Source: Rhodococcus sp. W8901
GTDB taxonomy: Bacteria; Actinomycetota; Actinomycetes; Mycobacteriales; Mycobacteriaceae
DNA length: 64,000 bases
Direction: 5' to 3'
Assembly: GCF_013348805.1 (NCBI RefSeq)
Contig: NZ_CP054690.1
Span: forward strand, 3,844,001 to 3,908,000
This document shows positions 1 through 64,000 of the stretch, piece by piece; the stretch's first letter is position 1, and each line of letters opens with the position of its first letter. The position numbers and the translations under genes are program-made. The notes below the pieces were generated by a model. That model was not told the DNA's origin, made no database searches, and saw only the letters and a program-made list of their open reading frames with translations.

Positions 1-149
1 GGACTGTGCAGTTTGGGGCGGAGAGCGTCACGGTCACCGGAGGCGACCCGAGTCAGGGCATTCGCGTTGATGACTGGGACGACTTGAGCAAGTCCGATCA
101 GGAACAGATCCGAAAGGCCGTCGAGGCCGCCGCAAAGGGCGAATGCTAG
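1..149 (+). CDS. 3' end of an unidentified gene (partial)
   Basis: The frame whose codons begin at base 3 is open from the window edge to a TAG at 147-149 and encodes about 48 residues. The peptide has acidic and Gln/Lys-rich stretches, such as DDWDDLSKSDQEQIRKA, that look like a genuine protein C-terminus. I do not recognise the family. The start lies outside the window. A short hairpin follows the stop and the IS3 element begins 95 bp later, so the gene itself is not interrupted by the insertion. Confidence 0.55.
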   Translation, partial: TVQFGAESVTVTGGDPSQGIRVDDWDDLSKSDQEQIRKAVEAAAKGEC

Positions 150-150
150 G

Positions 151-170
151 ACCAGCACTAACTTGCTGGT
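151..170 (+). terminator. weak hairpin after the first gene
   Basis: A 7-bp perfect stem (ACCAGCA/TGCTGGT) with a 6-nt loop starts just after the TAG stop. There is no T-run, so termination is only a suggestion. Confidence 0.3.
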
Positions 171-243
171 GACGACATCGGCCTGTATGGCCAATACCAG
201 CCGCCGGAGACGTAGAACAACGAAAGACGCCCCACCCGTCGAC

Positions 244-269
244 TGAACTGACCCCCGGGAGTTGGACTG
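244..269 (+). repeat. IS left inverted repeat (IRL)
   Basis: This is the left terminal repeat. It matches the reverse complement of 1656-1681 at 23 of 26 positions. The mismatches are two adjacent bases after TGAACTG and one G/A difference after the C/G-rich core. Confidence 0.93.
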
Positions 270-299
270 AGAAATCAGTTCAGACTCCCGGGGGTCAGT
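247..299. repeat. perfect 16-bp inverted repeat upstream of the transposase
   Basis: ACTGACCCCCGGGAGT at 247-262 is exactly complementary to ACTCCCGGGGGTCAGT at 284-299, with a 21-nt loop. The left arm lies within IRL and the right arm ends four bases before the TTG start of OrfA. In RNA read in from outside, this GC-rich hairpin could hide the start or halt transcription, a known way for IS elements to limit impinging expression. That role here is inference. Confidence 0.75.
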
Positions 300-302
300 G
301 TT

Positions 303-794
303 TTGGATAGACGAAGTTCGCTGACGCAAGAGCAGCGCATCGCAGCAGTAGTGTTGTTCGAGAAAGGTGCGGCTTCGAGGGCCGTAGCGACGTCGTTGGA
401 GGTGCCCCGCGATCCGATTCGTAGGTTGCACCAGCGGTGGCGGGTCCGAGGCAGAGGAGTGCTGGTGTCGAAGAGGGCAACGCCTGCTGTGTATCCGTTC
501 GAACTGAAACTGGACCTTGTGCAGCGGTTCCTCGCGGGCGAGACACTCGCGGAGCTGGCGGAGGAAGGCGGGTTGTCTTCGCCTGTCCTGCTGCGTAGGT
601 GGGTTCGGGAGTATCGCGCTCACGGCGAAGATGCGTTGCGGCCGAAGCCGAAGGGGCGACCAGCCAAGAGCACGGTCACGGGCGAGGAGACGGAGCTGGA
701 CCGTCTTCGCCGTGAGGTCGAGTATCTCCGGGCGGAGAACGCGTACCTGGGAAAATTGCGGGCCTTGATGGAGGAGAAACGACGGACAAGGTGA
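303..794 (+). CDS. IS3-family transposase OrfA (helix-turn-helix)
   Basis: The 163-residue DNA-binding subunit has two predicted HTH segments (about residues 8-50 and 60-108) and a C-terminal leucine-rich coiled coil (about 130-157, containing ELDRLRREVEYL). This is the usual OrfA layout of IS3 elements, in which OrfA recognises the ends and can inhibit transposition. The start is TTG, with no better in-frame codon upstream before the element boundary. The stop overlaps the OrfB GTG as GTGA. A slippery GGGAAAA sits near the 3' end in the correct phase to divert ribosomes into OrfB. Confidence 0.93.
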   Translation: MDRRSSLTQEQRIAAVVLFEKGAASRAVATSLEVPRDPIRRLHQRWRVRGRGVLVSKRATPAVYPFELKLDLVQRFLAGETLAELAEEGGLSSPVLLRRWVREYRAHGEDALRPKPKGRPAKSTVTGEETELDRLRREVEYLRAENAYLGKLRALMEEKRRTR

Positions 795-817
795 ATGCCG
801 TCGTTGCCCTCAAGGCC
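749..817 (+). promoter_or_regulatory. programmed -1 frameshift site (GGGAAAA) with possible downstream stem
   Basis: In the OrfA frame bases 749-755 read G GGA AAA, a canonical X XXY YYZ slippery heptamer. A -1 slip continues directly in the OrfB frame, which is open across this point. Five bases after the heptamer, GGCCTTGA (761-768) is perfectly complementary to TCAAGGCC (810-817) and could form a stimulatory stem. The product would be an OrfAB fusion, the active transposase in IS3 elements. Confidence 0.8.
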
Positions 818-1633
818 GTCCATTCCCTCACCACGTTGCTGAAGATCGCCGGTCTTGCGCGGTCGACGTTCTTCTACCACCAAGCCAGGCTGTCCGAGCC
901 GGACAAGCACGCGGAGCTCAAGACCGCGATCCGGCAGATCTTCGACCGGCACGGCGGCCGCTACGGGCATCGCCGCATCCACCAGCGGCTGCGCCGCGAG
1001 GACTGGGTTCTGTCGAAGAAGACCGTCCTGAAGCTGATGAACACACTCGGGCTGCGTTGCGCGATCCGTCGCAAACGCTATGTCTCGTTCAAGGGCGAGC
1101 CCGGCAAGATCGCCCCGAACTTGTTGAGGCGCGACTTCACGACCACGGGGACGAACCAGAAGTGGGTCACCGACGTGACGGAGTTTCGTGTCGGCGAGCA
1201 GAAGGTCTACCTCTCGACGGTGATGGATCTGTTCGATCGGCAGATCATCGGTCACGCGCACGGAACTTCCCCGAATCTCGCGTTGACGAACACGTCGCTG
1301 CGCCGGGCGTTGAAGACCAGGCACCGAGGGCAGAAGCCGATTGTCCACTCCGATCAAGGATTCCAGTATCAGCATGTTTCCTGGCGGCGACTGCTGAAGG
1401 GGCGTGCGATCCAGTCGATGTCGCGCAAGGGCAACTGCCTCGACAACGCGGTCATGGAGAGCTTCTTCGGGCATTTGAAGGACGAGCTCTACTGCAACAC
1501 CACGTTCCTCACTGTCGACACTCTCACCGTCGCGATCGATGACTACATCGCATGGTTCAACACCGAACGAAGCCACTCAACGCTGAAGGGCCTGAGCCCG
1601 GTTGAATACCGGGCTCAGGCCCTTGCCGCATAG
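791..1633 (+). CDS. IS3-family transposase OrfB (DDE integrase)
   Basis: The 280-residue catalytic subunit contains an HTH_21-like region (about 45-100) followed by an rve integrase core. Catalytic residues are visible as D118 (WVTDVTEF), D178 (HSDQG) and E213 (MESFFGHLKDEL). The 35-residue spacing between the second Asp and the Glu is the DD(35)E signature of IS3. The GTG start overlaps the OrfA stop. OrfB is probably made mostly as part of a frameshifted OrfAB. The frame is intact to its TAG, 48 bp inside the right end. Confidence 0.96.
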   Translation: MNAVVALKAVHSLTTLLKIAGLARSTFFYHQARLSEPDKHAELKTAIRQIFDRHGGRYGHRRIHQRLRREDWVLSKKTVLKLMNTLGLRCAIRRKRYVSFKGEPGKIAPNLLRRDFTTTGTNQKWVTDVTEFRVGEQKVYLSTVMDLFDRQIIGHAHGTSPNLALTNTSLRRALKTRHRGQKPIVHSDQGFQYQHVSWRRLLKGRAIQSMSRKGNCLDNAVMESFFGHLKDELYCNTTFLTVDTLTVAIDDYIAWFNTERSHSTLKGLSPVEYRAQALAA

Positions 1634-1655
1634 CCCCGTTACGATCTCACTTGGC

Positions 1656-1681
1656 CAGTCCAACTTCCGGGGAGCAGTTCA
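1656..1681 (-). repeat. IS right inverted repeat (IRR)
   Basis: This is the reverse complement of IRL with three mismatches. It ends in CA and is followed immediately by the GAC target copy. Confidence 0.93.
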
Positions 1682-1865
1682 GACATATGACGAGGTGGGG
1701 CGCCTTTCATTTCAGCCGGCGTCTCCCCGCCGCCGCACGAAACGGCTGTCTTGCGTCAAGAATCTGGCATGATTACAGCCGCCCGCAACTGCGTCTCCGG
1801 CCGTTCGTGTGCCGGCTCGAATCCCAACAGAATCGCGGTGTCAGCGACCAGAGTGGAAGCAAACA

Positions 1866-2519
1866 ATGCACAACACCTCGCACGTGCTCGACGCGATTCG
1901 CTTAGCACGCGACGGATTCTGCGTGACGCGGAGCGAGTTTCCTGAGGACCTGCGCGCCGCGCTTATCGCAGACGCGGGCCGACACACTTTCACGACACCT
2001 CACGCTCACGTCGGTGGCGCCTTCGCCATGACCTCACTCGAACACCAGGACCGCGCGCCGGGCCGAGCGAGCGGATGGATCGGCGACGCTGCGAGCGCTG
2101 CAGGCCTCGGCGCCTTCGCTCCGAACGAGGCGAGCTACCAACGCTACCTACCAGGCGGCAACGGGATTCCACCCCATCGCGACCAGCGTTACTACGCGTC
2201 GTACATCGCGATCATCACCCTGCAGGGCACCGCTACGTTCGCGATCCATGCGTCCCGCAATCACAGAGATGTCGTCGAGCAGTGGACCACCCAACCCGGC
2301 GAGGTGATATTCCTGCGGGGTTGGCAACCCGGACAGCCCCACGACCCTCGGCCCTACCACCGAATCGACCCACCAGTCGACGTGCCGCGCCTGATGTTCC
2401 AACTCCGCCACAACCTCGCCGCGAGCACTCCCCCATCCCCGCTCCTCGCCGAGCTCACCGACACGGAAGTGCTGCAAGCAGCTGAACTCGCCGCTACCCG
2501 GCCCGCTCAACGAACATGA
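1866..2519 (+). CDS. AlkB-like 2-oxoglutarate/Fe(II)-dependent oxygenase
   Basis: The 217-residue protein carries an Fe(II) facial triad consistent with HxD...H: H104 and D106 in PPHRDQRYY, and H155 in PYHRIDPP. Arg165 or Arg171 (PRLMFQLRH) is placed to bind 2-oxoglutarate. The Y-x-x-G-x-x-I-x-x-H-R-D context resembles AlkB/2OG-FeII_Oxy_2 proteins, which hydroxylate alkylated nucleic acids or small molecules; the substrate here is unknown. ATG at 1866 has a GGAAG 5-7 nt upstream and is preferred over an in-frame start 57 bp earlier. It stands alone between an insertion sequence and an endonuclease relic, so it is probably accessory. Confidence 0.72.
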   Translation: MHNTSHVLDAIRLARDGFCVTRSEFPEDLRAALIADAGRHTFTTPHAHVGGAFAMTSLEHQDRAPGRASGWIGDAASAAGLGAFAPNEASYQRYLPGGNGIPPHRDQRYYASYIAIITLQGTATFAIHASRNHRDVVEQWTTQPGEVIFLRGWQPGQPHDPRPYHRIDPPVDVPRLMFQLRHNLAASTPPSPLLAELTDTEVLQAAELAATRPAQRT

Positions 2520-2774
2520 CGTCCGCCGTAGAGGTCTCGACCGCGGTCAATTGCGGCTGATGTTGCCGATGATTCGGCCCACCGGTCGTGGATGCCCGGC
2601 GGTGGCCGCATTCGACGTGTGCACTTCTGCGACCAATCCGCTGGCTCCGGACGTCTGTTCGCGCACCTTCTCTACCGTTGCCGACCACGTCCGGCTACCG
2701 GTGGCCAGGTGCTGGGCTGGGTGCTAATCGAACGCCGGAACCCTGCCGGAAAGTCTGACGCAGGAGATAACCAT
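2520..2774. other. 255-bp stretch without a recognisable gene
   Basis: Short open frames exist on both strands, but none has a ribosome site, family resemblance or codon pattern like the neighbours. It sits just upstream of a truncated endonuclease gene and probably represents the junction where the 5' part of that gene was lost. I see no inverted repeat pair or tRNA. Confidence 0.5.
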
Positions 2775-3473
2775 TGACTCTCGGCACTCACCAAACCGAG
2801 GAATCCGGTCGACGACTCGGCGTCCACCCGCACTCCCGGACAACGCCGCGCCGAAGCATTCACCGACATCCTGCGCCACTACCTCAACTCCGGCGACGCC
2901 CCCGTCGAAGGCGGCGAACGGCCGCACCTGTCACTACACGTGAACGCACGCGACCTCGCCCGCACCGAGCCGAACACTGACGACCACGCCGACACAGGAA
3001 GCAGCACGCCCACCGATCACGCGGACACGTTGGGAGACAAGGACGTCGCCTGGATGCCGTGGATGGGGCCGCTCACCATCGCAACCGCCCGCCGCATCGC
3101 CTGCGACTGCGACCTCACCCCGATCGTCATGAAGGACGGGGTACCACTCGACCTCGGCCGCACCACCCGCACCGTCTCGAAGAAACAACGCCGAGCCCTC
3201 GTCGCCCGCGACAACGGCTGCGCCTTCCCCGGCTGCGGCGCACCACCCGCCCACTGCAAAGGCCACCACGTCAAACACTGGGCCGACGGCGGACCCACCG
3301 ACCTCGACAACCTCGTACTCCTGTGCCACTACCACCACCGACTACTCCACCACTCGCACTGGCAAGTCGAGATCGGCCCCGACCGCCACCCGTGGTTCAC
3401 ACCACCGAGTTCGGTCGACCCCTACAAGAAGCCCATCCCGGCACACAACCGGGCCGGACCACGCGCAGCATAG
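2775..3473 (+). pseudogene. 5'-truncated DUF222/HNH endonuclease (13E12-repeat family)
   Basis: From the in-frame TGA at 2775 to the TAG, the frame encodes the C-terminal half of a DUF222-HNH protein. TRTPGQRRAEAF, typical of the DUF222-to-HNH linker, is followed by an intact HNH motif (GHHVKHWADGGPTDLDNLV, then CHYHHRLLH). Full-length members are usually about 400-500 residues with an N-terminal DUF222 domain, which is missing here. A GTG at 2940 could give a 177-residue HNH remnant, but homology clearly begins earlier, so this is called a relic. These multicopy genes are common recombination points in actinobacteria. Confidence 0.82.
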
Positions 3474-3513
3474 GCGCATGTTTCCCGAGAGCCGTCCGTC
3501 AGGCGCGGAAGGT

Positions 3514-3948
3514 CTACTCCCGCGTGATCGACAGCGTCACCTTCGTGCCCGCCTTGAGCGTGCGGCCGACGGTGCAGACCTTGTCGACCGAACGCTCGAC
3601 GAGTGCGATGAGGCGTTCCTGTGCCTCCGCGTCGAGTTCGCTGAGGTCGAGTTCGAGAACCTCGTCGAGCTGCGGGTAGACCTCGTTCTCGCGGTCCGCG
3701 GCACCGGAAACCCGGATGGTCGCGTCGTAGTCGTCACCCAGTCGGCGGGAGAGCGGGAAGTCGGAGCTCATCCCGGAACAGGCCGCGAGCGCGATCTTCA
3801 GCAGCTCACCGGGGGTGAAGACCCCGTCCACGGATTCCGATCCGATGCGCACCTCGGCCCCGCGGGAACTGCGTCCCGTGTAGAGGCGGGTACCGGTGCG
3901 CTCCACCCACAGTTCGGTGGGCGCGGGGGCAGGAGTCTGTTCAGCCAT
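3514..3948 (-). CDS. OsmC family protein (peroxiredoxin-like)
   Basis: The 144-residue OsmC/Ohr-fold protein has the two family cysteines, C57 in LAACSGM and C125 in KVCTVGRTL. In characterised members these reduce organic hydroperoxides. It resembles the OsmC branch more than Ohr; the substrate is not determined by sequence. The chosen ATG lies inside the 3' end of the upstream symporter gene (8-nt overlap), so the two are probably translationally coupled. An in-frame start further upstream would lengthen it by 34 residues unlike the family. Confidence 0.85.
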   Translation of the reverse strand: MAEQTPAPAPTELWVERTGTRLYTGRSSRGAEVRIGSESVDGVFTPGELLKIALAACSGMSSDFPLSRRLGDDYDATIRVSGAADRENEVYPQLDEVLELDLSELDAEAQERLIALVERSVDKVCTVGRTLKAGTKVTLSITRE

Positions 3949-5383
3949 GAGTGGAGATCCTGCCATCCGCCGGGGCCTCGTCCCACACCTGGATGCCCGA
4001 GATCTCGGGCAGATCGTCACGCTGGAAGGATGGATCCTTGCCGGCCGCACGCTGACTGGTGTAGTGCTTGAAGAGCAGGAACGCGATGCCCGAGAGCGGC
4101 AGCAGCGCCGCGAGATTGACGGTCGCCATCACGCCCATGACCAGATCGGCCAGCCCCCACACGAGCGGCAGCGAACCGATGGCGCCGGCGAACACGCACA
4201 CGACGACCAGTGCGCGGAAGCCGTTGAGCACGCGCCGGGACCCGGTGAGGAACTCGATGTTGGTCTCGCCGTAGTAGTAGTTGCCGATCACCGAGGTGAA
4301 CGCGAGGAAGAAGATCGCGACGGTGAGGAAGTGCACGGTCCAGCCGCCGAGCTGCGCGCTGAGGGCGTTCTGGGTCAGCGACGCACCCGCCCTGGTGCCG
4401 TACTCGGGATTCGACAGCAGGATGATGAACGCCGTCGCCGTGCACACCAGCAGCGTGTCGAAGTACACGCCGAGACTCTGAACCAGTCCCTGCTTGACCG
4501 GGTGCGACACCGCCGCGGTGGCGCCCGCGTTCGGCGCCGAGCCCATGCCCGCCTCGTTCGAGAACAGGCCACGACGGATGCCGTTCATGAAGGCTGCCGC
4601 GAACCCGCCACTGACCACCTCGCTGATGCCGAACGCGTTCTCGACGATGAGCCGGATCATCCCGGGCACCTCGGTGATGTTGAGCGCGACGACGACGAGC
4701 GCGAGCACCAGGTACCCGCCCGCCACCACCGGCACCACCACCTGCGAGACCGACGAGATCCGGCGCACGCCGCCGAAGATCACCGCCGCGGTGAGCGCGG
4801 CGACGACGAGTCCGACGGCCACCGCGATGCCGCGGCCGTCCGAGTCGAGCGAGGTCGACACCGCGTCGACGATCGAGTTGGTCTGCACCGCGTTGAAGAC
4901 GAAGCCGTAGGTCACGGTGATCACGACCGCGAAGATGACACCCATCCATCGGCGGCGAAGTCCGTGCAGCATGTAGTAGGCCGGTCCGCCGTGGAACCCG
5001 CCGTCCTCGTCGCGGACCTTGTAGACCTGTGCGAGCGTCGACTCGATGAATGCGCTCGCGGCGCCGATAATCGCCATCACCCACATCCAGAACACCGCGC
5101 CGGGCCCACCGACGCTGATCGCAATCGCGACGCCGGCGATGTTTCCCGTCCCCACGCGGGACGCCGCGGAGATCGAGAAGGCGCGGAACGCCGAGATTCC
5201 CTTGCGCCCGTCGGGAAGCGTCTCAGCGGGTTCCGCCACCGACCGCAACATGTCCGGCAGCAGCCGCACCTGGACGAATCGGGAGCGAACGGTGAAGTAC
5301 AGCCCCAACCCGACGAGCAGCGCGATGACGACGTACCAGTACGTGTCGTTGATGTCGGTGACGACGTCCACAAGAGAGTCCAC
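3941..5383 (-). CDS. alanine/glycine:cation symporter (AGCS family)
   Basis: The 480-residue inner-membrane protein has about ten hydrophobic segments and the AGCS landmarks SAASRVGTGNIAGVA (about 71-85) and GLFSNEAGMGSAPNAGA (about 270-286), which bind Na+ and substrate in the family. It is predicted to import alanine or glycine with sodium or protons. The annotated GTG is very close to its AGGA; a second GTG at 5371 has GGAG at a better distance and may be the true start. It overlaps the downstream osmC gene and begins 57 bp after kdpE, so read-through from kdp is possible. Confidence 0.9.
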   Translation of the reverse strand: MDSLVDVVTDINDTYWYVVIALLVGLGLYFTVRSRFVQVRLLPDMLRSVAEPAETLPDGRKGISAFRAFSISAASRVGTGNIAGVAIAISVGGPGAVFWMWVMAIIGAASAFIESTLAQVYKVRDEDGGFHGGPAYYMLHGLRRRWMGVIFAVVITVTYGFVFNAVQTNSIVDAVSTSLDSDGRGIAVAVGLVVAALTAAVIFGGVRRISSVSQVVVPVVAGGYLVLALVVVALNITEVPGMIRLIVENAFGISEVVSGGFAAAFMNGIRRGLFSNEAGMGSAPNAGATAAVSHPVKQGLVQSLGVYFDTLLVCTATAFIILLSNPEYGTRAGASLTQNALSAQLGGWTVHFLTVAIFFLAFTSVIGNYYYGETNIEFLTGSRRVLNGFRALVVVCVFAGAIGSLPLVWGLADLVMGVMATVNLAALLPLSGIAFLLFKHYTSQRAAGKDPSFQRDDLPEISGIQVWDEAPADGRISTHG

Positions 5384-5440
5384 TCCTGGGACTATGAAGG
5401 ACGACCGTCCCCGACGCCAGTCCGAAACCGACCGGTAGCG

Positions 5441-6121
5441 CTACTCCTGGAACCGGTATCCCATCCCGGTCTCGGTGAGCAGATGCCGCGGCTTGGACGG
5501 GTCCACCTCAAGTTTGCGCCGCAACTGGGCAAGGTAAACCCGCAGGTAGTGGGTCTCGGTGGCGTACGCCGGACCCCACACCTCACGGAGCAACTCCTTC
5601 TGCCCCACGAGCTTGCCCTTGTTGCGGACGAGCATCTCGAGCATCCCCCATTCGGTGGGCGTCAAGTGCACCTCGGCCCCATCTCGCGTGACTTTCTTCG
5701 CTGCCAGGTCCACCGTGAACGAGTCGGTGACGACCACCGGCTCGCTGGTCTCCGCCGCTGCCGCACCACGCCGGACCGCGGCCCGCAGACGGGCGAGGAA
5801 CTCGTCCATTCCGAACGGCTTGGTGACGTAGTCGTCGGCGCCGGCGTCGAGGGCCTCCACCTTGTCCGACGAGTCGGTCCGGGCCGACAACACGATGACC
5901 GGCGCCGTACACCAGCCCCGCAGTCCGGCGAGGACCTCGATGCCGTCCATGTCGGGCAGGCCGAGATCGAGCACCACCACCTCCGGGTGCCGCTCTGCCG
6001 CCGCCCGCAGGGCAGCCGCGCCGGTCGAGGCTGTCGTGACCTCGTAGCCGCGCACACTGAGGTTGATCCGCAGTGCGCGCAGAATCTGTGGTTCGTCGTC
6101 GACCACCAGTACCCGCGTCAT
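5441..6121 (-). CDS. kdpE: KdpE response regulator
   Basis: The 226-residue OmpR/PhoB-type regulator has an N-terminal receiver (acidic pocket D8/D9, phospho-acceptor D52 in VLDLGLPDMDG, VTKPFG lysine near 102) and a C-terminal winged-helix DNA-binding domain (about 128-225). It receives phosphate from KdpD and activates the kdp operon when potassium is scarce. Its ATG overlaps the kdpD stop as ATGA, making co-translation likely. The identity rests on both sequence and position. Confidence 0.96.
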   Translation of the reverse strand: MTRVLVVDDEPQILRALRINLSVRGYEVTTASTGAAALRAAAERHPEVVVLDLGLPDMDGIEVLAGLRGWCTAPVIVLSARTDSSDKVEALDAGADDYVTKPFGMDEFLARLRAAVRRGAAAAETSEPVVVTDSFTVDLAAKKVTRDGAEVHLTPTEWGMLEMLVRNKGKLVGQKELLREVWGPAYATETHYLRVYLAQLRRKLEVDPSKPRHLLTETGMGYRFQE

Positions 6122-8727
6122 CGAACGCCTCCCCCTTCATCGGCCGACTCCACCGAGTCTCCCGAGTCTGCCGCCAGTTCGACCACCATGGTCAGGCCGC
6201 CGCCCGGCGTGTCCGTCACACCGACCGTGCCCCCCATCGCCTCCACGAATCCCTTGACCACCGACAAACCGAGCCCCACTCCTATCGTGTTGTCCCGATC
6301 GCCCAACCGCTGGAAGGCGTCGAACACCTGATCCTCGGTGCCGCGTGCCAGGCCGGGCCCCGTGTCGGCGACGGTGATCGTCATCCGGTCCCCCACTCGG
6401 GCCGCACCGATCCGGACGGGTTCGTCGGGTGCATAGCGCAACGCGTTGTCGACGAGGTTCGCCAGGACTCGCTCGAGCAGGCCGGCGTCGGCCATCACCA
6501 CGGCGTCCCCCACCTCGACCTTCACCTGGTCCCGTACACGTCGCGCCGAGGCTGGCCCGCCGAACCCGGCGCCGACGAGGGCCCGGTGAACCACCTCTTC
6601 GAGGTACACCCGCCGCAGCGTCGGCTTCACCACGCCGGCCGCGAGCCGCGACGAGTCGAGCAGGTTGCCGACGAGCGCGGTGAGCTGATCCGTCGACTCC
6701 TCGACGGTGGCCAACAGTTCGGCGGTGTCCTCGGGCGAGAACTCGATGTCGTCGCTGCGCAGGCTCGACACCGCCGCCTTCACTGCGGCGAGCGGGGTGC
6801 GCAGGTCGTGGCTGACTGCCGACAGGAGCGAGCGGCGCAGCCGATCGGCCTCCGCGAGGGCGTTCGCCTGGCTGGCCTCCTCCGCGAGCTGCCGCTGCCG
6901 GATCAGGCCGACAGCCTGGTTGGCCACGGCACCGAGCACCTTGCGGTCCCGGGCGCCGAGTTCACCGCCCGCGAGCAGCAGGGTGTACTCGCCGTCGCCC
7001 GCCTCGCACGCCGTTCCGGCCTCGTCGACGGTGCCCGGCGCCGACGTGCCCGCCGAGCTGATGACGCCCTCACCGCGCCGGATGACGCTGACACCGGTCT
7101 GCGAATAGGTTTCCCGCACCTTCTCGAGAAGCGCCGGAAGATCCGCGCCGCGCAGCACCGACCCCGCGAACAGTGCCAGCAGCTCGGCCTCCTGCGAGGC
7201 CCGACGCGCCTCCCGGGCGCGCTTGGCGGCGGCGTCGACCAGCACCGCGACGGCGACCGCCACCACCAGGAGCACGATCGTGGTGATGAAGTTGTCGGGC
7301 TGCGCGATCGTGAAGCTGTAGAGCGGTGCGGTGAAGAAGTAGTTGAGCAACAGCCCCGAGATGAGGGCCGACAGGATCGCCGGCCCCACACCGCCGAGCA
7401 GCGCCACCGCCAGCACGACGACGAAGAACAGCGCGTTCTGCCCGCCGACACCGGCCACCCTGTCGATCACAGCCATGAGCACGGCCGCGAGCGACGGCAC
7501 GACGACGGCGGCCAGCCACGACATCAGCCTCCGTTCACCGCGACCCAGGATCGAGATGCGGTGTCGGGTCGCGGCCTCGTCGTGCGTGACCATGTGGACG
7601 TCGATCTTCCCGGACTGCTGGACGATCGACGCACCGATGCCCTCGTCGAGGATGCGGGCCCACCGGGAGCGCCGGGAGGTCCCGATCACCAACTGGGTCG
7701 CGTTGACCTCGCGGGCGAACTCGAGCAGCGTCGTGGGGACGTCGTCGCCGACGACGCTGTGCAGGCTCGCTCCGATGCTCCCCGCCAGTTTGCGGACCCT
7801 GCCCATCTCGGCTGCGGCGACGCCCTCGAGGCCGTCGCCGCGCACGACGTGCACGACCATCAGCTCGGCGCTGGCCTTGTTCGCGATGCGGCTCGCCCGC
7901 CGGACCAGGGTCTCCGATTCGGGGCCGCCGGTGACCGCCACGACCACCCGCTCGCGGGCCTCCCACGTGTCGGTGATCTTGTTCTCGGCACGGTACTTCG
8001 CGAGCGCGGCATCCACCTGGTCGGCCACCCACAGCAGCGCGAGTTCACGCAGGGCCGTGAGGTTTCCGCGCCGGAAGTAGTTCCCCAGCGCCGCATCCAC
8101 CTTCTCCGCGGAGTAGACGTTTCCGTGAGAGAGCCTGCGTCGCAACGCTTCCGGCGTGATGTCCACGAGCTCGACCTGGGTGGCGGCACGCACCACCTCG
8201 TCGGGGACGGTCTCCTGCTGCACCACGCCGGTGATCTGCTGGACGACGTCGTTGAGGCTCTCGAGGTGCTGGACGTTGAGTGTCGAGAGCACATCGATGC
8301 CGGCGTCGAGCAACTCGTAGACGTCCTGCCAGCGCTTCTCGTTGCGGCTGCCCGGGGTGTTGGTGTGCGCGAGCTCGTCGACCAGGACCACCGCCGGGCG
8401 CCGGGCCAGCACGGCCTCGACGTCCAGTTCCGGCATCGCGGTGCCCCGATACTCGATGTACTTGGGTTCGATGACCTCGAGACCTGAGAGCTGCTCGGCG
8501 GTACGGGCGCGGCCGTGGGTTTCCACCACGGCCGCGACCACGTCTCCGCCGCGCTCGCGGCGTCGGTGCGCCTCGCCGAGCATCGCGTAGGTCTTGCCGA
8601 CACCCGGCGCCGCACCGAGGTAGATCCTCAGCTCGCCTCGGCGACGACTTCGCTGCTCACCGAGGGGCGGCGCACCGGGCTTCTCGGAACTGCTCACACC
8701 GCCATCATTCACCCGAGGACGCCGCAC
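6118..8727 (-). CDS. kdpD: KdpD potassium-responsive sensor histidine kinase
   Basis: The 869-residue membrane kinase has an N-terminal KdpD domain with Walker A (GAAPGVGKTYAML, about 38-50), a universal-stress-like domain, four closely spaced transmembrane helices (about 390-490), a GAF-like segment, a HisKA box (SHDLRTPLAAVK) and an HATPase with NLVDNALRYAP and GxGLGLS motifs. It phosphorylates or dephosphorylates KdpE in response to potassium. The GTG start at 8727 overlaps kdpC by 23 nt; a GTG at 8697 just past the kdpC stop is equally plausible. Confidence 0.95.
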   Translation of the reverse strand: MRRPRVNDGGVSSSEKPGAPPLGEQRSRRRGELRIYLGAAPGVGKTYAMLGEAHRRRERGGDVVAAVVETHGRARTAEQLSGLEVIEPKYIEYRGTAMPELDVEAVLARRPAVVLVDELAHTNTPGSRNEKRWQDVYELLDAGIDVLSTLNVQHLESLNDVVQQITGVVQQETVPDEVVRAATQVELVDITPEALRRRLSHGNVYSAEKVDAALGNYFRRGNLTALRELALLWVADQVDAALAKYRAENKITDTWEARERVVVAVTGGPESETLVRRASRIANKASAELMVVHVVRGDGLEGVAAAEMGRVRKLAGSIGASLHSVVGDDVPTTLLEFAREVNATQLVIGTSRRSRWARILDEGIGASIVQQSGKIDVHMVTHDEAATRHRISILGRGERRLMSWLAAVVVPSLAAVLMAVIDRVAGVGGQNALFFVVVLAVALLGGVGPAILSALISGLLLNYFFTAPLYSFTIAQPDNFITTIVLLVVAVAVAVLVDAAAKRAREARRASQEAELLALFAGSVLRGADLPALLEKVRETYSQTGVSVIRRGEGVISSAGTSAPGTVDEAGTACEAGDGEYTLLLAGGELGARDRKVLGAVANQAVGLIRQRQLAEEASQANALAEADRLRRSLLSAVSHDLRTPLAAVKAAVSSLRSDDIEFSPEDTAELLATVEESTDQLTALVGNLLDSSRLAAGVVKPTLRRVYLEEVVHRALVGAGFGGPASARRVRDQVKVEVGDAVVMADAGLLERVLANLVDNALRYAPDEPVRIGAARVGDRMTITVADTGPGLARGTEDQVFDAFQRLGDRDNTIGVGLGLSVVKGFVEAMGGTVGVTDTPGGGLTMVVELAADSGDSVESADEGGGVR

Positions 8728-9355
8728 CGCATCCAGGCGCGGTGAGACCGAGCGCGAGGTTGAGTTCGAGCACGTTCACCCGTTCCACGCCGAGGAACCC
8801 CAGCTGGCGGCCCTCAGTGTACTGGGCGACGAGGTCACGGACGCGGTCCTCGCTCAGACCGTTGGCCGCGGCGACCCGTCGAACCTGCAGCGCCGCATAC
8901 TGGGGCGAGATGTGCGGGTCGATACCGGACCCGGATCCCGTCACGGCGTCGACCGGCACGTCCTGCGGTGTCACGCCCTCGCGCTCGGCGACCGCGGCGC
9001 GCCGCTCCTCGACGAAGCGCGCGAGCACCTCGCTGCTCGGCCCCTGATTGCTCGGCAGGGCCGCGGCCGGGTCACCGGGCGCGAAGGGATCGTCGTTCGC
9101 GACCGAGCCGACGACCCGGTTGTGGAAGAACGGATCCGGCTCACCGGCCGCCACCTGCGGGTCGACCCCGATCCAGCGACTGCCCACGACGCAGCCTGAC
9201 GCGTCGGACACCGGCGAGCCCTCCGACGATCCTGAACTGATTCGTCCGACGCCCCACACCGCGGCCGGATACAGCACACCGACGATCGCGGTCAACGCCA
9301 GCAGGACCAGCAGTCCCGCCCACACCTGCTTGAGAAATCCGATTGCGAATCTCAT
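8705..9355 (-). CDS. kdpC: KdpC subunit of the potassium-transporting ATPase
   Basis: The 216-residue protein has one N-terminal transmembrane helix (about 12-34) followed by a periplasm-facing domain with the family patterns (SNQGPSS, GSGIDPHISPQYA). KdpC raises the potassium affinity of the KdpFABC complex. The gene begins 7 bp after kdpB and overlaps the start of kdpD. Its length is slightly above the usual 190-200 residues. Confidence 0.95.
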   Translation of the reverse strand: MRFAIGFLKQVWAGLLVLLALTAIVGVLYPAAVWGVGRISSGSSEGSPVSDASGCVVGSRWIGVDPQVAAGEPDPFFHNRVVGSVANDDPFAPGDPAAALPSNQGPSSEVLARFVEERRAAVAEREGVTPQDVPVDAVTGSGSGIDPHISPQYAALQVRRVAAANGLSEDRVRDLVAQYTEGRQLGFLGVERVNVLELNLALGLTAPGCGAASSGE

Positions 9356-9362
9356 TGGTCGA

Positions 9363-11489
9363 TCACCCGATTCCAGGAACGAGACGGACGAGAAGGTCGA
9401 TCAGCCAGATGCCGACGAAGGGGGTAATGACACCGCCGAGACCGTATATCAACAGGTTTCGTCCGAGCAGCTTCGACGCCGCCGCCGGCCGGTAGCGAAC
9501 TCCCCTGAGGGCCAGCGGGATCAGGCCGACGATGACGAGGGCATTGAAGATCACTGCCGACAGGATCGCGGACTGCGGGCTCGCGAGGTGCATGATGTTG
9601 AGCACCGCGAGCTGTGGGTAGATGCTGCTGAACAGCGCCGGCAGGATCGCGAAGTACTTCGCGAGGTCGTTGGCGAGGGAGAAGGTCGTCAGGGCGCCGC
9701 GGGTGATCAGCAACTGCTTGCCGATCTCGACGACCTCGATCAGCTTGGTGGGATCCGAGTCCAGATCCACCATGTTGCCGGCCTCCTTGGCCGCCGACGT
9801 CCCGGTGTTCATCGCGACACCGACGTCGGCCTGCGCCAGCGCCGGGGCGTCGTTGGTGCCGTCGCCGGTCATCGCGACCAGGCGCCCGCCCTCCTGTTCC
9901 GCGCGAATCCGTTCGAGCTTGTCCTCCGGCGTGGCCTCGGCCATGAAGTCGTCGACCCCGGCCTCCTCCGCGATCGCCCGAGCGGTGAGCGGGTTGTCAC
10001 CGGTCACCATGACCGTGCGAATACCCATGGCCCGCAGTTCCGCGAACCGCTCCGCGATGCCCGGCTTGACCACATCGGTCAACGCGATCACGCCGAGAAC
10101 CGTCGCGGTTCCCTGCTCGGCCACGGCGACGACGAGCGGCGTGCCGCCCCCGAGGGCCACCTTCTCCACGGAATCGGTGACAGCGGGATCGACCACGGCG
10201 CCGTAGCCGGCCACCCAGGCCAGCACCGCGTCGCCGGCGCCCTTGCGGATCTGCTGCGAACCGACCGGGGTCGCGAGATCCAGTCCGCTCATCCGGGTCT
10301 GCGCGGTGAAGGGCACGAACTCGCCCCCACGCTCGTCCTCCGACGAGTCGGCCGCGAGCCCGAACCGGTCGGCACACAGGTCGACGATGCTGCGCCCCTC
10401 GGGAGTTCCGTCGGCGAGACTCGACAGCCTTGCGGCCGAGGCCAGTTCGATGTCCGAACGGCCCGGTGCCGGGTACAGCGCCGTCGCGCGACGGTTGCCG
10501 AAGGTGATGGTGCCGGTCTTGTCCATCAGCAGCGTGTCGATGTCGCCGGCTGCCTCCACCGCCCGACCTGACATCGCCAGGACGTTGCGCTGCACGAGGC
10601 GATCCATGCCCGCGATACCGATCGCGGACAGCAGCGCACCGATCGTGGTGGGGATCAGGCACACCAGCAGGGCGATCAGCTTGATCGGATCCTGCTCCTG
10701 ACCGGCGTACTGCCCCATCGGGCCGATCGCGACCACCGCGAGCAGGAAGATGATCGTGAGCGACGCGAGCAGGATGTTGAGCGCGATCTCGTTGGGCGTC
10801 TTCTTCCGGGACGCCCCCTCGACCAGTGCGATCATCCGGTCGACGAACGACTGGCCGGGCGCACACGTGATCCGTACGACGATCCGGTCCGAGAGGACCG
10901 TCGTGCCACCGGTCACCGCACACCGGTCACCTCCCGATTCCCGCACGACGGGAGCGGATTCGCCGGTGATGGCGGACTCGTCGACGGTCGCGATGCCCTC
11001 GACGACGTCCCCGTCGCCGGGGATCGACTGTCCGGCCTCGACGACGACGGTGTCGCCGATCGCGAGCTGGGTGGCGGATACCTCCTCGATCGCCCCGGAC
11101 AGGGTCAGCCGTCGAGCAACCGTGTCCTGCTTCACCTTTCGTAGGCTCGCCGCCTGGGCCTTGCCGCGGCCCTCGGCCACCGACTCGGCGAGGTTGGCGA
11201 ACAGCACGGTGAACCACAGCCAGGCGGTGATCAGCCACGAGAACAGCGTGGGCTGCGCGATCGCCATCACCGTGGTCACGACGGACCCGACCAGGACGAC
11301 GAACATCACGGGGTTCCGTGCCTGATGGCGCGGATCGAGCTTGCGCACCGCACCCGGGAGCGACGTGATCAACTGGCGCGGGCTGAAGATTCCCGCCTTG
11401 ACGGGCGAGCGTCCGTGAGCAGCGTCTTCGAGGGTCACGTCGGGTACGACGTCGATCGGTTTCACGTTCATGTCAGTCCGCAGACTCAT
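9363..11489 (-). CDS. kdpB: KdpB, P-type ATPase catalytic subunit
   Basis: The 708-residue ATPase has an actuator-domain ITGES ([12 protein letters not shown]), a phosphorylation loop DKTGT ([13 protein letters not shown]), a nucleotide domain and hinge motif [17 protein letters not shown], and about seven membrane helices. It hydrolyses ATP to drive potassium uptake through KdpA. The ATG overlaps the kdpA stop as ATGA; an upstream in-frame extension inside kdpA was rejected because family members begin near this methionine. Confidence 0.97.
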
Positions 11490-13186
11490 TGCAGGGCCTC
11501 CGAGATGGGCCCGAGTGCCAGGGCCGGGAAGAAGGTGAGGGCCGCGACCAGCACGACGGTGCCGGTGAGCAGGCCCGCGAACATGGGGCCGGACGTGGGC
11601 AGGGTGCCGGCGCCGGCAGGTGTCTTGCGCTGTGCGGACAACGATCCCGCGAGCGCCAGGACGAAGAGGATCGGCAGGAAGCGGCCGAGCAGCATACACA
11701 CACCGAGGGCCGACTGGAACCAGTCGCTGGTCACGGTGAGGCCACCGAAGGCACTGCCGTTGTTGTTCGACGCCGACGCGAACGCGTAGAGCACCTCGCT
11801 GAATCCGTGGATGGATCCCGGCGTGCCCGGATCGCCGCTGTTGCCGAGGTATCCGACGGTGGATCCGAGGATCACGGTGATCCCGGTGCCGATCAGCACC
11901 AGGGCGGGCATCACGAGCACGGACAACGCCGCGAGGGTGATCTCACGCTGTCTCAGCTTCTTGCCGAGGTACTCGGGCGTCCGGCCGACCAGCAGGCCAC
12001 CGACGAACACCGCGATCAGTGCGAGCACGAGGATGCCGTAAAGACCCGTACCGACACCGCCGGGAGCGATCTCACCGAGCAGCATGTTGAGCAGCACGGC
12101 GCCGCCGCCGAGCGGCGACATACTGTCGTGCGCGGAGTTCACCGCGCCGGTGCTGGTTCCGGTCGTGGTGACCGCGAACAGCGCCGATCCGGGGATTCCG
12201 AACCGCACTTCCTTGCCCTCCATCATCGAACCGGCCGCGGTGGCCGCGACACCGCGCGCCCCGGACTCGGCGGCCAGGGTGACCGCGAGCAGTCCGAAGT
12301 ACAGGGTCGACATGACAGCGAGCAGCGTCAGGCCCTGCCGGCGATCACCGACCATGGTGCCGAACGTGCGCGTCAGGCTCACCGGGATGAGGAGGATCGC
12401 GAGGATCTCGACGATGTTGGTGAGCGGGGTCGGGTTCTCGAACGGGTGCGCCGAGTTGGCTGCCAGGATGCCGCCGCCGTTGGTGCCGAGTTCCTTGATC
12501 GCTTCCTGTGACGCGACGGGCGCCAGCGCGTTGGTGACGCCGTTTCCGTCGAGCCCGGTCGACGCGAATCCGGTATGGAACGACTGGATCACGCCCTGGC
12601 TCAGCAGGATCAGCGCGATCACGAACGCAATGGGCAGCAGGATCCGCAGGCAGCCGCGGGTGAGGTCCACCCAGAAGTTGCCGATTTCACCGCCGCGCGA
12701 GACGCGGACGAATCCACGGATCAGGGCCGCGGCCACCGCCATACCGACCGCCGCGGAGACGAAGTTCTGCACCGCCAGGCCGGCGGACTGGGTGAGGTGG
12801 CTCATCGTCGTCTCGGGTACGTACGACTGCCAGTTGGTGTTCGCGACGAAGGATGCCGCCGTGTTGAAGGCCACGGCCGGACTCACACCTTCGAGCCCGC
12901 CGTTCAGCGGTAGTACTCCTTGCACGCGCTGCAGGAAGTAGAGGAACACGACGCTCGCGGCCGAGAACCCGAGCAGGCTTCCGGCGTAGCCGTACCAGGT
13001 CTGTTCGGCACGGGGGTTGATCCGGCAGAGCCGGTACAGCAGGGACTCGATGCGCAGATCGCCCGATCGGAGATCTGTGTCGGTGGTGTAGACCTTCGCC
13101 ATGTAGTCACCGACGGGGACATACAGAATCGCAAGCACGGCCACGACCAGTGCTATCTGCAGTCCCGCTGCGAGAGCGGGATTCAT
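11486..13186 (-). CDS. kdpA: KdpA potassium-binding translocating subunit
   Basis: The 566-residue integral membrane protein is of typical length and resembles potassium channels. It carries repeated selectivity-filter-like segments (for example [12 protein letters not shown] near 116, [20 protein letters not shown] and [12 protein letters not shown]). It provides the potassium path of the Kdp complex. The ATG lies 21 bp after the kdpF stop and kdpB follows with a 4-nt overlap. Confidence 0.97.
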
Positions 13187-13207
13187 GTGGGTATGACCTC
13201 TCGGAGA

Positions 13208-13306
13208 CTAGAACCGCTCGGGGTTCAGGAGCGCGATGAGCAGGTAGATCACCAGGGCAGCGGCGATCACGACGACGGCTACGGTGACCGTCCCCGCGAC
13301 GGTCAC
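13208..13306 (-). CDS. kdpF: KdpF small membrane subunit
   Basis: This is a 32-residue single-helix peptide. A hydrophobic run (VAVVVIAAALVIYLLIALL) is followed by NPERF, the characteristic KdpF C-terminus. KdpF stabilises the KdpABC complex and binds lipid at the KdpA interface in characterised systems. The GTG start overlaps the stop of the upstream micro-ORF as GTGA, and kdpA starts 21 bp downstream. The gene is too short for routine ORF calling, but the position and C-terminal motif are decisive. Confidence 0.9.
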   Translation of the reverse strand: MTVAGTVTVAVVVIAAALVIYLLIALLNPERF

Positions 13307-13395
13307 CGCATGCTCCGCGCCTGAAGACCTCGCAGCACGAGCGCGCAGACGGTGAAAACACCGATGATCAACCCGACGTAGGCCATATCAGCCAT
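13303..13395 (-). CDS. 30-residue membrane micro-ORF at the head of the kdp operon
   Basis: An ATG-initiated frame encodes MADMAYVGLIIGVFTVCALV followed by a basic tail (LRGLQARSMR), that is, one transmembrane helix with a positive C-terminus. It ends in TGA overlapping the kdpF GTG by four bases, so it is likely translated with kdpF. A GAGGAA lies 7-8 nt upstream as a ribosome site. I recall similar small ORFs ahead of kdpF in other actinobacteria, but no function is known to me. It could be a further subunit or regulator of Kdp. Confidence 0.72.
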   Translation of the reverse strand: MADMAYVGLIIGVFTVCALVLRGLQARSMR

Positions 13396-13532
13396 GGCGT
13401 TCCTCTTCGACTTCCTCATGGATCAGGGCGCCGCATCTCGACGCTCACTGTGGAGCGTGCACCCGTTTCTGCCATGCAGCCGTCGCTCTTACGCTCTACT
13501 GACGCCGCCATCCGAGGTCATTGACACGATCT
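13396..13532 (-). promoter_or_regulatory. kdp operon control region
   Basis: This 137-bp gap between the kdp micro-ORF and the convergently oriented end of the PPOX gene must hold the kdp promoter. On the minus strand two related segments, GCGTAAGAG (13486-13494) and GCGTAAAGA (13530-13538, overlapping the PPOX stop), form an imperfect direct repeat that could be a KdpE operator. I see no strong -35/-10 pair. Confidence 0.35.
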
Positions 13533-14192
13533 TTACGCGCCCTCGTGCCTCGCTGTGAGCGCGCGCACCGACGCCGGGACCGGCACGTCGTCACGGACCC
13601 AGGTCGCCCGGACCGGCTCTGCCGCAATCGTTCGCATCGGAACCAGTCCCGCCCAGACGTCAGGATTCCCATCGCCCGGGCCGGGCGGGCCGGAACGGGC
13701 CTTGACCGTCCACTGCCCCGGATCGATCGGCAACGCAATCGTCAGGGTCGCCGCAAGCTCCTTGCGGGTGGATTCCCGGACCTCGCCGCTGCGCCCGGGT
13801 ATGAGGGCGTCGGACAGCGCGACGAGGGCGGTCTCGGCCACGTCGTCGGGAACCCGCTCGAGGTTTCCCCGCACCACCGCCGACCTGTAGTTCGCCGAGG
13901 AGTTGAAAAGGTTGTCGGCCACCACGATCGCGTCGAGCAGCGTGATGCTCAGGGCGGCGGGTGCGCCGGCCGCGACATGCCTGAGTGCACCGGCACCGGT
14001 CGATCCGTGCAGCAGGATCCGGTCACCGACGCGCGCGTACAGCATCGGCACGGCCCACGGGAGGCCGTCGACGACCGTCGCGAGGGTGCCGACGGCCGCC
14101 GCGTCCAGCACGGCGTCCAGGTCGGCGCGGTCGGGGCGGGAGCGTTCGGGAAGTCGGCGGATTCGCCCCAGTTCGGGGGTAGTTGTAGTCAC
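13533..14192 (-). CDS. pyridoxamine 5'-phosphate oxidase-family (PPOX) protein
   Basis: The 219-residue split-barrel flavin protein shows the start of the fold at AAVGTLATVVDGLPWAVPML (about 32-51) and a long family-typical C-terminal part ending near TWVRDDVPVP. Such proteins bind FMN or F420 and reduce diverse substrates; this one is not the classical PdxH. The GTG at 14192 is preferred; a TTG 18 bp further up is possible. It is divergently paired with a MocR regulator, a common arrangement in which the PLP-sensing regulator controls the neighbour. Confidence 0.8.
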   Translation of the reverse strand: MTTTTPELGRIRRLPERSRPDRADLDAVLDAAAVGTLATVVDGLPWAVPMLYARVGDRILLHGSTGAGALRHVAAGAPAALSITLLDAIVVADNLFNSSANYRSAVVRGNLERVPDDVAETALVALSDALIPGRSGEVRESTRKELAATLTIALPIDPGQWTVKARSGPPGPGDGNPDVWAGLVPMRTIAAEPVRATWVRDDVPVPASVRALTARHEGA

Positions 14193-14269
14193 GGTTCCAG
14201 CCTGGCCCAATTCCGGTCTCGTATACAGAACCAGAATCGGCGATCATTGCAGACCAGTATTGTGACGGC
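14193..14269. promoter_or_regulatory. divergent promoter/operator between PPOX and MocR genes
   Basis: This 77-bp region carries two similar direct elements, ACAGAACCAGAAT (14225-14237) and GCAGACCAGTATT (14249-14261). MocR dimers are known to bind spaced direct repeats between themselves and a divergent target. Assignment as operator is inference. Confidence 0.4.
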
Positions 14270-15742
14270 ATGGCCCGCACCTCGCGCGATGTACACCTGC
14301 ATCTCGAACTCGCGCCGGCCGGCGAACCTCTGCGCCGGCGCGTCGCCGCCGCGATCGTGGAGGCCGTGCGCACGGGCGCCCTCGGCCCGGGAGACGTCCT
14401 CCCCGCCTCACGGTCCCTGGCCGCCGATCTCGGGATCTCACGGACGGTGGTCGTCGACGCCTACGACGAGTTGGCGGCCGCGGGCTACGTGGTCACCCGG
14501 GCCGGGTCCGATACCCGGATCGCTCCCGGCGCCGACGCCGCGGCCCGTGCCGGCGTCGGTTCGCACGTCGCGCCGACCGTCCTTCCCGACGAGAATGCGC
14601 CGAACGACCACCGGGACAACACGATCGATCTCTCCCCCGGATACCCCGACACCGGCCTCATCTCGGACCGGGACTGGCGCAGCGCGTGGCGCGGCGTGAC
14701 CTCCGCACCCGTCCCCCACCGCGTTCCGGGGCCGGACGAACACCTGCTTCTGCGCGAGGCGCTCGCGGTGCACCTGCGTCGGACCCGCGGGATCGCCGTT
14801 CGTCCGGACGAACTCGTGATCGTGCCGGGAGTGCTGTCGGCACTTCGCGCCCTCGCCGCGGCCCGCGGACTGTCCGGCCGTCATCTCGCATTCGAGGAAC
14901 CCGGATACTCGAGGGCGCGACACACCCTCGAATCCGCGGGCGCGCTCGTCCGCCCGGTCCCGGTCGACCACGACGGCCTGGACCCGGCGCTGATCCGGCA
15001 GACCGACGCTGCGGTGTACTGCACACCGGCACACCAGTATCCGATCGGTGCACGGATGCCGGCCGCACGCCGCGCACGACTCGTCTCCGATGCACTCACC
15101 GCGGATCGCCTCCTGATCGAGGACGACTACGACGGCGAATTCCGATACGGCGTTTCGACACTGCCGGCGCTGCGGTCGATCGACGGGGGCCACGACTGCG
15201 TGGCGTACGTCGGTACCGCATCGAAGATCCTGTCCCCCGCCCTACGGCTCGCGTGGCTCGTCCCGCCGAGACCGATGCTGACCGCGGTCCGCCAGGCGCT
15301 GCAGATCAGCGGGGAATCCGCCTCCACGATCACCTCCGCCGCTCTCGCACGGTTCATCGAATCCGGCTCGCTCAGCAGGCATCTGGCCCGTGCCGCGCGA
15401 ACCTACTCGGCCCGCAGACGGTCGTTCGTCGACAGCCTGCGCAGACACCTGCCCGACGTCGAGCCGAGCGGCGTCGAGGCAGGATTGCACGTGGCGCTGC
15501 GCCTGCCCGACGGGGTCGACGATGCCGCGATCGCGGCGGAACTGGAACGACGGGGAGTGACGGTTCGGGGGCTGGGGGCGTATCGGATACGCGACGACGG
15601 CCCGCGCGGACTGTTGTGCGGCTACGCGCGGTTGCCCGAATCGCGGGCCGATGCCGCGGCGAGGGTGATCGCCGATGTCATCCGCGAATCGACCGGGGCC
15701 GCGGCCGGCACTTGGGACAGCTGCACGACGAACGGTTCGTGA
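14270..15742 (+). CDS. MocR-family (GntR-aminotransferase) transcriptional regulator
   Basis: The 490-residue regulator has an N-terminal GntR winged helix (about 12-80; LPASRSLAADLGISRTVV) fused to a fold-type-I aminotransferase-like domain. The PLP-binding lysine is visible in GTASKILSP (near 319) and the substrate-phosphate region in DYDGEFRYG. PdxR-like members sense pyridoxal phosphate; the effector here is not known. The last about 19 residues ([18 protein letters not shown]) are encoded by an antisense copy of the fpg 3' end, so the C-terminus appears to have been replaced or extended by recombination. Confidence 0.9.
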   Translation: MARTSRDVHLHLELAPAGEPLRRRVAAAIVEAVRTGALGPGDVLPASRSLAADLGISRTVVVDAYDELAAAGYVVTRAGSDTRIAPGADAAARAGVGSHVAPTVLPDENAPNDHRDNTIDLSPGYPDTGLISDRDWRSAWRGVTSAPVPHRVPGPDEHLLLREALAVHLRRTRGIAVRPDELVIVPGVLSALRALAAARGLSGRHLAFEEPGYSRARHTLESAGALVRPVPVDHDGLDPALIRQTDAAVYCTPAHQYPIGARMPAARRARLVSDALTADRLLIEDDYDGEFRYGVSTLPALRSIDGGHDCVAYVGTASKILSPALRLAWLVPPRPMLTAVRQALQISGESASTITSAALARFIESGSLSRHLARAARTYSARRRSFVDSLRRHLPDVEPSGVEAGLHVALRLPDGVDDAAIAAELERRGVTVRGLGAYRIRDDGPRGLLCGYARLPESRADAAARVIADVIRESTGAAAGTWDSCTTNGS

Positions 15743-15744
15743 AC
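15678..15744. repeat. 67-bp duplicate of the fpg 3' end (copy A)
   Basis: This aligns without gaps to 16257-16323 with about nine differences. On the minus strand it encodes an intact second version of the Fpg zinc-finger tail, FTNRSSCSCPKCRPRPRSIRG followed by TGA, against [21 protein letters not shown] in the real gene. It forms the end of the MocR gene on the plus strand. Confidence 0.9.
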
Positions 15745-15798
15745 CTGCCCTGGTCGTACAGGTAGTCGCGTGCTCCCAGCGCATGCGTCCGCACTGCC

Positions 15799-16260
15799 CT
15801 ACTCGGAGTCGAGTCCACTTGCCGGGGCCCGCACGACAATCGGCCGGGACGGTGTGCCCGCCTCCGTCATCGGCTCCCGAAGTCCGAGCCGCTCTTCCTC
15901 GGCAGCAGACTCGGTCACGGCGGATATCGCCTGTTGCAGCCGAAGGAAATCCGCCCATCCACCGTCGCACTCGATCGAGGGCAGCCCGAAGCTCTCCGCT
16001 CGTCGCGCCCAGGTCAAATGCACCTCGGTGAAGCGTTCGGGATCCTCCACGTGCTGGCAGAGAACGTCGTCGAAGGCGACGTCGTGCGCTACTACCTCAA
16101 CCGCCACCCCGAACAACGGATGCTCGGCTGACACTTCTACAGCGACTTCCTCTGCGATCCCCGAGTGCGACATGTCGCATTCTTCACTGGGCCGGGCAGT
16201 GGCGCACCAGCCTTCGGGCAATGCGGAGAGCTGTGACTCGGTCAGGGGCATGCGCTTCAT
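15799..16260 (-). CDS. hypothetical protein downstream of fpg
   Basis: The 153-residue acidic protein has no family I recognise. It has no signal peptide or membrane segment; visible features are scattered Cys/Trp/His residues ([39 protein letters not shown]). The ATG overlaps the fpg stop as ATGA, so it is probably translated after fpg; a methionine three codons later is an alternative start. It is the only gene lying between the two 67-bp fpg-tail copies and may have arrived as a cassette. Confidence 0.6.
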
Positions 16261-16323
16261 CCGCGAACGAGGCGGGGCCGCGGCTGGCACTTGGGACAGC
16301 TGTACGACGAGCGGTTCATGAAC
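16257..16323. repeat. 67-bp fpg 3' end (copy B, in the functional gene)
   Basis: This is the partner of the repeat at 15678-15744, in the same orientation, so the pair is a direct repeat. It contains the last 21 codons and stop of the intact fpg and the first bases of the overlapping hypothetical gene. Confidence 0.9.
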
Positions 16324-17123
16324 TTCTCGCGCCGGATGGGCGCACCGCATCGCCGGCACGGCAGATTCTCCTGCCCGTATGCGGCGAGCGAGCGGTCGAA
16401 GTAGCCGGACTGCCCGTTCACGTTGACGTACAACGCGTCGAACGACGTGCCGCCCTGTGCGAGCGCCTCGGTCATGACGGATTCGACCGCCTCGAGGAGG
16501 CTGCGCAGTCGCGGTCCACTGATCTTGTCCGTCGGGCGATTGCCGTGAATTTCGGCGCGCCACAGGGCCTCGTCGGCGTAGATGTTCCCCACTCCCGACA
16601 CGACCGTCTGGTCGAGCAGGGCCCGCTTGATCTCGGTGTGCTTGCCCCGCAACACCTTCACGACCCGGTCGGGGTCGAATCGCGGATCCAGTGGGTCGCG
16701 GGCGATGTGCGCCACCGAATCCGGTAGTTCCGTGCCGTCGACCGTGACGAGATCGGCGAGCGCCCACCCACCGAATGTGCGCTGATCGACGAAGCGCAGG
16801 TCGGTTCCCGACGCGAGCCGGGCCCGGATCCGCAGGTGCTTCTCGTCGGCGGCCGAGGGTTCCTGCACGAGCATCTGGCCGCTCATCCCGAGGTGGACGA
16901 CCAGCGCGACGTTGCTCGGCTCGAGGATCAGCCAGAGATACTTGCCGCGACGCTCAGCGGCGGCGATGGTCTCGCCCTCGATCCGACGGGCCATGTCGAT
17001 CGAACCGGGCAGGTGCCGACGGACCGCACGGGGATGCAGCACGTCGACCCTGTCGACGGTGTGGCCGACGACGTGAGCCTCGAGGCCACGTCGGACGACC
17101 TCGACCTCGGGAAGTTCGGGCAC
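16257..17123 (-). CDS. fpg: formamidopyrimidine-DNA glycosylase
   Basis: The 288-residue base-excision repair enzyme removes 8-oxoguanine and formamidopyrimidines and nicks the DNA. The GTG start gives the invariant N-terminus [13 protein letters not shown], with Pro2 and Glu3 catalytic. H2TH-region and zinc-finger cysteines (CRRCGAP ... CPKC) are present at the C-terminus. An in-frame extension beyond this start reaches into rnc and is not used by the family. It lies 25 bp after rnc, in the same order as in mycobacteria. Confidence 0.96.
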
Positions 17124-17148
17124 GGTCCGTCTCGCTCGATTCGAAGGG

Positions 17149-17934
17149 TTACTTCTCGGCGACGGACTCGTCGGCCCCGGCAGGTCCCGAAGACTGGGCG
17201 GCCTCAGCGGACTCGGACAGCGCACTCCAGGCCGTGCTGGCGGCCTTCTGCTCCGCTTCCTTCTTGGAACGACCCACACCCACACCGAGGGCGCCACCGG
17301 CGACGACGACCGTCGCGGTGAATTCCTTGTCGTGGTCCGGACCGGTCGCGGTGATCTCGTACACCGGCACGCCGACTCCGCGTTCCGCGGTGAGTTCCTG
17401 GAGGCTGGTCTTCCAGTCCAGGCCGGCACCCAGTTTCGGAGCGCGGGCGAGCAGATCGGCGAACAGGTCGAGCACTACCCGACGGGCGGTGTCGATGCCG
17501 TGTTCCAGGTGGATCGCGCCGAGGAGCGACTCCATGCCGTCGGCGAGGATGCTGGGCTTGTCACGGCCGCCCGTCATCTCCTCGCCCTTGCCGAGGAGTA
17601 GATGCGCACCGAGCCCGCCCGGGCCGAGACCACGCGCGACCTCGGCCAAGGCATGCATGTTCACGATGCTGGCGCGAATCTTCGCGAGTTCGCCCTCGGA
17701 CTTCTCCGGGTGCGCGAGATAGAGCCGCTCGGTGATCGTCAGTCCGAGGACCGAGTCGCCGAGGAACTCGAGACGCTCGTTGGTGGGCAACCCGCCGTGC
17801 TCGTACGCGTACGAGCGGTGCGTGATCGCCAACGTCAACAGCGGCTCCTGCAGAGGCACGCCAAGAGCGGCGAGGAGCGATGCGTGATCCCCCTCGCCGC
17901 CGGCGGGTGCTGTATTGCTTTTTATGCTGGTCAC
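17149..17934 (-). CDS. rnc: ribonuclease III
   Basis: The 261-residue double-strand-specific endoribonuclease processes rRNA precursors. The catalytic domain has the signature [14 protein letters not shown] (about 47-60) and a downstream acidic motif ([15 protein letters not shown]). A C-terminal dsRNA-binding domain (about 158-228) ends in a disordered acidic tail. The GTG start lies 16 bp after the rpmF stop; the longer frame overlaps rpmF and is unlikely. Confidence 0.95.
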
Positions 17935-17950
17935 AGCGCCACAGAACAGA

Positions 17951-18133
17951 CTAGACCGCGGCGGTAACCTGACGGCCCTTGTAGGTGCCGCAAGACGGGC
18001 ACGCGACGTGGGGCAGGGTCTTCTCGCCACAGCCACGGTTGGGGCAGGTGATGAGGGTGGGCGCAGTGGTCTTCCACTGGCTCCGTCGCGACCTCGTGTT
18101 GGACCGCGACATTCTGCGCTTGGGAACAGCCAC
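17951..18133 (-). CDS. rpmF: ribosomal protein bL32
   Basis: This is a 60-residue protein with the L32 N-terminus [20 protein letters not shown] and a four-cysteine zinc ribbon (CPNRGC ... CPSC). It starts 2 bp after the yceD stop, the standard bacterial yceD-rpmF pairing. Confidence 0.97.
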
Positions 18134-18135
18134 GT

Positions 18136-18753
18136 CTACTTCTCCTCGTTGATCTTGCTGGCATCAGCATGTGCATTGCTGGCTTCGGATCCTGCACCGA
18201 ATTTGGCTGCGAGCCCAGCCCAGCGAGGATCCATTGTCTCATGACTGTGTCCCGATTCGGCAATCGCCAGGCGAACGCCACATTCGGGGCACAGTCCCTC
18301 ACAATCGTCGCTGCACAACGGCTGGAGCGGAAGCTCCAATCCGACGGCATCGACGATCACCGGCTCGAGGTCGATCTCGTCGTCCACGATCCGGTAGACC
18401 TCATCCTCCTCGGTGGTCTCCTCGGTGGCGCTGTCCGGGTACGCGAACAGTTCCGTGAGGTGAAGATCCACCGTGTCGGTGAACGGCTCGAGGCACCGTG
18501 AGCACTCGCCCACCGTGTCCGCGTGAACGGACCCGGTGACGAGGACACCCTCGGACACCGACTCGAGCCGTAGGTCGAGCTCCACGTCCGTGCCCTTTTC
18601 GATCGCGACCAGGTCGAGACCGATCCGATTGGGAGCCGGTACCACCCGCGACACAGTGTGCATCGAACCTGGACGACGGCCCAGCGAGAGCGTGTCCAGC
18701 ACGAAACCCGCGTCCCGAGTGGGGCGCGAGGAACTGCGATGATGGGAAGGCAA
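18136..18753 (-). CDS. YceD/DUF177 family protein
   Basis: The DUF177 protein has the usual [14 protein letters not shown] opening, a central CSRCLEPF and a C-terminal [13 protein letters not shown] cluster that may bind zinc. YceD proteins are linked to 23S rRNA or ribosome assembly and are nearly always followed by rpmF. The start is uncertain: TTG at 18753 has AAAGAGA at a good distance and gives 205 residues, while ATG codons at 18777 and 18792 lack a clear ribosome site. Confidence 0.85.
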
Positions 18754-18893
18754 CGAATTCTCTTTCGGGAAGCACATGGAACGGGCAACCATTCCACGGT
18801 ACGCGATCAGGTGCCCAGGAAGGAAATCGGTAGGAAATCGGCCGGAAGACGGCCGGATTCGGGGTCGCCGGAACGGCCGGTACTACGGGCCTA

Positions 18894-19649
18894 CTACCGC
18901 CGACGTTCGCCGTAGCCGGCGTCGTAGTCCGGAACCCCGGTACCGGTCCGCAACTGCTGCCGCCCCCGTCCGACCGACCGGATGGTGCCGTTCAGGAAGT
19001 CCTCGAACTCGGCGAGCTTGGTGTCGACGTACAGGTCGCACTCCGAACGCAGGCGATCCGATTCCGCGTGGGCCGCATCGATCACCCGCGCCGACTCGGC
19101 GTTGGCGGCCTGTACGACCTCGGCCTGTGAGACGAGCCGTTCCTGCTCGGCGACACCGTCGGCGACCGACCGCTCGTACGACGCCTTGCCGGACTCGATC
19201 ATGCGGTCCGACTCGGCCCGCGCACGGCCTGTCACCGAGTCGTACTCGCGCTGGCCCTCGGCCACGGTGGCGTCCGCCTCGTCGCGGGCGTCGTGCACCA
19301 ACTGTTCGGCGTGCGACCGCGCCTCGGCGACCATCCGGTCGGCCTGCGCCTTGGCATCGGCGAGGATGCGGTCCGCGTTCTCGCGGGCATCGGTGACCGT
19401 CTCGTGCGCCTGCGCGTTCGCGCTCGACACGGTCTGCTCCGCGTTCTGGCGTGCGTCGCCGACGAGCTTGTCCCGGTGGTCCAGGACGTCCTGCGCGTCG
19501 TCCAGCTCGCCAGGAATCGCGTCCCGCACGTCATCCAGTAGCTCGAGCACGTCGCCACGCGGAACGACGCACCCCGCGGTCATCGGAACTCCACGCGCCT
19601 CCTCGACGATCGCGACAAGCTCGTCGAGTGCCTCGAATACCCGGTACAC
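18894..19649 (-). CDS. sepIVA: SepIVA-like DivIVA-domain septation protein
   Basis: The 251-residue, almost entirely coiled-coil protein has an N-terminal DivIVA-like segment (VYRVFEALDELVAIVEEARG) and long alanine/glutamate heptads up to about residue 225. Sequence and position after fpg-rnc-yceD match M. tuberculosis Rv2927c (SepIVA), which acts in septation and polar growth; that assignment comes from memory. GTG at 19649 corresponds to the mycobacterial start. The C-terminus (GVPDYDAGYGERRR) is short and charged. Confidence 0.88.
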   Translation of the reverse strand: MYRVFEALDELVAIVEEARGVPMTAGCVVPRGDVLELLDDVRDAIPGELDDAQDVLDHRDKLVGDARQNAEQTVSSANAQAHETVTDARENADRILADAKAQADRMVAEARSHAEQLVHDARDEADATVAEGQREYDSVTGRARAESDRMIESGKASYERSVADGVAEQERLVSQAEVVQAANAESARVIDAAHAESDRLRSECDLYVDTKLAEFEDFLNGTIRSVGRGRQQLRTGTGVPDYDAGYGERRR

Positions 19650-19705
19650 GCACAACCCCAATCGTCAGTGCCATCGCTGGTGCTGGAATCCAGTCTGCCC
19701 CAGTT

Positions 19706-19724
19706 GCGGCGGCTCAGCCGCCGC
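19706..19724 (-). terminator. hairpin downstream of coaD
   Basis: GCGGCGGCT and AGCCGCCGC are perfect inverted arms separated by a single base, in the 149-bp gap between coaD and sepIVA. There is no U-run, and the very short loop makes the function uncertain. Confidence 0.3.
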
Positions 19725-19798
19725 GGCTGCCGGTGTGTCGGCCGTTGTGTTGCGCTCGACAGCCGGACGGCGCGGCCGAGCGGGACCGTCCGACCCTT

Positions 19799-20293
19799 TC
19801 AGGAGTTCTCGGCGGCCCGTTCGGCGATCCTGCTCATCAGCCGCGCATGCACCTTCTCGGGGACCATGTCCGCCACGTCGCCACCGAACGTCGCGACCTC
19901 CTTGACCAGCGAGCTGGACAGGAAACTGTAGGTGGGATTGGTCGGGATGAAGAGGGTGTCGACACCCGAGAGCTTCTGGTTCATCTGCGCCATCTGCAGC
20001 TCGTAGTCGAAGTCGTTGGCGCCGCGCAGGCCCTTGACGATCGCCGAGATCCCTTGCGACTTGGCGTAATCCACCAGCAGTCCGTGCCACGACGCGACCC
20101 GCACGTTGGACAGGTGGCTGGTGGCGTCCTCGAGCATCTCGATGCGCTCGTCGACGGTGAACAGACCACGCTTGCTCTTGTTGATCATCACGGTCACGAT
20201 GACTTCGTCGAACAGCGCCGCGGCGCGTCCGATCACGTCCAGGTGACCGTTCGTCACGGGGTCGAAGGATCCAGGGCACACAGCGCCAGTCAT
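19799..20293 (-). CDS. coaD: phosphopantetheine adenylyltransferase
   Basis: The 164-residue enzyme carries out the penultimate step of coenzyme A synthesis. The nucleotidyltransferase motif [14 protein letters not shown] (about 6-19) with the HxGH-like TNGH is present, as is the C-terminal [13 protein letters not shown] signature. The ATG overlaps the rsmD stop as ATGA, so the pair is co-translated. Confidence 0.97.
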
Positions 20294-20856
20294 GAATCCA
20301 GACCGTAGCAGGTGGCGACCTCGATTCTGGTCTCGCCGTAGCGCTTGGCGCGCTCGGCGCGCATGCCCTCGGGCCACGACGTCTCCGGCGAGCGCGACGA
20401 CCGTTCGACGACCACGATCGATCCCTCCCCGACCCAGCCGTTGTCCAGCAGTGCGGCGAGGGCGGCAGTCACCGCGTCCTCGCTCACGGCGTACGGCGGA
20501 TCGGCCAGCACGACGTCGTATTCACGTTCCGCCGTGCCGCCCACGACGGCCGCGACCGGTGCGGTCCGCACGACCGCACCGGACAGGCCGACCTCCGCCA
20601 CGTTCTGCTTGATGACGGCGGCCGCCTTCGTATCCGACTCGACGAGCAACACGTGCTCGGCGCCGCGGGAGAGCGCCTCGAGCCCGAGGGCGCCGGAACC
20701 TGCGTACAGGTCGAGCACGGCGGCGCCCTCGAGGTCGATACGGCTGTCGAGCGAACTGAACAGGGCCTCGCGGACTCGTTCGGACGTCGGCCGGGTCCCG
20801 CTCGCGGGAACCTTCAAACGTCTGCCTCCGGCACGGCCGGCGACGATTCTTGTCAC
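20290..20856 (-). CDS. rsmD: 16S rRNA (guanine966-N2)-methyltransferase
   Basis: The 188-residue SAM-dependent methyltransferase has motif [19 protein letters not shown] and the catalytic NPPY-type motif as LADPPYAV. The GTG start yields [14 protein letters not shown], the usual RsmD opening; the longer frame overlaps pyc. The pairing with coaD is typical across bacteria. Confidence 0.94.
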
Positions 20857-20884
20857 GCTGCAGTCCTGTTCACTCGCCTGGTCG

Positions 20885-23800
20885 TCAGTCGTTGCCGGCG
20901 GTCTCCCGTGTCGAGACGACCGCCAGGAGGTCGCCGCCCTCGACCTGCTGGACGCCGCCGATGGCAACGCGCGTGACGATACCGCTGCGGGGTGCTGTGA
21001 TCGCCGCCTCCATCTTCATGGCCTCGATCGTCGCGACGGTGTCGCCCGCGGTGACGTGCTGCCCCTCGCCGACGACGAGGGTGACGACGCCGGCGAACGG
21101 CGCAGCGATGTGGGCGGGGTTGTTCTTGTCGGCCTTCTCCGCGGCCGGGACCTCGCTGGCGATGGAGCGGTCACGGACCGACACCGGGCGGAGTTGGCCG
21201 TTGAGGATGCACATGACGGTGCGGTAGCCGCGCTCGTCGGGTTCGGAGATGGCCTCGAGTCCGATGAGCAGTTCGACGCCCTTACCGAGCTTGACGCGGT
21301 GTTCCTCGCTGCGGCGCAGGCCGTAGAAGAACTGGTTGGCCGAGAGCTGCGAGGTGTCGCCGTACTTGTCGCGGTGCTCCTCGAACTCCTTGGTGGGGCC
21401 GGGGAACAGCAGCCGGTTGAGCGTGGCCTGGCGTTCCTTCGACGACCCCGACAGACCCTTCTCGTCCTCCGCGGTCAGCGGGGTTTCCGGCTTCGCGGCG
21501 CCGCGGCCTTCGAGGGCCTTGCTGCGGAACGGTTCGGGCCAGCCGCCGGGCGGGGTGCCGAGTTCGCCGCGCAGGAATCCGACGACGGAGTCGGGGATGT
21601 CGAACTTGGCGGGGTCGGCGGCGAATTCGTCGGCCGCGACGTCGGCGCCGACGAGGTGCAGGGCGAGGTCGCCGACGACCTTGGACGACGGGGTGACCTT
21701 GACGAGGCGGCCGAGCATGCGGTCGGCGGCGGCGTACTTGGCCTCGACCTCCTCGAACCGGTCACCGAGCCCGAGGGCGATGGCCTGCTGGCGCAGGTTC
21801 GAGAGCTGCCCGCCGGGGATCTCGTGGGTGTAGACGCGTCCGGTCGGGGCCGGCAGGCCGGACTCGAACGGCGCGTACACCTTTCGCAGGGCCTCCCAGT
21901 AGGGCTCGAGGTCGCACACGGCCTGGAGGTCGATGCCGGTGTCGTGTTCGCTGTGCGCGGCGGCCGCGACGATCGCCGAGAGCGCGGGCTGGCTGGTGGT
22001 GCCGGCGAGCGGGGCGGCGGCGCCGTCGACGGCGTCCGCACCGGCCTGCCAGGCGGCGAGGTAGGTCGCGAGCTGGCCACCGGGGGTGTCGTGGGTGTGC
22101 ACGTGCACGGGCAGGTCGAAGTTGGAACGCAGCGCGGACACGAGCTTCGCCGCGGCCGGGGCGCGCAGCAGTCCGGCCATGTCCTTGATCGCCAGGATGT
22201 GCGCACCCGCCTCGACGATCTCCTCGGCCAGGCGGAGGTAGTAGTCCAGGGTGTAGAGGTTCTCGTTCGGGTTCGACAAGTCGCCGGTGTACGAGAGCGC
22301 CACCTCGGCGACGGTGGTGCCGGTCTCGCGGACGGCCTCGATCGCGGGACGCATCTGGTCGACGTTGTTGAGGGCGTCGAAGATCCGGAAGATGTCGATA
22401 CCGGTGTCGGCGGCCTCCTGCACGAAGGCGCGGGTCACCTTCTCCGGGTAGGGGGTGTAGCCGACGGTGTTGCGACCGCGCAGCAGCATCTGGAGGTTGA
22501 TGTTCGGCACCGCCTCCCGCAGCGCGGCGAGGCGGTACCAGGGGTCCTCGTGCAGGAACCGCAGCGCCACATCGTAGGTCGCGCCGCCCCACGCCTCGAT
22601 CGAGAGCAGTTCGGGGGTCATCCGCGCGACGTGGCCGGCGACGTCGAGCAGACCGGAGGTACGAACGCGCGTCGCGAGCAGCGACTGGTGGGCATCGCGG
22701 AATGTGGTGTCGGTGACCGCGAGGGCCTTCTGCTCGCGCAGTGCCTTCGCGAACCCCTCGGGACCGAGCGCCAGCAGCCTCTGGCGGGAGCCGTCCGGGG
22801 CCGGAGCGGACAGGTCGATCGCCGGCAGTTTGTCCTGCGGGTACACGGTGGTCGGCCGGGCGCCGTGCGGCTTGTTGACCGTGACGTCCGCGAGGTAGTT
22901 GAGGATCTTGGTGCCGCGGTCGGCCGAGCTGCGCAGGGTCAGCAGCTCCGGGCGCTCCTCGATGAAAGAGGTCGTGACGCGTCCCGCGCGGAAGTCCGCG
23001 TCGTCCAGCACCGCCTGCAGGAACGGGATGTTCGTCGACACACCGCGAATACGGAACTCGGTGACGGCGCGACGGGCCCGCGCGACGGCGGCCTCGAGAT
23101 CGCGGCCGCGGCAGGTGAGCTTGACGAGCATCGAGTCGAAGTAGGCGCCCACCTCGGCGCCCAGGTTCGCGCCGCCGTCGAGTCGGACGCCCGCGCCGCC
23201 CGGGGTGCGGTACGCGGTGATGCGGCCGGTGTCGGGACGGAATCCGTTGGCCGGGTCCTCGGTGGTGATGCGGCACTGCAGGGCCGCGCCGCGGATCGTG
23301 ATCGCGTCCTGGGACAGGCCCAGATCTTCGAGGGTCTCGCCGGACGCGATGCGCAGCTGCGCCTGCACCAGGTCGACGTCGGTGATCTCCTCGGTGACCG
23401 TGTGCTCCACCTGGATCCGCGGATTCATCTCGATGAACACGTGATTGCCGCGGGTGTCGAGGAGGAACTCGACGGTGCCGGCGCACTGGTAGCCGATCTG
23501 CTTCGCGAACGCGACCGCGTCCGCGCAGATCCGATCCCGCAGCGCCGGATCGAGATTCGGTGCCGGCGCCAGCTCGATCACCTTCTGGTGACGGCGCTGG
23601 ACCGAGCAGTCCCGCTCGAAGAGGTGGATCACCCCGCCCTGGCCGTCGGCGAGGATCTGCACCTCGATGTGGCGAGGGTCGATCACCGCCTGCTCGAGGA
23701 ACACCGTCGGGTCACCGAACGCCGACTCGGCCTCACGCGAGGCGGCCTCGATCGATTCGCGCAACTGTGCGCGCTCGGCGACCCGGCGCATGCCGCGTCC

Positions 23801-24292
23801 GCCACCGCCGGCGACGGCCTTGACGAAGACCGGGAACTCCATGTCCTCCGCGGCCGCGAGCAACTCCTCGACATCCGCCGACGGCTCGGACGACGCCAGC
23901 ACCGGCAGGCCCGCCGCCTTCGCCGCCGCGATCGCGCGCGCCTTGTTTCCGGTCAACTCGAGGATCTCCGCCGACGGGCCGACGAAGGTGATGCCCTTCG
24001 CCGCGCACGCCGCCGCGAGGTCCGGGTTCTCCGACAAGAACCCGTAGCCCGGGTAGATCGCGTCCGCGCCGGCCCGCTCGGCCGCCGACACGATCTCCTC
24101 GACCGACAGGTACGCGCGGACCGGGTGGCCGACCTCGCCGATCTGGTAGGCCTCGTCGGCCTTCAGACGGTGCACCGAGTTGCGGTCTTCGTACGGGAAC
24201 ACCGCGACCGTTCCGGCGCCCAGTTCGTAGGCGGCACGGAACGCGCGGATCGCGATTTCGCCGCGGTTGGCGACGAGAACTTTGGTGAACAT
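20885..24292 (-). CDS. pyc: pyruvate carboxylase
   Basis: The 1135-residue biotin enzyme makes oxaloacetate from pyruvate and bicarbonate, refilling the TCA cycle. Domains in order are biotin carboxylase (MFTKVLVANRGEIAIRAFRA, ATP-grasp GGGGRGMR near 160), carboxyltransferase (TFRDAHQSLLATRVRT near 530, metal-site residues in HTHDTPGG), a PYC-type linker and a C-terminal biotinyl domain with the acceptor lysine in EAMKMEA. Length matches single-chain Pyc. Transcription starts in the 197-bp gap after recG. Confidence 0.97.
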   Translation of the reverse strand: MFTKVLVANRGEIAIRAFRAAYELGAGTVAVFPYEDRNSVHRLKADEAYQIGEVGHPVRAYLSVEEIVSAAERAGADAIYPGYGFLSENPDLAAACAAKGITFVGPSAEILELTGNKARAIAAAKAAGLPVLASSEPSADVEELLAAAEDMEFPVFVKAVAGGGGRGMRRVAERAQLRESIEAASREAESAFGDPTVFLEQAVIDPRHIEVQILADGQGGVIHLFERDCSVQRRHQKVIELAPAPNLDPALRDRICADAVAFAKQIGYQCAGTVEFLLDTRGNHVFIEMNPRIQVEHTVTEEITDVDLVQAQLRIASGETLEDLGLSQDAITIRGAALQCRITTEDPANGFRPDTGRITAYRTPGGAGVRLDGGANLGAEVGAYFDSMLVKLTCRGRDLEAAVARARRAVTEFRIRGVSTNIPFLQAVLDDADFRAGRVTTSFIEERPELLTLRSSADRGTKILNYLADVTVNKPHGARPTTVYPQDKLPAIDLSAPAPDGSRQRLLALGPEGFAKALREQKALAVTDTTFRDAHQSLLATRVRTSGLLDVAGHVARMTPELLSIEAWGGATYDVALRFLHEDPWYRLAALREAVPNINLQMLLRGRNTVGYTPYPEKVTRAFVQEAADTGIDIFRIFDALNNVDQMRPAIEAVRETGTTVAEVALSYTGDLSNPNENLYTLDYYLRLAEEIVEAGAHILAIKDMAGLLRAPAAAKLVSALRSNFDLPVHVHTHDTPGGQLATYLAAWQAGADAVDGAAAPLAGTTSQPALSAIVAAAAHSEHDTGIDLQAVCDLEPYWEALRKVYAPFESGLPAPTGRVYTHEIPGGQLSNLRQQAIALGLGDRFEEVEAKYAAADRMLGRLVKVTPSSKVVGDLALHLVGADVAADEFAADPAKFDIPDSVVGFLRGELGTPPGGWPEPFRSKALEGRGAAKPETPLTAEDEKGLSGSSKERQATLNRLLFPGPTKEFEEHRDKYGDTSQLSANQFFYGLRRSEEHRVKLGKGVELLIGLEAISEPDERGYRTVMCILNGQLRPVSVRDRSIASEVPAAEKADKNNPAHIAAPFAGVVTLVVGEGQHVTAGDTVATIEAMKMEAAITAPRSGIVTRVAIGGVQQVEGGDLLAVVSTRETAGND

Positions 24293-24395
24293 GGGAAGAA
24301 AAGTACCGTGCCGCAGGCCACTCCGCGGAGGCACCCTCTCACGATGCGGGATGCTTCGCAAGCTTCACAAATCTCGCCCCTGACGTGCAAAATTG

Positions 24396-24409
24396 GCAAG
24401 TTTGCAAAC
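24396..24409. promoter_or_regulatory. candidate regulator site upstream of pyc (TTTGCAAA palindrome)
   Basis: GCAAGTTTGCAAAC contains a perfect 8-bp palindrome about 105 bp upstream of the pyc start. It resembles RamB-type sites (CTTTGCAAA core) known for carbon-metabolism genes of corynebacteria. The match is by eye and the regulator is inferred. Confidence 0.35.
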
Positions 24410-24489
24410 AAGAGAAGAACCGTGCTGGACAGACACCCGCCAGACCGTTCGTGCGGTTCCGCGTGGCCGGATCCGGCACGGTTCTCCGG

Positions 24490-26745
24490 CTAGGACTTCT
24501 CCAGGAATTCGATCTTCTCGGCGTCCAGCGCGGACGTCACCATCGCCGCCAGTCCGGGATGCTCGGTGAGGTCCGGATCGGACTCGGTGACCCGGCGCGC
24601 AAATTCCTGCGCAGCGGCGATGACGTCCTCGTGCTCGAGGAGCGAGAGCAGTCGTAGTGTCGTGACACTGCCCGACTGCGCAGACCCCAGGATGTCGCCC
24701 TCGCGCCGCTGCCGCAGATCGAGCTGGGCCAGTTCGAATCCGTCGTTGGTGCCTGCGACGGCACTGAGCCGCTCGAAGGCAGGTGACCCCGGAAGCATCT
24801 CGGTGATGAGGATGCACAGCCCCTGATGGTCACCGCGGCCCACACGGCCACGCAACTGGTGCAACTGGCTCACGCCGAAGCGGTCCGCGTCGACGAGCAC
24901 CATGACCGTGGCGTTGGGGACGTCGACACCGACCTCCACCACCGTGGTGCAGACCAGCACGTCGATCGCGCCTTCCGAGAAGTCGCGCATCACCGCGTCC
25001 TTCTCGTCCGACGGCAGCCGCCCGTGCAGCAGACCGACCCGCAGGTCGCGCATGGGACCGGACCTCAACTCGTCGAACAGCTCGACCGCGGACTTGGTGT
25101 CCGGCGGCTCCTTGCCCGCCTTGATCATGTCGGCTTCGCTGTCGCCGTCACCGATCCGCGAGCACACGACATACGCCTGGCGGCCGTCCGCGACCTCCTC
25201 TCGGATCCGCTCCCACGCCCGGGCCACCCACTGCGGTTTCTCCCGCGCCGCGACGACATTGCTCACGATCGGCGAGCGGCCGCGCGGCAGCTGCCGGAGC
25301 GTCGACGTCTCGAGGTCACCGAGCACCGTCATCGCGATGGTGCGCGGAATCGGCGTCGCGGTCATCACCAGCAGGTGTGGGCTCAGTCCGTCACGGGCCC
25401 GGGAGCGCAGTTCGTCACGCTGTTCGACGCCGAACCGATGCTGCTCGTCGACCACGACGAACCCGAGGTTGAAGAACTGGACATTGTCCTGGATCAGCGC
25501 GTGCGTACCGATCACGATGCCGGCGTCGCCGGTCACGATGTCGAGCAGCGCGGCGCGCTTGAAGGCTGTCGACATCGATCCCGTCAGCAGGGTGACTTTG
25601 GTGGCAAGGTCCTCGGCGCCGAGTTCACCCGCGATCCCGAGCGGTCCGAGCATCGCGCGCAGCGACCGGTCATGCTGCGCGGCGAGCACCTCGGTGGGTG
25701 CGAGCAGCGCGCACTGGTACCCGGCGTCGACGGCCTGCAGCATCGCCCGCAGCGCGACGATCGTCTTTCCCGAGCCCACCTCGCCCTGCAGCAACCGGTT
25801 CATCGGATGTGGGCAGGCCAGGTCGGCGGAAATCTCCTGCGCCACCTCCTTCTGCCCGTCGGTCAGCTCGAACGGCAACCGCCGGTCGAACTCCGCGGCC
25901 AGGCCGTCCGGCTTCGCCGGACACTGCGGCGCGACGCGGGCCGCGACGTCCCGCCGACGCCGGGCCAGGACCAGCTGCAGCGCCGCGGCTTCGTCGAACC
26001 GGAGACGCTCCTGCGCCCGCGCGATGTCGTCACGGGTGTCGGGGAGGTGGACCGTGCGCAACGCCTCGTCGAGCCCGATCAGCCCGTGCTCGTCCCGGAT
26101 CGATCGCGGCAGGGGATCTTCCACCTCGTCGAGCTGATCGAGCACCTGACGGACGCACCGCAGCAGGGTCCAGCTCTCGACCTCACGAGTGGCCGGGTAG
26201 AGCGGAATCAGTTCGCGATCGAATATCGACATGTCCACCGCCGCCCCGGAATCCTGCGTGGCGCGCGCCAACCCGGCCAGCGCCCCGGCGCCCTGCACGT
26301 GTGCCATGGGCACGATCGGATCCTCGGACTCTTCCGGCTCCGGCAGGATCAGGTAGCTGGGATGGGTCAGGCTCCACTTGCCCCGGAAGTACTTGACGGT
26401 GCCCGAGAACATCGCGCGCACGCCCTTGCGGACCGCGTGCTTGACCTTGTGCGGATTGAAGAAGGTGACGTCGACGCTCTGCGACTCCGCGGCGAGTACG
26501 ACCTTGAGCATCTGCCCGCGTCGGCTCTTCATGTTCACGACATCCGCGGACACGACGCGGGCGATGATCGTGACGTGGGAGCCCTCCTCGGGTTCCTTCT
26601 CCGTCAGTTCCCGACCCTGCGCCGCGTACCGGTGCGGATAGTGCCGCAGCAGGTCCTCGACCGTACGGATGTCGAACGCCTCACCGAGGGCGTCGGCGGT
26701 CTTCGCACCCAGCAGGTGGTCGAGCCGGTCGCTCAGCGTCGCCAT
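24490..26745 (-). CDS. recG: ATP-dependent DNA helicase RecG
   Basis: The 751-residue branched-DNA helicase reverses stalled forks. It has an N-terminal wedge/OB region (DLLRHYPHRY, about 33-42), Walker A in QGEVGSGKT, Walker B in DEQHRFGV, a helicase C domain with TTVVEVGVDVPNA and the TRG-type motif near GRVGRGDHQG. The ATG has an AGGAGG nine bases upstream; a longer in-frame start lacks family support. It follows the DAK-type kinase gene by 91 bp. Confidence 0.96.
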   Translation of the reverse strand: MATLSDRLDHLLGAKTADALGEAFDIRTVEDLLRHYPHRYAAQGRELTEKEPEEGSHVTIIARVVSADVVNMKSRRGQMLKVVLAAESQSVDVTFFNPHKVKHAVRKGVRAMFSGTVKYFRGKWSLTHPSYLILPEPEESEDPIVPMAHVQGAGALAGLARATQDSGAAVDMSIFDRELIPLYPATREVESWTLLRCVRQVLDQLDEVEDPLPRSIRDEHGLIGLDEALRTVHLPDTRDDIARAQERLRFDEAAALQLVLARRRRDVAARVAPQCPAKPDGLAAEFDRRLPFELTDGQKEVAQEISADLACPHPMNRLLQGEVGSGKTIVALRAMLQAVDAGYQCALLAPTEVLAAQHDRSLRAMLGPLGIAGELGAEDLATKVTLLTGSMSTAFKRAALLDIVTGDAGIVIGTHALIQDNVQFFNLGFVVVDEQHRFGVEQRDELRSRARDGLSPHLLVMTATPIPRTIAMTVLGDLETSTLRQLPRGRSPIVSNVVAAREKPQWVARAWERIREEVADGRQAYVVCSRIGDGDSEADMIKAGKEPPDTKSAVELFDELRSGPMRDLRVGLLHGRLPSDEKDAVMRDFSEGAIDVLVCTTVVEVGVDVPNATVMVLVDADRFGVSQLHQLRGRVGRGDHQGLCILITEMLPGSPAFERLSAVAGTNDGFELAQLDLRQRREGDILGSAQSGSVTTLRLLSLLEHEDVIAAAQEFARRVTESDPDLTEHPGLAAMVTSALDAEKIEFLEKS

Positions 26746-26836
26746 GCCAAGTCCTCCTGACCGCGCGCATCCCGTTCCGTCGCCCATCGCAGCCCCGTTG
26801 CCCATCGCATCGACACAGTCGCCATCCACTCGCCCT

Positions 26837-28579
26837 CTACTCGACCCCGAACTGCAACAGGTCGCGGCTCTGCCCGCCTGTATAAACCATGACCTCGACA
26901 CCGGGGTGCCGGGACGTGATGTAGCCGGCGACCCGCTCCCCCAGCTCGTCGGCGGCCTTTGCGCCCAACAGAATGGTCACCAGTTCGCCGCCGGCACCCA
27001 GGACGAGATCCACGAGACGACATCCCGCCGCCGCGACGTCCCGCTCGATCACCACCACCTCGTGACCGACCAGCCCCAGCCCGTCGCCCGGCTCGCAGGT
27101 CCCGACGTAGGTGAGCGCGCGTTCGTCGGCGATCCGCAGCGAGCCCCACCTCGTGGCCGCAGCGGCCTCCGACATCGCGAATGCGTCGTCGACCGCGATC
27201 CGATCGGCGTCGTGGACCGCGATCGCCGCCAGCGCCTGGACCGTCGACGAGCTCGGCAGGAACACGACCTCCCGGTCGTCCGCACGCGCCTGGGCGCCGA
27301 CCGCGACCAGGTCCTGGGCGGCGAGTGCGCCGTTGGGCAGCACCATCACCTCACCGTGACCGGTGGCGCGGATCGCGGCGAGCAGTTGCGCCCGCGTGAT
27401 CGTGCCGTCGGACCGCAGCACGTGCGCACCCTCCTGCGCGAACAGTTCCGCCGCACCCTCACCCTCGACGACCGACAGCACGGCGCGCGGAGCCGCCCCC
27501 AGCTCACGCGGTCGTTCGGTGCGGGTGGCGTCGAGCACGAAACACGTGATCCGGACACCGCGCAGGCGGCCGGCGTCCAGCCCCGCCTCGACCGCGGCAC
27601 CGGCGTCGCTGCAGTGCACGTGCACTGACCAGGTGGCCGAACCGTCGCTGCCGTCACTGACGATGACCACCGAGTCGCCCAGTTCGCACAGCCGCGCGCG
27701 CAGTCGCGCGATGTGGTCCGCGTCCGTCTCCGCGACCAGGTACATCACCTCGTAGTCCTGGCCCGACACGGCATGCGCGACGTGGTCGACGACGCAGGTG
27801 TTCTCGCCGTCTCGCTCGTCCGCGCCCGGAGTCCGGAACGGGGCACGCTCCGGGGCCTGCCCGGTGACGACCTCGACCAGGGCATCGAGGATGACGACCA
27901 GCCCGCGGCCGCCCGCATCGACCACACCGGCCGCACCGAGGACGTCCAACTGCGTCGGCGTGCGCATCAACGCTTCGGCGGCCGCGTCCGCGGCCAGCGT
28001 CGCGATCTCGGACAGCCGCGCGTCCGCGTGCCCCTGCTCGGCCGCGTCGGCGGCCGCCGCCAGAACGGTCACGATCGTGCCCTCCATCGGAACACTCACG
28101 GCCTCGAGCGCGAGGGCCGCGGCATGCCGCAACGCCGAGCGCAGTGTCCGGGCATCGATCAGATCGGTGTCCGCGGCCTCGGCCACCCCGCGCAGAACCT
28201 GGGAGAGGATCGCCCCCGAGTTTCCGCGGGCACCGGTCACCGCGCCGCGCGCGAGCGCCTTCGCGACGCCGGACGCGCTCGCCGCGGCACTGCCCAGAGA
28301 AGACAGTGCGTCGACCGCCGACCGCATGGTCGCCAACAGATTGGTTCCGGTGTCGGCGTCCGGCACGGGGAAGACATTGAGGTCGTTGATCTCGTCGCAG
28401 TGCTTCTCGATACCGGCGGCACAGGCGCGGGCCCATCGGTGCAGCGCCGTGCCGTCCACCGTCTCCAGGACCTCGAGCAATCGCCTGTCCTCTCCCTGCA
28501 CCGGTTCCACACGCTGACGGGACACGCTCCCTATAGAAGAGGTGGCCCCGGCAGCCAAGCCTAGCGGTGGGTCCGACAT
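26837..28579 (-). CDS. DAK2/DegV-domain kinase (FakA-like)
   Basis: The 580-residue protein has an N-terminal DhaL/DAK2 phosphotransfer domain (DEINDLNVFPVPDADTGTNL, with the Asp cluster that binds Mg-ATP) and a C-terminal FakA-type region. Firmicute FakA phosphorylates fatty acids held by FakB; in actinobacteria the homologue is next to recG (Rv2974c by memory) and its substrate is less certain. No FakB gene lies nearby. It is divergent from rpmB. Confidence 0.85.
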   Translation of the reverse strand: MSDPPLGLAAGATSSIGSVSRQRVEPVQGEDRRLLEVLETVDGTALHRWARACAAGIEKHCDEINDLNVFPVPDADTGTNLLATMRSAVDALSSLGSAAASASGVAKALARGAVTGARGNSGAILSQVLRGVAEAADTDLIDARTLRSALRHAAALALEAVSVPMEGTIVTVLAAAADAAEQGHADARLSEIATLAADAAAEALMRTPTQLDVLGAAGVVDAGGRGLVVILDALVEVVTGQAPERAPFRTPGADERDGENTCVVDHVAHAVSGQDYEVMYLVAETDADHIARLRARLCELGDSVVIVSDGSDGSATWSVHVHCSDAGAAVEAGLDAGRLRGVRITCFVLDATRTERPRELGAAPRAVLSVVEGEGAAELFAQEGAHVLRSDGTITRAQLLAAIRATGHGEVMVLPNGALAAQDLVAVGAQARADDREVVFLPSSSTVQALAAIAVHDADRIAVDDAFAMSEAAAATRWGSLRIADERALTYVGTCEPGDGLGLVGHEVVVIERDVAAAGCRLVDLVLGAGGELVTILLGAKAADELGERVAGYITSRHPGVEVMVYTGGQSRDLLQFGVE

Positions 28580-28674
28580 ACCCGTGGTGGCCCGAGCGCG
28601 GCGACCGTGTACGTTCGTTCGCGTCCTTCGTTCTTGGGCCCGACGGTGTGTGTTTTCTCCGTGGGTCCGATGAT

Positions 28675-28704
28675 TTGGCCAATCCGTGCAGATGCGGTTA
28701 CCCT
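28675..28704 (+). promoter_or_regulatory. probable rpmB promoter
   Basis: TTGGCC at 28675-28680 and TACCCT at 28699-28704 are separated by 18 bp and resemble an actinobacterial sigma-A promoter. The predicted leader to the rpmB ATG is about 80 nt. Confidence 0.45.
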
Positions 28705-28793
28705 TGCAGGGTTGCCTCGCACGAGTGGTTCTACTTCGCGTGTTCGTAGGCAAGCACAAGACAATGTTTCACTATCACAAGGAGTTCGCGACT

Positions 28794-28985
28794 ATGGCTG
28801 CCGTCTGCGACGTATGCGCCAAGGGGCCCGGCTTCGGTAAGTCGGTCTCGCACTCGCACCGGCGTACCAACCGTCGCTGGAACCCGAACATCCAGACCGT
28901 TCGCGCTCAGGTTGCCCCCGGCAACACCCAGAAGCTGAACGTCTGCACCTCCTGCCTCAAGGCAGGCAAGGTCGTCCGCGGCTGA
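28794..28985 (+). CDS. rpmB: ribosomal protein bL28 (zinc-ribbon form)
   Basis: The 63-residue L28 has the family patterns [19 protein letters not shown] and two CxxC pairs (CDVC near the start, CTSC near 50) that make it the zinc-binding type. AAGGAG precedes the ATG by 9 nt, which rules out the longer in-frame start. A strong terminator follows. Confidence 0.96.
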
Positions 28986-29006
28986 TTCGGCCACCAGGAC
29001 AGTCTT

Positions 29007-29047
29007 CGACTGAACCCCCGACACCCTCGGTGTCGGGGGTTCAGTCG
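29007..29047 (+). terminator. strong intrinsic hairpin after rpmB
   Basis: An 18-bp perfect stem (CGACTGAACCCCCGACAC and its complement) closes a 5-nt loop 22 bp after the rpmB stop. Only TCTTC follows, so it is a hairpin-dominated actinobacterial type. Confidence 0.8.
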
Positions 29048-29131
29048 TCTTCGGGGCAGATCAGGGCAGGTCGGGTACGGATCCGTCGCGGTAGGTGGGA
29101 CCGAACTTCCGATCGGTTCGGGTCCGGCGGC

Positions 29132-29137
29132 TACTGT
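29132..29137 (+). promoter_or_regulatory. -10 element suggesting a leaderless mRNA
   Basis: TACTGT lies six bases before the GTG start of the hydratase gene, which places the expected transcription start on the G of the start codon. There is no ribosome site upstream. Leaderless genes are frequent in mycobacteria and rhodococci. Confidence 0.5.
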
Positions 29138-29143
29138 GCTCAC

Positions 29144-29938
29144 GTGACTGCAACTGACGCACCGAGCAATGTCCGCATCGAGGACGGTGTCCTGCGGGTG
29201 GCCGTGGCCACCTCCGCGAACGGAACCTCTCTCGACATCGACGGAATCACCGAAGCCACCACCGCCCTGCGCGAGGCCGGCAGCGAGATCGGCGCCGTGC
29301 TACTCGCCGGCGACGGCGCGAACTTCTGCGCGGGCGGCAACGTACGGGCATTCGCGTCGGCGGAGAAGCGTGGCGAGTTCGTCGGCGAGGTGGCGGCCGC
29401 GTTCCACGAGTTCGTCCGCGCGCTCGACGCGACGACCGTTCCGATCGTCGCGGCCGTCCACGGGTGGGCGGCCGGCGCCGGCATGAGCATCGTGTGCCTG
29501 TCCGACATCGCGATCGGTGGAACGTCGACCAAGCTGCGTCCGGCGTACCCGTCCATCGGGTTCACCCCGGACGGCGGCATGTCGTGGACGCTCCCCCGGG
29601 TCGTCGGCGCGTCCCGGGCCCGCGAGATCCTCCTCACCGACGCGGTGCTGAACGGCGAGGAAGCCGTGCGTCTCGGAATTCTCAGCCGCCTCGTCGAGGA
29701 CGATCAGGTGTACGACGAGGCGCTGCGCGTGGCACGCACCCTCGCCGCCGGACCGACCGCCGCGTACTCGGGCATCAAGACACTGTTCACGAGCAGCCGC
29801 ACCAACACGCTGTCCGAGCAGCTCGACGCCGAGACCGCGTCGATCTCCGCGGCCGCCGACGGCCCGACCGGACGCGAGGGCGTCGACGCGTTCGTCGAGA
29901 AGCGCCGCCCGGACTTCTCGTCCGTTCGCAACGCGTAG
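29144..29938 (+). CDS. enoyl-CoA hydratase/isomerase family protein
   Basis: The 264-residue crotonase-fold protein has the oxyanion-hole segments GDGANFCAGGNVRAF (about 66-80) and HGWAAGAGMSIVCLSDIAIG (about 107-126). The catalytic Glu of true hydratases is not obvious: the region reads SIGFTPDGGMSWTLPRVVG, where an Asp replaces a common Glu position. It may therefore be an isomerase or another crotonase. It stands alone between rpmB and a convergent gene. GTG is chosen over a longer frame that runs through the rpmB terminator. Confidence 0.82.
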   Translation: MTATDAPSNVRIEDGVLRVAVATSANGTSLDIDGITEATTALREAGSEIGAVLLAGDGANFCAGGNVRAFASAEKRGEFVGEVAAAFHEFVRALDATTVPIVAAVHGWAAGAGMSIVCLSDIAIGGTSTKLRPAYPSIGFTPDGGMSWTLPRVVGASRAREILLTDAVLNGEEAVRLGILSRLVEDDQVYDEALRVARTLAAGPTAAYSGIKTLFTSSRTNTLSEQLDAETASISAAADGPTGREGVDAFVEKRRPDFSSVRNA

Positions 29939-29965
29939 TTGCGATCCGCGGATCCCGGTCGCCCG

Positions 29966-30706
29966 TCAGGCCTCCACGGTCACGGCGACCGGGGTCCGGT
30001 CCGCACGAAGGTGCACCTTCGGCCAGTAGCCATCCATGAAGGCCTGCTCGAACAATCCCTCGTCGTCGGAGAGATCGATCCCGAAATCGCCCGAGTGGTA
30101 GACGGTGACGGCCTCCACGCCGAACCCGGCGACGAACCGCGCACGATCTTCGTCGGTGTCGCCTTCGTCACGCCCCCACTCCCACAGGTAGCCGACGGCC
30201 GCATCGTGAACCGCCGTCAGATCCGCCAGGATGTCACGCACCACCGGTAGCAACTCTTCGATCCGCGCGCGGCTCACGCCGTCGAACAGCACCCCGACGG
30301 GCCGACCGCCGAACCTGCCGGCCTCCGGGATCTCCGCCGTGTAGCCCATGACCGACGGCACTCGCACGACGATCTCACCCAACACCGGATCGCTCAGCGG
30401 CACGTCCGAACCCGACACCTCGATATCGGCGGCCGGAAGGTTCGGAGCATCGAGGAAGGCCCGCTCGTCCTGCTCCTCGTAGTGCGGATTTTCCTGGGCC
30501 GGCACGAGGTACGGGACGATGGACAACTGCCCGGGCGACGCGGCGAGGATCCGGCCGTCGTCGGAGTGCAGGTGCACTCGGTTCGCCTCGTGGGCGACCG
30601 TCGCGACCCGGAACCGGCGGGGAACCGGGCGCGACCGCCTGCCGATCTCGAGGACCTGACCGTCTTCCGTGTCCAGCACGCGGACGGATTCGACAGGTGT
30701 GGTCAT
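29966..30706 (-). CDS. hypothetical protein
   Basis: The 246-residue acidic soluble protein has no signal or membrane segment. The first half is beta-rich (RFRVATVAHEANRVHLHSDD), and the second half contains FGGRPVGVLFDGVSRARIEE and a Trp/Asp-rich stretch (YLWEWGRDEGDTDEDRA). The C-terminal part resembles DUF-type immunity or general uncharacterised proteins, but I cannot name a family. The ATG at 30706 is 28 bp after ung, suggesting an operon with ung and the carbonic anhydrase. Confidence 0.7.
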   Translation of the reverse strand: MTTPVESVRVLDTEDGQVLEIGRRSRPVPRRFRVATVAHEANRVHLHSDDGRILAASPGQLSIVPYLVPAQENPHYEEQDERAFLDAPNLPAADIEVSGSDVPLSDPVLGEIVVRVPSVMGYTAEIPEAGRFGGRPVGVLFDGVSRARIEELLPVVRDILADLTAVHDAAVGYLWEWGRDEGDTDEDRARFVAGFGVEAVTVYHSGDFGIDLSDDEGLFEQAFMDGYWPKVHLRADRTPVAVTVEA

Positions 30707-30734
30707 GATCGACACCCTGACGACGAACCGGTCC

Positions 30735-31412
30735 TCACGGCAGCCGCCAATCCACCGGGTCCGCACCGAGATCCGCGAGCAGTTCGTTGGCGCGACTGAA
30801 CGGGCGCGACCCGAAGAATCCGCGCCGCGCCGACAGCGGCGACGGGTGCGCCGACTCGATGGTCGGGACGTCGCCGAGCATCGGCTTCAGCGTCGACGCA
30901 TCGCGCCCCCACAGGATCGCCACCATTGGCGCCTGCCGTTCCACCAGTGCCCGGATTGCCTGTTCGGTCACCGTCTCCCAGCCCTTGCGACGGTGCGAGC
31001 CGGCGTCACCGGGCGCGACGGTGAGCACCCTGTTGAGTAACAGCACGCCGTGCTCGGTCCACGGCGTGAGGTCGCCGTTGGACGGGGTCGGGTAGCCGAG
31101 GTCGTCGGTGTACTCGGCGAAGATGTTGTTCAGGCTCCGCGGCACCGGCCGGACGTCCGGTGCCACCGAGAAGCTCAGTCCCACAGCATGACCCGGAGTC
31201 GGGTACGGATCCTGACCCACGATCAGCACCCGCACGTCCTCGAACGGGTTCGTGAAAGCTCGCAGGACGTTCTCCCCGCTGGGAAGGTAGCTACGACCGT
31301 CCGCGATCTCCGCGCGCAGGAACTCCCCCATCTCGGCGATGCGACCCTCGACGGGCGCGAGGGCCTTCGCCCATCCGGGATCGACCAGATCGCCCAGCGC
31401 CTTGGCCCCCAT
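30735..31412 (-). CDS. ung: uracil-DNA glycosylase
   Basis: The 225-residue family-1 UDG has the catalytic motif [16 protein letters not shown] (Asp and Tyr near 66-69) and the DNA-intercalation loop [18 protein letters not shown]. It excises uracil from DNA. The ATG shares one base with the upstream stop (TGATG), indicating tight coupling to the carbonic anhydrase gene. Confidence 0.97.
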
Positions 31413-31933
31413 CAGTCGAGCCTGCGCAGCGCGTCACGGTAGAATGCGGCATTGGCCTGGTACAGCTTGACGTTGAGGTCGAGGTGTCCCTCGGGAACCT
31501 CGTACCCCTCGCGGACCTTCGCCGGCACGCCCAGCGCCATGCTGCGCGGCGGCACCTCGAACTTGAACGGGACCACCGCTCCCGCACCGATGACCGAACC
31601 CGCGCCGACGACGGATCCATTGAGGACGACCGATCCGGACGCGATGAGGCAGTTGTCGCCGATCGTCGCACCCTCGATGTGCGCATTGTGTCCGACGACG
31701 CACCCGGCACCGATGATCGTGGCGTCGATCGACGTGCAGTGGACGATCGTGCCGTCCTGGATGTTGGTGCCCGCGCCGACACTGATGGTGCCGTAGTCGC
31801 CGCGCAGGACTGCCTGCGGCCAGATCGAGGCGCCCGACCCCAGCGTGACGGCGCCGATCACGACGGCGTCGGGATGGACGTATGCGTCCGGCGCGATGTC
31901 CGGCTCGCGATCACCGAGTGCGTAGATAGCCAT
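31412..31933 (-). CDS. gamma-class carbonic anhydrase-like protein
   Basis: The 173-residue left-handed beta-helix protein has hexapeptide repeats. Candidate zinc histidines are in TIVHCTSI and [14 protein letters not shown], matching the gamma-CA arrangement, and the N-terminal pattern [14 protein letters not shown] is typical. Activity is not certain, since many members are inactive or have other roles. It lies between thiL and ung. Confidence 0.88.
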
Positions 31934-31942
31934 GCCTGCAAC

Positions 31943-33067
31943 CTATCCCGCGTCGAAGCTCTGCCAGCCGCCGGACACCGTCCACGGGTGTCCGTCGACG
32001 AGCACCGCGGGACCGTCCTCATCGCCGGCGACCTCGCCGATCACCGTCCACCCGTCGGGCGGGGCCGTCCCGGCGGGGAACGTCGCGGCGAGGGCGTGGT
32101 CCTCGCCGCCGGTCAGGACCCAGTCCCACGGATCGACCCCCACCCGCTGCGCCGCGGCGACCAGCATCCGATCGAGCTCGATCCGGTTCCGGTCGATCCG
32201 GATCCGGACTCCGGACGCCTCCGCGATGTGACTCAGATCCGCGACGAGTCCGTCGGAGATGTCGGTCATGGCCGACGCGCCACCGCGGGCGGCCTCGATG
32301 CCGGCGCGGTACGGCGGCGTCGGCACCCGGTGTGCGGCGACGAGCGCAGCAGACACCTCGTCGGTGTCCTCCCCCGGACGCGCGAGATCGGCGAGCAGCA
32401 GCGCGAGCCCCGCGGCCGACCGCCCGAGCGTGCCCGCAACCGCGACGACATCGCCCGGAACGGCTCCCGACCGGAGAACGGGCGCGCGCCCCTCGAGGTC
32501 CCCGAGCACCGTGATCGACACCACGACGTGGTCGGACTGCACCAGGTCGCCGCCCACCACTCCGGCACCCAGCGCCTCGGCCGCGAGCCCGATTCCTTCC
32601 GAGATCCCTGCAGCCACCGACACCGGGGTGTCGGAGGGGCAGCCCAGCGACACCAGAAAGGCCGTCGACCGGGCACCCATCGCGGCGATGTCCGCGCCGT
32701 TCTGCGCCACCGCTTTTCGGCCCACCTCCTCGGGAGTGGACCAATCGAGGCGAAAGTGCCGGCCCTCGACCAGCATGTCCGCCGACACCGCGACCCTGCC
32801 GTCGGCCGCGCGCACCACCGCGGCGTCGTCCCCCGGCCCGAGGAGCGTGGTCGCCGGCTGCCGGCGGCCCTCGACCGCCCGTCCGATCACCGCGAACTCG
32901 CCGATGTCGGCGACCGTGCGATCGGCGTCGTCGCGCCTGGGTCCTGCGGTGTCGATGATCGGCCTCCCAGCGTCGGTCCCGGTGGTGGATGGGTCCAGCC
33001 GTGCCGGGTCACGGGTTCGAGTCCCGCGACTGCGGTACCTTTTAATTTGCGGCCGGTATCCCGGCAC
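31943..33067 (-). CDS. thiL: thiamine-monophosphate kinase
   Basis: The enzyme phosphorylates thiamine monophosphate to the diphosphate. Family landmarks are GEFAVIGR, LGPGDDAAVV, SADMLVEGRHFRLDW, VGGDLVQSD and MTDISDGL. The 5' end is odd: between GTG at 33067 and the conserved IGEF region there is no ATG, GTG or TTG, so the only regular start adds about 55 residues (CTG or ATC would be needed nearer). That extension reads through a segment resembling the 3' half of a tRNA. The length of 374 is above the usual 310-330. Confidence 0.88.
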   Translation of the reverse strand: MPGYRPQIKRYRSRGTRTRDPARLDPSTTGTDAGRPIIDTAGPRRDDADRTVADIGEFAVIGRAVEGRRQPATTLLGPGDDAAVVRAADGRVAVSADMLVEGRHFRLDWSTPEEVGRKAVAQNGADIAAMGARSTAFLVSLGCPSDTPVSVAAGISEGIGLAAEALGAGVVGGDLVQSDHVVVSITVLGDLEGRAPVLRSGAVPGDVVAVAGTLGRSAAGLALLLADLARPGEDTDEVSAALVAAHRVPTPPYRAGIEAARGGASAMTDISDGLVADLSHIAEASGVRIRIDRNRIELDRMLVAAAQRVGVDPWDWVLTGGEDHALAATFPAGTAPPDGWTVIGEVAGDEDGPAVLVDGHPWTVSGGWQSFDAG

Positions 33068-33157
33068 GGAATGCCGGAGGCGGCGTTCCGGGGTCCCGGA
33101 TCTCTCGAGACTCTACCGAGATACCGGCGCACGACGACGGGAAGGGACGGACCCGCG

Positions 33158-33403
33158 GTGCAGGCTTTCGTACTGATTCAGACCGAGGTCGGCAAAGCCG
33201 CTGCAGTCGCGGCCACGCTCTCGCGCATCCCGGGCGTCGACTCCGCCGAGGACGTGGTCGGACCCTACGACGTGATCGCTCGCGTGGGCGCACACGGCGA
33301 GAACGGACTGTCCGACGTCGTCGACGACATGAAGAAGGTTCAGGGCATCACCCGAATCCTGACCTGCCAGATCGCGGCACCGACCGCACCGACCGAGAAC
33401 TGA
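33158..33403 (+). CDS. stand-alone Lrp/AsnC ligand-binding (RAM) domain protein
   Basis: The 81-residue protein consists only of the effector-binding domain of Lrp/AsnC regulators (QAFVLIQTEVGKAAAVAATL ... GPYDVIARV) without a helix-turn-helix. Such proteins form rings and may modulate full-length Lrp regulators or bind amino acids. The GTG has GAAGGGA upstream. The downstream DUF3515 gene begins one base after the stop, so they form an operon. Confidence 0.88.
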   Translation: MQAFVLIQTEVGKAAAVAATLSRIPGVDSAEDVVGPYDVIARVGAHGENGLSDVVDDMKKVQGITRILTCQIAAPTAPTEN

Positions 33404-33404
33404 G

Positions 33405-34007
33405 ATGTCCGAACCCGAACACACCCCATCCGAGCAGACCGAACAGCACCGTGCGGAGCCGCAGGAGAAGGAGAAGCGCAGCCCCGCACTGATCGCGACA
33501 GCCATCGCGCTTCCCGTCGCCCTCGTCGTCGGCGTGATCGCCGCAGCTGCCATCGCCGGCCGCACACCGGTGACCGAGCCCGTCGGCCTCGGCCCCGTCC
33601 AGGCGCCCGCCGCGCAGTCGGCCGAGTGCAACGCATTGATGGAGAACCTGCCCGAGGACATGGGCGACTACACCCGTGCCGAGCTGCGCGATCCCGCACC
33701 CGAGGCCACCGCGGCGTGGCAGCCGTCCGAGGGCGAGCCCGTCGTGCTGCGATGCGGTCTCGAGCGCCCGCCGGAGTTCCACCAGGCGTCCGTGCTCAAC
33801 GTCGTCGACGGCGTGCAGTGGTTCGAGATCTCGGGCGCCGCGCAGGGCATCGACGCGAGCACGTGGTACGCCGTGGACCGCGGCGTCTACGTCGCGCTCA
33901 CGGTTCCGAACGGATCCGGCCCGACGCCGCTGCAGGACGCCTCCGCCGCGATCTCCGCGTCGATGCCGCAGAAGCCGCTCGACCCCGCCCCGGTTCCCAA
34001 CCCCTAG
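33405..34007 (+). CDS. DUF3515 membrane-anchored protein
   Basis: The 200-residue protein has a charged N-terminal tail, one transmembrane helix (about 27-50, LIATAIALPVALVVGVIAAA) and an extracytoplasmic DUF3515 domain with two cysteines (AECNALM, LRCGLE). The homologue in M. tuberculosis (Rv2980 by memory) is also next to ddlA. Function is unknown; the position suggests an envelope role. Confidence 0.87.
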   Translation: MSEPEHTPSEQTEQHRAEPQEKEKRSPALIATAIALPVALVVGVIAAAAIAGRTPVTEPVGLGPVQAPAAQSAECNALMENLPEDMGDYTRAELRDPAPEATAAWQPSEGEPVVLRCGLERPPEFHQASVLNVVDGVQWFEISGAAQGIDASTWYAVDRGVYVALTVPNGSGPTPLQDASAAISASMPQKPLDPAPVPNP

Positions 34008-34022
34008 AAGTACCCTGCCAGG

Positions 34023-34059
34023 GCGAGTTCGGCTCGAGCTGAGCTCGGGCCGAACTCGC
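34023..34059. terminator. bidirectional hairpin between DUF3515 and ddl
   Basis: GCGAGTTCGGC and GCCGAACTCGC form an 11-bp perfect stem with a 15-nt loop in the 72-bp convergent gap. Confidence 0.65.
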
Positions 34060-34079
34060 GTGTCGGTCGGGCGCCGGCC

Positions 34080-35186
34080 TCAGCGCAGTCCCGTCCCGCG
34101 GGCGAGTGCGGTGTCGACGAGGGTGGAGACCAGCGTCGCGTACTCGACGCCCGCGGCGTCCCACATCCGCGGGAACATCGAGATCGACGTGAAGCCGGGC
34201 ATCGTGTTGATCTCGTTGATGACCGGCCCGTCGGCGGTGACGAAGAAGTCGACACGCGCCAGGCCCTGGCAGTCGAGGGCGCGGAACGCGCGGACGGCGA
34301 GTTCTCGGATCTCCGCGCTCACGTCGTCGTCGAGCTTGGCCGGGACGTCGAACTCACAGATGTCGTCGAGGTACTTGGTGTCGAAGTCGTAGAACGCGGA
34401 CTCGTCGCCATCCGTGTCTGGCATACGGATCTCGGCCACGACGCTCGCACGCACGTCGCCGTTCGGGAACTCGAGGACACCGCACTCGACCTCGCGGCCG
34501 ACGACACCGGATTCGACGATCACCTTGGGATCGTGCGAGCGCGCGTGCTCCACGGCGGCGTCCAGCTGCGACCAGTCGGCGACACAGGTGATCCCGATCG
34601 ACGAGCCGCCCCGCGCCGGCTTGACGAACACGGGCAGACCGAGCCGCTCCTTCTGTTCGTCGGTGAGCGTCGGGGTGCCCGGGCGCAGCACCACCTGGAA
34701 GCCGACCGGCAGACCCTCGGCCGCGAGCAGCTTCTTGGTGAACTCCTTGTCCATGCCCGCCGCGCTGGCCAGGACGCCGGGACCCACGTAGGGAATGCCC
34801 GCGAGCTCGAGCAGCCCCTGGATCGTGCCGTCCTCGCCGTACGCGCCGTGCAGGACGGGGAACACGACGTCGACAGAGGCGAGCGCCTGGCCGGCCTGCG
34901 TCTCGTCGAGGCTCACCAGCGCGCCCGCACGAGTGGGGTCCGCGGTCAGTGCCAGGGCGGTGCCCTCCGCGTCGACCGTCGGCATCGACCGGTCCCGGAT
35001 CGCGAGGTCCGCGGGATCCGTGGAGCCCAGGACCCAGGCGCCGTCCGTGGTTATGCCGATCGGTACCACTTCGTACCGGTCCGGGTCGAGGTTCCTCAGG
35101 ACGCTGCCGGCGGAGACACAGGACACCGAATGCTCGTTACTGCGGCCACCGAAGACGACGGCGACCCTGGTACGCGGATTGTTCAC
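34080..35186 (-). CDS. ddlA: D-alanine--D-alanine ligase
   Basis: The 368-residue ATP-grasp ligase makes the D-Ala-D-Ala dipeptide for peptidoglycan. [20 protein letters not shown] is the N-terminal binding loop; [14 protein letters not shown] and the metal-binding [15 protein letters not shown] complete the active site. The length is typical of the Ddl of mycolic-acid bacteria. Confidence 0.96.
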
Positions 35187-35258
35187 GCCCCAAACCGTAC
35201 CGTCGAGGGCGGCATCACATCGAACCGACCGAGTATGCCGATTGCGGTCGCCCGAGAG

Positions 35259-36257
35259 CTATTCGGGTTTGATGCGGCGACCGAGCAGGAGACCGACCGC
35301 GTCGTGCACGGACATCCCCTCGTGGCACACCCGGTGGACGGCGTCCGTCAGCGGCATCTCGACGCCGTGCGCGGCCGCCAGCGCACGCACCGAGGTGCAG
35401 GACTTGACGCCCTCGGCGATCTGCCCGTTGGTCGCGGCCTGCGCGCTCTCGAGGGAGCCGCCGAGCCCCAGGCGCTCACCGAACGAGCGGTTGCGCGACA
35501 GCGGCGATGCACACGTCGCGACCAGGTCGCCCACCCCGGCGAGTCCGGCCAGCGTCGCCGCGTTCGCGCCGAGCGCGACACCGAGACGGATGATCTCGGC
35601 GAGCCCGCGCGTGATGAGCGTCGCGATCGTGTTCTCGCCCAATCCGATTCCCGATGCCATCCCGCACGCCAGGGCGATGACGTTCTTGCACGCGCCGCCG
35701 ATCTCGCAACCGATCACATCGGTGTTCGTATAGGGCCTGAAATACCCTGTAGCACAAGCCTTCTGAACTGCGAGTGCGCGAGCCTCGTCGGAACACGCGA
35801 CAACCGTGGCGGCAGGCTGACCCAACGCGATCTCCCGCGCCAGATTGGGCCCCGACAGGACAGCGACGCGGGACGGATCCACCTGGGCGACCTGCGAGAT
35901 GACCTCGCTCATCCGCAGCAGCGTCACGCTCTCGATGCCCTTCGCGAGGCTGAGCAGCGTGGCGTCCGAACCGATCGCCCCGGCCCAACCCTGCAGGTTG
36001 TCCCGCAGCGACTGCGACGGCACCGCCAGCACCACGATGTCGGCGCCGTCGAGAGCCGCCTCGTGATCGGCGGTCGCGGACAACGTCGACGGAAGGACGA
36101 TCCCGGGCAGATAGTCGGGATTCTCGTGCCGGGACACGATCGCGTCGGCCACCTCGGGCCGCCTCGCCCACAGGGTCACGTCCGTGCCCGCGTCCGCGAG
36201 CACCTTCGCGAACGCCGTCCCCCACGACCCCGCCCCGAGTACCGCTGCTCTGCTCAC
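35259..36257 (-). CDS. gpsA: glycerol-3-phosphate dehydrogenase [NAD(P)+]
   Basis: The 332-residue enzyme reduces dihydroxyacetone phosphate for phospholipid synthesis. The Rossmann motif [31 protein letters not shown] and the catalytic-lysine region [19 protein letters not shown] are present. It lies 72 bp upstream of ddl on the same strand, as in related genomes. Confidence 0.96.
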
Positions 36258-36422
36258 GCCGTCCCCTCCGATCTGCGCTCACCGCTCGTGCCGTTCACTG
36301 CCCACACCGTTCCGCCACCGACCCTGCCCACGCCGCACACTGCTTTGGAACACGATATCTCCCCGGCTCCCCAGCTCGCCGGTCGCGAGCCACCCTCGAC
36401 ACGACTGGCAAGATTGCGTCCC

Positions 36423-37139
36423 ATGAAGGCGGAGCACCGATCGCAGCGGCCGGTGCACACCCATGTCCTGATCGCGGTCAAGGAATTACGGCTCGCGAAG
36501 TCGCGGCTCGCCGAATCCCTGTCGGCCGCCGACCGCACCGACCTCGTCGTCGCCATGCTGCACGACACGTTGGCGACCCTCGTCGGCGCGGGCGTCGGCC
36601 CCGGACCCGACAACTCGTTCTCGGGAATCACGGTCGTGACGCCCGATCCGATGGTGGCGACGATCGCGGATCAGTACGGCGTGAGCCACCTCCCCGACCC
36701 TGTCCGGGCGGTCCCCGGGGAGTCGAGTCTCAATGCCGCGCTGGCCGCGGCGGAGTCCTCCGTGCAGACCGATCCCGACCGGACGGATCTGGTGGCGCTG
36801 CAAGCGGATCTGCCCGCGCTGCGCGCCGACGAGTTACTCGAAGCGCTCGCTGCCGCCCGGAAGGTGGGGCGCGCGATCGTCGTCGACCACACCGGCACCG
36901 GCACGGCAGCCCTCTTCGCGTGCGGGCCGGGCAACGCGCTGGATCCACGTTTCGGCACCGATTCCGCGGCCCGCCACATCGCCTCCGGCGCGTACGCACT
37001 CGACGGTGACTGGCCGGGATTGCGCCAGGACGTGGACACGGTCGCGGATCTCGCGGCGGCCGCGCGACTGGGGCTCGGGCCGGCTACACGCGCAGCGCTC
37101 GAGCACATGAGGTGTACGCCCGGTGTCCGGCGGCTCTGA
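36423..37139 (+). CDS. fbiD: phosphoenolpyruvate guanylyltransferase FbiD (F420 biosynthesis)
   Basis: The 238-residue CofC/FbiD nucleotidyltransferase activates phosphoenolpyruvate (in mycobacteria) with GTP for the first step of coenzyme F420 side-chain assembly. Visible features are AVKELRLAKSRLA at the N-terminus, VALQADLPAL and DHTGTGTAALFA. It is divergent from gpsA and followed by ppk after 60 bp. The organism is therefore predicted to make F420, consistent with the F420-type PPOX gene at 44436. Confidence 0.92.
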   Translation: MKAEHRSQRPVHTHVLIAVKELRLAKSRLAESLSAADRTDLVVAMLHDTLATLVGAGVGPGPDNSFSGITVVTPDPMVATIADQYGVSHLPDPVRAVPGESSLNAALAAAESSVQTDPDRTDLVALQADLPALRADELLEALAAARKVGRAIVVDHTGTGTAALFACGPGNALDPRFGTDSAARHIASGAYALDGDWPGLRQDVDTVADLAAAARLGLGPATRAALEHMRCTPGVRRL

Positions 37140-37199
37140 ATACTGTGAACTGCGCGTGATCGATTGTCGCGCCTGCAATTCTCGAGGGATGATCGGAGA

Positions 37200-39428
37200 G
37201 TGAGCAACGGGAGAGCACTCGAACGACGCACAGACTCCGATCGGGCGACCGAGGACGGCTCCGGCGCGGACCGCGGGGTTCCGGCCGGCGGCCTGGAGAG
37301 CGGCCACCGGCCGAGCATCCCGACCGCGCCGCCGGCCGCGACGCCGGACGGCACGGAGGACGTCGGACTGCCCGTGGCTCGCTACCTCAATCGCGAGCTG
37401 AGCTGGCTCGACTTCAACTCGCGCGTGCTCGCGCTCGCCGAGGACACGTCGCTGCCGCTGCTCGAGCGCGCGAAGTTCCTCGCGATCTTCGCGTCCAATC
37501 TCGACGAGTTCTACATGGTCCGCGTCGCGGGCCTCAAGCGGCGGGACGAGACCGGCCTGTCCGTACGGTCGGCGGACGGACTCTCACCGCGCGAACAGTT
37601 GGCGCTGATCGGAACCCGGACGCAGGAGATCTCGTCCAAGCACGCGCAGGTCTTCCTCGACTCGGTGCGTCCGGCGCTCGCCGAAGAGGGAATCTCGATC
37701 ATCGGCTGGCCCGAACTCGACGCCGAGGAACGCGGACGGCTCTCGGATCATTTCCACGAGCAGGTCTTCCCGGTCCTCACCCCGCTGGCCGTCGATCCCG
37801 CGCACCCGTTCCCCTACATCAGCGGCCTGAGCCTGAATCTCGCGGTGACGGTGAAGGACGCCGCCACCGGTGGCGAGCACTTCGCCCGCGTGAAGGTGCC
37901 CGACAACGTCGACCGCTTCGTACGCGTCAAGCGCACCGGCGACGCACCCGGCGCGATCGCGGCGTTCCTGCCCACCGAGGACCTCATCGCTGCGCACCTC
38001 GACGTGTTGTTCCCCGGCATGGAAGTGGTGGAGCACCACGCCTTCCGGGTCACGCGTAATGCGGATTTCGAGGTCGAGGAAGATCGCGACGAGGACCTCC
38101 TCCAGGCGCTCGAACGCGAACTCGCACGCCGCAGGTTCGGCTCCCCCGTCCGACTCGAAGTCGCCGACGACATGACCGAGCACATGCTCGAGCTGCTGTT
38201 GCGCGAGCTCGATGTCGACCCCGGTGACGTGATCCAAGTTCCTGGGCTACTTGATCTTTCGTCGCTGTGGCAGGTGTACGGCGTGGATCGCCCCAACCTC
38301 AAGGACGCCCCGTTCGTCCCGGCGACCCACCCCGCTTTCGGTGAGCGAGAGACACCGAAGAGTGTGTTCTCGACGCTGCGCGACGGCGACGTCCTGGTGC
38401 AGCACCCCTACGATTCGTTCTCGACCAGCGTCCAGCGGTTCATCGAGCAGGCCGCCGCCGACCCGCAGGTTCTCGCGATCAAACAGACGCTCTATCGCAC
38501 CTCGGGTGACTCGCCGATCGTCAACGCACTCGTCGCCGCGGCGGAGGCCGGCAAGCAGGTCGTCGCTCTCGTCGAGATCAAGGCCCGCTTCGACGAGCAG
38601 GCCAACATCAAGTGGGCACGCAAGCTCGAACAGGCCGGCGTCCACGTCGTGTACGGACTGGTCGGTCTCAAGACGCACTGCAAGACCTGCCTCGTGGTCC
38701 GCCGCGAAGGTTCGACGATCCGCCGGTACTGCCACATCGGCACCGGCAACTACAACCCCAAGACCGCGCGCCTGTACGAGGACGTGGGCCTGCTGACCGC
38801 CGCACCCGAGATCGGCGCCGACCTGACGGACCTGTTCAACTCGCTCACCGGTTACTCCCGAAAGTCGCAGTACCGCAACCTCCTGGTCGCCCCGTACGGC
38901 GTCCGCTCCGGAATCATCGAGCGCATCGAAGCCGAGATCGAGCACAAGAATGCCGGACGGGAGTGTGGGGTCCGACTCAAGGCCAACGCCCTGGTCGACG
39001 AGCAGGTGATCGATGCGCTCTACCGCGCGTCCCAGGCCGGCGTTCCGGTACGCGTCGTCGTCCGCGGCATCTGCGCCCTCAAGCCGGGAGTTCCCGGGCT
39101 GAGCGAGAACATCGAGGTTCGCTCCATCCTCGGACGTTTCCTCGAGCATTCCCGGATCATGCACTTCCGGGGCGCCAACGAGTTCTGGATCGGCAGTGCC
39201 GACATGATGCACCGCAACCTCGATCGTCGCGTCGAGGTGATGGCGCAGGTCAAGGACCCTCGACTCGCCCGGCAGCTCGACGAGATCTTCGATTCCGCAC
39301 TGGATCCCACCACCCGGTGCTGGGTTCTGCAGTCCGACGGCAGCTGGCTGGCGGCGCCGGCCCGCGGCGAGAAGGTCCGCGAACACCAGGAGGAGATGAT
39401 GCGCCGTCGGCGGTCCTTCAGCTCCTGA
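37200..39428 (+). CDS. ppk: polyphosphate kinase 1
   Basis: The 742-residue enzyme polymerises the gamma-phosphate of ATP into polyphosphate. The N domain opens [16 protein letters not shown]; the catalytic histidine lies in [14 protein letters not shown], with the second PLD-type motif in [20 protein letters not shown]. The GTG at 37200 has GAGGGA 10 nt upstream; a TTG 36 bp further up is weaker. The poorly conserved first 60 residues are Gly/Pro-rich. Confidence 0.95.
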
Positions 39429-39490
39429 GCAGGATCCACCACAGCCTCCGTGTACCGCGAGAGCCGTGGCCGAAGGAAGGAACGAAGCCC

Positions 39491-40453
39491 TTGAGTCGTG
39501 AGAAGCCGAGTCCCGACAAGCCGAGCCCCGACAGACCGGTCAAGGCGAATATCTTCGCGGCGGGCGCAGTTTTGTGGCGTAAGTCTCCGACGAATCCGTA
39601 TGAGATCGAAATCGCTCTCATACACCGCCCCCGATATGACGATTGGTCATTTCCCAAGGGCAAGCTCGATCCCGGCGAAACGTCGATTGTCGCAGCGGTT
39701 CGTGAGATCGGCGAAGAAACTGGCATAACAGCGCAATTGGGGCGACATCTGTCACGTGTGACATATCCGATACCCGGGCATCGAAAGCTCAAACGAGTCG
39801 AGTACTGGGCAGCGGAGGCTGCATCCGGACAGTTCACGGCGAACAACGAGGTCGACGAACTGCGTTGGCTGCCACCCGATCGCGTTCCCGACCAGCTGTC
39901 CTATCCGATGGATCGAACGATCCTGCGACGATTCATGCAGCTCCCGCCCGATACCACGACCGTCCTACTGGTCCGGCACGCCAAGGCCGGCAGCAGTAAC
40001 AAGTACACCGGGGACGACACCCTGCGCCCACTCGATACGAAGGGGCTGGTCCAGGCGGAAGCTCTTGTCCCTCAACTGCAAGCCTTCGGGGCCACCGAGA
40101 TCTCCTCGGCCGACCGCACCCGGTGTACACAGACCATGGAGCCCCTCGCCGAAGCGCTCGGGACGCCCATCCGCATCGAGCCGTTGCTCTCCGAGGAGGG
40201 CTACGCAGCCGATCCTGCGGGCGCGCGTGCCCGGGCCCGGAAGATCGCGGCACTGGGGGGCGTCCAGGTGATCTGCAGCCAGGGCGGCGTCATCCCCGAC
40301 CTCATGGAGTGGTGGGCGGAGCGGGACGGCATCCAGCTGCCGTCGGCTCGAAACCGTAAGGCGAGCACCTGGGTGTTGTCGCTGTCCGGCGGGCGTCTCG
40401 TGGCGGCCGATCACATCGACAGCCCCCTGCCGGTCATCCGTAAGGCCGACTGA
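39491..40453 (+). CDS. mutT1: MutT1-like Nudix hydrolase with histidine phosphatase domain
   Basis: The 320-residue fusion has an N-terminal Nudix domain (box [20 protein letters not shown], then TG) and a C-terminal histidine phosphatase ([11 protein letters not shown]). In mycobacteria this enzyme converts 8-oxo-GTP and dGTP derivatives in two steps to the monophosphate. The TTG start follows GAAGGAA. It is preceded by ppk (62 bp) and converges on hupB. The linked order ppk-mutT1-hupB is the same as in M. tuberculosis. Confidence 0.93.
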
Positions 40454-40489
40454 CGCGAACCCCGATCTGGTACAACAGAAAACACAACG

Positions 40490-40521
40490 CGGCGGCCACG
40501 GGAAAGATCCCGTGGCCGCCG
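40490..40521. terminator. bidirectional terminator between mutT1 and hupB
   Basis: A 14-bp perfect stem (CGGCGGCCACGGGA and its complement) with an AAGA loop lies midway in the convergent gap. An A-rich stretch (ACAACAGAAAACACAA) on its left gives a weak U-rich tail for hupB transcripts. Confidence 0.8.
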
Positions 40522-40565
40522 TGTCAGTTACGGAGAATTCCGTGGGCGCCGAGGCGCCGGCGGTG

Positions 40566-41297
40566 TCACTTACGCGCAGTGCGCTTGGCCGGAGCCTTCT
40601 TGGCCGCAGTCTTCTTCGCGACAGTCTTCTTGGCGACGGTCTTGGCCGGAGCCTTGGCCGCAGTCTTCTTCGCCACGGTCTTCTTGGCGACGGTCTTGGC
40701 CGGAGCCTTGGCCGCAGTCTTCTTCGCCACGGTCTTCTTGGCGACGGTCTTGGCCGGAGCCTTGGCCGCAGTCTTCTTCGCCACGGTCTTCTTGGCGACG
40801 GTCTTGGCCGGAGCCTTGGCCGCAGTCTTCTTCGCCACGGTCTTGGCCGGAGCCTTGGCCGCAGTCTTCTTCGCCACGGTCTTGGCCGGAGCCTTGGCCG
40901 CAGTCTTCTTCGCCACGGTCTTCTTGGCTGCGGTCTTCTTGGCCGCGGTCTTCTTGGCCGCCTTCTTCACCGGCTCAGCAGCGCCACGCTTGACCGCCGG
41001 ACCCGAAGCCGGAAGCTTCTGGCCACCGGCAATGAGCGCCTTGAACTGCGCACCCGGACGGAAAGCCGGAACCGAGGTCGGCTTGACCTTGACCGTCTCA
41101 CCGGTGCGCGGGTTGCGTGCGACGCGGGCCGCACGGCGACGCTGCTCGAAAACTCCGAATCCGGTGATGGTGACGCTCTCACCGGAGTGCACGGCGCGCA
41201 CGATGGTGTCGACGACATGCTCGACGGCCTCGGTGGCGGTACGCCTGTCCGAACCCAGTTTCTCGGTCAGAACATCGATGAGCTCTGCCTTGTTCAT
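40566..41297 (-). CDS. hupB: HU-family nucleoid protein HupB with lysine-rich tail
   Basis: The 243-residue protein has an N-terminal HU fold (about 1-90; [20 protein letters not shown] is the DNA-binding arm) and an about 140-residue tail of KKTAAK, KKTVAK and KAPAKT repeats resembling eukaryotic histone H1, as in mycobacterial HupB. It compacts DNA and is often acetylated on tail lysines. The ATG has GGAGGAA at 6 nt. The tail is encoded by in-frame tandem DNA repeats, which could vary in number between strains. Confidence 0.96.
40648..40965. repeat. in-frame tandem repeats encoding the HupB tail
   Basis: The segment beginning GGAGCCTTGGCCGCAGTC recurs at 40648, 40702, 40756, 40810, 40849 and 40888. 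The spacing is 54, 54, 54, 39 and 39 bp, so there are two repeat classes that differ by one KKTVA (15-bp) step. Both are multiples of three and keep the frame. Confidence 0.93.
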
Positions 41298-41401
41298 GGA
41301 AATTCCTCCGCAAACTAATGGTCCACCGTCGGACCGACTACGAACTACGGTAAACCCGAAATCGGCAAGAGTCTATGTGCCACGCCAATTCTCATCAAGC
41401 G

Positions 41402-41434
41402 CGGCCCCCCCATCTGTGGTAGACGAGGGGGCCG
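41402..41434 (-). terminator. hairpin after leuD
   Basis: CGGCCCCC and GGGGGCCG form an 8-bp stem with a 17-nt loop, 20 bp past the leuD stop. No clear U-run follows. Confidence 0.5.
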
Positions 41435-41453
41435 AACCAGTTATCCGATTGGG

Positions 41454-42065
41454 TCAATTGTCGTTCGCGACACGGGCCGGAAGCGTCTCAGGTTTCCAAG
41501 AAGGCCTTGACTTTTCGAACTCGGAAATCGCGTCTACCTGGCGCAATGTCAGCCCGATGTCGTCCAGGCCCTCCAGCAGACGCCACCGCGTGTAGTCATC
41601 AATCTCGAACGGCACCACCGTCGTTCCAGCGGTCACGGTCTTCTTCTCGAGGTCGACGACCAACTCGAGACCGGGCTGCTCGTCGAGCAGCTTCCACAGC
41701 AACTCGACGTCGCTCTGATCGACCTGCGCGGCCAACAGACCTGCCTTGCCGGCGTTGCCGCGGAAGATGTCGGCGAACCTCGACGCGATGACGACGCGGA
41801 AACCGTAGTCCGACAACGCCCACACGGCGTGCTCGCGTGACGAACCCGTGCCGAAGTCCGGTCCGGCGACCAGGACACTGCCCTTGTCGTAGGGCGCGGT
41901 GTTGAGAATGAAGTCCGGATCGGTGCGCCAGGCCGCGAAGAGCCCGTCCTCGAATCCGCTGCGGGTCACACGCTTCAGGTACACCGCGGGGATGATCTGA
42001 TCGGTGTCCACGTTGGACCGGCGCAGCGGAACACCGATTCCCTTATGGGTGGTAAAGGCTTCCAT
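41454..42065 (-). CDS. leuD: 3-isopropylmalate dehydratase small subunit
   Basis: The 203-residue aconitase swivel-domain subunit partners LeuC in converting 2- to 3-isopropylmalate. It has [16 protein letters not shown] and [17 protein letters not shown] signatures. It lies 26 bp after leuC and is certainly co-transcribed. Confidence 0.97.
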
Positions 42066-42091
42066 CGTTTTTCTCCTAGTTCCCTTGCGCC

Positions 42092-43516
42092 CTATGCCAG
42101 ATCTGCCGGTGCCGCCAGCGTGCCGCGCACGGCCGTGGCTGCGGCGACGGCCGGAGAGACGAGGTGCGTACGCCCGCCCTTGCCTTGGCGGCCTTCGAAA
42201 TTGCGGTTGGACGTCGACGCGGAACGCTCACCGGGGGCGAGCTGATCCGGATTCATACCCAGGCACATCGAACATCCGGCCTGACGCCACTCGGCTCCCG
42301 CAGTGGTGAAGATCTCGCCCAGGCCTTCCTCTTCGGCCTGTGCGCGAACGCGCATCGAACCCGGGACGATCAGCATCCGGACGCCTTCGGCGACCCGACG
42401 GCCCTTCAGGACGTCCGCAACGGCACGCAGATCCTCGATGCGCCCGTTGGTGCACGAGCCGACGAAGACGGTGTCCACGGACACATCCCGCAGCGGCGTT
42501 CCGGCCTCCAAGCCCATGTACGCCAGCGCCTTCTCGGCTGCGTTCCGCGCGCTCTCGTCGGCGATCTCTGCCGGATTCGGGACCGAATCTCCCAGCGGAG
42601 CGCCCTGTCCGGGGTTGGTGCCCCACGTGACGAACGGGGTCAACGAGGCCGCGTCGATGCGCACCTCGGCGTCGAAGACGGCGTCGTCGTCGGTCTTCAA
42701 CTGTTCCCAGGCCGCCACTGCGGCGTCCCAGTCGGAACCCTGCGGCGCGTGCGGGCGACCCTTGATGTACTCGTAGGTGATCTCGTCCGGTGCGATCATC
42801 CCCGCGCGAGCGCCGGCCTCGATCGACATGTTGCAGATCGTCATCCGGGCGTCCATCGACAGCTTGCGGATGGCCTCGCCGCGGTATTCGAGGACATACC
42901 CCTGTCCCCCACCGGTACCGATCTTCGCGATCACCGCGAGGATGAGGTCCTTGCTCGTGACACCGGACGGCAACTCACCGTCGACCGTGATCGCCATCGT
43001 CTTGAACGGCCGCAGCGACAGCGTCTGCGTCGCCATGACGTGTTCGACCTCACTCGTACCGATTCCCATTGCGAGAGCACCGAAAGCGCCGTGCGTCGAG
43101 GTGTGGCTGTCACCACACACGACGGTCGTACCGGGCTGGGTCAGGCCCAGCTGCGGGCCCACCACGTGCACGATGCCCTGATCGAGATCGCCCATCGGGT
43201 GCAGACGCACGCCGAACTCCTCGCAGTTCCTCCGGAGGGTGTCGACCTGCGTGCGGGAAACCGGGTCCGCGATGGGCTTGTCGATGTCGATCGTCGGGAC
43301 GTTGTGGTCCTCGGTGGCGATCGTCAGATCCGGTCGACGCAGCTTGCGGCCCGCGAGCCGGAGCCCGTCGAATGCCTGCGGGCTGGTGACCTCGTGAACG
43401 AGATGCAGGTCGATATAGATGAGGTCCGGCTGCCGCGCCGAACCCTCGCCTTCGCCGCGCACGACAACGTGCTCGTCCCACACCTTCTCGGCCAGAGTGC
43501 GTCCTCTGTTCGCCAT
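42092..43516 (-). CDS. leuC: 3-isopropylmalate dehydratase large subunit
   Basis: The 474-residue iron-sulfur aconitase-type subunit has cluster cysteines in [13 protein letters not shown] and [12 protein letters not shown]. The ATG at 43516 follows AGGTGGAGA; a GTG three codons earlier overlaps that ribosome site. It is divergent from the IclR regulator ltbR, its probable controller. Confidence 0.97.
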
Positions 43517-43608
43517 CTTCTCCACCTCTGTATCCGGATGTCGCGCCGCCGGGCTTCAGGGCCGGCCCGTGTCGCGTGATGTGCCGAACCGTCCCTCGCG
43601 AAATCAGC

Positions 43609-43614
43609 TATGAT
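43609..43614 (+). promoter_or_regulatory. -10 element of the ltbR gene
   Basis: TATGAT lies 29 bp before the ltbR ATG in the leuC-ltbR intergenic region, with no clear -35. CTATG-6-CATAG (43642-43657) across the start codon is a small inverted repeat that could be an auto-operator. Confidence 0.4.
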
Positions 43615-43643
43615 CCCAATATGCGAGAACGGAGTATCGACCT

Positions 43644-44345
43644 ATGAGACAGCATAGCGGCATTGGAGTGCTCGACAAAGCAATGGGCGTCCTGCATGCA
43701 GTGGCCGAACAACCTTGCAGCCTCACCGAACTGTGCAACCGCACAGGACTCCCCCGCGCTACCGCCCACCGTCTCGCCGTCGGGCTGGAAGTGCATCGCC
43801 TCCTCACTCGCGACGCGGACGGACTGTGGTGCACGGGCCCCGGTCTGGGCGAGCTCGCCGCGAGCGCCAGCGACACCCTCGTCGATGCCGCCACCCTGGT
43901 CCTGCCACGGCTGCGCGAGATCACGGGCGAGAGCGTTCAGTTGTATCGGCGGGAAGGCACGCACCGGGTGTGCATCGCCTCGATGGAACCGCCCACCGGC
44001 CTGCGCGACACCGTCCTCGTGGGTGCACGCCTGCCGATGACGGCAGGCTCGGGCGCCAAGGTCCTTCTCGCATGGGCGGACCCCCAGACGCAGCGGGCGA
44101 TCCTGCCCGACGCCTCGTTCGGCGAACGTGTCCTCGTCGAGGTGCGCCGCCGCGGTTGGGCACAGAGCGCGGCAGAACGAGAGCCGGGCGTCGCGAGCGT
44201 CGCCGCGCCGGTCCGGGATGCCGCAGGGAACGTCGTCGCCGCAATCTCGGTGTCCGGGCCGATCGACCGGATGGGTCGCCGCCCGGGCGCACGCTGGGCC
44301 GCCGATCTCCTGGCGGCGGCGGACGCCTTGCACAAGCGCCTCTGA
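43644..44345 (+). CDS. ltbR: IclR-family regulator (LtbR-like)
   Basis: The 233-residue regulator has an N-terminal winged helix (GIGVLDKAMGVLHAVAEQP, TELCNRTGLPRATAHRLAVG) and a C-terminal effector domain. Divergence from leuCD matches LtbR of corynebacteria, which represses leucine and tryptophan genes, and Rv2989 of M. tuberculosis. Regulation of leuCD is inferred from position. Confidence 0.88.
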   Translation: MRQHSGIGVLDKAMGVLHAVAEQPCSLTELCNRTGLPRATAHRLAVGLEVHRLLTRDADGLWCTGPGLGELAASASDTLVDAATLVLPRLREITGESVQLYRREGTHRVCIASMEPPTGLRDTVLVGARLPMTAGSGAKVLLAWADPQTQRAILPDASFGERVLVEVRRRGWAQSAAEREPGVASVAAPVRDAAGNVVAAISVSGPIDRMGRRPGARWAADLLAAADALHKRL

Positions 44346-44435
44346 ATTCCATGACGCACCCCACTCGGCGGTCCGCGTAGTGATTCGTGGCACAGTTCTC
44401 GCCAGAACGAATTCCAGCCGAGTGGAGGAACTGCA

Positions 44436-44933
44436 GTGGGAACCAACCAGCGCGGTCAGATCACGATGACGGATGCCGAGATCACCGAGTTCGTCGAGCG
44501 GAGCCGGGTGTCGACCATGGCGACGGTCGGACCGAACGGCATGCCGCATCTCGTGGCCATGTGGTACGCGGTGATCGACGGTGAATTGTGGTTCGAGACC
44601 AAGGCCAAGTCGCAGAAGGCCGTCAATCTTCGCCGCGACGGCCGGCTCACCATGATGATCGAGGACGGCGACACGTACGACACCCTGCGCGGAGTCTCGA
44701 TCGAGGGTCGCGGCGAGATCATCGACGATCCGGAGGCGCTGTTCAAGGTCGGCATCAGCATCTGGGAGCGCTACACGGGCCCCTACTCCGAGGACGTCAA
44801 GCCGGCCGTCGAGATGATGCTGCACAAGCGCGTCGCCGTCCGAGTGGTCCCGGAGCGGGTCCGGTCGTGGGATCACCGCAAGCTCGGTCTGCCCGCGATG
44901 CCCGTCGGCGGATCCACCGCCGCGTATCTGTAG
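44436..44933 (+). CDS. PPOX-class (F420-type) flavin/deazaflavin-dependent protein
   Basis: The 165-residue split-barrel protein has STMATVGPNGMPHLVAMWYA and GELWFETKAKSQKAVNLRRD, typical of Rv2991-like members that may bind F420. Substrate is unknown. The GTG follows GGAGGAA. It has its own small gap (90 bp) after ltbR and may be separately transcribed. Confidence 0.87.
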   Translation: MGTNQRGQITMTDAEITEFVERSRVSTMATVGPNGMPHLVAMWYAVIDGELWFETKAKSQKAVNLRRDGRLTMMIEDGDTYDTLRGVSIEGRGEIIDDPEALFKVGISIWERYTGPYSEDVKPAVEMMLHKRVAVRVVPERVRSWDHRKLGLPAMPVGGSTAAYL

Positions 44934-45019
44934 TCGCAGGGAAAACCACGCGACGTCTCCCCCTCCTCGGCGGTAGATTCCGACAGACGAGTCACCACCG
45001 AGGCAGGGAGGAGGACGAC

Positions 45020-45187
45020 GTGAGCGAGCCCCGCAACGACGCGATCAAGCGCAAGTTCCGCGAAGCACTCGAGCGCAAGAATCATCAGCAATCGAATTCC
45101 GCAGCACATCTGGACGGTCAGTCGAAGGTCCACGACGCGCACGGCAGCGCCGAGCACAAGCGCGAGTTCCGCCGGAAGAGCGGCTAG
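45020..45187 (+). CDS. DUF5302 small protein
   Basis: The 55-residue charged protein (KRKFREALERKNHQQ at the N-terminus, HKREFRRKSG at the end) matches the actinobacterial DUF5302 pattern. GGGAGGAGG precedes the GTG by 7-8 nt. Function is unknown; the composition suggests an intrinsically disordered nucleic-acid- or protein-binding peptide. Confidence 0.8.
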   Translation: MSEPRNDAIKRKFREALERKNHQQSNSAAHLDGQSKVHDAHGSAEHKREFRRKSG

Positions 45188-45256
45188 GACCTCTGGAGAG
45201 CGTCAGACGAACCTCAGAAGCCCTGAGAGAACCTGAGAGAACCTCAGCGAACGAAA

Positions 45257-45287
45257 AAGACCCTCCGATCAATGATCGGAGGGTCTT
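45257..45287. terminator. bidirectional terminator between DUF5302 and the tRNA genes
   Basis: A 14-bp perfect stem (AAGACCCTCCGATC) with an AAT loop lies 7 bp past the tRNA-Glu 3' end on the minus strand. The run of A bases on its left supplies a U-tract for minus-strand transcripts. Confidence 0.85.
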
Positions 45288-45293
45288 GCTTTG

Positions 45294-45366
45294 TAGCCCC
45301 GACGGGATTCGAACCCGCGCTACCGCCTTGAGAGGGCGGCGTCCTAGGCCGCTAGACGACGGGGCC
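45294..45366 (-). tRNA. tRNA-Glu (CTC), copy 1
   Basis: The 73-nt cloverleaf on the minus strand has acceptor GGCCCCG/CGGGGCT with a G-U end pair, anticodon loop CTCTCAA flanked by CCGCC/GGCGG, and T-arm GCGGGTTCGAATCCCGT. CCA is not encoded. It is identical to the copy at 45459. Confidence 0.97.
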
Positions 45367-45458
45367 AGGAACTTCGTTCTTTACATGCTGTACACCAGGA
45401 TAAATGCTCTCACCGAAAGAGAATTCCCTGATCCAGGATCGGAGAGTGCTTCCCTTGG

Positions 45459-45531
45459 TAGCCCCGACGGGATTCGAACCCGCGCTACCGCCTTGAGAGG
45501 GCGGCGTCCTAGGCCGCTAGACGACGGGGCC
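45459..45531 (-). tRNA. tRNA-Glu (CTC), copy 2
   Basis: This has the same 73-nt sequence as the first copy, 92 bp upstream in the direction of transcription. The spacer between them is unrelated to the tRNA. Confidence 0.97.
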
Positions 45532-45678
45532 AGAACATTTTCAAGGTGTGTCGCCGCATGCGTGCGACACGATGGAACGCTTCCAATTTCAATCCGACCC
45601 TTTCGGATCCGATCTGCGATGGAAGCTCGGCCAGCTGAACTAACCGGAGTTCGGAGTGAAATTCACTCGAACTCTCCG

Positions 45679-45750
45679 CTGGGGTACCAGGACTCGAACC
45701 TAGAATGGCGGTACCAGAAACCGCTGTGTTGCCAATTACACCATACCCCA
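45679..45750 (-). tRNA. tRNA-Gln (CTG)
   Basis: The 72-nt cloverleaf has acceptor TGGGGTA/TACCCCA, anticodon loop TTCTGGT within GCGGT/ACCGC, and T-arm CTAGGTTCGAGTCCTGG with G73. Together with the two tRNA-Glu genes it forms a minus-strand array downstream of gltX. Confidence 0.97.
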
Positions 45751-45851
45751 ATGCTCTTCCGGGCTTGCCTGACCTCGCGGCCGGGGGCTTGCCTTTCGAA
45801 CGAGGAGAACAATATCAAAGCCCCCCACTGTTTCTCCAAATCGGCTGGTCA

Positions 45852-45870
45852 GAGGGCTGAAATAGCCCTC
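45852..45870 (-). terminator. hairpin after gltX
   Basis: GAGGGCT and AGCCCTC form a stem around GAAAT, extended by four more pairs after one mismatch, 18 bp past the gltX stop. An AAA run follows further out. Confidence 0.5.
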
Positions 45871-45888
45871 CGACCGCCGACGGGGAGG

Positions 45889-47364
45889 CTAGCTGCCGAC
45901 CTGAGCGCGGGCGGAACGCAGACGCGCGAGCGTCGCCTCCCGACCGAGCAGTTCCATCGACTCGTACAGCGGCGGGCTGATGTGCGAACCGGTGACCGCG
46001 ACGCGCACCGGCGCGAACGCCTTACGCGGCTTCAGTTCCAACTTCTCGATCAGCGCGGCCTTGAGTGATTCCTCGATATCCGCGGTCACCCACTCCGACA
46101 GGGAGTCCAGCGCCTCGATCGTGGCATCCAGGACGGGCGCCGCGTCCGCACCGAGGTTCTTGGCCGCGGCAGCGGGGTCGATCGCGAAGTCCGCGTCGGA
46201 CACCAGCAGGAACTTCAGCAGGTTCCACGCGTCCGACAGGACGACGATGCGCGTCTGGACCAGGTCGGCTGCAACAGCGAACTGATCGTCGGTCAGCGCG
46301 TCGACAGGATGCCCGTGCGTCGTGAGGAACTGGCGCAGCCGCGCAGCGAAGTCCGCCGGCTCGAGCAGACGGATGTGCTCGGCGTTGATCGCGTCGGCCT
46401 TCTTCTGGTCGAAGCGCGCGGGATTCGAGTTCACCTTGGAGATGTCGAATGCGGCGACCATCTCGTCGAGCGAGAAGACGTCGTGGTCGTCGGCGATGCT
46501 CCACCCCAGCAGCGCGAGGTAGTTGAGCAGGCCCTCCGGAATGAACCCGCGGTCCCGGTGGATGAACAGGTTCGACTCGGGGTCACGCTTGGAGAGCTTC
46601 TTGTTGCCCTGCCCCATGACGAAGGGGAGGTGTCCGAACTCCGGGGTGAAGTCGGCGACGCCGACGCGCTGGAGCGCCTCGTAGAGGGCCAACTGGCGCG
46701 GCGTGGACGACAGCAGGTCCTCGCCACGCAGGACGTGGGTGATCTTCATCAACGCGTCGTCGACCGGGTTCACCAGCGTGTAGAGCGGGATGCCGTTGCC
46801 GCGCGTGAGCGCGAAGTCCGGCACCGTGCCGGCCTTGAACGTGGTCTCGCCGCGCACCAGGTCGTTCCACGCCAGGTCGTGGTCGGGCATGCGCAGGCGG
46901 ACAACGGGCTTACGTCCCTCGTCCAGGTACGCCTGACGCTGCTCGGGAGTGAGGTCCCGATCGAAGTTGTCGTAGCCCAGCTTGGGATCGCGTCCGGCCG
47001 CCTTGTGCCGCGCCTCGACCTCCTCGGGGGTCGAGAACGACTCGTAGGCCTCGCCCGCGTCGAGCAGCTTCCGCACGACGTCGAGGTGCAGGTCGCGCCG
47101 CTGCGACTGCCGGTACGGCTCGTACGGGCCGCCGACCTCGGGCCCCTCGTCCCACGACAGACCGAGCCAGCGCAGGGCATCGAGGATCGCCTGGTACGAC
47201 TCCTCCGTGTCGCGGGCGGCATCGGTGTCCTCGATGCGGAACACGAACTTGCCACCGTGATGCCGCGCGAAGGCCCAGTTGAACAGGGCGGTTCGGACGA
47301 GCCCGACGTGCGGGGTGCCGGTGGGTGACGGACAGAAACGGACGCGTACTTCGCTGGTGGTCAT
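45889..47364 (-). CDS. gltX: glutamyl-tRNA synthetase
   Basis: The 491-residue class-I synthetase has the HIGH-equivalent in [14 protein letters not shown] (about 11-24) and the KMSKS-equivalent in [12 protein letters not shown]. It charges tRNA-Glu and, because a gatB gene is present in the window, probably also tRNA-Gln in the indirect pathway. The three tRNA genes just downstream are its substrates (Glu, Gln), a suggestive grouping. Confidence 0.96.
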
Positions 47365-47456
47365 GGCTCACTTCGATACACGCTGCTAGGCGCTGGGAAA
47401 GGACCCCTACAGGCTAGTACCGCGCCGGTTCCGTGCACACCCGGAAGGCGATCCGA

Positions 47457-48230
47457 TCAGCGTTTGGCGGCAACCGGATTGGTCAGTGTGCCGATCCCCT
47501 CGACGGTGACACTCACTGTCTGGCCGTCGACGATCGGCCCGACGCCCTCGGGCGTGCCGGTGAGAATCACGTCGCCCGGCAGGAGTGTCATGACACCGGA
47601 GATCCACTCGATGACCTTCGGGATGTCGTGGAGCAGCAGCGAAGTGCGGCTGCGCTGCTTGATCTCGCCGTCGACCTCAGTCCTGACCTCGACGTCCGAA
47701 ACGTCGAGCTTCGTCTCGATCCACGGTCCCAGCGGGCAGAACGTGTCGTACCCCTTGGCCCGCGTCCACTGGCCGTCGTGGCGCTGCTGATCGCGCGCCG
47801 TGACGTCGTTCGCGACGGTGTAGCCGAGGACCACGTCGAGGGCCTTCGCCGCGGGTACATCCTTGCACGGACGGCCGATGACGACCGCGAGTTCGCCCTC
47901 GTAGTGGACCTCGTTCGACGACGGCGGCAACAGGATCGGCGCACCCGGCCCGACGATCGACGTGTTGGGCTTGATGAAGATGACCGGATCCTCCGGCGCC
48001 TCGCCGCCCATCTCCGCAGCATGCGCCGCGTAGTTCTTGCCGATGCAGATCACCTTGCTCGCCAGGATCGGCGCCAGCAGGCGAACGTCGGCCAGCGGCC
48101 AGCTGCGACCGGTGAAAGTCGGTGTGCCGAAAGGATGTTCGGCGATCTCCTTCGCGGTCTGCGCGTCGCCCTCCCCTTCGATCGACACGAAGGCAACTCC
48201 ATCGGGACTGGCAATTCGACCAAGGCGCAT
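47457..48230 (-). CDS. fumarylacetoacetate hydrolase family protein
   Basis: The 257-residue FAH-fold hydrolase or decarboxylase has CIGKNYAAHAAEMG, the metal-binding glutamates in HYEGELAVVIGR and NDVTARDQQ, and LTGTPEGVGPI. The substrate is unknown; members act on 2-hydroxy-hepta-dienedioate or acylpyruvates. The ATG at 48230 matches mycobacterial Rv2993c, which also precedes gltX-adjacent genes. Confidence 0.9.
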   Translation of the reverse strand: MRLGRIASPDGVAFVSIEGEGDAQTAKEIAEHPFGTPTFTGRSWPLADVRLLAPILASKVICIGKNYAAHAAEMGGEAPEDPVIFIKPNTSIVGPGAPILLPPSSNEVHYEGELAVVIGRPCKDVPAAKALDVVLGYTVANDVTARDQQRHDGQWTRAKGYDTFCPLGPWIETKLDVSDVEVRTEVDGEIKQRSRTSLLLHDIPKVIEWISGVMTLLPGDVILTGTPEGVGPIVDGQTVSVTVEGIGTLTNPVAAKR

Positions 48231-48357
48231 GTGCCCGAGTCTATCCACCCATCGGACGCGATCGCGGGACACCCGGCACCGGCGGCCCCCGAAGAGGTCT
48301 ACACTCCGAACGGTATCCACACTATAAGACTCTCATTTCACATACTGGGATGGCAAC

Positions 48358-49560
48358 GTGAACCAGGCAGCACAGCAGGAAACGCAGGCGAGCACGCTGC
48401 ACCGCTGGTCGATGCTGGCGCTCGGCGTACTCGCGCAGGCAGCGGGAGCCATGTTCGCCAACGCGCCCGCTTTCCTGATCCCGACCCTGCAGAGCGACTA
48501 TGGCGTGAGCCTCAGTCGCGCCGGACTGATCGCCGCGGCCCCGACGCTGGGCTTCCTCGTGAGCCTCATGGCCTGGGGTGCCGTGGTCGACCGCATCGGC
48601 GAACGGCGTGTGCTGGTGATCGGCCTGTCCGTCACCGCGCTCGCGAGCGCCGGCGCGGCACTGAGTCAATCGTTCGCACTGCTGGGCGTATTCCTCGTGC
48701 TGGGCGGCATGGCCGCGTCGAGCGCCAACGCCGCGAGTGGACGCGTCGTCGTCGGATGGTTTCCGCCCGAGCGCCGCGGCCTGGCAATGGGCATCCGGCA
48801 GATGGCGCTGCCGCTCGGTGTCGCTTTCGCGGCACTGACCGTCCCGCAGATCGCCGAATCACACGGTGTGGGTTGGGCGTTGGCACTTCCGACCGCCGTG
48901 ACCATCATCGCGGCGGCAGCGTGCCTGCTGATCGTCGACCCGCCCCGGCCGACGCGCGCAGCGGCGAAGGAGAGCGGGCTGCTCGACAACCCGTACCGCG
49001 GCCGCGGAATGCTCTGGCGGATCCACGGCGTCTCGGTGCTGCTGGTGGTCCCGCAATACCTGGTGTGGACGTTCATGCTGGTGTGGCTGATGACGGATCG
49101 GAACTGGTCCGCCGCGTCCGCCGGCATCCTCATCACCTTCACGCAACTCCTCGGCGCGGCCGGTCGGATCGGCGCAGGCTTCTGGTCCGACCGGGTCCGC
49201 AGCCGAATGGGCCCCATGCGGTGGGTTGCGGTGGCCGCCGCCGTCTCGATGCTCGCGGTCGCGCTCACCGACTGGCTGGACTCCCCCGCGGCGGTTGCGC
49301 TCATGGTGATCGCGTCCGTGATCACCACCGCCGACAACGGGTTGGCCTTCACGGCGGTCGCGGAGATCGCGGGGCCGTACTGGAGCGGTCGTGCGCTGGG
49401 CGCCCAGAACACCACCCAGTATGTGGCCGCGACACTGGTCCCCCCGATCTTCGGCGGGTTGATCGGCCTCGTGAGCTTCCCTCTCACGTTCGCGATCGCG
49501 GCACTGTTCCCACTCGCTGCGGTACCGCTGGTGCCGGAGGACCCACCCGAACGTGTGTGA
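48358..49560 (+). CDS. major facilitator superfamily transporter
   Basis: The 400-residue protein has twelve predicted helices and the MFS loop motif AWGAVVDRIGERRVLVI between helices 2 and 3. The substrate is not evident; sugar-phosphate or drug exporters and nitrate-type members share this look. It is divergent from the FAH gene with a 127-bp gap that has TATAGT on the minus strand and TATAAG on the plus strand as possible -10 elements. Confidence 0.88.
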   Translation: MNQAAQQETQASTLHRWSMLALGVLAQAAGAMFANAPAFLIPTLQSDYGVSLSRAGLIAAAPTLGFLVSLMAWGAVVDRIGERRVLVIGLSVTALASAGAALSQSFALLGVFLVLGGMAASSANAASGRVVVGWFPPERRGLAMGIRQMALPLGVAFAALTVPQIAESHGVGWALALPTAVTIIAAAACLLIVDPPRPTRAAAKESGLLDNPYRGRGMLWRIHGVSVLLVVPQYLVWTFMLVWLMTDRNWSAASAGILITFTQLLGAAGRIGAGFWSDRVRSRMGPMRWVAVAAAVSMLAVALTDWLDSPAAVALMVIASVITTADNGLAFTAVAEIAGPYWSGRALGAQNTTQYVAATLVPPIFGGLIGLVSFPLTFAIAALFPLAAVPLVPEDPPERV

Positions 49561-49567
49561 GAAACAA

Positions 49568-49602
49568 CACGACCGCCGCCCGGCTACCGGGCGGCGGTCG
49601 TG
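49568..49602. terminator. bidirectional hairpin between MFS and leuB
   Basis: A 16-bp perfect stem (CACGACCGCCGCCCGG) with a CTA loop lies in the 62-bp convergent gap. Confidence 0.8.
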
Positions 49603-49622
49603 TCGTGTGGAACTCGATGAAC

Positions 49623-50636
49623 CTAGACGGCAGCCGCGATCCGGTCGCCCACCTCGGCGGTGACGATCGGGGCGTCGCCACGCGAAGCCAGATCAGCCTC
49701 GACGGCAGCCTCGATGCGGACGGCGTCGTCCTCACGGCCCAGGTGACGCAGCAGCATCGCGGCCGACAGGATCGCTGCCGTGGGATCGGCGATCCCCTGG
49801 CCGGCGATGTCGGGTGCGGAGCCGTGGACGGGCTCGAACATCGACGGGTTCGTGCCCGACGCATCGATGTTCGCGCTCGCGGCCAGGCCGATGCCACCGG
49901 TGACGGCACCCGCGAGGTCGGTGATGATGTCGCCGAACAGGTTGTCGGTGACGATCACGTCGAAGCGCGTCGGGTCGGTGACCATGTAGATGGTCGCCGC
50001 ATCGATGTGGCAGTAGGCCGTCTCGACATCCGGGTACTCGGCGCCGATGGTCTCCATCGCGCGGGTCCAGATCCGGCCCGCGTTGGAGAGCACGTTCGTC
50101 TTGTGGATGAGCGTCAGGTGCTTGCGGCGGGTCCGCGCCAGCTCGTACGCGGCGCGGACGACGCGCTCGGCGCCGAACCACGTGTTGACCGAGACCTCGG
50201 TCGCAACCTCGTGCGGGGTGCCGACGCGGATCGACCCACCGTTGCCGGTGTACGGACCCTCGGTGCCCTCACGGACCACGATGAAGTCGATGTCCGGGTT
50301 CGCGGCCAGCGGCGAGCTCGACCCCGGGTAGGTGCGGGCCGGACGCAGGTTCACGTGGTGGTCGAGCAGGAACCGCATGTTCAGCAGGAGCCCGCGCTCG
50401 AGGATGCCCGGCTCGACGAACCGCGGATCGCCGATCGCGCCGAGCAGGATCGCGTCGTGCTGACGGATCGCGTCGAGCTCGGCCTCCGGCAGCAGGTCGC
50501 CGGTCTCGTTGTAGCGCTTGGCACCGAGGTCGAACTCGGTGGTCTCCACGTCGGGAACCAGCTTCCGCAGCACCTTCAGCGCTTCCGTGGTGACCTCGAC
50601 ACCGATGCCGTCACCGGGAATGACCGCAAGCTTCAT
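49623..50636 (-). CDS. leuB: 3-isopropylmalate dehydrogenase
   Basis: The 337-residue NAD-dependent enzyme of leucine synthesis opens [15 protein letters not shown] and carries [12 protein letters not shown] and the metal-binding [13 protein letters not shown]. The ATG at 50636 excludes an upstream extension that reads through the serA terminator. Confidence 0.97.
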
Positions 50637-50679
50637 GGACACACTCTCTTCTCGTAGAACCGACAGCGGGAGAATCCGA

Positions 50680-50716
50680 CGGTGGCCGCGACCGTCCTCG
50701 ACGATCGCGGCCACCG
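50680..50716 (-). terminator. terminator between serA and leuB
   Basis: CGGTGGCCGCGA and TCGCGGCCACCG form a 12-bp perfect stem with a 13-nt loop, 15 bp past the serA stop. leuB then begins about 45 bp further, implying its own promoter. Confidence 0.7.
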
Positions 50717-50731
50717 GTACAGACTGGAAGA

Positions 50732-52324
50732 TCAGGACAGGTCGACCTGCGCGACGCGGGCGTCGAGCTGCTCCACGATCTGGGCGACCTCGGCGTCACC
50801 GACGACCTGGTTGACGCGCAGGATGACGGTGGCACCGGTGCCCTCGACGTCCTGGCTCAGGGCGGCGGCCTGGATGTCGATGCCGGCGTTGCCGAGCACG
50901 GTGCCGAGCACACCGAGAACGCCCGGGCGGTCCGCGTAGTGCACGACGATGTTGTGGCCCTCGGCGCGCAGGTCGAAGCTGCGGCCGTTGACGTTGACGA
51001 TCTTCTCGACCTGCTGCAGGCCGGTCAGGGCGCCCGCGACGGCGGTGACGGTGCCGTCGGCGGCAACCGCGCGGACCTCGACGGCGCTGCGGTGCGTCTG
51101 TGCCTCGCTGTGCTTCTCGACCTCCACGCTCACGCCGCGCTGCTCCGCGAGCTGCGGGGCGTTGACGAACGTGACGGCCTCGTCGCTGCTCGCGGAGAAC
51201 AGGCCGCGCAGGGCGGCCAGGCCCAGGATCTCGACGTTCTCGGCGGACAGCTCACCGCTGACGACGACCTGGACGTTCTGGACGGCCTCGGGCGACAGGG
51301 TGCCGGCGAGCAGACCCAGCTTGCGGACCAGCTCGAGCCACGGCGCGACCTCTTCACCGACCGGGCCGCCGGAGACGTTGACGGCGTCCGGCACGAACTC
51401 GCCGGCCAGGGCCAGCAGGACGCTCTTGGCGACGTCGGTGCCGGCGCGGTCCTGGGCCTCCGAGGTGGAGGCGCCGAGGTGCGGGGTGACGACGACGTTG
51501 TCGAGGTCGAACAGCTTGGAGTCGGTGCACGGCTCGGTGTTGAACACGTCGAGGCCGGCGGCGCGGACCTTGCCGGAGACGAGCGCGTCGTACAGCGCGT
51601 CCTCGTCGATCAGGCCACCGCGAGCGGCGTTGACGATGATGACGCCGTCCTTGGTCTTGGCCAGACGCTCGGCGTTCAGGAGGCCCGCGGTTTCCTTGGT
51701 CTTGGGCAGGTGCACCGAGATGAAGTCGGCGCGCTCGACGAGCTGGTCGATGTCGACGAGCTCGATGCCCAGCTGCGCGGCGCGAGCGGCCGGCAGGTAG
51801 GGGTCGTACGCGATGATCTCGGTCTCGAACGCGGCGAGGCGCTGCGCGAACAGCTGACCGATGCGGCCCAGGCCGACGACGCCGACGGTCTTGCCGAGGA
51901 TCTCGGTGCCGTTGAAGCTCGAGCGCTTCCAGGTCTTCTCACGCAGCGTGCGGTCCGCGGCCGGGATCTGACGCGCGGTCGACAGCAGCAGCGAGACGGC
52001 GTGCTCGGCGGCCGAGTGGATGTTGGAGGTCGGTGCGTTGACGACCATGACGCCACGCTCGGTGGCGGCCGGGATGTCGACGTTGTCGAGGCCGACACCG
52101 GCGCGGCCGACGATCTTCAGCTTCGTCGCGGCGGCGAGCACCTCGGCGTCGACCGTGGTGGCGGAGCGGACGAGCAGCGCGTCGGCCTCGGGCACAGCCG
52201 CGAGCAGAGCGGGACGGTCGGGGCCGTCCACCCAGCGCACCTCGACACCGTCACCGAGCGCATCGACGGTCGATTGTGCGAGCTTGTCGGCGATCAGGAC
52301 AACGGGACGGCCATTCTGGCTCAC
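50732..52324 (-). CDS. serA: D-3-phosphoglycerate dehydrogenase
   Basis: The 530-residue type-I PGDH commits 3-phosphoglycerate to serine. It has substrate/NAD domains ([30 protein letters not shown], catalytic His in [10 protein letters not shown]), an intervening ASB domain (about 315-450) and a C-terminal ACT domain ([17 protein letters not shown]) that binds serine for feedback inhibition in M. tuberculosis. The GTG start follows AGGAGAG. Confidence 0.97.
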
Positions 52325-52529
52325 GAGGAACTCTCCTGTGTTGGGTGCGGGCTGTTTCAGGTCGAGCAAATGTCCACGGCCGGGCACCTCGAGGGCGCGC
52401 ACGGATGGCCGTAGTCAGGATCAGTTTAGTTGGCACGGCGCAGCTATTCCGCAGGGCGGGTATCCGCTACCACATAGTGGACACCGAAGGGAAGCACTTC
52501 GGAGATCCACGCCACAATCCGGAAACGAC

Positions 52530-52574
52530 TTCGGCCCGAGGCCGTGCGCACAGAACGCACGGCCTCGGGCCGAA
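52530..52574 (-). terminator. strong terminator after ilvC
   Basis: A 19-bp perfect stem (TTCGGCCCGAGGCCGTGCG and its complement) with a 7-nt loop lies 15 bp past the ilvC stop, separating the ilvBNC operon from serA. Confidence 0.9.
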
Positions 52575-52589
52575 ACTGTCAGCTGTGGA

Positions 52590-56109
<3,520 letters not shown>

Positions 56110-56146
56110 TGGAAAGTCCTCTGATTCTGGCTCCGGGCAACAAAAA

Positions 56147-56175
56147 ACCCTCGTCAGCATCCGCTGTACGAGGGT
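56147..56175 (-). terminator. intrinsic terminator in the ilvB leader (attenuator)
   Basis: On the minus strand ACCCTCGT pairs with ACGAGGGT, extended inside by CAGC/GCTG after one bulged base, and is followed immediately by six T residues. It lies 37 bp upstream of the ilvB start and 35 bp beyond the leader-peptide stop. The U-run is unusually good for this GC-rich genome, where most terminators lack one. Confidence 0.85.
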
Positions 56176-56210
56176 GGCGCGTCGTTATCTGGCGAGTTGT
56201 AAGAACCGGC

Positions 56211-56258
56211 TCAGGCGACGACGCGCCGGCCGATTACGAGCAACTCATTCTGCTTCAC
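56211..56258 (-). CDS. ilvB leader peptide (attenuation control)
   Basis: This is a 15-codon frame with GTG start: VKQNELLVIGRRVVA. Six of the fifteen residues are the pathway's end products (Leu, Leu, Val, Ile, Val, Val). The last codons form one arm of a 10-bp hairpin (56218-56227 with 56176-56185) whose other arm abuts the terminator. Similar leader peptides control ilvBNC in Corynebacterium. Scarcity of charged Leu/Val/Ile tRNA would stall the ribosome and change folding; the antiterminator itself is not obvious to me. Confidence 0.8.
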   Translation of the reverse strand: MKQNELLVIGRRVVA

Positions 56259-56356
56259 GCGCTCGACGGTAGGCGCGTCAATGGTAGACAGTCAACTTTG
56301 GTGAGTGCGCTGTCCCAGAATGTAAGATGCCTCGGCTGCAGTGCGAAGATGTAGAG

Positions 56357-56911
56357 GTGTCATCTCCTCAGCAGCCCGTGCCACCGGTGCCATCATCCCA
56401 TACGCCCTCAGACGACCGACAGGTCATCCGGATTTCCCCACTCGCCCTGATGGCGTGCTTGTTCCTGTTGTTCTGCTTGAGCTTCCCGGTTCTCGGATGG
56501 CCGGCCGCGTTCGGCTGGACGCTGGTGATCCCGTTCCTGATCGGGGCCTGGGTCCTGCGCGTGCGGACCACCGTCGGCCCGGACGGCCTCGAGCTGCGCC
56601 GAGCCTTCTCTTCGCAGTCCATATCGTGGGATCAGATCAAGGGCTTCCGCTTCCCCAAGCGCGGCTGGGCACGCGCCGAACTCCTCGACGGCAACGAGGT
56701 CTCCCTGCCCAACGTGACCTTCGGACGCCTCCCGCAGCTCGCGTCGGCGAGTGGCGGCCGCGTCACCGACCCGTACGCCGCAGCCCGCGAGGCACAGGCG
56801 GAGAAGTCTCGCGCCAAGGCCGCGGCGGCCGACGAGGCCGCCCAGTCCGTCGAATCTCCGGGGGCCGCGAAGCCCGAGTCCGCCGGCGATTCGGAGCCGG
56901 ATACCGACTAG
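56357..56911 (+). CDS. PH-domain membrane protein (CFP-6/low-molecular-weight antigen 6-like)
   Basis: The 184-residue protein has two hydrophobic segments (about 34-72) followed by a bacterial PH-like domain (TTVGPDGLELRRAFSSQSIS, RAELLDGNEVSLPNVTFG) and an Ala/Glu-rich disordered tail. It resembles M. tuberculosis Rv3004, likewise between ilvB and ilvD. Function is unknown. The GTG start is chosen from context, as the ribosome site is weak. Confidence 0.82.
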   Translation: MSSPQQPVPPVPSSHTPSDDRQVIRISPLALMACLFLLFCLSFPVLGWPAAFGWTLVIPFLIGAWVLRVRTTVGPDGLELRRAFSSQSISWDQIKGFRFPKRGWARAELLDGNEVSLPNVTFGRLPQLASASGGRVTDPYAAAREAQAEKSRAKAAAADEAAQSVESPGAAKPESAGDSEPDTD

Positions 56912-56940
56912 CTCGCGCGCGGGGGTAGCGTCCAACCAGG

Positions 56941-57111
56941 ATGTCTCTCGCTCCCACCGGAGATGACGAGGCTGCCACACCAGCCGAAATCGGGTCCAGC
57001 GACCAGCACCTTCACGGACCCACCAGTTCACGTATTACGCCGCGCTCGGCGAGCACAGCCCGCCGCCGAGAACCGCTGATCGACGAAGGAATTCGCCCAT
57101 GCCCCCGCTGA
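56941..57111 (+). CDS. possible small upstream ORF overlapping ilvD
   Basis: A 56-codon ATG frame ([20 protein letters not shown] at the N-terminus) runs through the cfp6-ilvD gap and ends 13 nt inside ilvD. It has no branched-chain codon run and no known family. It may be chance, or a coupling uORF. Confidence 0.25.
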
Positions 57112-58940
57112 GGTCACGCACCACCACCGTCGGACGCAACGCTGCCGGAGCCCGTTCGCTCTGGCGCGCAACCGGTATGACCGACTCCGACTTCGGTAAG
57201 CCGATCGTCGCGATCGCGAACTCCTACACGCAGTTCGTGCCCGGCCACGTTCACCTGAAGAACGTCGGCGAGATCGTCGCCGAGGCCGTCCGCGCAGCGG
57301 GTGGCGTGCCGCGCGAGTTCCACACCATCGCCGTCGACGACGGCATCGCGATGGGCCACGGCGGCATGCTCTACTCGCTGCCGAGCCGCGAGATCATCGC
57401 CGACTCCGTCGAGTACATGGTCAACGCGCACACCGCCGACGCCCTGGTGTGCATCTCGAACTGCGACAAGATCACCCCCGGCATGCTCAATGCCGCGATG
57501 CGCCTGAACATCCCGACGGTCTTCGTCTCCGGCGGCCCGATGGAGGCCGGCAAGGCCGTCGTCGTCGGCGGCGTCGCGCAGGCCCCCACCGACCTGATCA
57601 CCGCGATCTCGGCGAGCGCCAACGACTCCGTGTCCGAGGAGGGCCTGGACGAGGTCGAGCGCAGCGCGTGCCCCACGTGCGGTTCGTGCTCGGGAATGTT
57701 CACCGCCAACTCGATGAACTGCCTCACCGAGGCACTCGGACTCGCACTGCCCGGCAACGGTTCCACGCTGGCCACCCACGAGGCGCGTCGCGCCCTCTTC
57801 AGCAAGGCCGGCACCACCGTCGTCGAGGCGGCGCTGCGCTACTACCGCGACGAGGACGAGTCGGTTCTGCCCCGGAACATCGCCTCCCCCAAGGCGTTCC
57901 GCAACGCGATGGCACTCGACGTCGCGATGGGCGGCTCCACCAACACGGTGCTGCACACCCTCGCGGCAGCGCAGGAAGGCGAGGTCGACTTCGACCTGAG
58001 CACCATCGACGAAATCAGCCGTCGCGTGCCGTGCCTGTCGAAGGTCTCCCCCAACTCGGACTACCACATGGAGGACGTCCACCGCGCCGGTGGCATCCCC
58101 GCTCTCCTCGGTGAACTGCGCCGCGCGAACCTACTCGAGACCGACGTCTCGACCGTCCACACCAAGAGCTTCGACGAGTGGCTCGACACGTGGGACATCC
58201 GCTCCGGCAAGGCGTCCGACGAAGCACTCGAACTGTTCCACGCAGCCCCCGGCGGTGTGCGCACCACCGAGCCGTTCTCGACGAACAACCGCTGGTCCGC
58301 GCTCGACACCGACGCCGAGGGCGGCTGCATTCGCGACCTCGAGCACGCGTACACCGTCGAGGGCGGCCTGTGCGTGCTGCGCGGCAACATCGCCGTCGAC
58401 GGCGCGATCCTCAAGACCGCGGGCATCGACGAGGAGCTGTTCTCGTTCCAGGGTCCGGCCGTCGTCGTCGAGTCCCAGGAGGCGGCGGTCTCGGTGATCC
58501 TCCAGAAGCAGATCAAGCCGGGCGACGTCATCGTCGTGCGTTACGAGGGCCCCAAGGGTGGTCCGGGCATGCAGGAGATGCTGCACCCCACTGCCTTCCT
58601 CAAGGGCGCCGGTCTCGGCAAGGTGTGTGCACTGGTCACCGACGGTCGCTTCTCGGGTGGCACGTCCGGCCTGTCGATCGGGCACATCTCCCCCGAGGCT
58701 GCGTCGGGCGGTGTGATCGGTCTGGTCGAGGACGGCGACCAGATCCGCATCGACGTCGCGACCCGCACCCTCGAGGTCCTCGTCGACGACGAGACGCTCG
58801 CGCAGCGCCGCGCCAAGATGGAGGCCTCCGAGCGCCCGTGGCAGCCGGTGGATCGTCAGCGCTCGGTCACCACCGCACTGCGCGCCTACGCGGCGCTGGC
58901 CACGTCGGCCGACAAGGGCGCCGTCCGCCACGTGCCGTAA
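57099..58940 (+). CDS. ilvD: dihydroxy-acid dehydratase
   Basis: The 613-residue iron-sulfur dehydratase of valine and isoleucine synthesis has cluster cysteines in [12 protein letters not shown] and [16 protein letters not shown]. The C-terminal half contains the family [20 protein letters not shown]. The ATG has GAAGGA at 8 nt. It lies opposite the ilvBNC operon and must have its own promoter. Confidence 0.97.
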
Positions 58941-58946
58941 GAGGTC

Positions 58947-59016
58947 CTGCCGCTCCGCTTTTCGCTGTGCCGCGTCCCCGATCGGGGGCGCGGCACAGCC
59001 GTTTCCGGAGCGGCAG
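58947..59016. repeat. nested palindrome A (terminator-like) after ilvD
   Basis: Outer arms CTGCCGCTCCG (58947-58957) and CGGAGCGGCAG (59006-59016) enclose a second hairpin: GCTGTGCCGCG (58964-58974) with CGCGGCACAGC (58989-58999) and five more pairs around a GATC loop. It probably terminates ilvD. A related structure recurs at 60010-60073, on the other side of the broken gene. Confidence 0.85.
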
Positions 59017-59049
59017 ATCTGTGGATACCGAGAAATCCATCCACAGATC
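59016..59049. repeat. 11-bp inverted repeat containing DnaA-box-like sequences
   Basis: GATCTGTGGAT and ATCCACAGATC are perfect arms with a 12-nt spacer. The left arm extended by A reads TATCCACAG on the reverse strand, one base short of the TTATCCACA DnaA box. Whether DnaA binds is unknown. Confidence 0.6.
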
Positions 59050-59095
59050 GCGGATCGAGCACCGTCGACGGCTCCGGCGACGTCAGGCTCGATAC

Positions 59096-60001
59096 ATGGA
59101 TTTCGACGGCACACCACTGGTGTTCAGGTCCGACGCACTCGGTCGCGGCTTCACCGACCACGAACTACGCGCGGCCCGACGGTCGCGGGAACTGCTCGCG
59201 GTCCGACCCGGGGCGTACGTCCGCGCCGCCGACCTCGCCCGACTCGATTCCGTCGCGCAACACAGACTGGCGGTCCTCGCCGCGGCGTCGTCGTGCCCGG
59301 ATGCCGTCGTCAGCCACGTGTCGGCGGCGGTACTGCACGGGATCGCCGTGTGGGCCGTGCCGCTGCGGCGGGTGCACTCCACCCTCGACCGCGCCTCCGG
59401 CGGCAAGATCACCACTCGTCGACATGTGCACGTCGCACGCTGCCCGCCGAGGACATCGTCGTCGTGGACGGTGTGCCGGTCACAGCGCCCGCCCGAACGA
59501 TCGTCGACCTCGCGCGGACGACGCCGTTCGAGAGCGCGGTGGTGTCGGGTGACAACGCGCTCGCCACCGGACTGGTGACGCCCGAGGATCTCGAGGACGC
59601 GCTCGTCCGGTGTCGTGGCCGACGCGGGGCGGCACAGGCGGCGCGGGCGGTCGCGTTCATGGACGGTCGGAGCGAGAGTGTCGGCGAATCCCGCAGCCGT
59701 GTACTGATCCACCGCGCCCGGCCGCCGGCGCCGGAACCAGCGGGACCTGTTCGACGGCGATTCCTGGATCGGCCGTGTCGACTTCTGGTTCGAGGGCGAG
59801 CGCGCGGTCGGCGAGTTCGACGGGCTCGGCAAGTACGCCGAGCATCTGCGCCCCGGTCAGACCACCGAACAGGCGGTCATCGAGGAGAAGCTGCGCGAGG
59901 ACCGGATCCGCACGGCCGGATACGGCGTCGCGCGATGGGGTTGGCGGGAGCTGAGCACACCCGAGGAGGTGGTGCGACGGCTGCGGCGCGCATTCGGCTG
60001 A
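59096..60001 (+). pseudogene. frameshifted AbiEi/DUF559-like gene
   Basis: The N-terminal frame (FRSDALGRGFTDHELRAARR, a winged-helix region like AbiEi antitoxins) runs to about 59438. Homology then continues one frame over (LPAEDIVVVDGVPVTAPART) as after a 1-nt loss, and near 59735 returns to the first frame after a 1-nt gain, giving a C-terminal endonuclease-fold part (WIGRVDFWFEGERAVGEFDG ... FG). An intact gene would encode about 300 residues. Two compensating indels make inactivation, or sequencing error, the question. No AbiEii toxin gene is adjacent. Confidence 0.8.
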
Positions 60002-60009
60002 GCCCGCCG

Positions 60010-60073
60010 CCGCTCCGGAAATGGTCGTGCCGCTCCCCCGATGGGACGAGCGGCACGACGAGAACCGGAGCGG
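60010..60073. repeat. nested palindrome B between the pseudogene and doxX
   Basis: Outer arms CCGCTCCGG (60010-60018) and CCGGAGCGG (60065-60073) enclose GTCGTGCCGCT (60024-60034) paired with AGCGGCACGAC (60049-60059). Architecture and both arm cores match palindrome A. It also lies 7 bp past the doxX stop and can serve as its terminator. Confidence 0.85.
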
Positions 60074-60079
60074 CAGGCG

Positions 60080-60991
60080 TCAGATGACGGGGTTGGCCCC
60101 GTTGAGGAAGATCCACACGCCGACACCCACGGCCGCACCGAGGATCAGGATCACCGTCGATCCGACGTACGGGCGGGTGGCCCACTTGCGGCGGCCGTCC
60201 AGGGAGATCCGGCCCGGACCGGTCAGGATGATCGCGGCCGCGGCCGCACCGAGCACCGTCTCGTACTCGATGCCCTCGGGCGCGAAGTACTCGAGGCCGG
60301 GCACCATGGACTGCTTGAGGCACCACGCGTTGATCATCACGGCGACCACCGTGGCGGCCGCGATCGGAGTGAGCAGGCCGAGGATCAGCAGTGCACCGCC
60401 GGCCACCTCGCCGACCGCGCCGGCCACCGCGAGAACCCGCGCGTGGTCGAAACCGGAGTCCACCAGGATGTCCCGGTAGCCGCCGAGGCCCGGCCCGTTC
60501 CACCATCCGGTGAGCTTCTGCAGGCCGTGCGCGAGCAGCGTGCCGCCGACCACGAGTCGCAGGACCAGCAGACCGAGATCCAGCGTGCCGCGCCGGTTGT
60601 CCGCCCCGCCGTCCGAGCCCGGCATCGGCGGGACCGCGACCGGGGCGGCGACCGTCGACGCATCGCCGATCGGCTCCGACACGATCGGCTCGGACACGAT
60701 CGGCGGGGACAGGGTCGGCGTCGGCACGGTGGCGTCGTCGCGCTGGATCACGGTGGTGGGCTGGTCCTCGATGCCGGTCGGCGCGGGAGCGGGGCGGAAG
60801 GCGGGAATCTGCTCCGTCGGCAGACTCGAGGCGCCCCTGTCGTCGAAGTCGAGGTCGTCGTCGGTGTGCGCCAACGGTCGGCTCCCCCGGTCGACGGACT
60901 GCGCGGCGAACCTCTCGGTCGGCTGATCGAACGGGCTCGGCGCGGACCCCGCGCCGGTGGACTCGGTGTGATCTTTCGACTTGTCAGTCAC
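60080..60991 (-). CDS. DoxX-family membrane protein
   Basis: The 303-residue protein has a disordered Pro/Thr/Asp-rich cytoplasmic N-terminus (about 1-130) and a four-helix DoxX domain (LLVLRLVVGGTLLAHGLQKL, then GAVGEVAGGALLILGLL). DoxX proteins of mycobacteria (Rv3005c) join a membrane oxidoreductase complex in thiol stress; the same role is inferred. The GTG start is divergent from lppZ. Confidence 0.88.
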   Translation of the reverse strand: MTDKSKDHTESTGAGSAPSPFDQPTERFAAQSVDRGSRPLAHTDDDLDFDDRGASSLPTEQIPAFRPAPAPTGIEDQPTTVIQRDDATVPTPTLSPPIVSEPIVSEPIGDASTVAAPVAVPPMPGSDGGADNRRGTLDLGLLVLRLVVGGTLLAHGLQKLTGWWNGPGLGGYRDILVDSGFDHARVLAVAGAVGEVAGGALLILGLLTPIAAATVVAVMINAWCLKQSMVPGLEYFAPEGIEYETVLGAAAAAIILTGPGRISLDGRRKWATRPYVGSTVILILGAAVGVGVWIFLNGANPVI

Positions 60992-61089
60992 GCATGGCAG
61001 CCTAGGACGGTTCGTGGAGCTTGACCGGGTAGCGAGGCCCGGCGCGCCGGTCACACCGCGCCGCGTGGCGCACCCCGCCCGGGCTTCCG

Positions 61090-61095
61090 TAACGT
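61090..61095 (+). promoter_or_regulatory. -10 element just upstream of lppZ
   Basis: TAACGT ends seven bases before the lppZ ATG, so the transcript would start at or next to the start codon. No ribosome site is visible, which fits a leaderless mRNA. Confidence 0.4.
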
Positions 61096-61102
61096 CTGCA
61101 CC

Positions 61103-62248
61103 ATGACGAAGGGTGTACCGGGCCGGAAGGTTCGAGGGGCGGCCACGGCAGCCATCTGTTCGATCGCTGTGGTGGCGGCCGCCGGATGCGCGCGGTTCGA
61201 CGACTCCACATCGTCGCCGTTCACCCCCGAGCCGACGTTCGGTTCCGGTGCGGAGGTGCAGCCTCGCGAACCGTCCGCACCCTCGTCGGTGCTGCCCGAG
61301 CCGTCGGTGCCGAACGACCCCTGCTTCGACCGCGACCCCAATGTCATTGCCACGTGCCTGGATGCGACCGGCGGGCTGGTGATGCTGCCCGACGGCGGCT
61401 CCGCATTGGTGGCGGAGCGTCGCACCGGGCGCATCGTGCGGGTGGCGCCGGGTGAGAAGCCGACCGAGTTCGCCAGGATCCCCGTCGATTCCGGATCCGA
61501 CGGCGGCCTGCTCGACATCGCGCTGTCCCCCACGTACACCGAGGACAACCTCCTCTACGCCTACATCACGACGGGCAGTGACAACCGGGTGGTCCGCATC
61601 GCGCCCGGGGACACGCCCAAGGACGTCCTCACCGGAATTCCGCGCGGCGACGTCGGAAACGCCGGCGCACTGACGTTCTCGACGCCCGGAGAATTGATGG
61701 TCCTGACGGGCGACACCGGCAATCCCGCGGCCGCGGCCGATCCCGCGTCGCTCGCCGGAAAGCTGCTCGGTGTGACCGCGCTGTCCTCGACCCCGAATCC
61801 GCCACGGCCCGCCGTCGTACTGTCCGGGCTGGGTCGGGTGGGCGACGTGTGCGCGGATCCCGGTGGTGGCGTGTGGGTCACGGACCGTACAGCACTCGAG
61901 GATCGGATCCAGCGCGTCCGACCGGACGGAACCGTCGGGGCGCCCGCGTGGACGTGGCCGGACAAGCCCGGGGTCGCCGGATGCGCCGCCGCACGGGGCG
62001 CGGTCGCGGTCGCCCTGACCGACGCGCAGGCGATGGCGGTCCTGGCTACCGAGCACGACACCGGTGCCGTCACCTCGGCGCCGGCCCTGCTGGCGCAGAA
62101 GCTCTACGGCCGTCTCGGTGGGACGGTGATCAGCGGTGCCGGCGAGATCTGGGCGGCCACGGTGAACAAGTCCGGCGGGGAGCCCGGTCCCACCGACGAT
62201 CGTGTCGTGAAGCTTCCGCTGCCGAGCGGTGGCGGCGGGACCGACTGA
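61103..62248 (+). CDS. lppZ: lipoprotein with PQQ-dependent sugar dehydrogenase-like propeller (LppZ-like)
   Basis: The 381-residue secreted lipoprotein has a basic signal peptide, a hydrophobic core and lipobox VVAAAGC with Cys at about 29. After a Pro/Ser-rich linker, a six-bladed beta-propeller of the glucose/sorbosone dehydrogenase type follows (GSDGGLLDIALSPTYTEDN). PQQ-ligand residues are not clear and it is much diverged from active enzymes, so enzymatic function is doubtful. Position next to doxX matches M. tuberculosis lppZ (Rv3006). Confidence 0.87.
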   Translation: MTKGVPGRKVRGAATAAICSIAVVAAAGCARFDDSTSSPFTPEPTFGSGAEVQPREPSAPSSVLPEPSVPNDPCFDRDPNVIATCLDATGGLVMLPDGGSALVAERRTGRIVRVAPGEKPTEFARIPVDSGSDGGLLDIALSPTYTEDNLLYAYITTGSDNRVVRIAPGDTPKDVLTGIPRGDVGNAGALTFSTPGELMVLTGDTGNPAAAADPASLAGKLLGVTALSSTPNPPRPAVVLSGLGRVGDVCADPGGGVWVTDRTALEDRIQRVRPDGTVGAPAWTWPDKPGVAGCAAARGAVAVALTDAQAMAVLATEHDTGAVTSAPALLAQKLYGRLGGTVISGAGEIWAATVNKSGGEPGPTDDRVVKLPLPSGGGGTD

Positions 62249-62251
62249 CGC

Positions 62252-63484
62252 TCAGGCGCTCGCGGGTCTGGCCGTCTGCGGGTCTCGCCGATCTCCGTGC
62301 TCGCCCCGGTCGCCGCGTGCCAGCGCGCTCGCGAGCATCGGCAGCACCAGCACCGTGATGGCTCCGGCCGCGACGAGGATCGACGCCGTCGCATTGGACA
62401 TCTCGCCCGCCGACACCGCGACGCCGGTGACTGCGACGATGAGCGGAAGACCCGTGGTCGAGTACAGCGCGATCTGGAGTTGCTCGCGGGTGTCGAAATT
62501 CGCGCCGGCCGGTCCCCGGTCGTAGCGCGACGCGACGAACACCGGGAGACCGCGGGCCACCAGCAGCAGGCCGAGGAAGGCGAGCAGGACCACCGGCTCG
62601 CCCGCCACCGCGGACACGTCGATCGCCATCCCGGACGTGACGAAGAAGATCGGGATCAGGAGCCCGAACGCCAGGCCCTCGAGTTTCGCCTCGAGCTGCT
62701 CGTTGCCGTCGGGCACCGCGCGTCGCAGGATGAACCCGGCCGCGAAGGCGCCGAGGATGACGTCGAGGTCGAACACCGCCGCGACGGCGATCAGCGCCAC
62801 CAGCAGGAGCATCACCAGGCGAACCGTCGTCTGGGCCGTGGTGTCCGCGCCGCGGCGGATCACCGCGAGCAGGTCCGAGCCCTCGCGCAGGATCCTGGTC
62901 GGCAGCATCGCGACGACGACCGCCACCACCGCGAACGCCGCGAGCACGACGAGGGACATGATCGCGCCGCGGGCGCCGAGCAGCACGGCCATCGCGATCA
63001 CCGGGCCGATCTCGCCGACAGCGCCGTGGTTGAGTACCGCCTTGCCGATCGGCGTCTCGACGAGCCCGCGATCCTTGAGGATCGGCAGCAGCGTGCCGAG
63101 TGCCGTCGACGTCAGCGCGATCGCCACGGCGATCTCCGAGTGCACCAGACCCGCCGCCCCCAACGCGGCGACGATCCCGAACGCGACGGCCAGGCACACC
63201 AGCCACGTGACGAGGGCGCGCCGACCGCCGCGGCCGGTCAGCTCCTCACGGTCCACCTCGTATCCGGCGAGGAGGAACAGCATGCCCAGTCCGAGTTCCC
63301 GCAGCATCTCGATCTCGCTGCCGGCGTCGGCAAGTTCGAGCACGTAGGGACCGATCACGATCCCGGCCACGAGCAGCAGCACGACCTCGGGCACGAGCTT
63401 GCGGGGCAGTGATCCGGCGACCAACGGCGCGACCACGGCCGCGACGGCGATCCAGAACAGTGAGGTGGCGACGGCGGCGTCCAT
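62252..63484 (-). CDS. CPA2-family cation:proton antiporter
   Basis: The 410-residue membrane protein has about twelve helices. NhaP/KefB-type landmarks are LLLVAGIVIGPYVLELAD (helix 1-2), ALTSTALGTLLPILKDRG and NHGAVGEIGPVIAMAVLLG. It exchanges Na+ or K+ for H+; there is no RCK/TrkA-N domain. It converges on lppZ with only 3 bp between the stops and so shares no terminator with it. Confidence 0.9.
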   Translation of the reverse strand: MDAAVATSLFWIAVAAVVAPLVAGSLPRKLVPEVVLLLVAGIVIGPYVLELADAGSEIEMLRELGLGMLFLLAGYEVDREELTGRGGRRALVTWLVCLAVAFGIVAALGAAGLVHSEIAVAIALTSTALGTLLPILKDRGLVETPIGKAVLNHGAVGEIGPVIAMAVLLGARGAIMSLVVLAAFAVVAVVVAMLPTRILREGSDLLAVIRRGADTTAQTTVRLVMLLLVALIAVAAVFDLDVILGAFAAGFILRRAVPDGNEQLEAKLEGLAFGLLIPIFFVTSGMAIDVSAVAGEPVVLLAFLGLLLVARGLPVFVASRYDRGPAGANFDTREQLQIALYSTTGLPLIVAVTGVAVSAGEMSNATASILVAAGAITVLVLPMLASALARGDRGEHGDRRDPQTARPASA

Positions 63485-63506
63485 GCGCCGCTACATTACT
63501 GCCCGA

Positions 63507-64000
63507 TCAGCTGCACGCCGCGATGACGAGCTCCTTGACGCGCGCCGGGTCGGCCTGCCCGCGAGTTGCCTTCATCACGTCGCCGACAATCTTGCCGGCC
63601 GCCGCGACCTTGCCGCTGCGGATCTTGTCGGCGATGTCGGGGTTCGCGGCCAGGGCCTCGTCGACCGCGGCCTGCAGCTTGCTGTCGTCACGCACGACCA
63701 CGAGCTCCGGGTGCGCGGCGAGGATCTGTGCCGGATCGCCCTCACCGTCGAGCACGTAGTCGACGACCTTGCGGGCGAGCTTGTTGGTGAGCTTGCCCTC
63801 GGCGACGAAACCGATGACCTCGGCGACCTGCGCGGGCGTGATGGGCAGCGCGGTGAGCTCGACGCTCCGGGTGTTGGCCTGCTGGCTCAGGTAGGCGACC
63901 CACCACGAGCGGGCCTCGGACGCGGGCGCGCCGGCCTCGGTCGTCGCGATCACCAGGTCGAGTGCGCCGGCGTTGACGAGGTCGCGCATCTCCTCGTCCG
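63507..64000 (-). CDS. gatB: aspartyl/glutamyl-tRNA amidotransferase subunit B (3' part)
   Basis: The C-terminal about 164 residues of GatB, running off the window end, comprise part of the helical domain ([21 protein letters not shown]) and the YqeY-like tail that holds tRNA ([22 protein letters not shown]). GatCAB converts Glu-tRNA-Gln to Gln-tRNA-Gln; the tRNA-Gln gene and gltX at 45.6-47.4 kb are its partners. Confidence 0.95.

Follow-up and report, generated by a model that had tools for sequence, protein, structure and literature searches.

A small gene of apparent foreign origin lies between duplicated fpg 3′ ends at the fpg–mocR overlap of Rhodococcus sp. W8901

We found that in Rhodococcus sp. 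W8901 (labelled G000 here) a gene of 153 codons lies between two copies of the 3′ end of fpg, at a place where fpg and the convergent gene mocR overlap on opposite strands in related genomes. The gene appears to have been acquired horizontally. As to how it entered, we give slightly better than an even chance to the explanation that a donor piece consisting of an fpg tail joined to the gene came in by homology at one end, with no dedicated integrase. The stretch analysed, called the window here, is 64,000 nucleotides long, and the features of the locus within it are as follows.

14270..15742, plus strand: mocR, a GntR/aminotransferase regulator (PdxR-like), convergent to fpg (NCBIfam NF052282, 353 bits; Pfam GntR and Aminotran_1_2)
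15678..15744: outer repeat copy, the putative old fpg tail (minus strand), now the final codons and stop of mocR (plus strand)
15745..15798, minus strand: non-coding stretch 3′ of the inserted gene, compared by eye with G003 and R. tukisamuensis
15799..16260, minus strand: inserted gene, 153 aa, its start ATG overlapping the fpg stop TGA
16257..16323, minus strand: inner repeat copy, the present Fpg end (RLVRG, then stop)
16257..17123, minus strand: fpg (mutM), DNA-formamidopyrimidine glycosylase (NCBIfam NF002211, 331 bits; TIGR00577, 307 bits)

The two copies of the 67-nt direct repeat are identical at 58/67 positions with a spacing of 579 nt (E = 9e-15 when 448 kb of the G000 chromosome is compared with itself), and a whole-genome search of G000 at E ≤ 0.001 placed the repeat sequence at these two positions alone. 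The repeat holds the final 21 codons and stop of fpg, and an Fpg tail is readable in frame from both copies, with five residue differences between the outer and the inner reading; in G000 the inner copy is the end of Fpg and the outer copy the end of MocR. The encoded Fpg, for which we chose the GTG before PELPEVEV as the start, belongs to Fpg/MutM and has three Pfam domains above cut-off, namely Fapy_DNA_glyco (N-terminal glycosylase), H2TH and zf-FPG_IleRS. A single credible gene lies between the repeats. An initial annotation of this DNA had reported the 67-bp repeat, its content and reading frame, the double use of the outer copy as the coding end of mocR, and the sole intervening gene with its overlapping ATG. 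Its observation is confirmed on each of these points, and its interpretation, that the gene had inserted at the end of fpg in the manner of site-specific integration, regenerating the fpg tail and rewriting the MocR C terminus, is partly supported. Scans of the region for Rfam families, promoters and terminators returned nothing. By eye, an apparent 8-nt inverted end surrounds the inserted gene (AGCGCATG / CATGCGCT). Elsewhere in the window, three tRNA genes (Glu, Glu, Gln) are grouped at 45293-45750, with no connection to the fpg–mocR finding.

The arrangement without the extra gene is common among the 14 Prescottella genomes compared (G000 and G001-G013). In eight of them (G002, G004, G005, G007, G008, G009, G010 and G012) fpg and mocR have no gene between them and their tails overlap, the mocR stop lying 65 nt inside fpg in seven of these empty alleles and 56 nt inside in G012. 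The allele with one tail and no additional gene that the initial annotation had expected in relatives is thus present in 8/14 genomes, and the repeat length in G000 equals the mocR–fpg overlap plus 2 nt. The gene stands directly behind fpg in 4/14 genomes (G000, G003, G006 and, in two frames, G001), and the other two, G011 and G013, carry other sequence after fpg. Altogether fpg is paired with mocR in 12/14 genomes, and the site holds one cargo or none. Because mocR already ends inside fpg in 8/8 empty alleles, the MocR tail of G000 is evidently an ancestral antisense overlap and not a rewritten end. The proposal that the insertion had rewritten the MocR C terminus is therefore rejected for G000, the eight empty alleles having a MocR tail of the same kind. 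Among the occupied genomes G000 alone keeps the MocR tail of the overlap. It is altered in G001, G003 and G006, in which inspection by eye showed no more than short stretches that might be left over from an outer tail (in G001 and G006, adjoining mocR).

We compared the inner and outer copies with the corresponding tails of other genomes. The closest genome to G000 is G002 (93.7% in the upstream block), which has an empty allele, and the last 23 nt of the outer copy are identical to those of G002, the next best match being 19/23 among 95 fpg loci (80 of them chosen from among the matches listed). The expectation of a regenerated tail is borne out to the extent that the outer copy has the 3′ end of the empty sister G002. 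The last 23 nt of the inner copy match 22/23 in occupied G003, 22/23 in empty G009 and 18/23 in the outer copy, the two 3′ ends in G000 differing at five neighbouring sites; the inner end has the form usual for Prescottella, and the end shared by the outer copy and G002 (GGTCGAT) is the odd one. The three substitutions private to the outer copy (positions 6, 21 and 39) are all silent in MocR and all replacements in Fpg, and they may in part have come from the donor instead of arising later. We read the outer end as native and maintained for MocR, and the inner end as likely to have arrived with the inserted gene. Being equally close to empty G009 and occupied G003, the inner end is no proof of an incoming tail, and we dropped it as a mark of occupied genomes.

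The inserted gene encodes an acidic protein of 153 aa (pI 4.5) that reached the cut-off of no Pfam or NCBIfam family and gave no PHROGs or PADLOC hit at E ≤ 1; a profile of its protein family had no match among PDB sequences. A search for relatives of the inserted gene found matches in 14/401 genomes of the taxonomic family at E ≤ 0.01, of which five were strong (G000, G001, G003, G006 and G090) and nine were weak (E 3.5e-4 to 0.008) and taken as chance. In a draw of genomes from the order, the profile matched 5 of 396 other genomes, one of them strongly (E 6e-9), and in a draw from the phylum it matched 0/395 other genomes. By these profile searches the protein falls in an uncatalogued family, and distant members in other genomes of the order have in common the stretches E..E....H.L, a DDVL-like one and VHLT. 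One relative is found behind a phage integrase and one near an IS110 transposase (both identified by Pfam), one near a transposase named by eye and one beside a DUF1877 gene. Such surroundings hint that the inserted protein may have an accessory or immunity-like role. The distant relative in G428 (L195 3023-6791) forms the C-terminal portion of a longer protein, encoded behind a phage-type integrase and two further ORFs.

Comparisons of the gene with its neighbours indicate that it is horizontally mobile, occurring in two separate Prescottella lineages and at another locus in R. tukisamuensis. In the tree of the upstream block, G000 groups with empty G002 (100/100) and G001 with G003 and G006 (100/100); empty G008 joins G000 and G002 (98/97), further empty genomes fall between the two occupied lineages, and the occupied state requires at least two changes. 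Based on about 110 synonymous sites, the dS of the inserted gene is 0.45 between G003 and G006 (fpg, 0.16), 0.40 between G000 and R. tukisamuensis (fpg, 0.82) and 0.45 between G000 and G003 (fpg, 0.54), the last being not lower than fpg predicts. Nucleotide identity between G000 and G003 is 86.7% for the inserted gene and 68.2% for mocR. R. tukisamuensis (L046), which belongs to another genus, has the gene at 91% protein identity and away from fpg, adjoining 58 nt left over from a gene that is present in G033. The R. tukisamuensis copy and the dS contrasts bear out the insertion proposed in the initial annotation, in that the gene was acquired horizontally. The stretch at 15745..15798 probably travelled along with it, since this stretch is partly common to G003 and R. 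tukisamuensis (GGACGCA..GCGC..AGCAC...ACTAC.TGTACGACC, aligned by eye; MAFFT aligns it poorly). There is no support for G001, G003 or G006 as a recent source of the gene, because DNA identity to these is only 85.0-87.1%, and searches of plasmids, phages and viral contigs gave no match to the gene. Its GC content of 64.7%, against a window mean of 68.1%, is weak evidence, since 14.8% of windows are equally low. The G001 copy behind fpg is frameshifted (L023 around 4600), and the gene can therefore decay after arrival.

A second duplicated tail was found in another genus. When we searched 401 genomes of the taxonomic family with the fpg tail, G044 gave a pair of matches on a single contig, separated by 1.8 kb. 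There 135 nt of the fpg tail are duplicated at 94% identity around a histidine kinase gene, whose last residues are encoded by the outer copy in a different frame (L077 5207-6835). This is a different cargo between fpg tails, of the kind that the initial annotation had suggested looking for. The congener G014 is empty, having a Dyp peroxidase gene after fpg. The end of the G014 tail (RPRPKR, then stop) and the bases that follow match the outer copy of G044, the gene beyond that copy is as in G014, and the inner copy of G044 ends in RPRR and stop. The two G044 copies are identical over about 95 nt before their ends and differ further upstream; because three of the upstream differences are private to the inner copy, the split into native and foreign sequence is not clean. 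Other matches to the histidine kinase in G044 and G014 are paralogues of 41-52% identity, none of them at the fpg of G014.

Among 95 fpg loci (14 from Prescottella, that of G044 and 80 chosen among the matches listed), a search of each locus with its own tail found a duplicated tail in two, G000 and G044. The tail search had matched 193/401 family genomes, and tails unlike those of Prescottella are under-represented in the 95-locus sample; downstream DNA was covered for 4.3-5.2 kb at the Prescottella loci and for 3.4 kb at L106. The next best own-tail matches (L137 and L146; E of about 2e-5) span 25-39 nt and do not touch the tail end, and a 29-nt match at the tail end in L082 has an E of 0.03. 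Second matches to the 67-nt sequence in G007, G010 and G338 are short and lie elsewhere. Searches of phages (18 records) and plasmids (11) with the tail gave weak matches (E 0.04 to 0.5), none of them covering 80% of the tail, and viral contigs had 0 matches to a single exact pattern in which several codon choices are fixed; with weak partial matches only, the tail was rejected as a phage or plasmid attachment site.

In the explanation that we favour, the incoming DNA would have been a chromosome fragment of a relative in which the fpg tail was joined to the small gene. Ordinary homologous recombination would have acted between the tail of the fragment and the fpg tail already in place, and the other end of the fragment, having no homology, would have been joined illegitimately. 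This could have happened by direct joining, that is, by homology-facilitated illegitimate recombination (HFIR), or the fragment could first have been circularised and then have entered by a single crossover in the tail. Either route can leave the cargo between two 3′ ends of the anchor gene with the native end outside. Retention of both copies would have been favoured, since fpg and mocR both survive an insertion into their antisense overlap only when that overlap is duplicated. The cargo would now be the gene behind fpg, probably translated by coupling to fpg. We infer this mechanism from the structure as it appears in the sequences. Consistent with it are the empty alleles in 8/14 genomes, a repeat that equals the overlap plus 2 nt, the identity of the outer end with G002, the three outer-private substitutions (all silent in MocR and replacements in Fpg), the second case in G044 and a history of the gene unlike that of its neighbours. 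The fpg tail occurs twice, and the DNA beyond it is not duplicated. The outside end appears native in both cases, as judged by G002 for G000 and by G014 for G044; the inner end differs from G014 in G044 and is genus-common in G000. We found no donor with both the exact inner tail and the G000 allele of the gene. A Ku gene, whose product serves end joining, is present in G000.

According to the available sections of a study in E. coli, re-ligation closed linear DNA into circles, which then entered through a single crossover that depended on RecA; PCR on 56/60 clones gave a product diagnostic of a partly duplicated homologous gene end, and duplications of the anchor-gene 3′ end measured 109-950 bp in 14 sequenced clones (PMC3240628). 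As described there, both routes use homology at one end only, as is proposed for fpg, and place the cargo beside the anchor gene, as here; after the circle route the anchor-gene 3′ end is partly duplicated, as at fpg. The same sections state that HFIR products in transformable species usually carry deletions and not duplications (PMC3240628), which counts against an HFIR reading of the present duplication. That work concerned a selected plasmid in E. coli, whereas the fpg case is a natural one with a single gene, and here the 67-nt duplication equals an antisense gene overlap. HFIR is also proposed for stacked gene insertions in Vibrio (PMC5361080) and discussed for E. coli diversity (PMC2884548), in the parts of those papers at hand.

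The insertion might be older than the favoured explanation of entry by homology at one end supposes. Insertion with tail duplication would then have preceded the split of G000 and G002, or occurred earlier still, and G002 would have lost the gene by recombination between the repeats, retaining after the loss the GGTCGAT end that the outer copy had taken on; in a deep form of this history, the outer tail would also have eroded in G001, G003 and G006. It accords with the genus-common inner end and the odd end of the outer copy and G002, with the short tail-like remnants seen by eye beside mocR in G001 and G006, and with a G000–G003 dS of the gene near that of fpg. Against it, the shallow form requires one additional loss and the deep form several, as empty G008 groups with G000 and G002 (98/97) and other empty genomes fall between the occupied lineages. 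Also against it are a mocR divergence between G000 and G003 far above that of the gene (68.2 against 86.7% identity) and a gene dS between G003 and G006 almost three times that of fpg. We regard an older insertion as somewhat unlikely. Alternatively, duplication of the tail could have arisen within G000 by slippage or aberrant tandem duplication, independently of the arrival of the gene. The adjacency of the two copies, and the identity of the G044 copies over about 95 nt, would suit such a rearrangement, but a duplication after the separation from G002 predicts tails of the same type, and those of G000 have 3′ ends that differ at five neighbouring sites; moreover, the gene between the copies is itself apparently foreign. 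We consider this very improbable.

Site-specific integration, to which the initial annotation likened the locus, would involve a small non-autonomous element with an attachment site in the fpg tail, an integrase acting in trans and regeneration of the fpg end. This account fits the regeneration of a gene end whose native copy lies outside, the position of the gene immediately after the fpg stop in each of two Prescottella lineages and the different cargo in G044, and the G000 chromosome has an integrase-like case at the 5′ end of lepA (84-nt repeat; genes named by eye). Direct repeats that restore the target gene, one hallmark of integrative elements, are present at 67 nt in G000 and 135 nt in G044, whereas another, a constant attachment core, is missing from these two cases, in which the repeats start 67 and 140 nt before the fpg end. 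Neither insert, the 153-aa gene of G000 or the histidine kinase gene of G044, contains a recombinase gene, the R. tukisamuensis gene is not at fpg, and the tail is duplicated in only 2/95 fpg loci (80 from among the matches listed). Integration of this kind thus went unsupported, and we think it distinctly unlikely. Integrative elements reportedly occur at the 3′ ends of genes such as trmE (PMC8409611), and they share with the fpg case a position at the end of a housekeeping gene; the fpg case is unlike them in having no integrase in the insert and a variable repeat length, and we found no circulating element that bears the tail.

Other known arrangements resemble the locus in part. Minimal mobile elements, as defined in the accessible text of one report, have conserved flanks around different whole-gene cassettes and no mobility gene (PMC3082526). 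Similarly, at fpg–mocR a whole gene is present or absent between conserved genes with no mobility gene, but the site holds one cargo or none instead of different cassettes, and one flank is duplicated. In the T6SS effector–immunity modules of Vibrio, as far as the available sections describe them, genes are added behind a conserved upstream anchor and the older 3′ part is displaced outward, as here; unlike those modules, fpg–mocR has no secretion system (PMC5361080). We infer that the displaced fpg tail was retained because mocR reads the same DNA on the opposite strand. Among the titles and abstract openings listed in a literature search, there was no report of fpg tails as insertion points.

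If our favoured explanation is right, the locus would be a natural example, seen at the level of single bases, of a foreign gene sitting between overlapping genes with neither broken, the overlap having been duplicated and each copy then maintained by a different gene. This would provide a searchable signature, a native outer end with an outer copy evolving under the opposite-strand gene only, which could serve as a genome-wide measure of gene entry without mobile elements. That single-gene cassettes dock repeatedly at the fpg 3′ end in this actinobacterial family is a long shot. Were it so, cassettes would move with an attached fpg tail that served as a portable homology arm, without an integrase of their own, and the conserved zinc-finger coding sequence would be a general entry site.

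A local direct-repeat scan of 448 kb of G000 (at least 40 nt, 80% identity, spacing 150-8000) returned eight pairs, of which we inspected three (fpg, lepA and a 44-nt pair); fpg was the only one of these at a gene 3′ end. In the lepA pair, the first codons of lepA (named by eye) are duplicated over 84 nt at 89% identity and 4.6 kb apart (L181 13373-13456 and 17933-18016; G000:C1:3673373-3678016). An apparent tyrosine recombinase C terminus lies beside the intact lepA copy and an IS110-like transposase lies between the copies, both by eye, and the arrangement resembles an insertion made by an integrase at the start of a gene.
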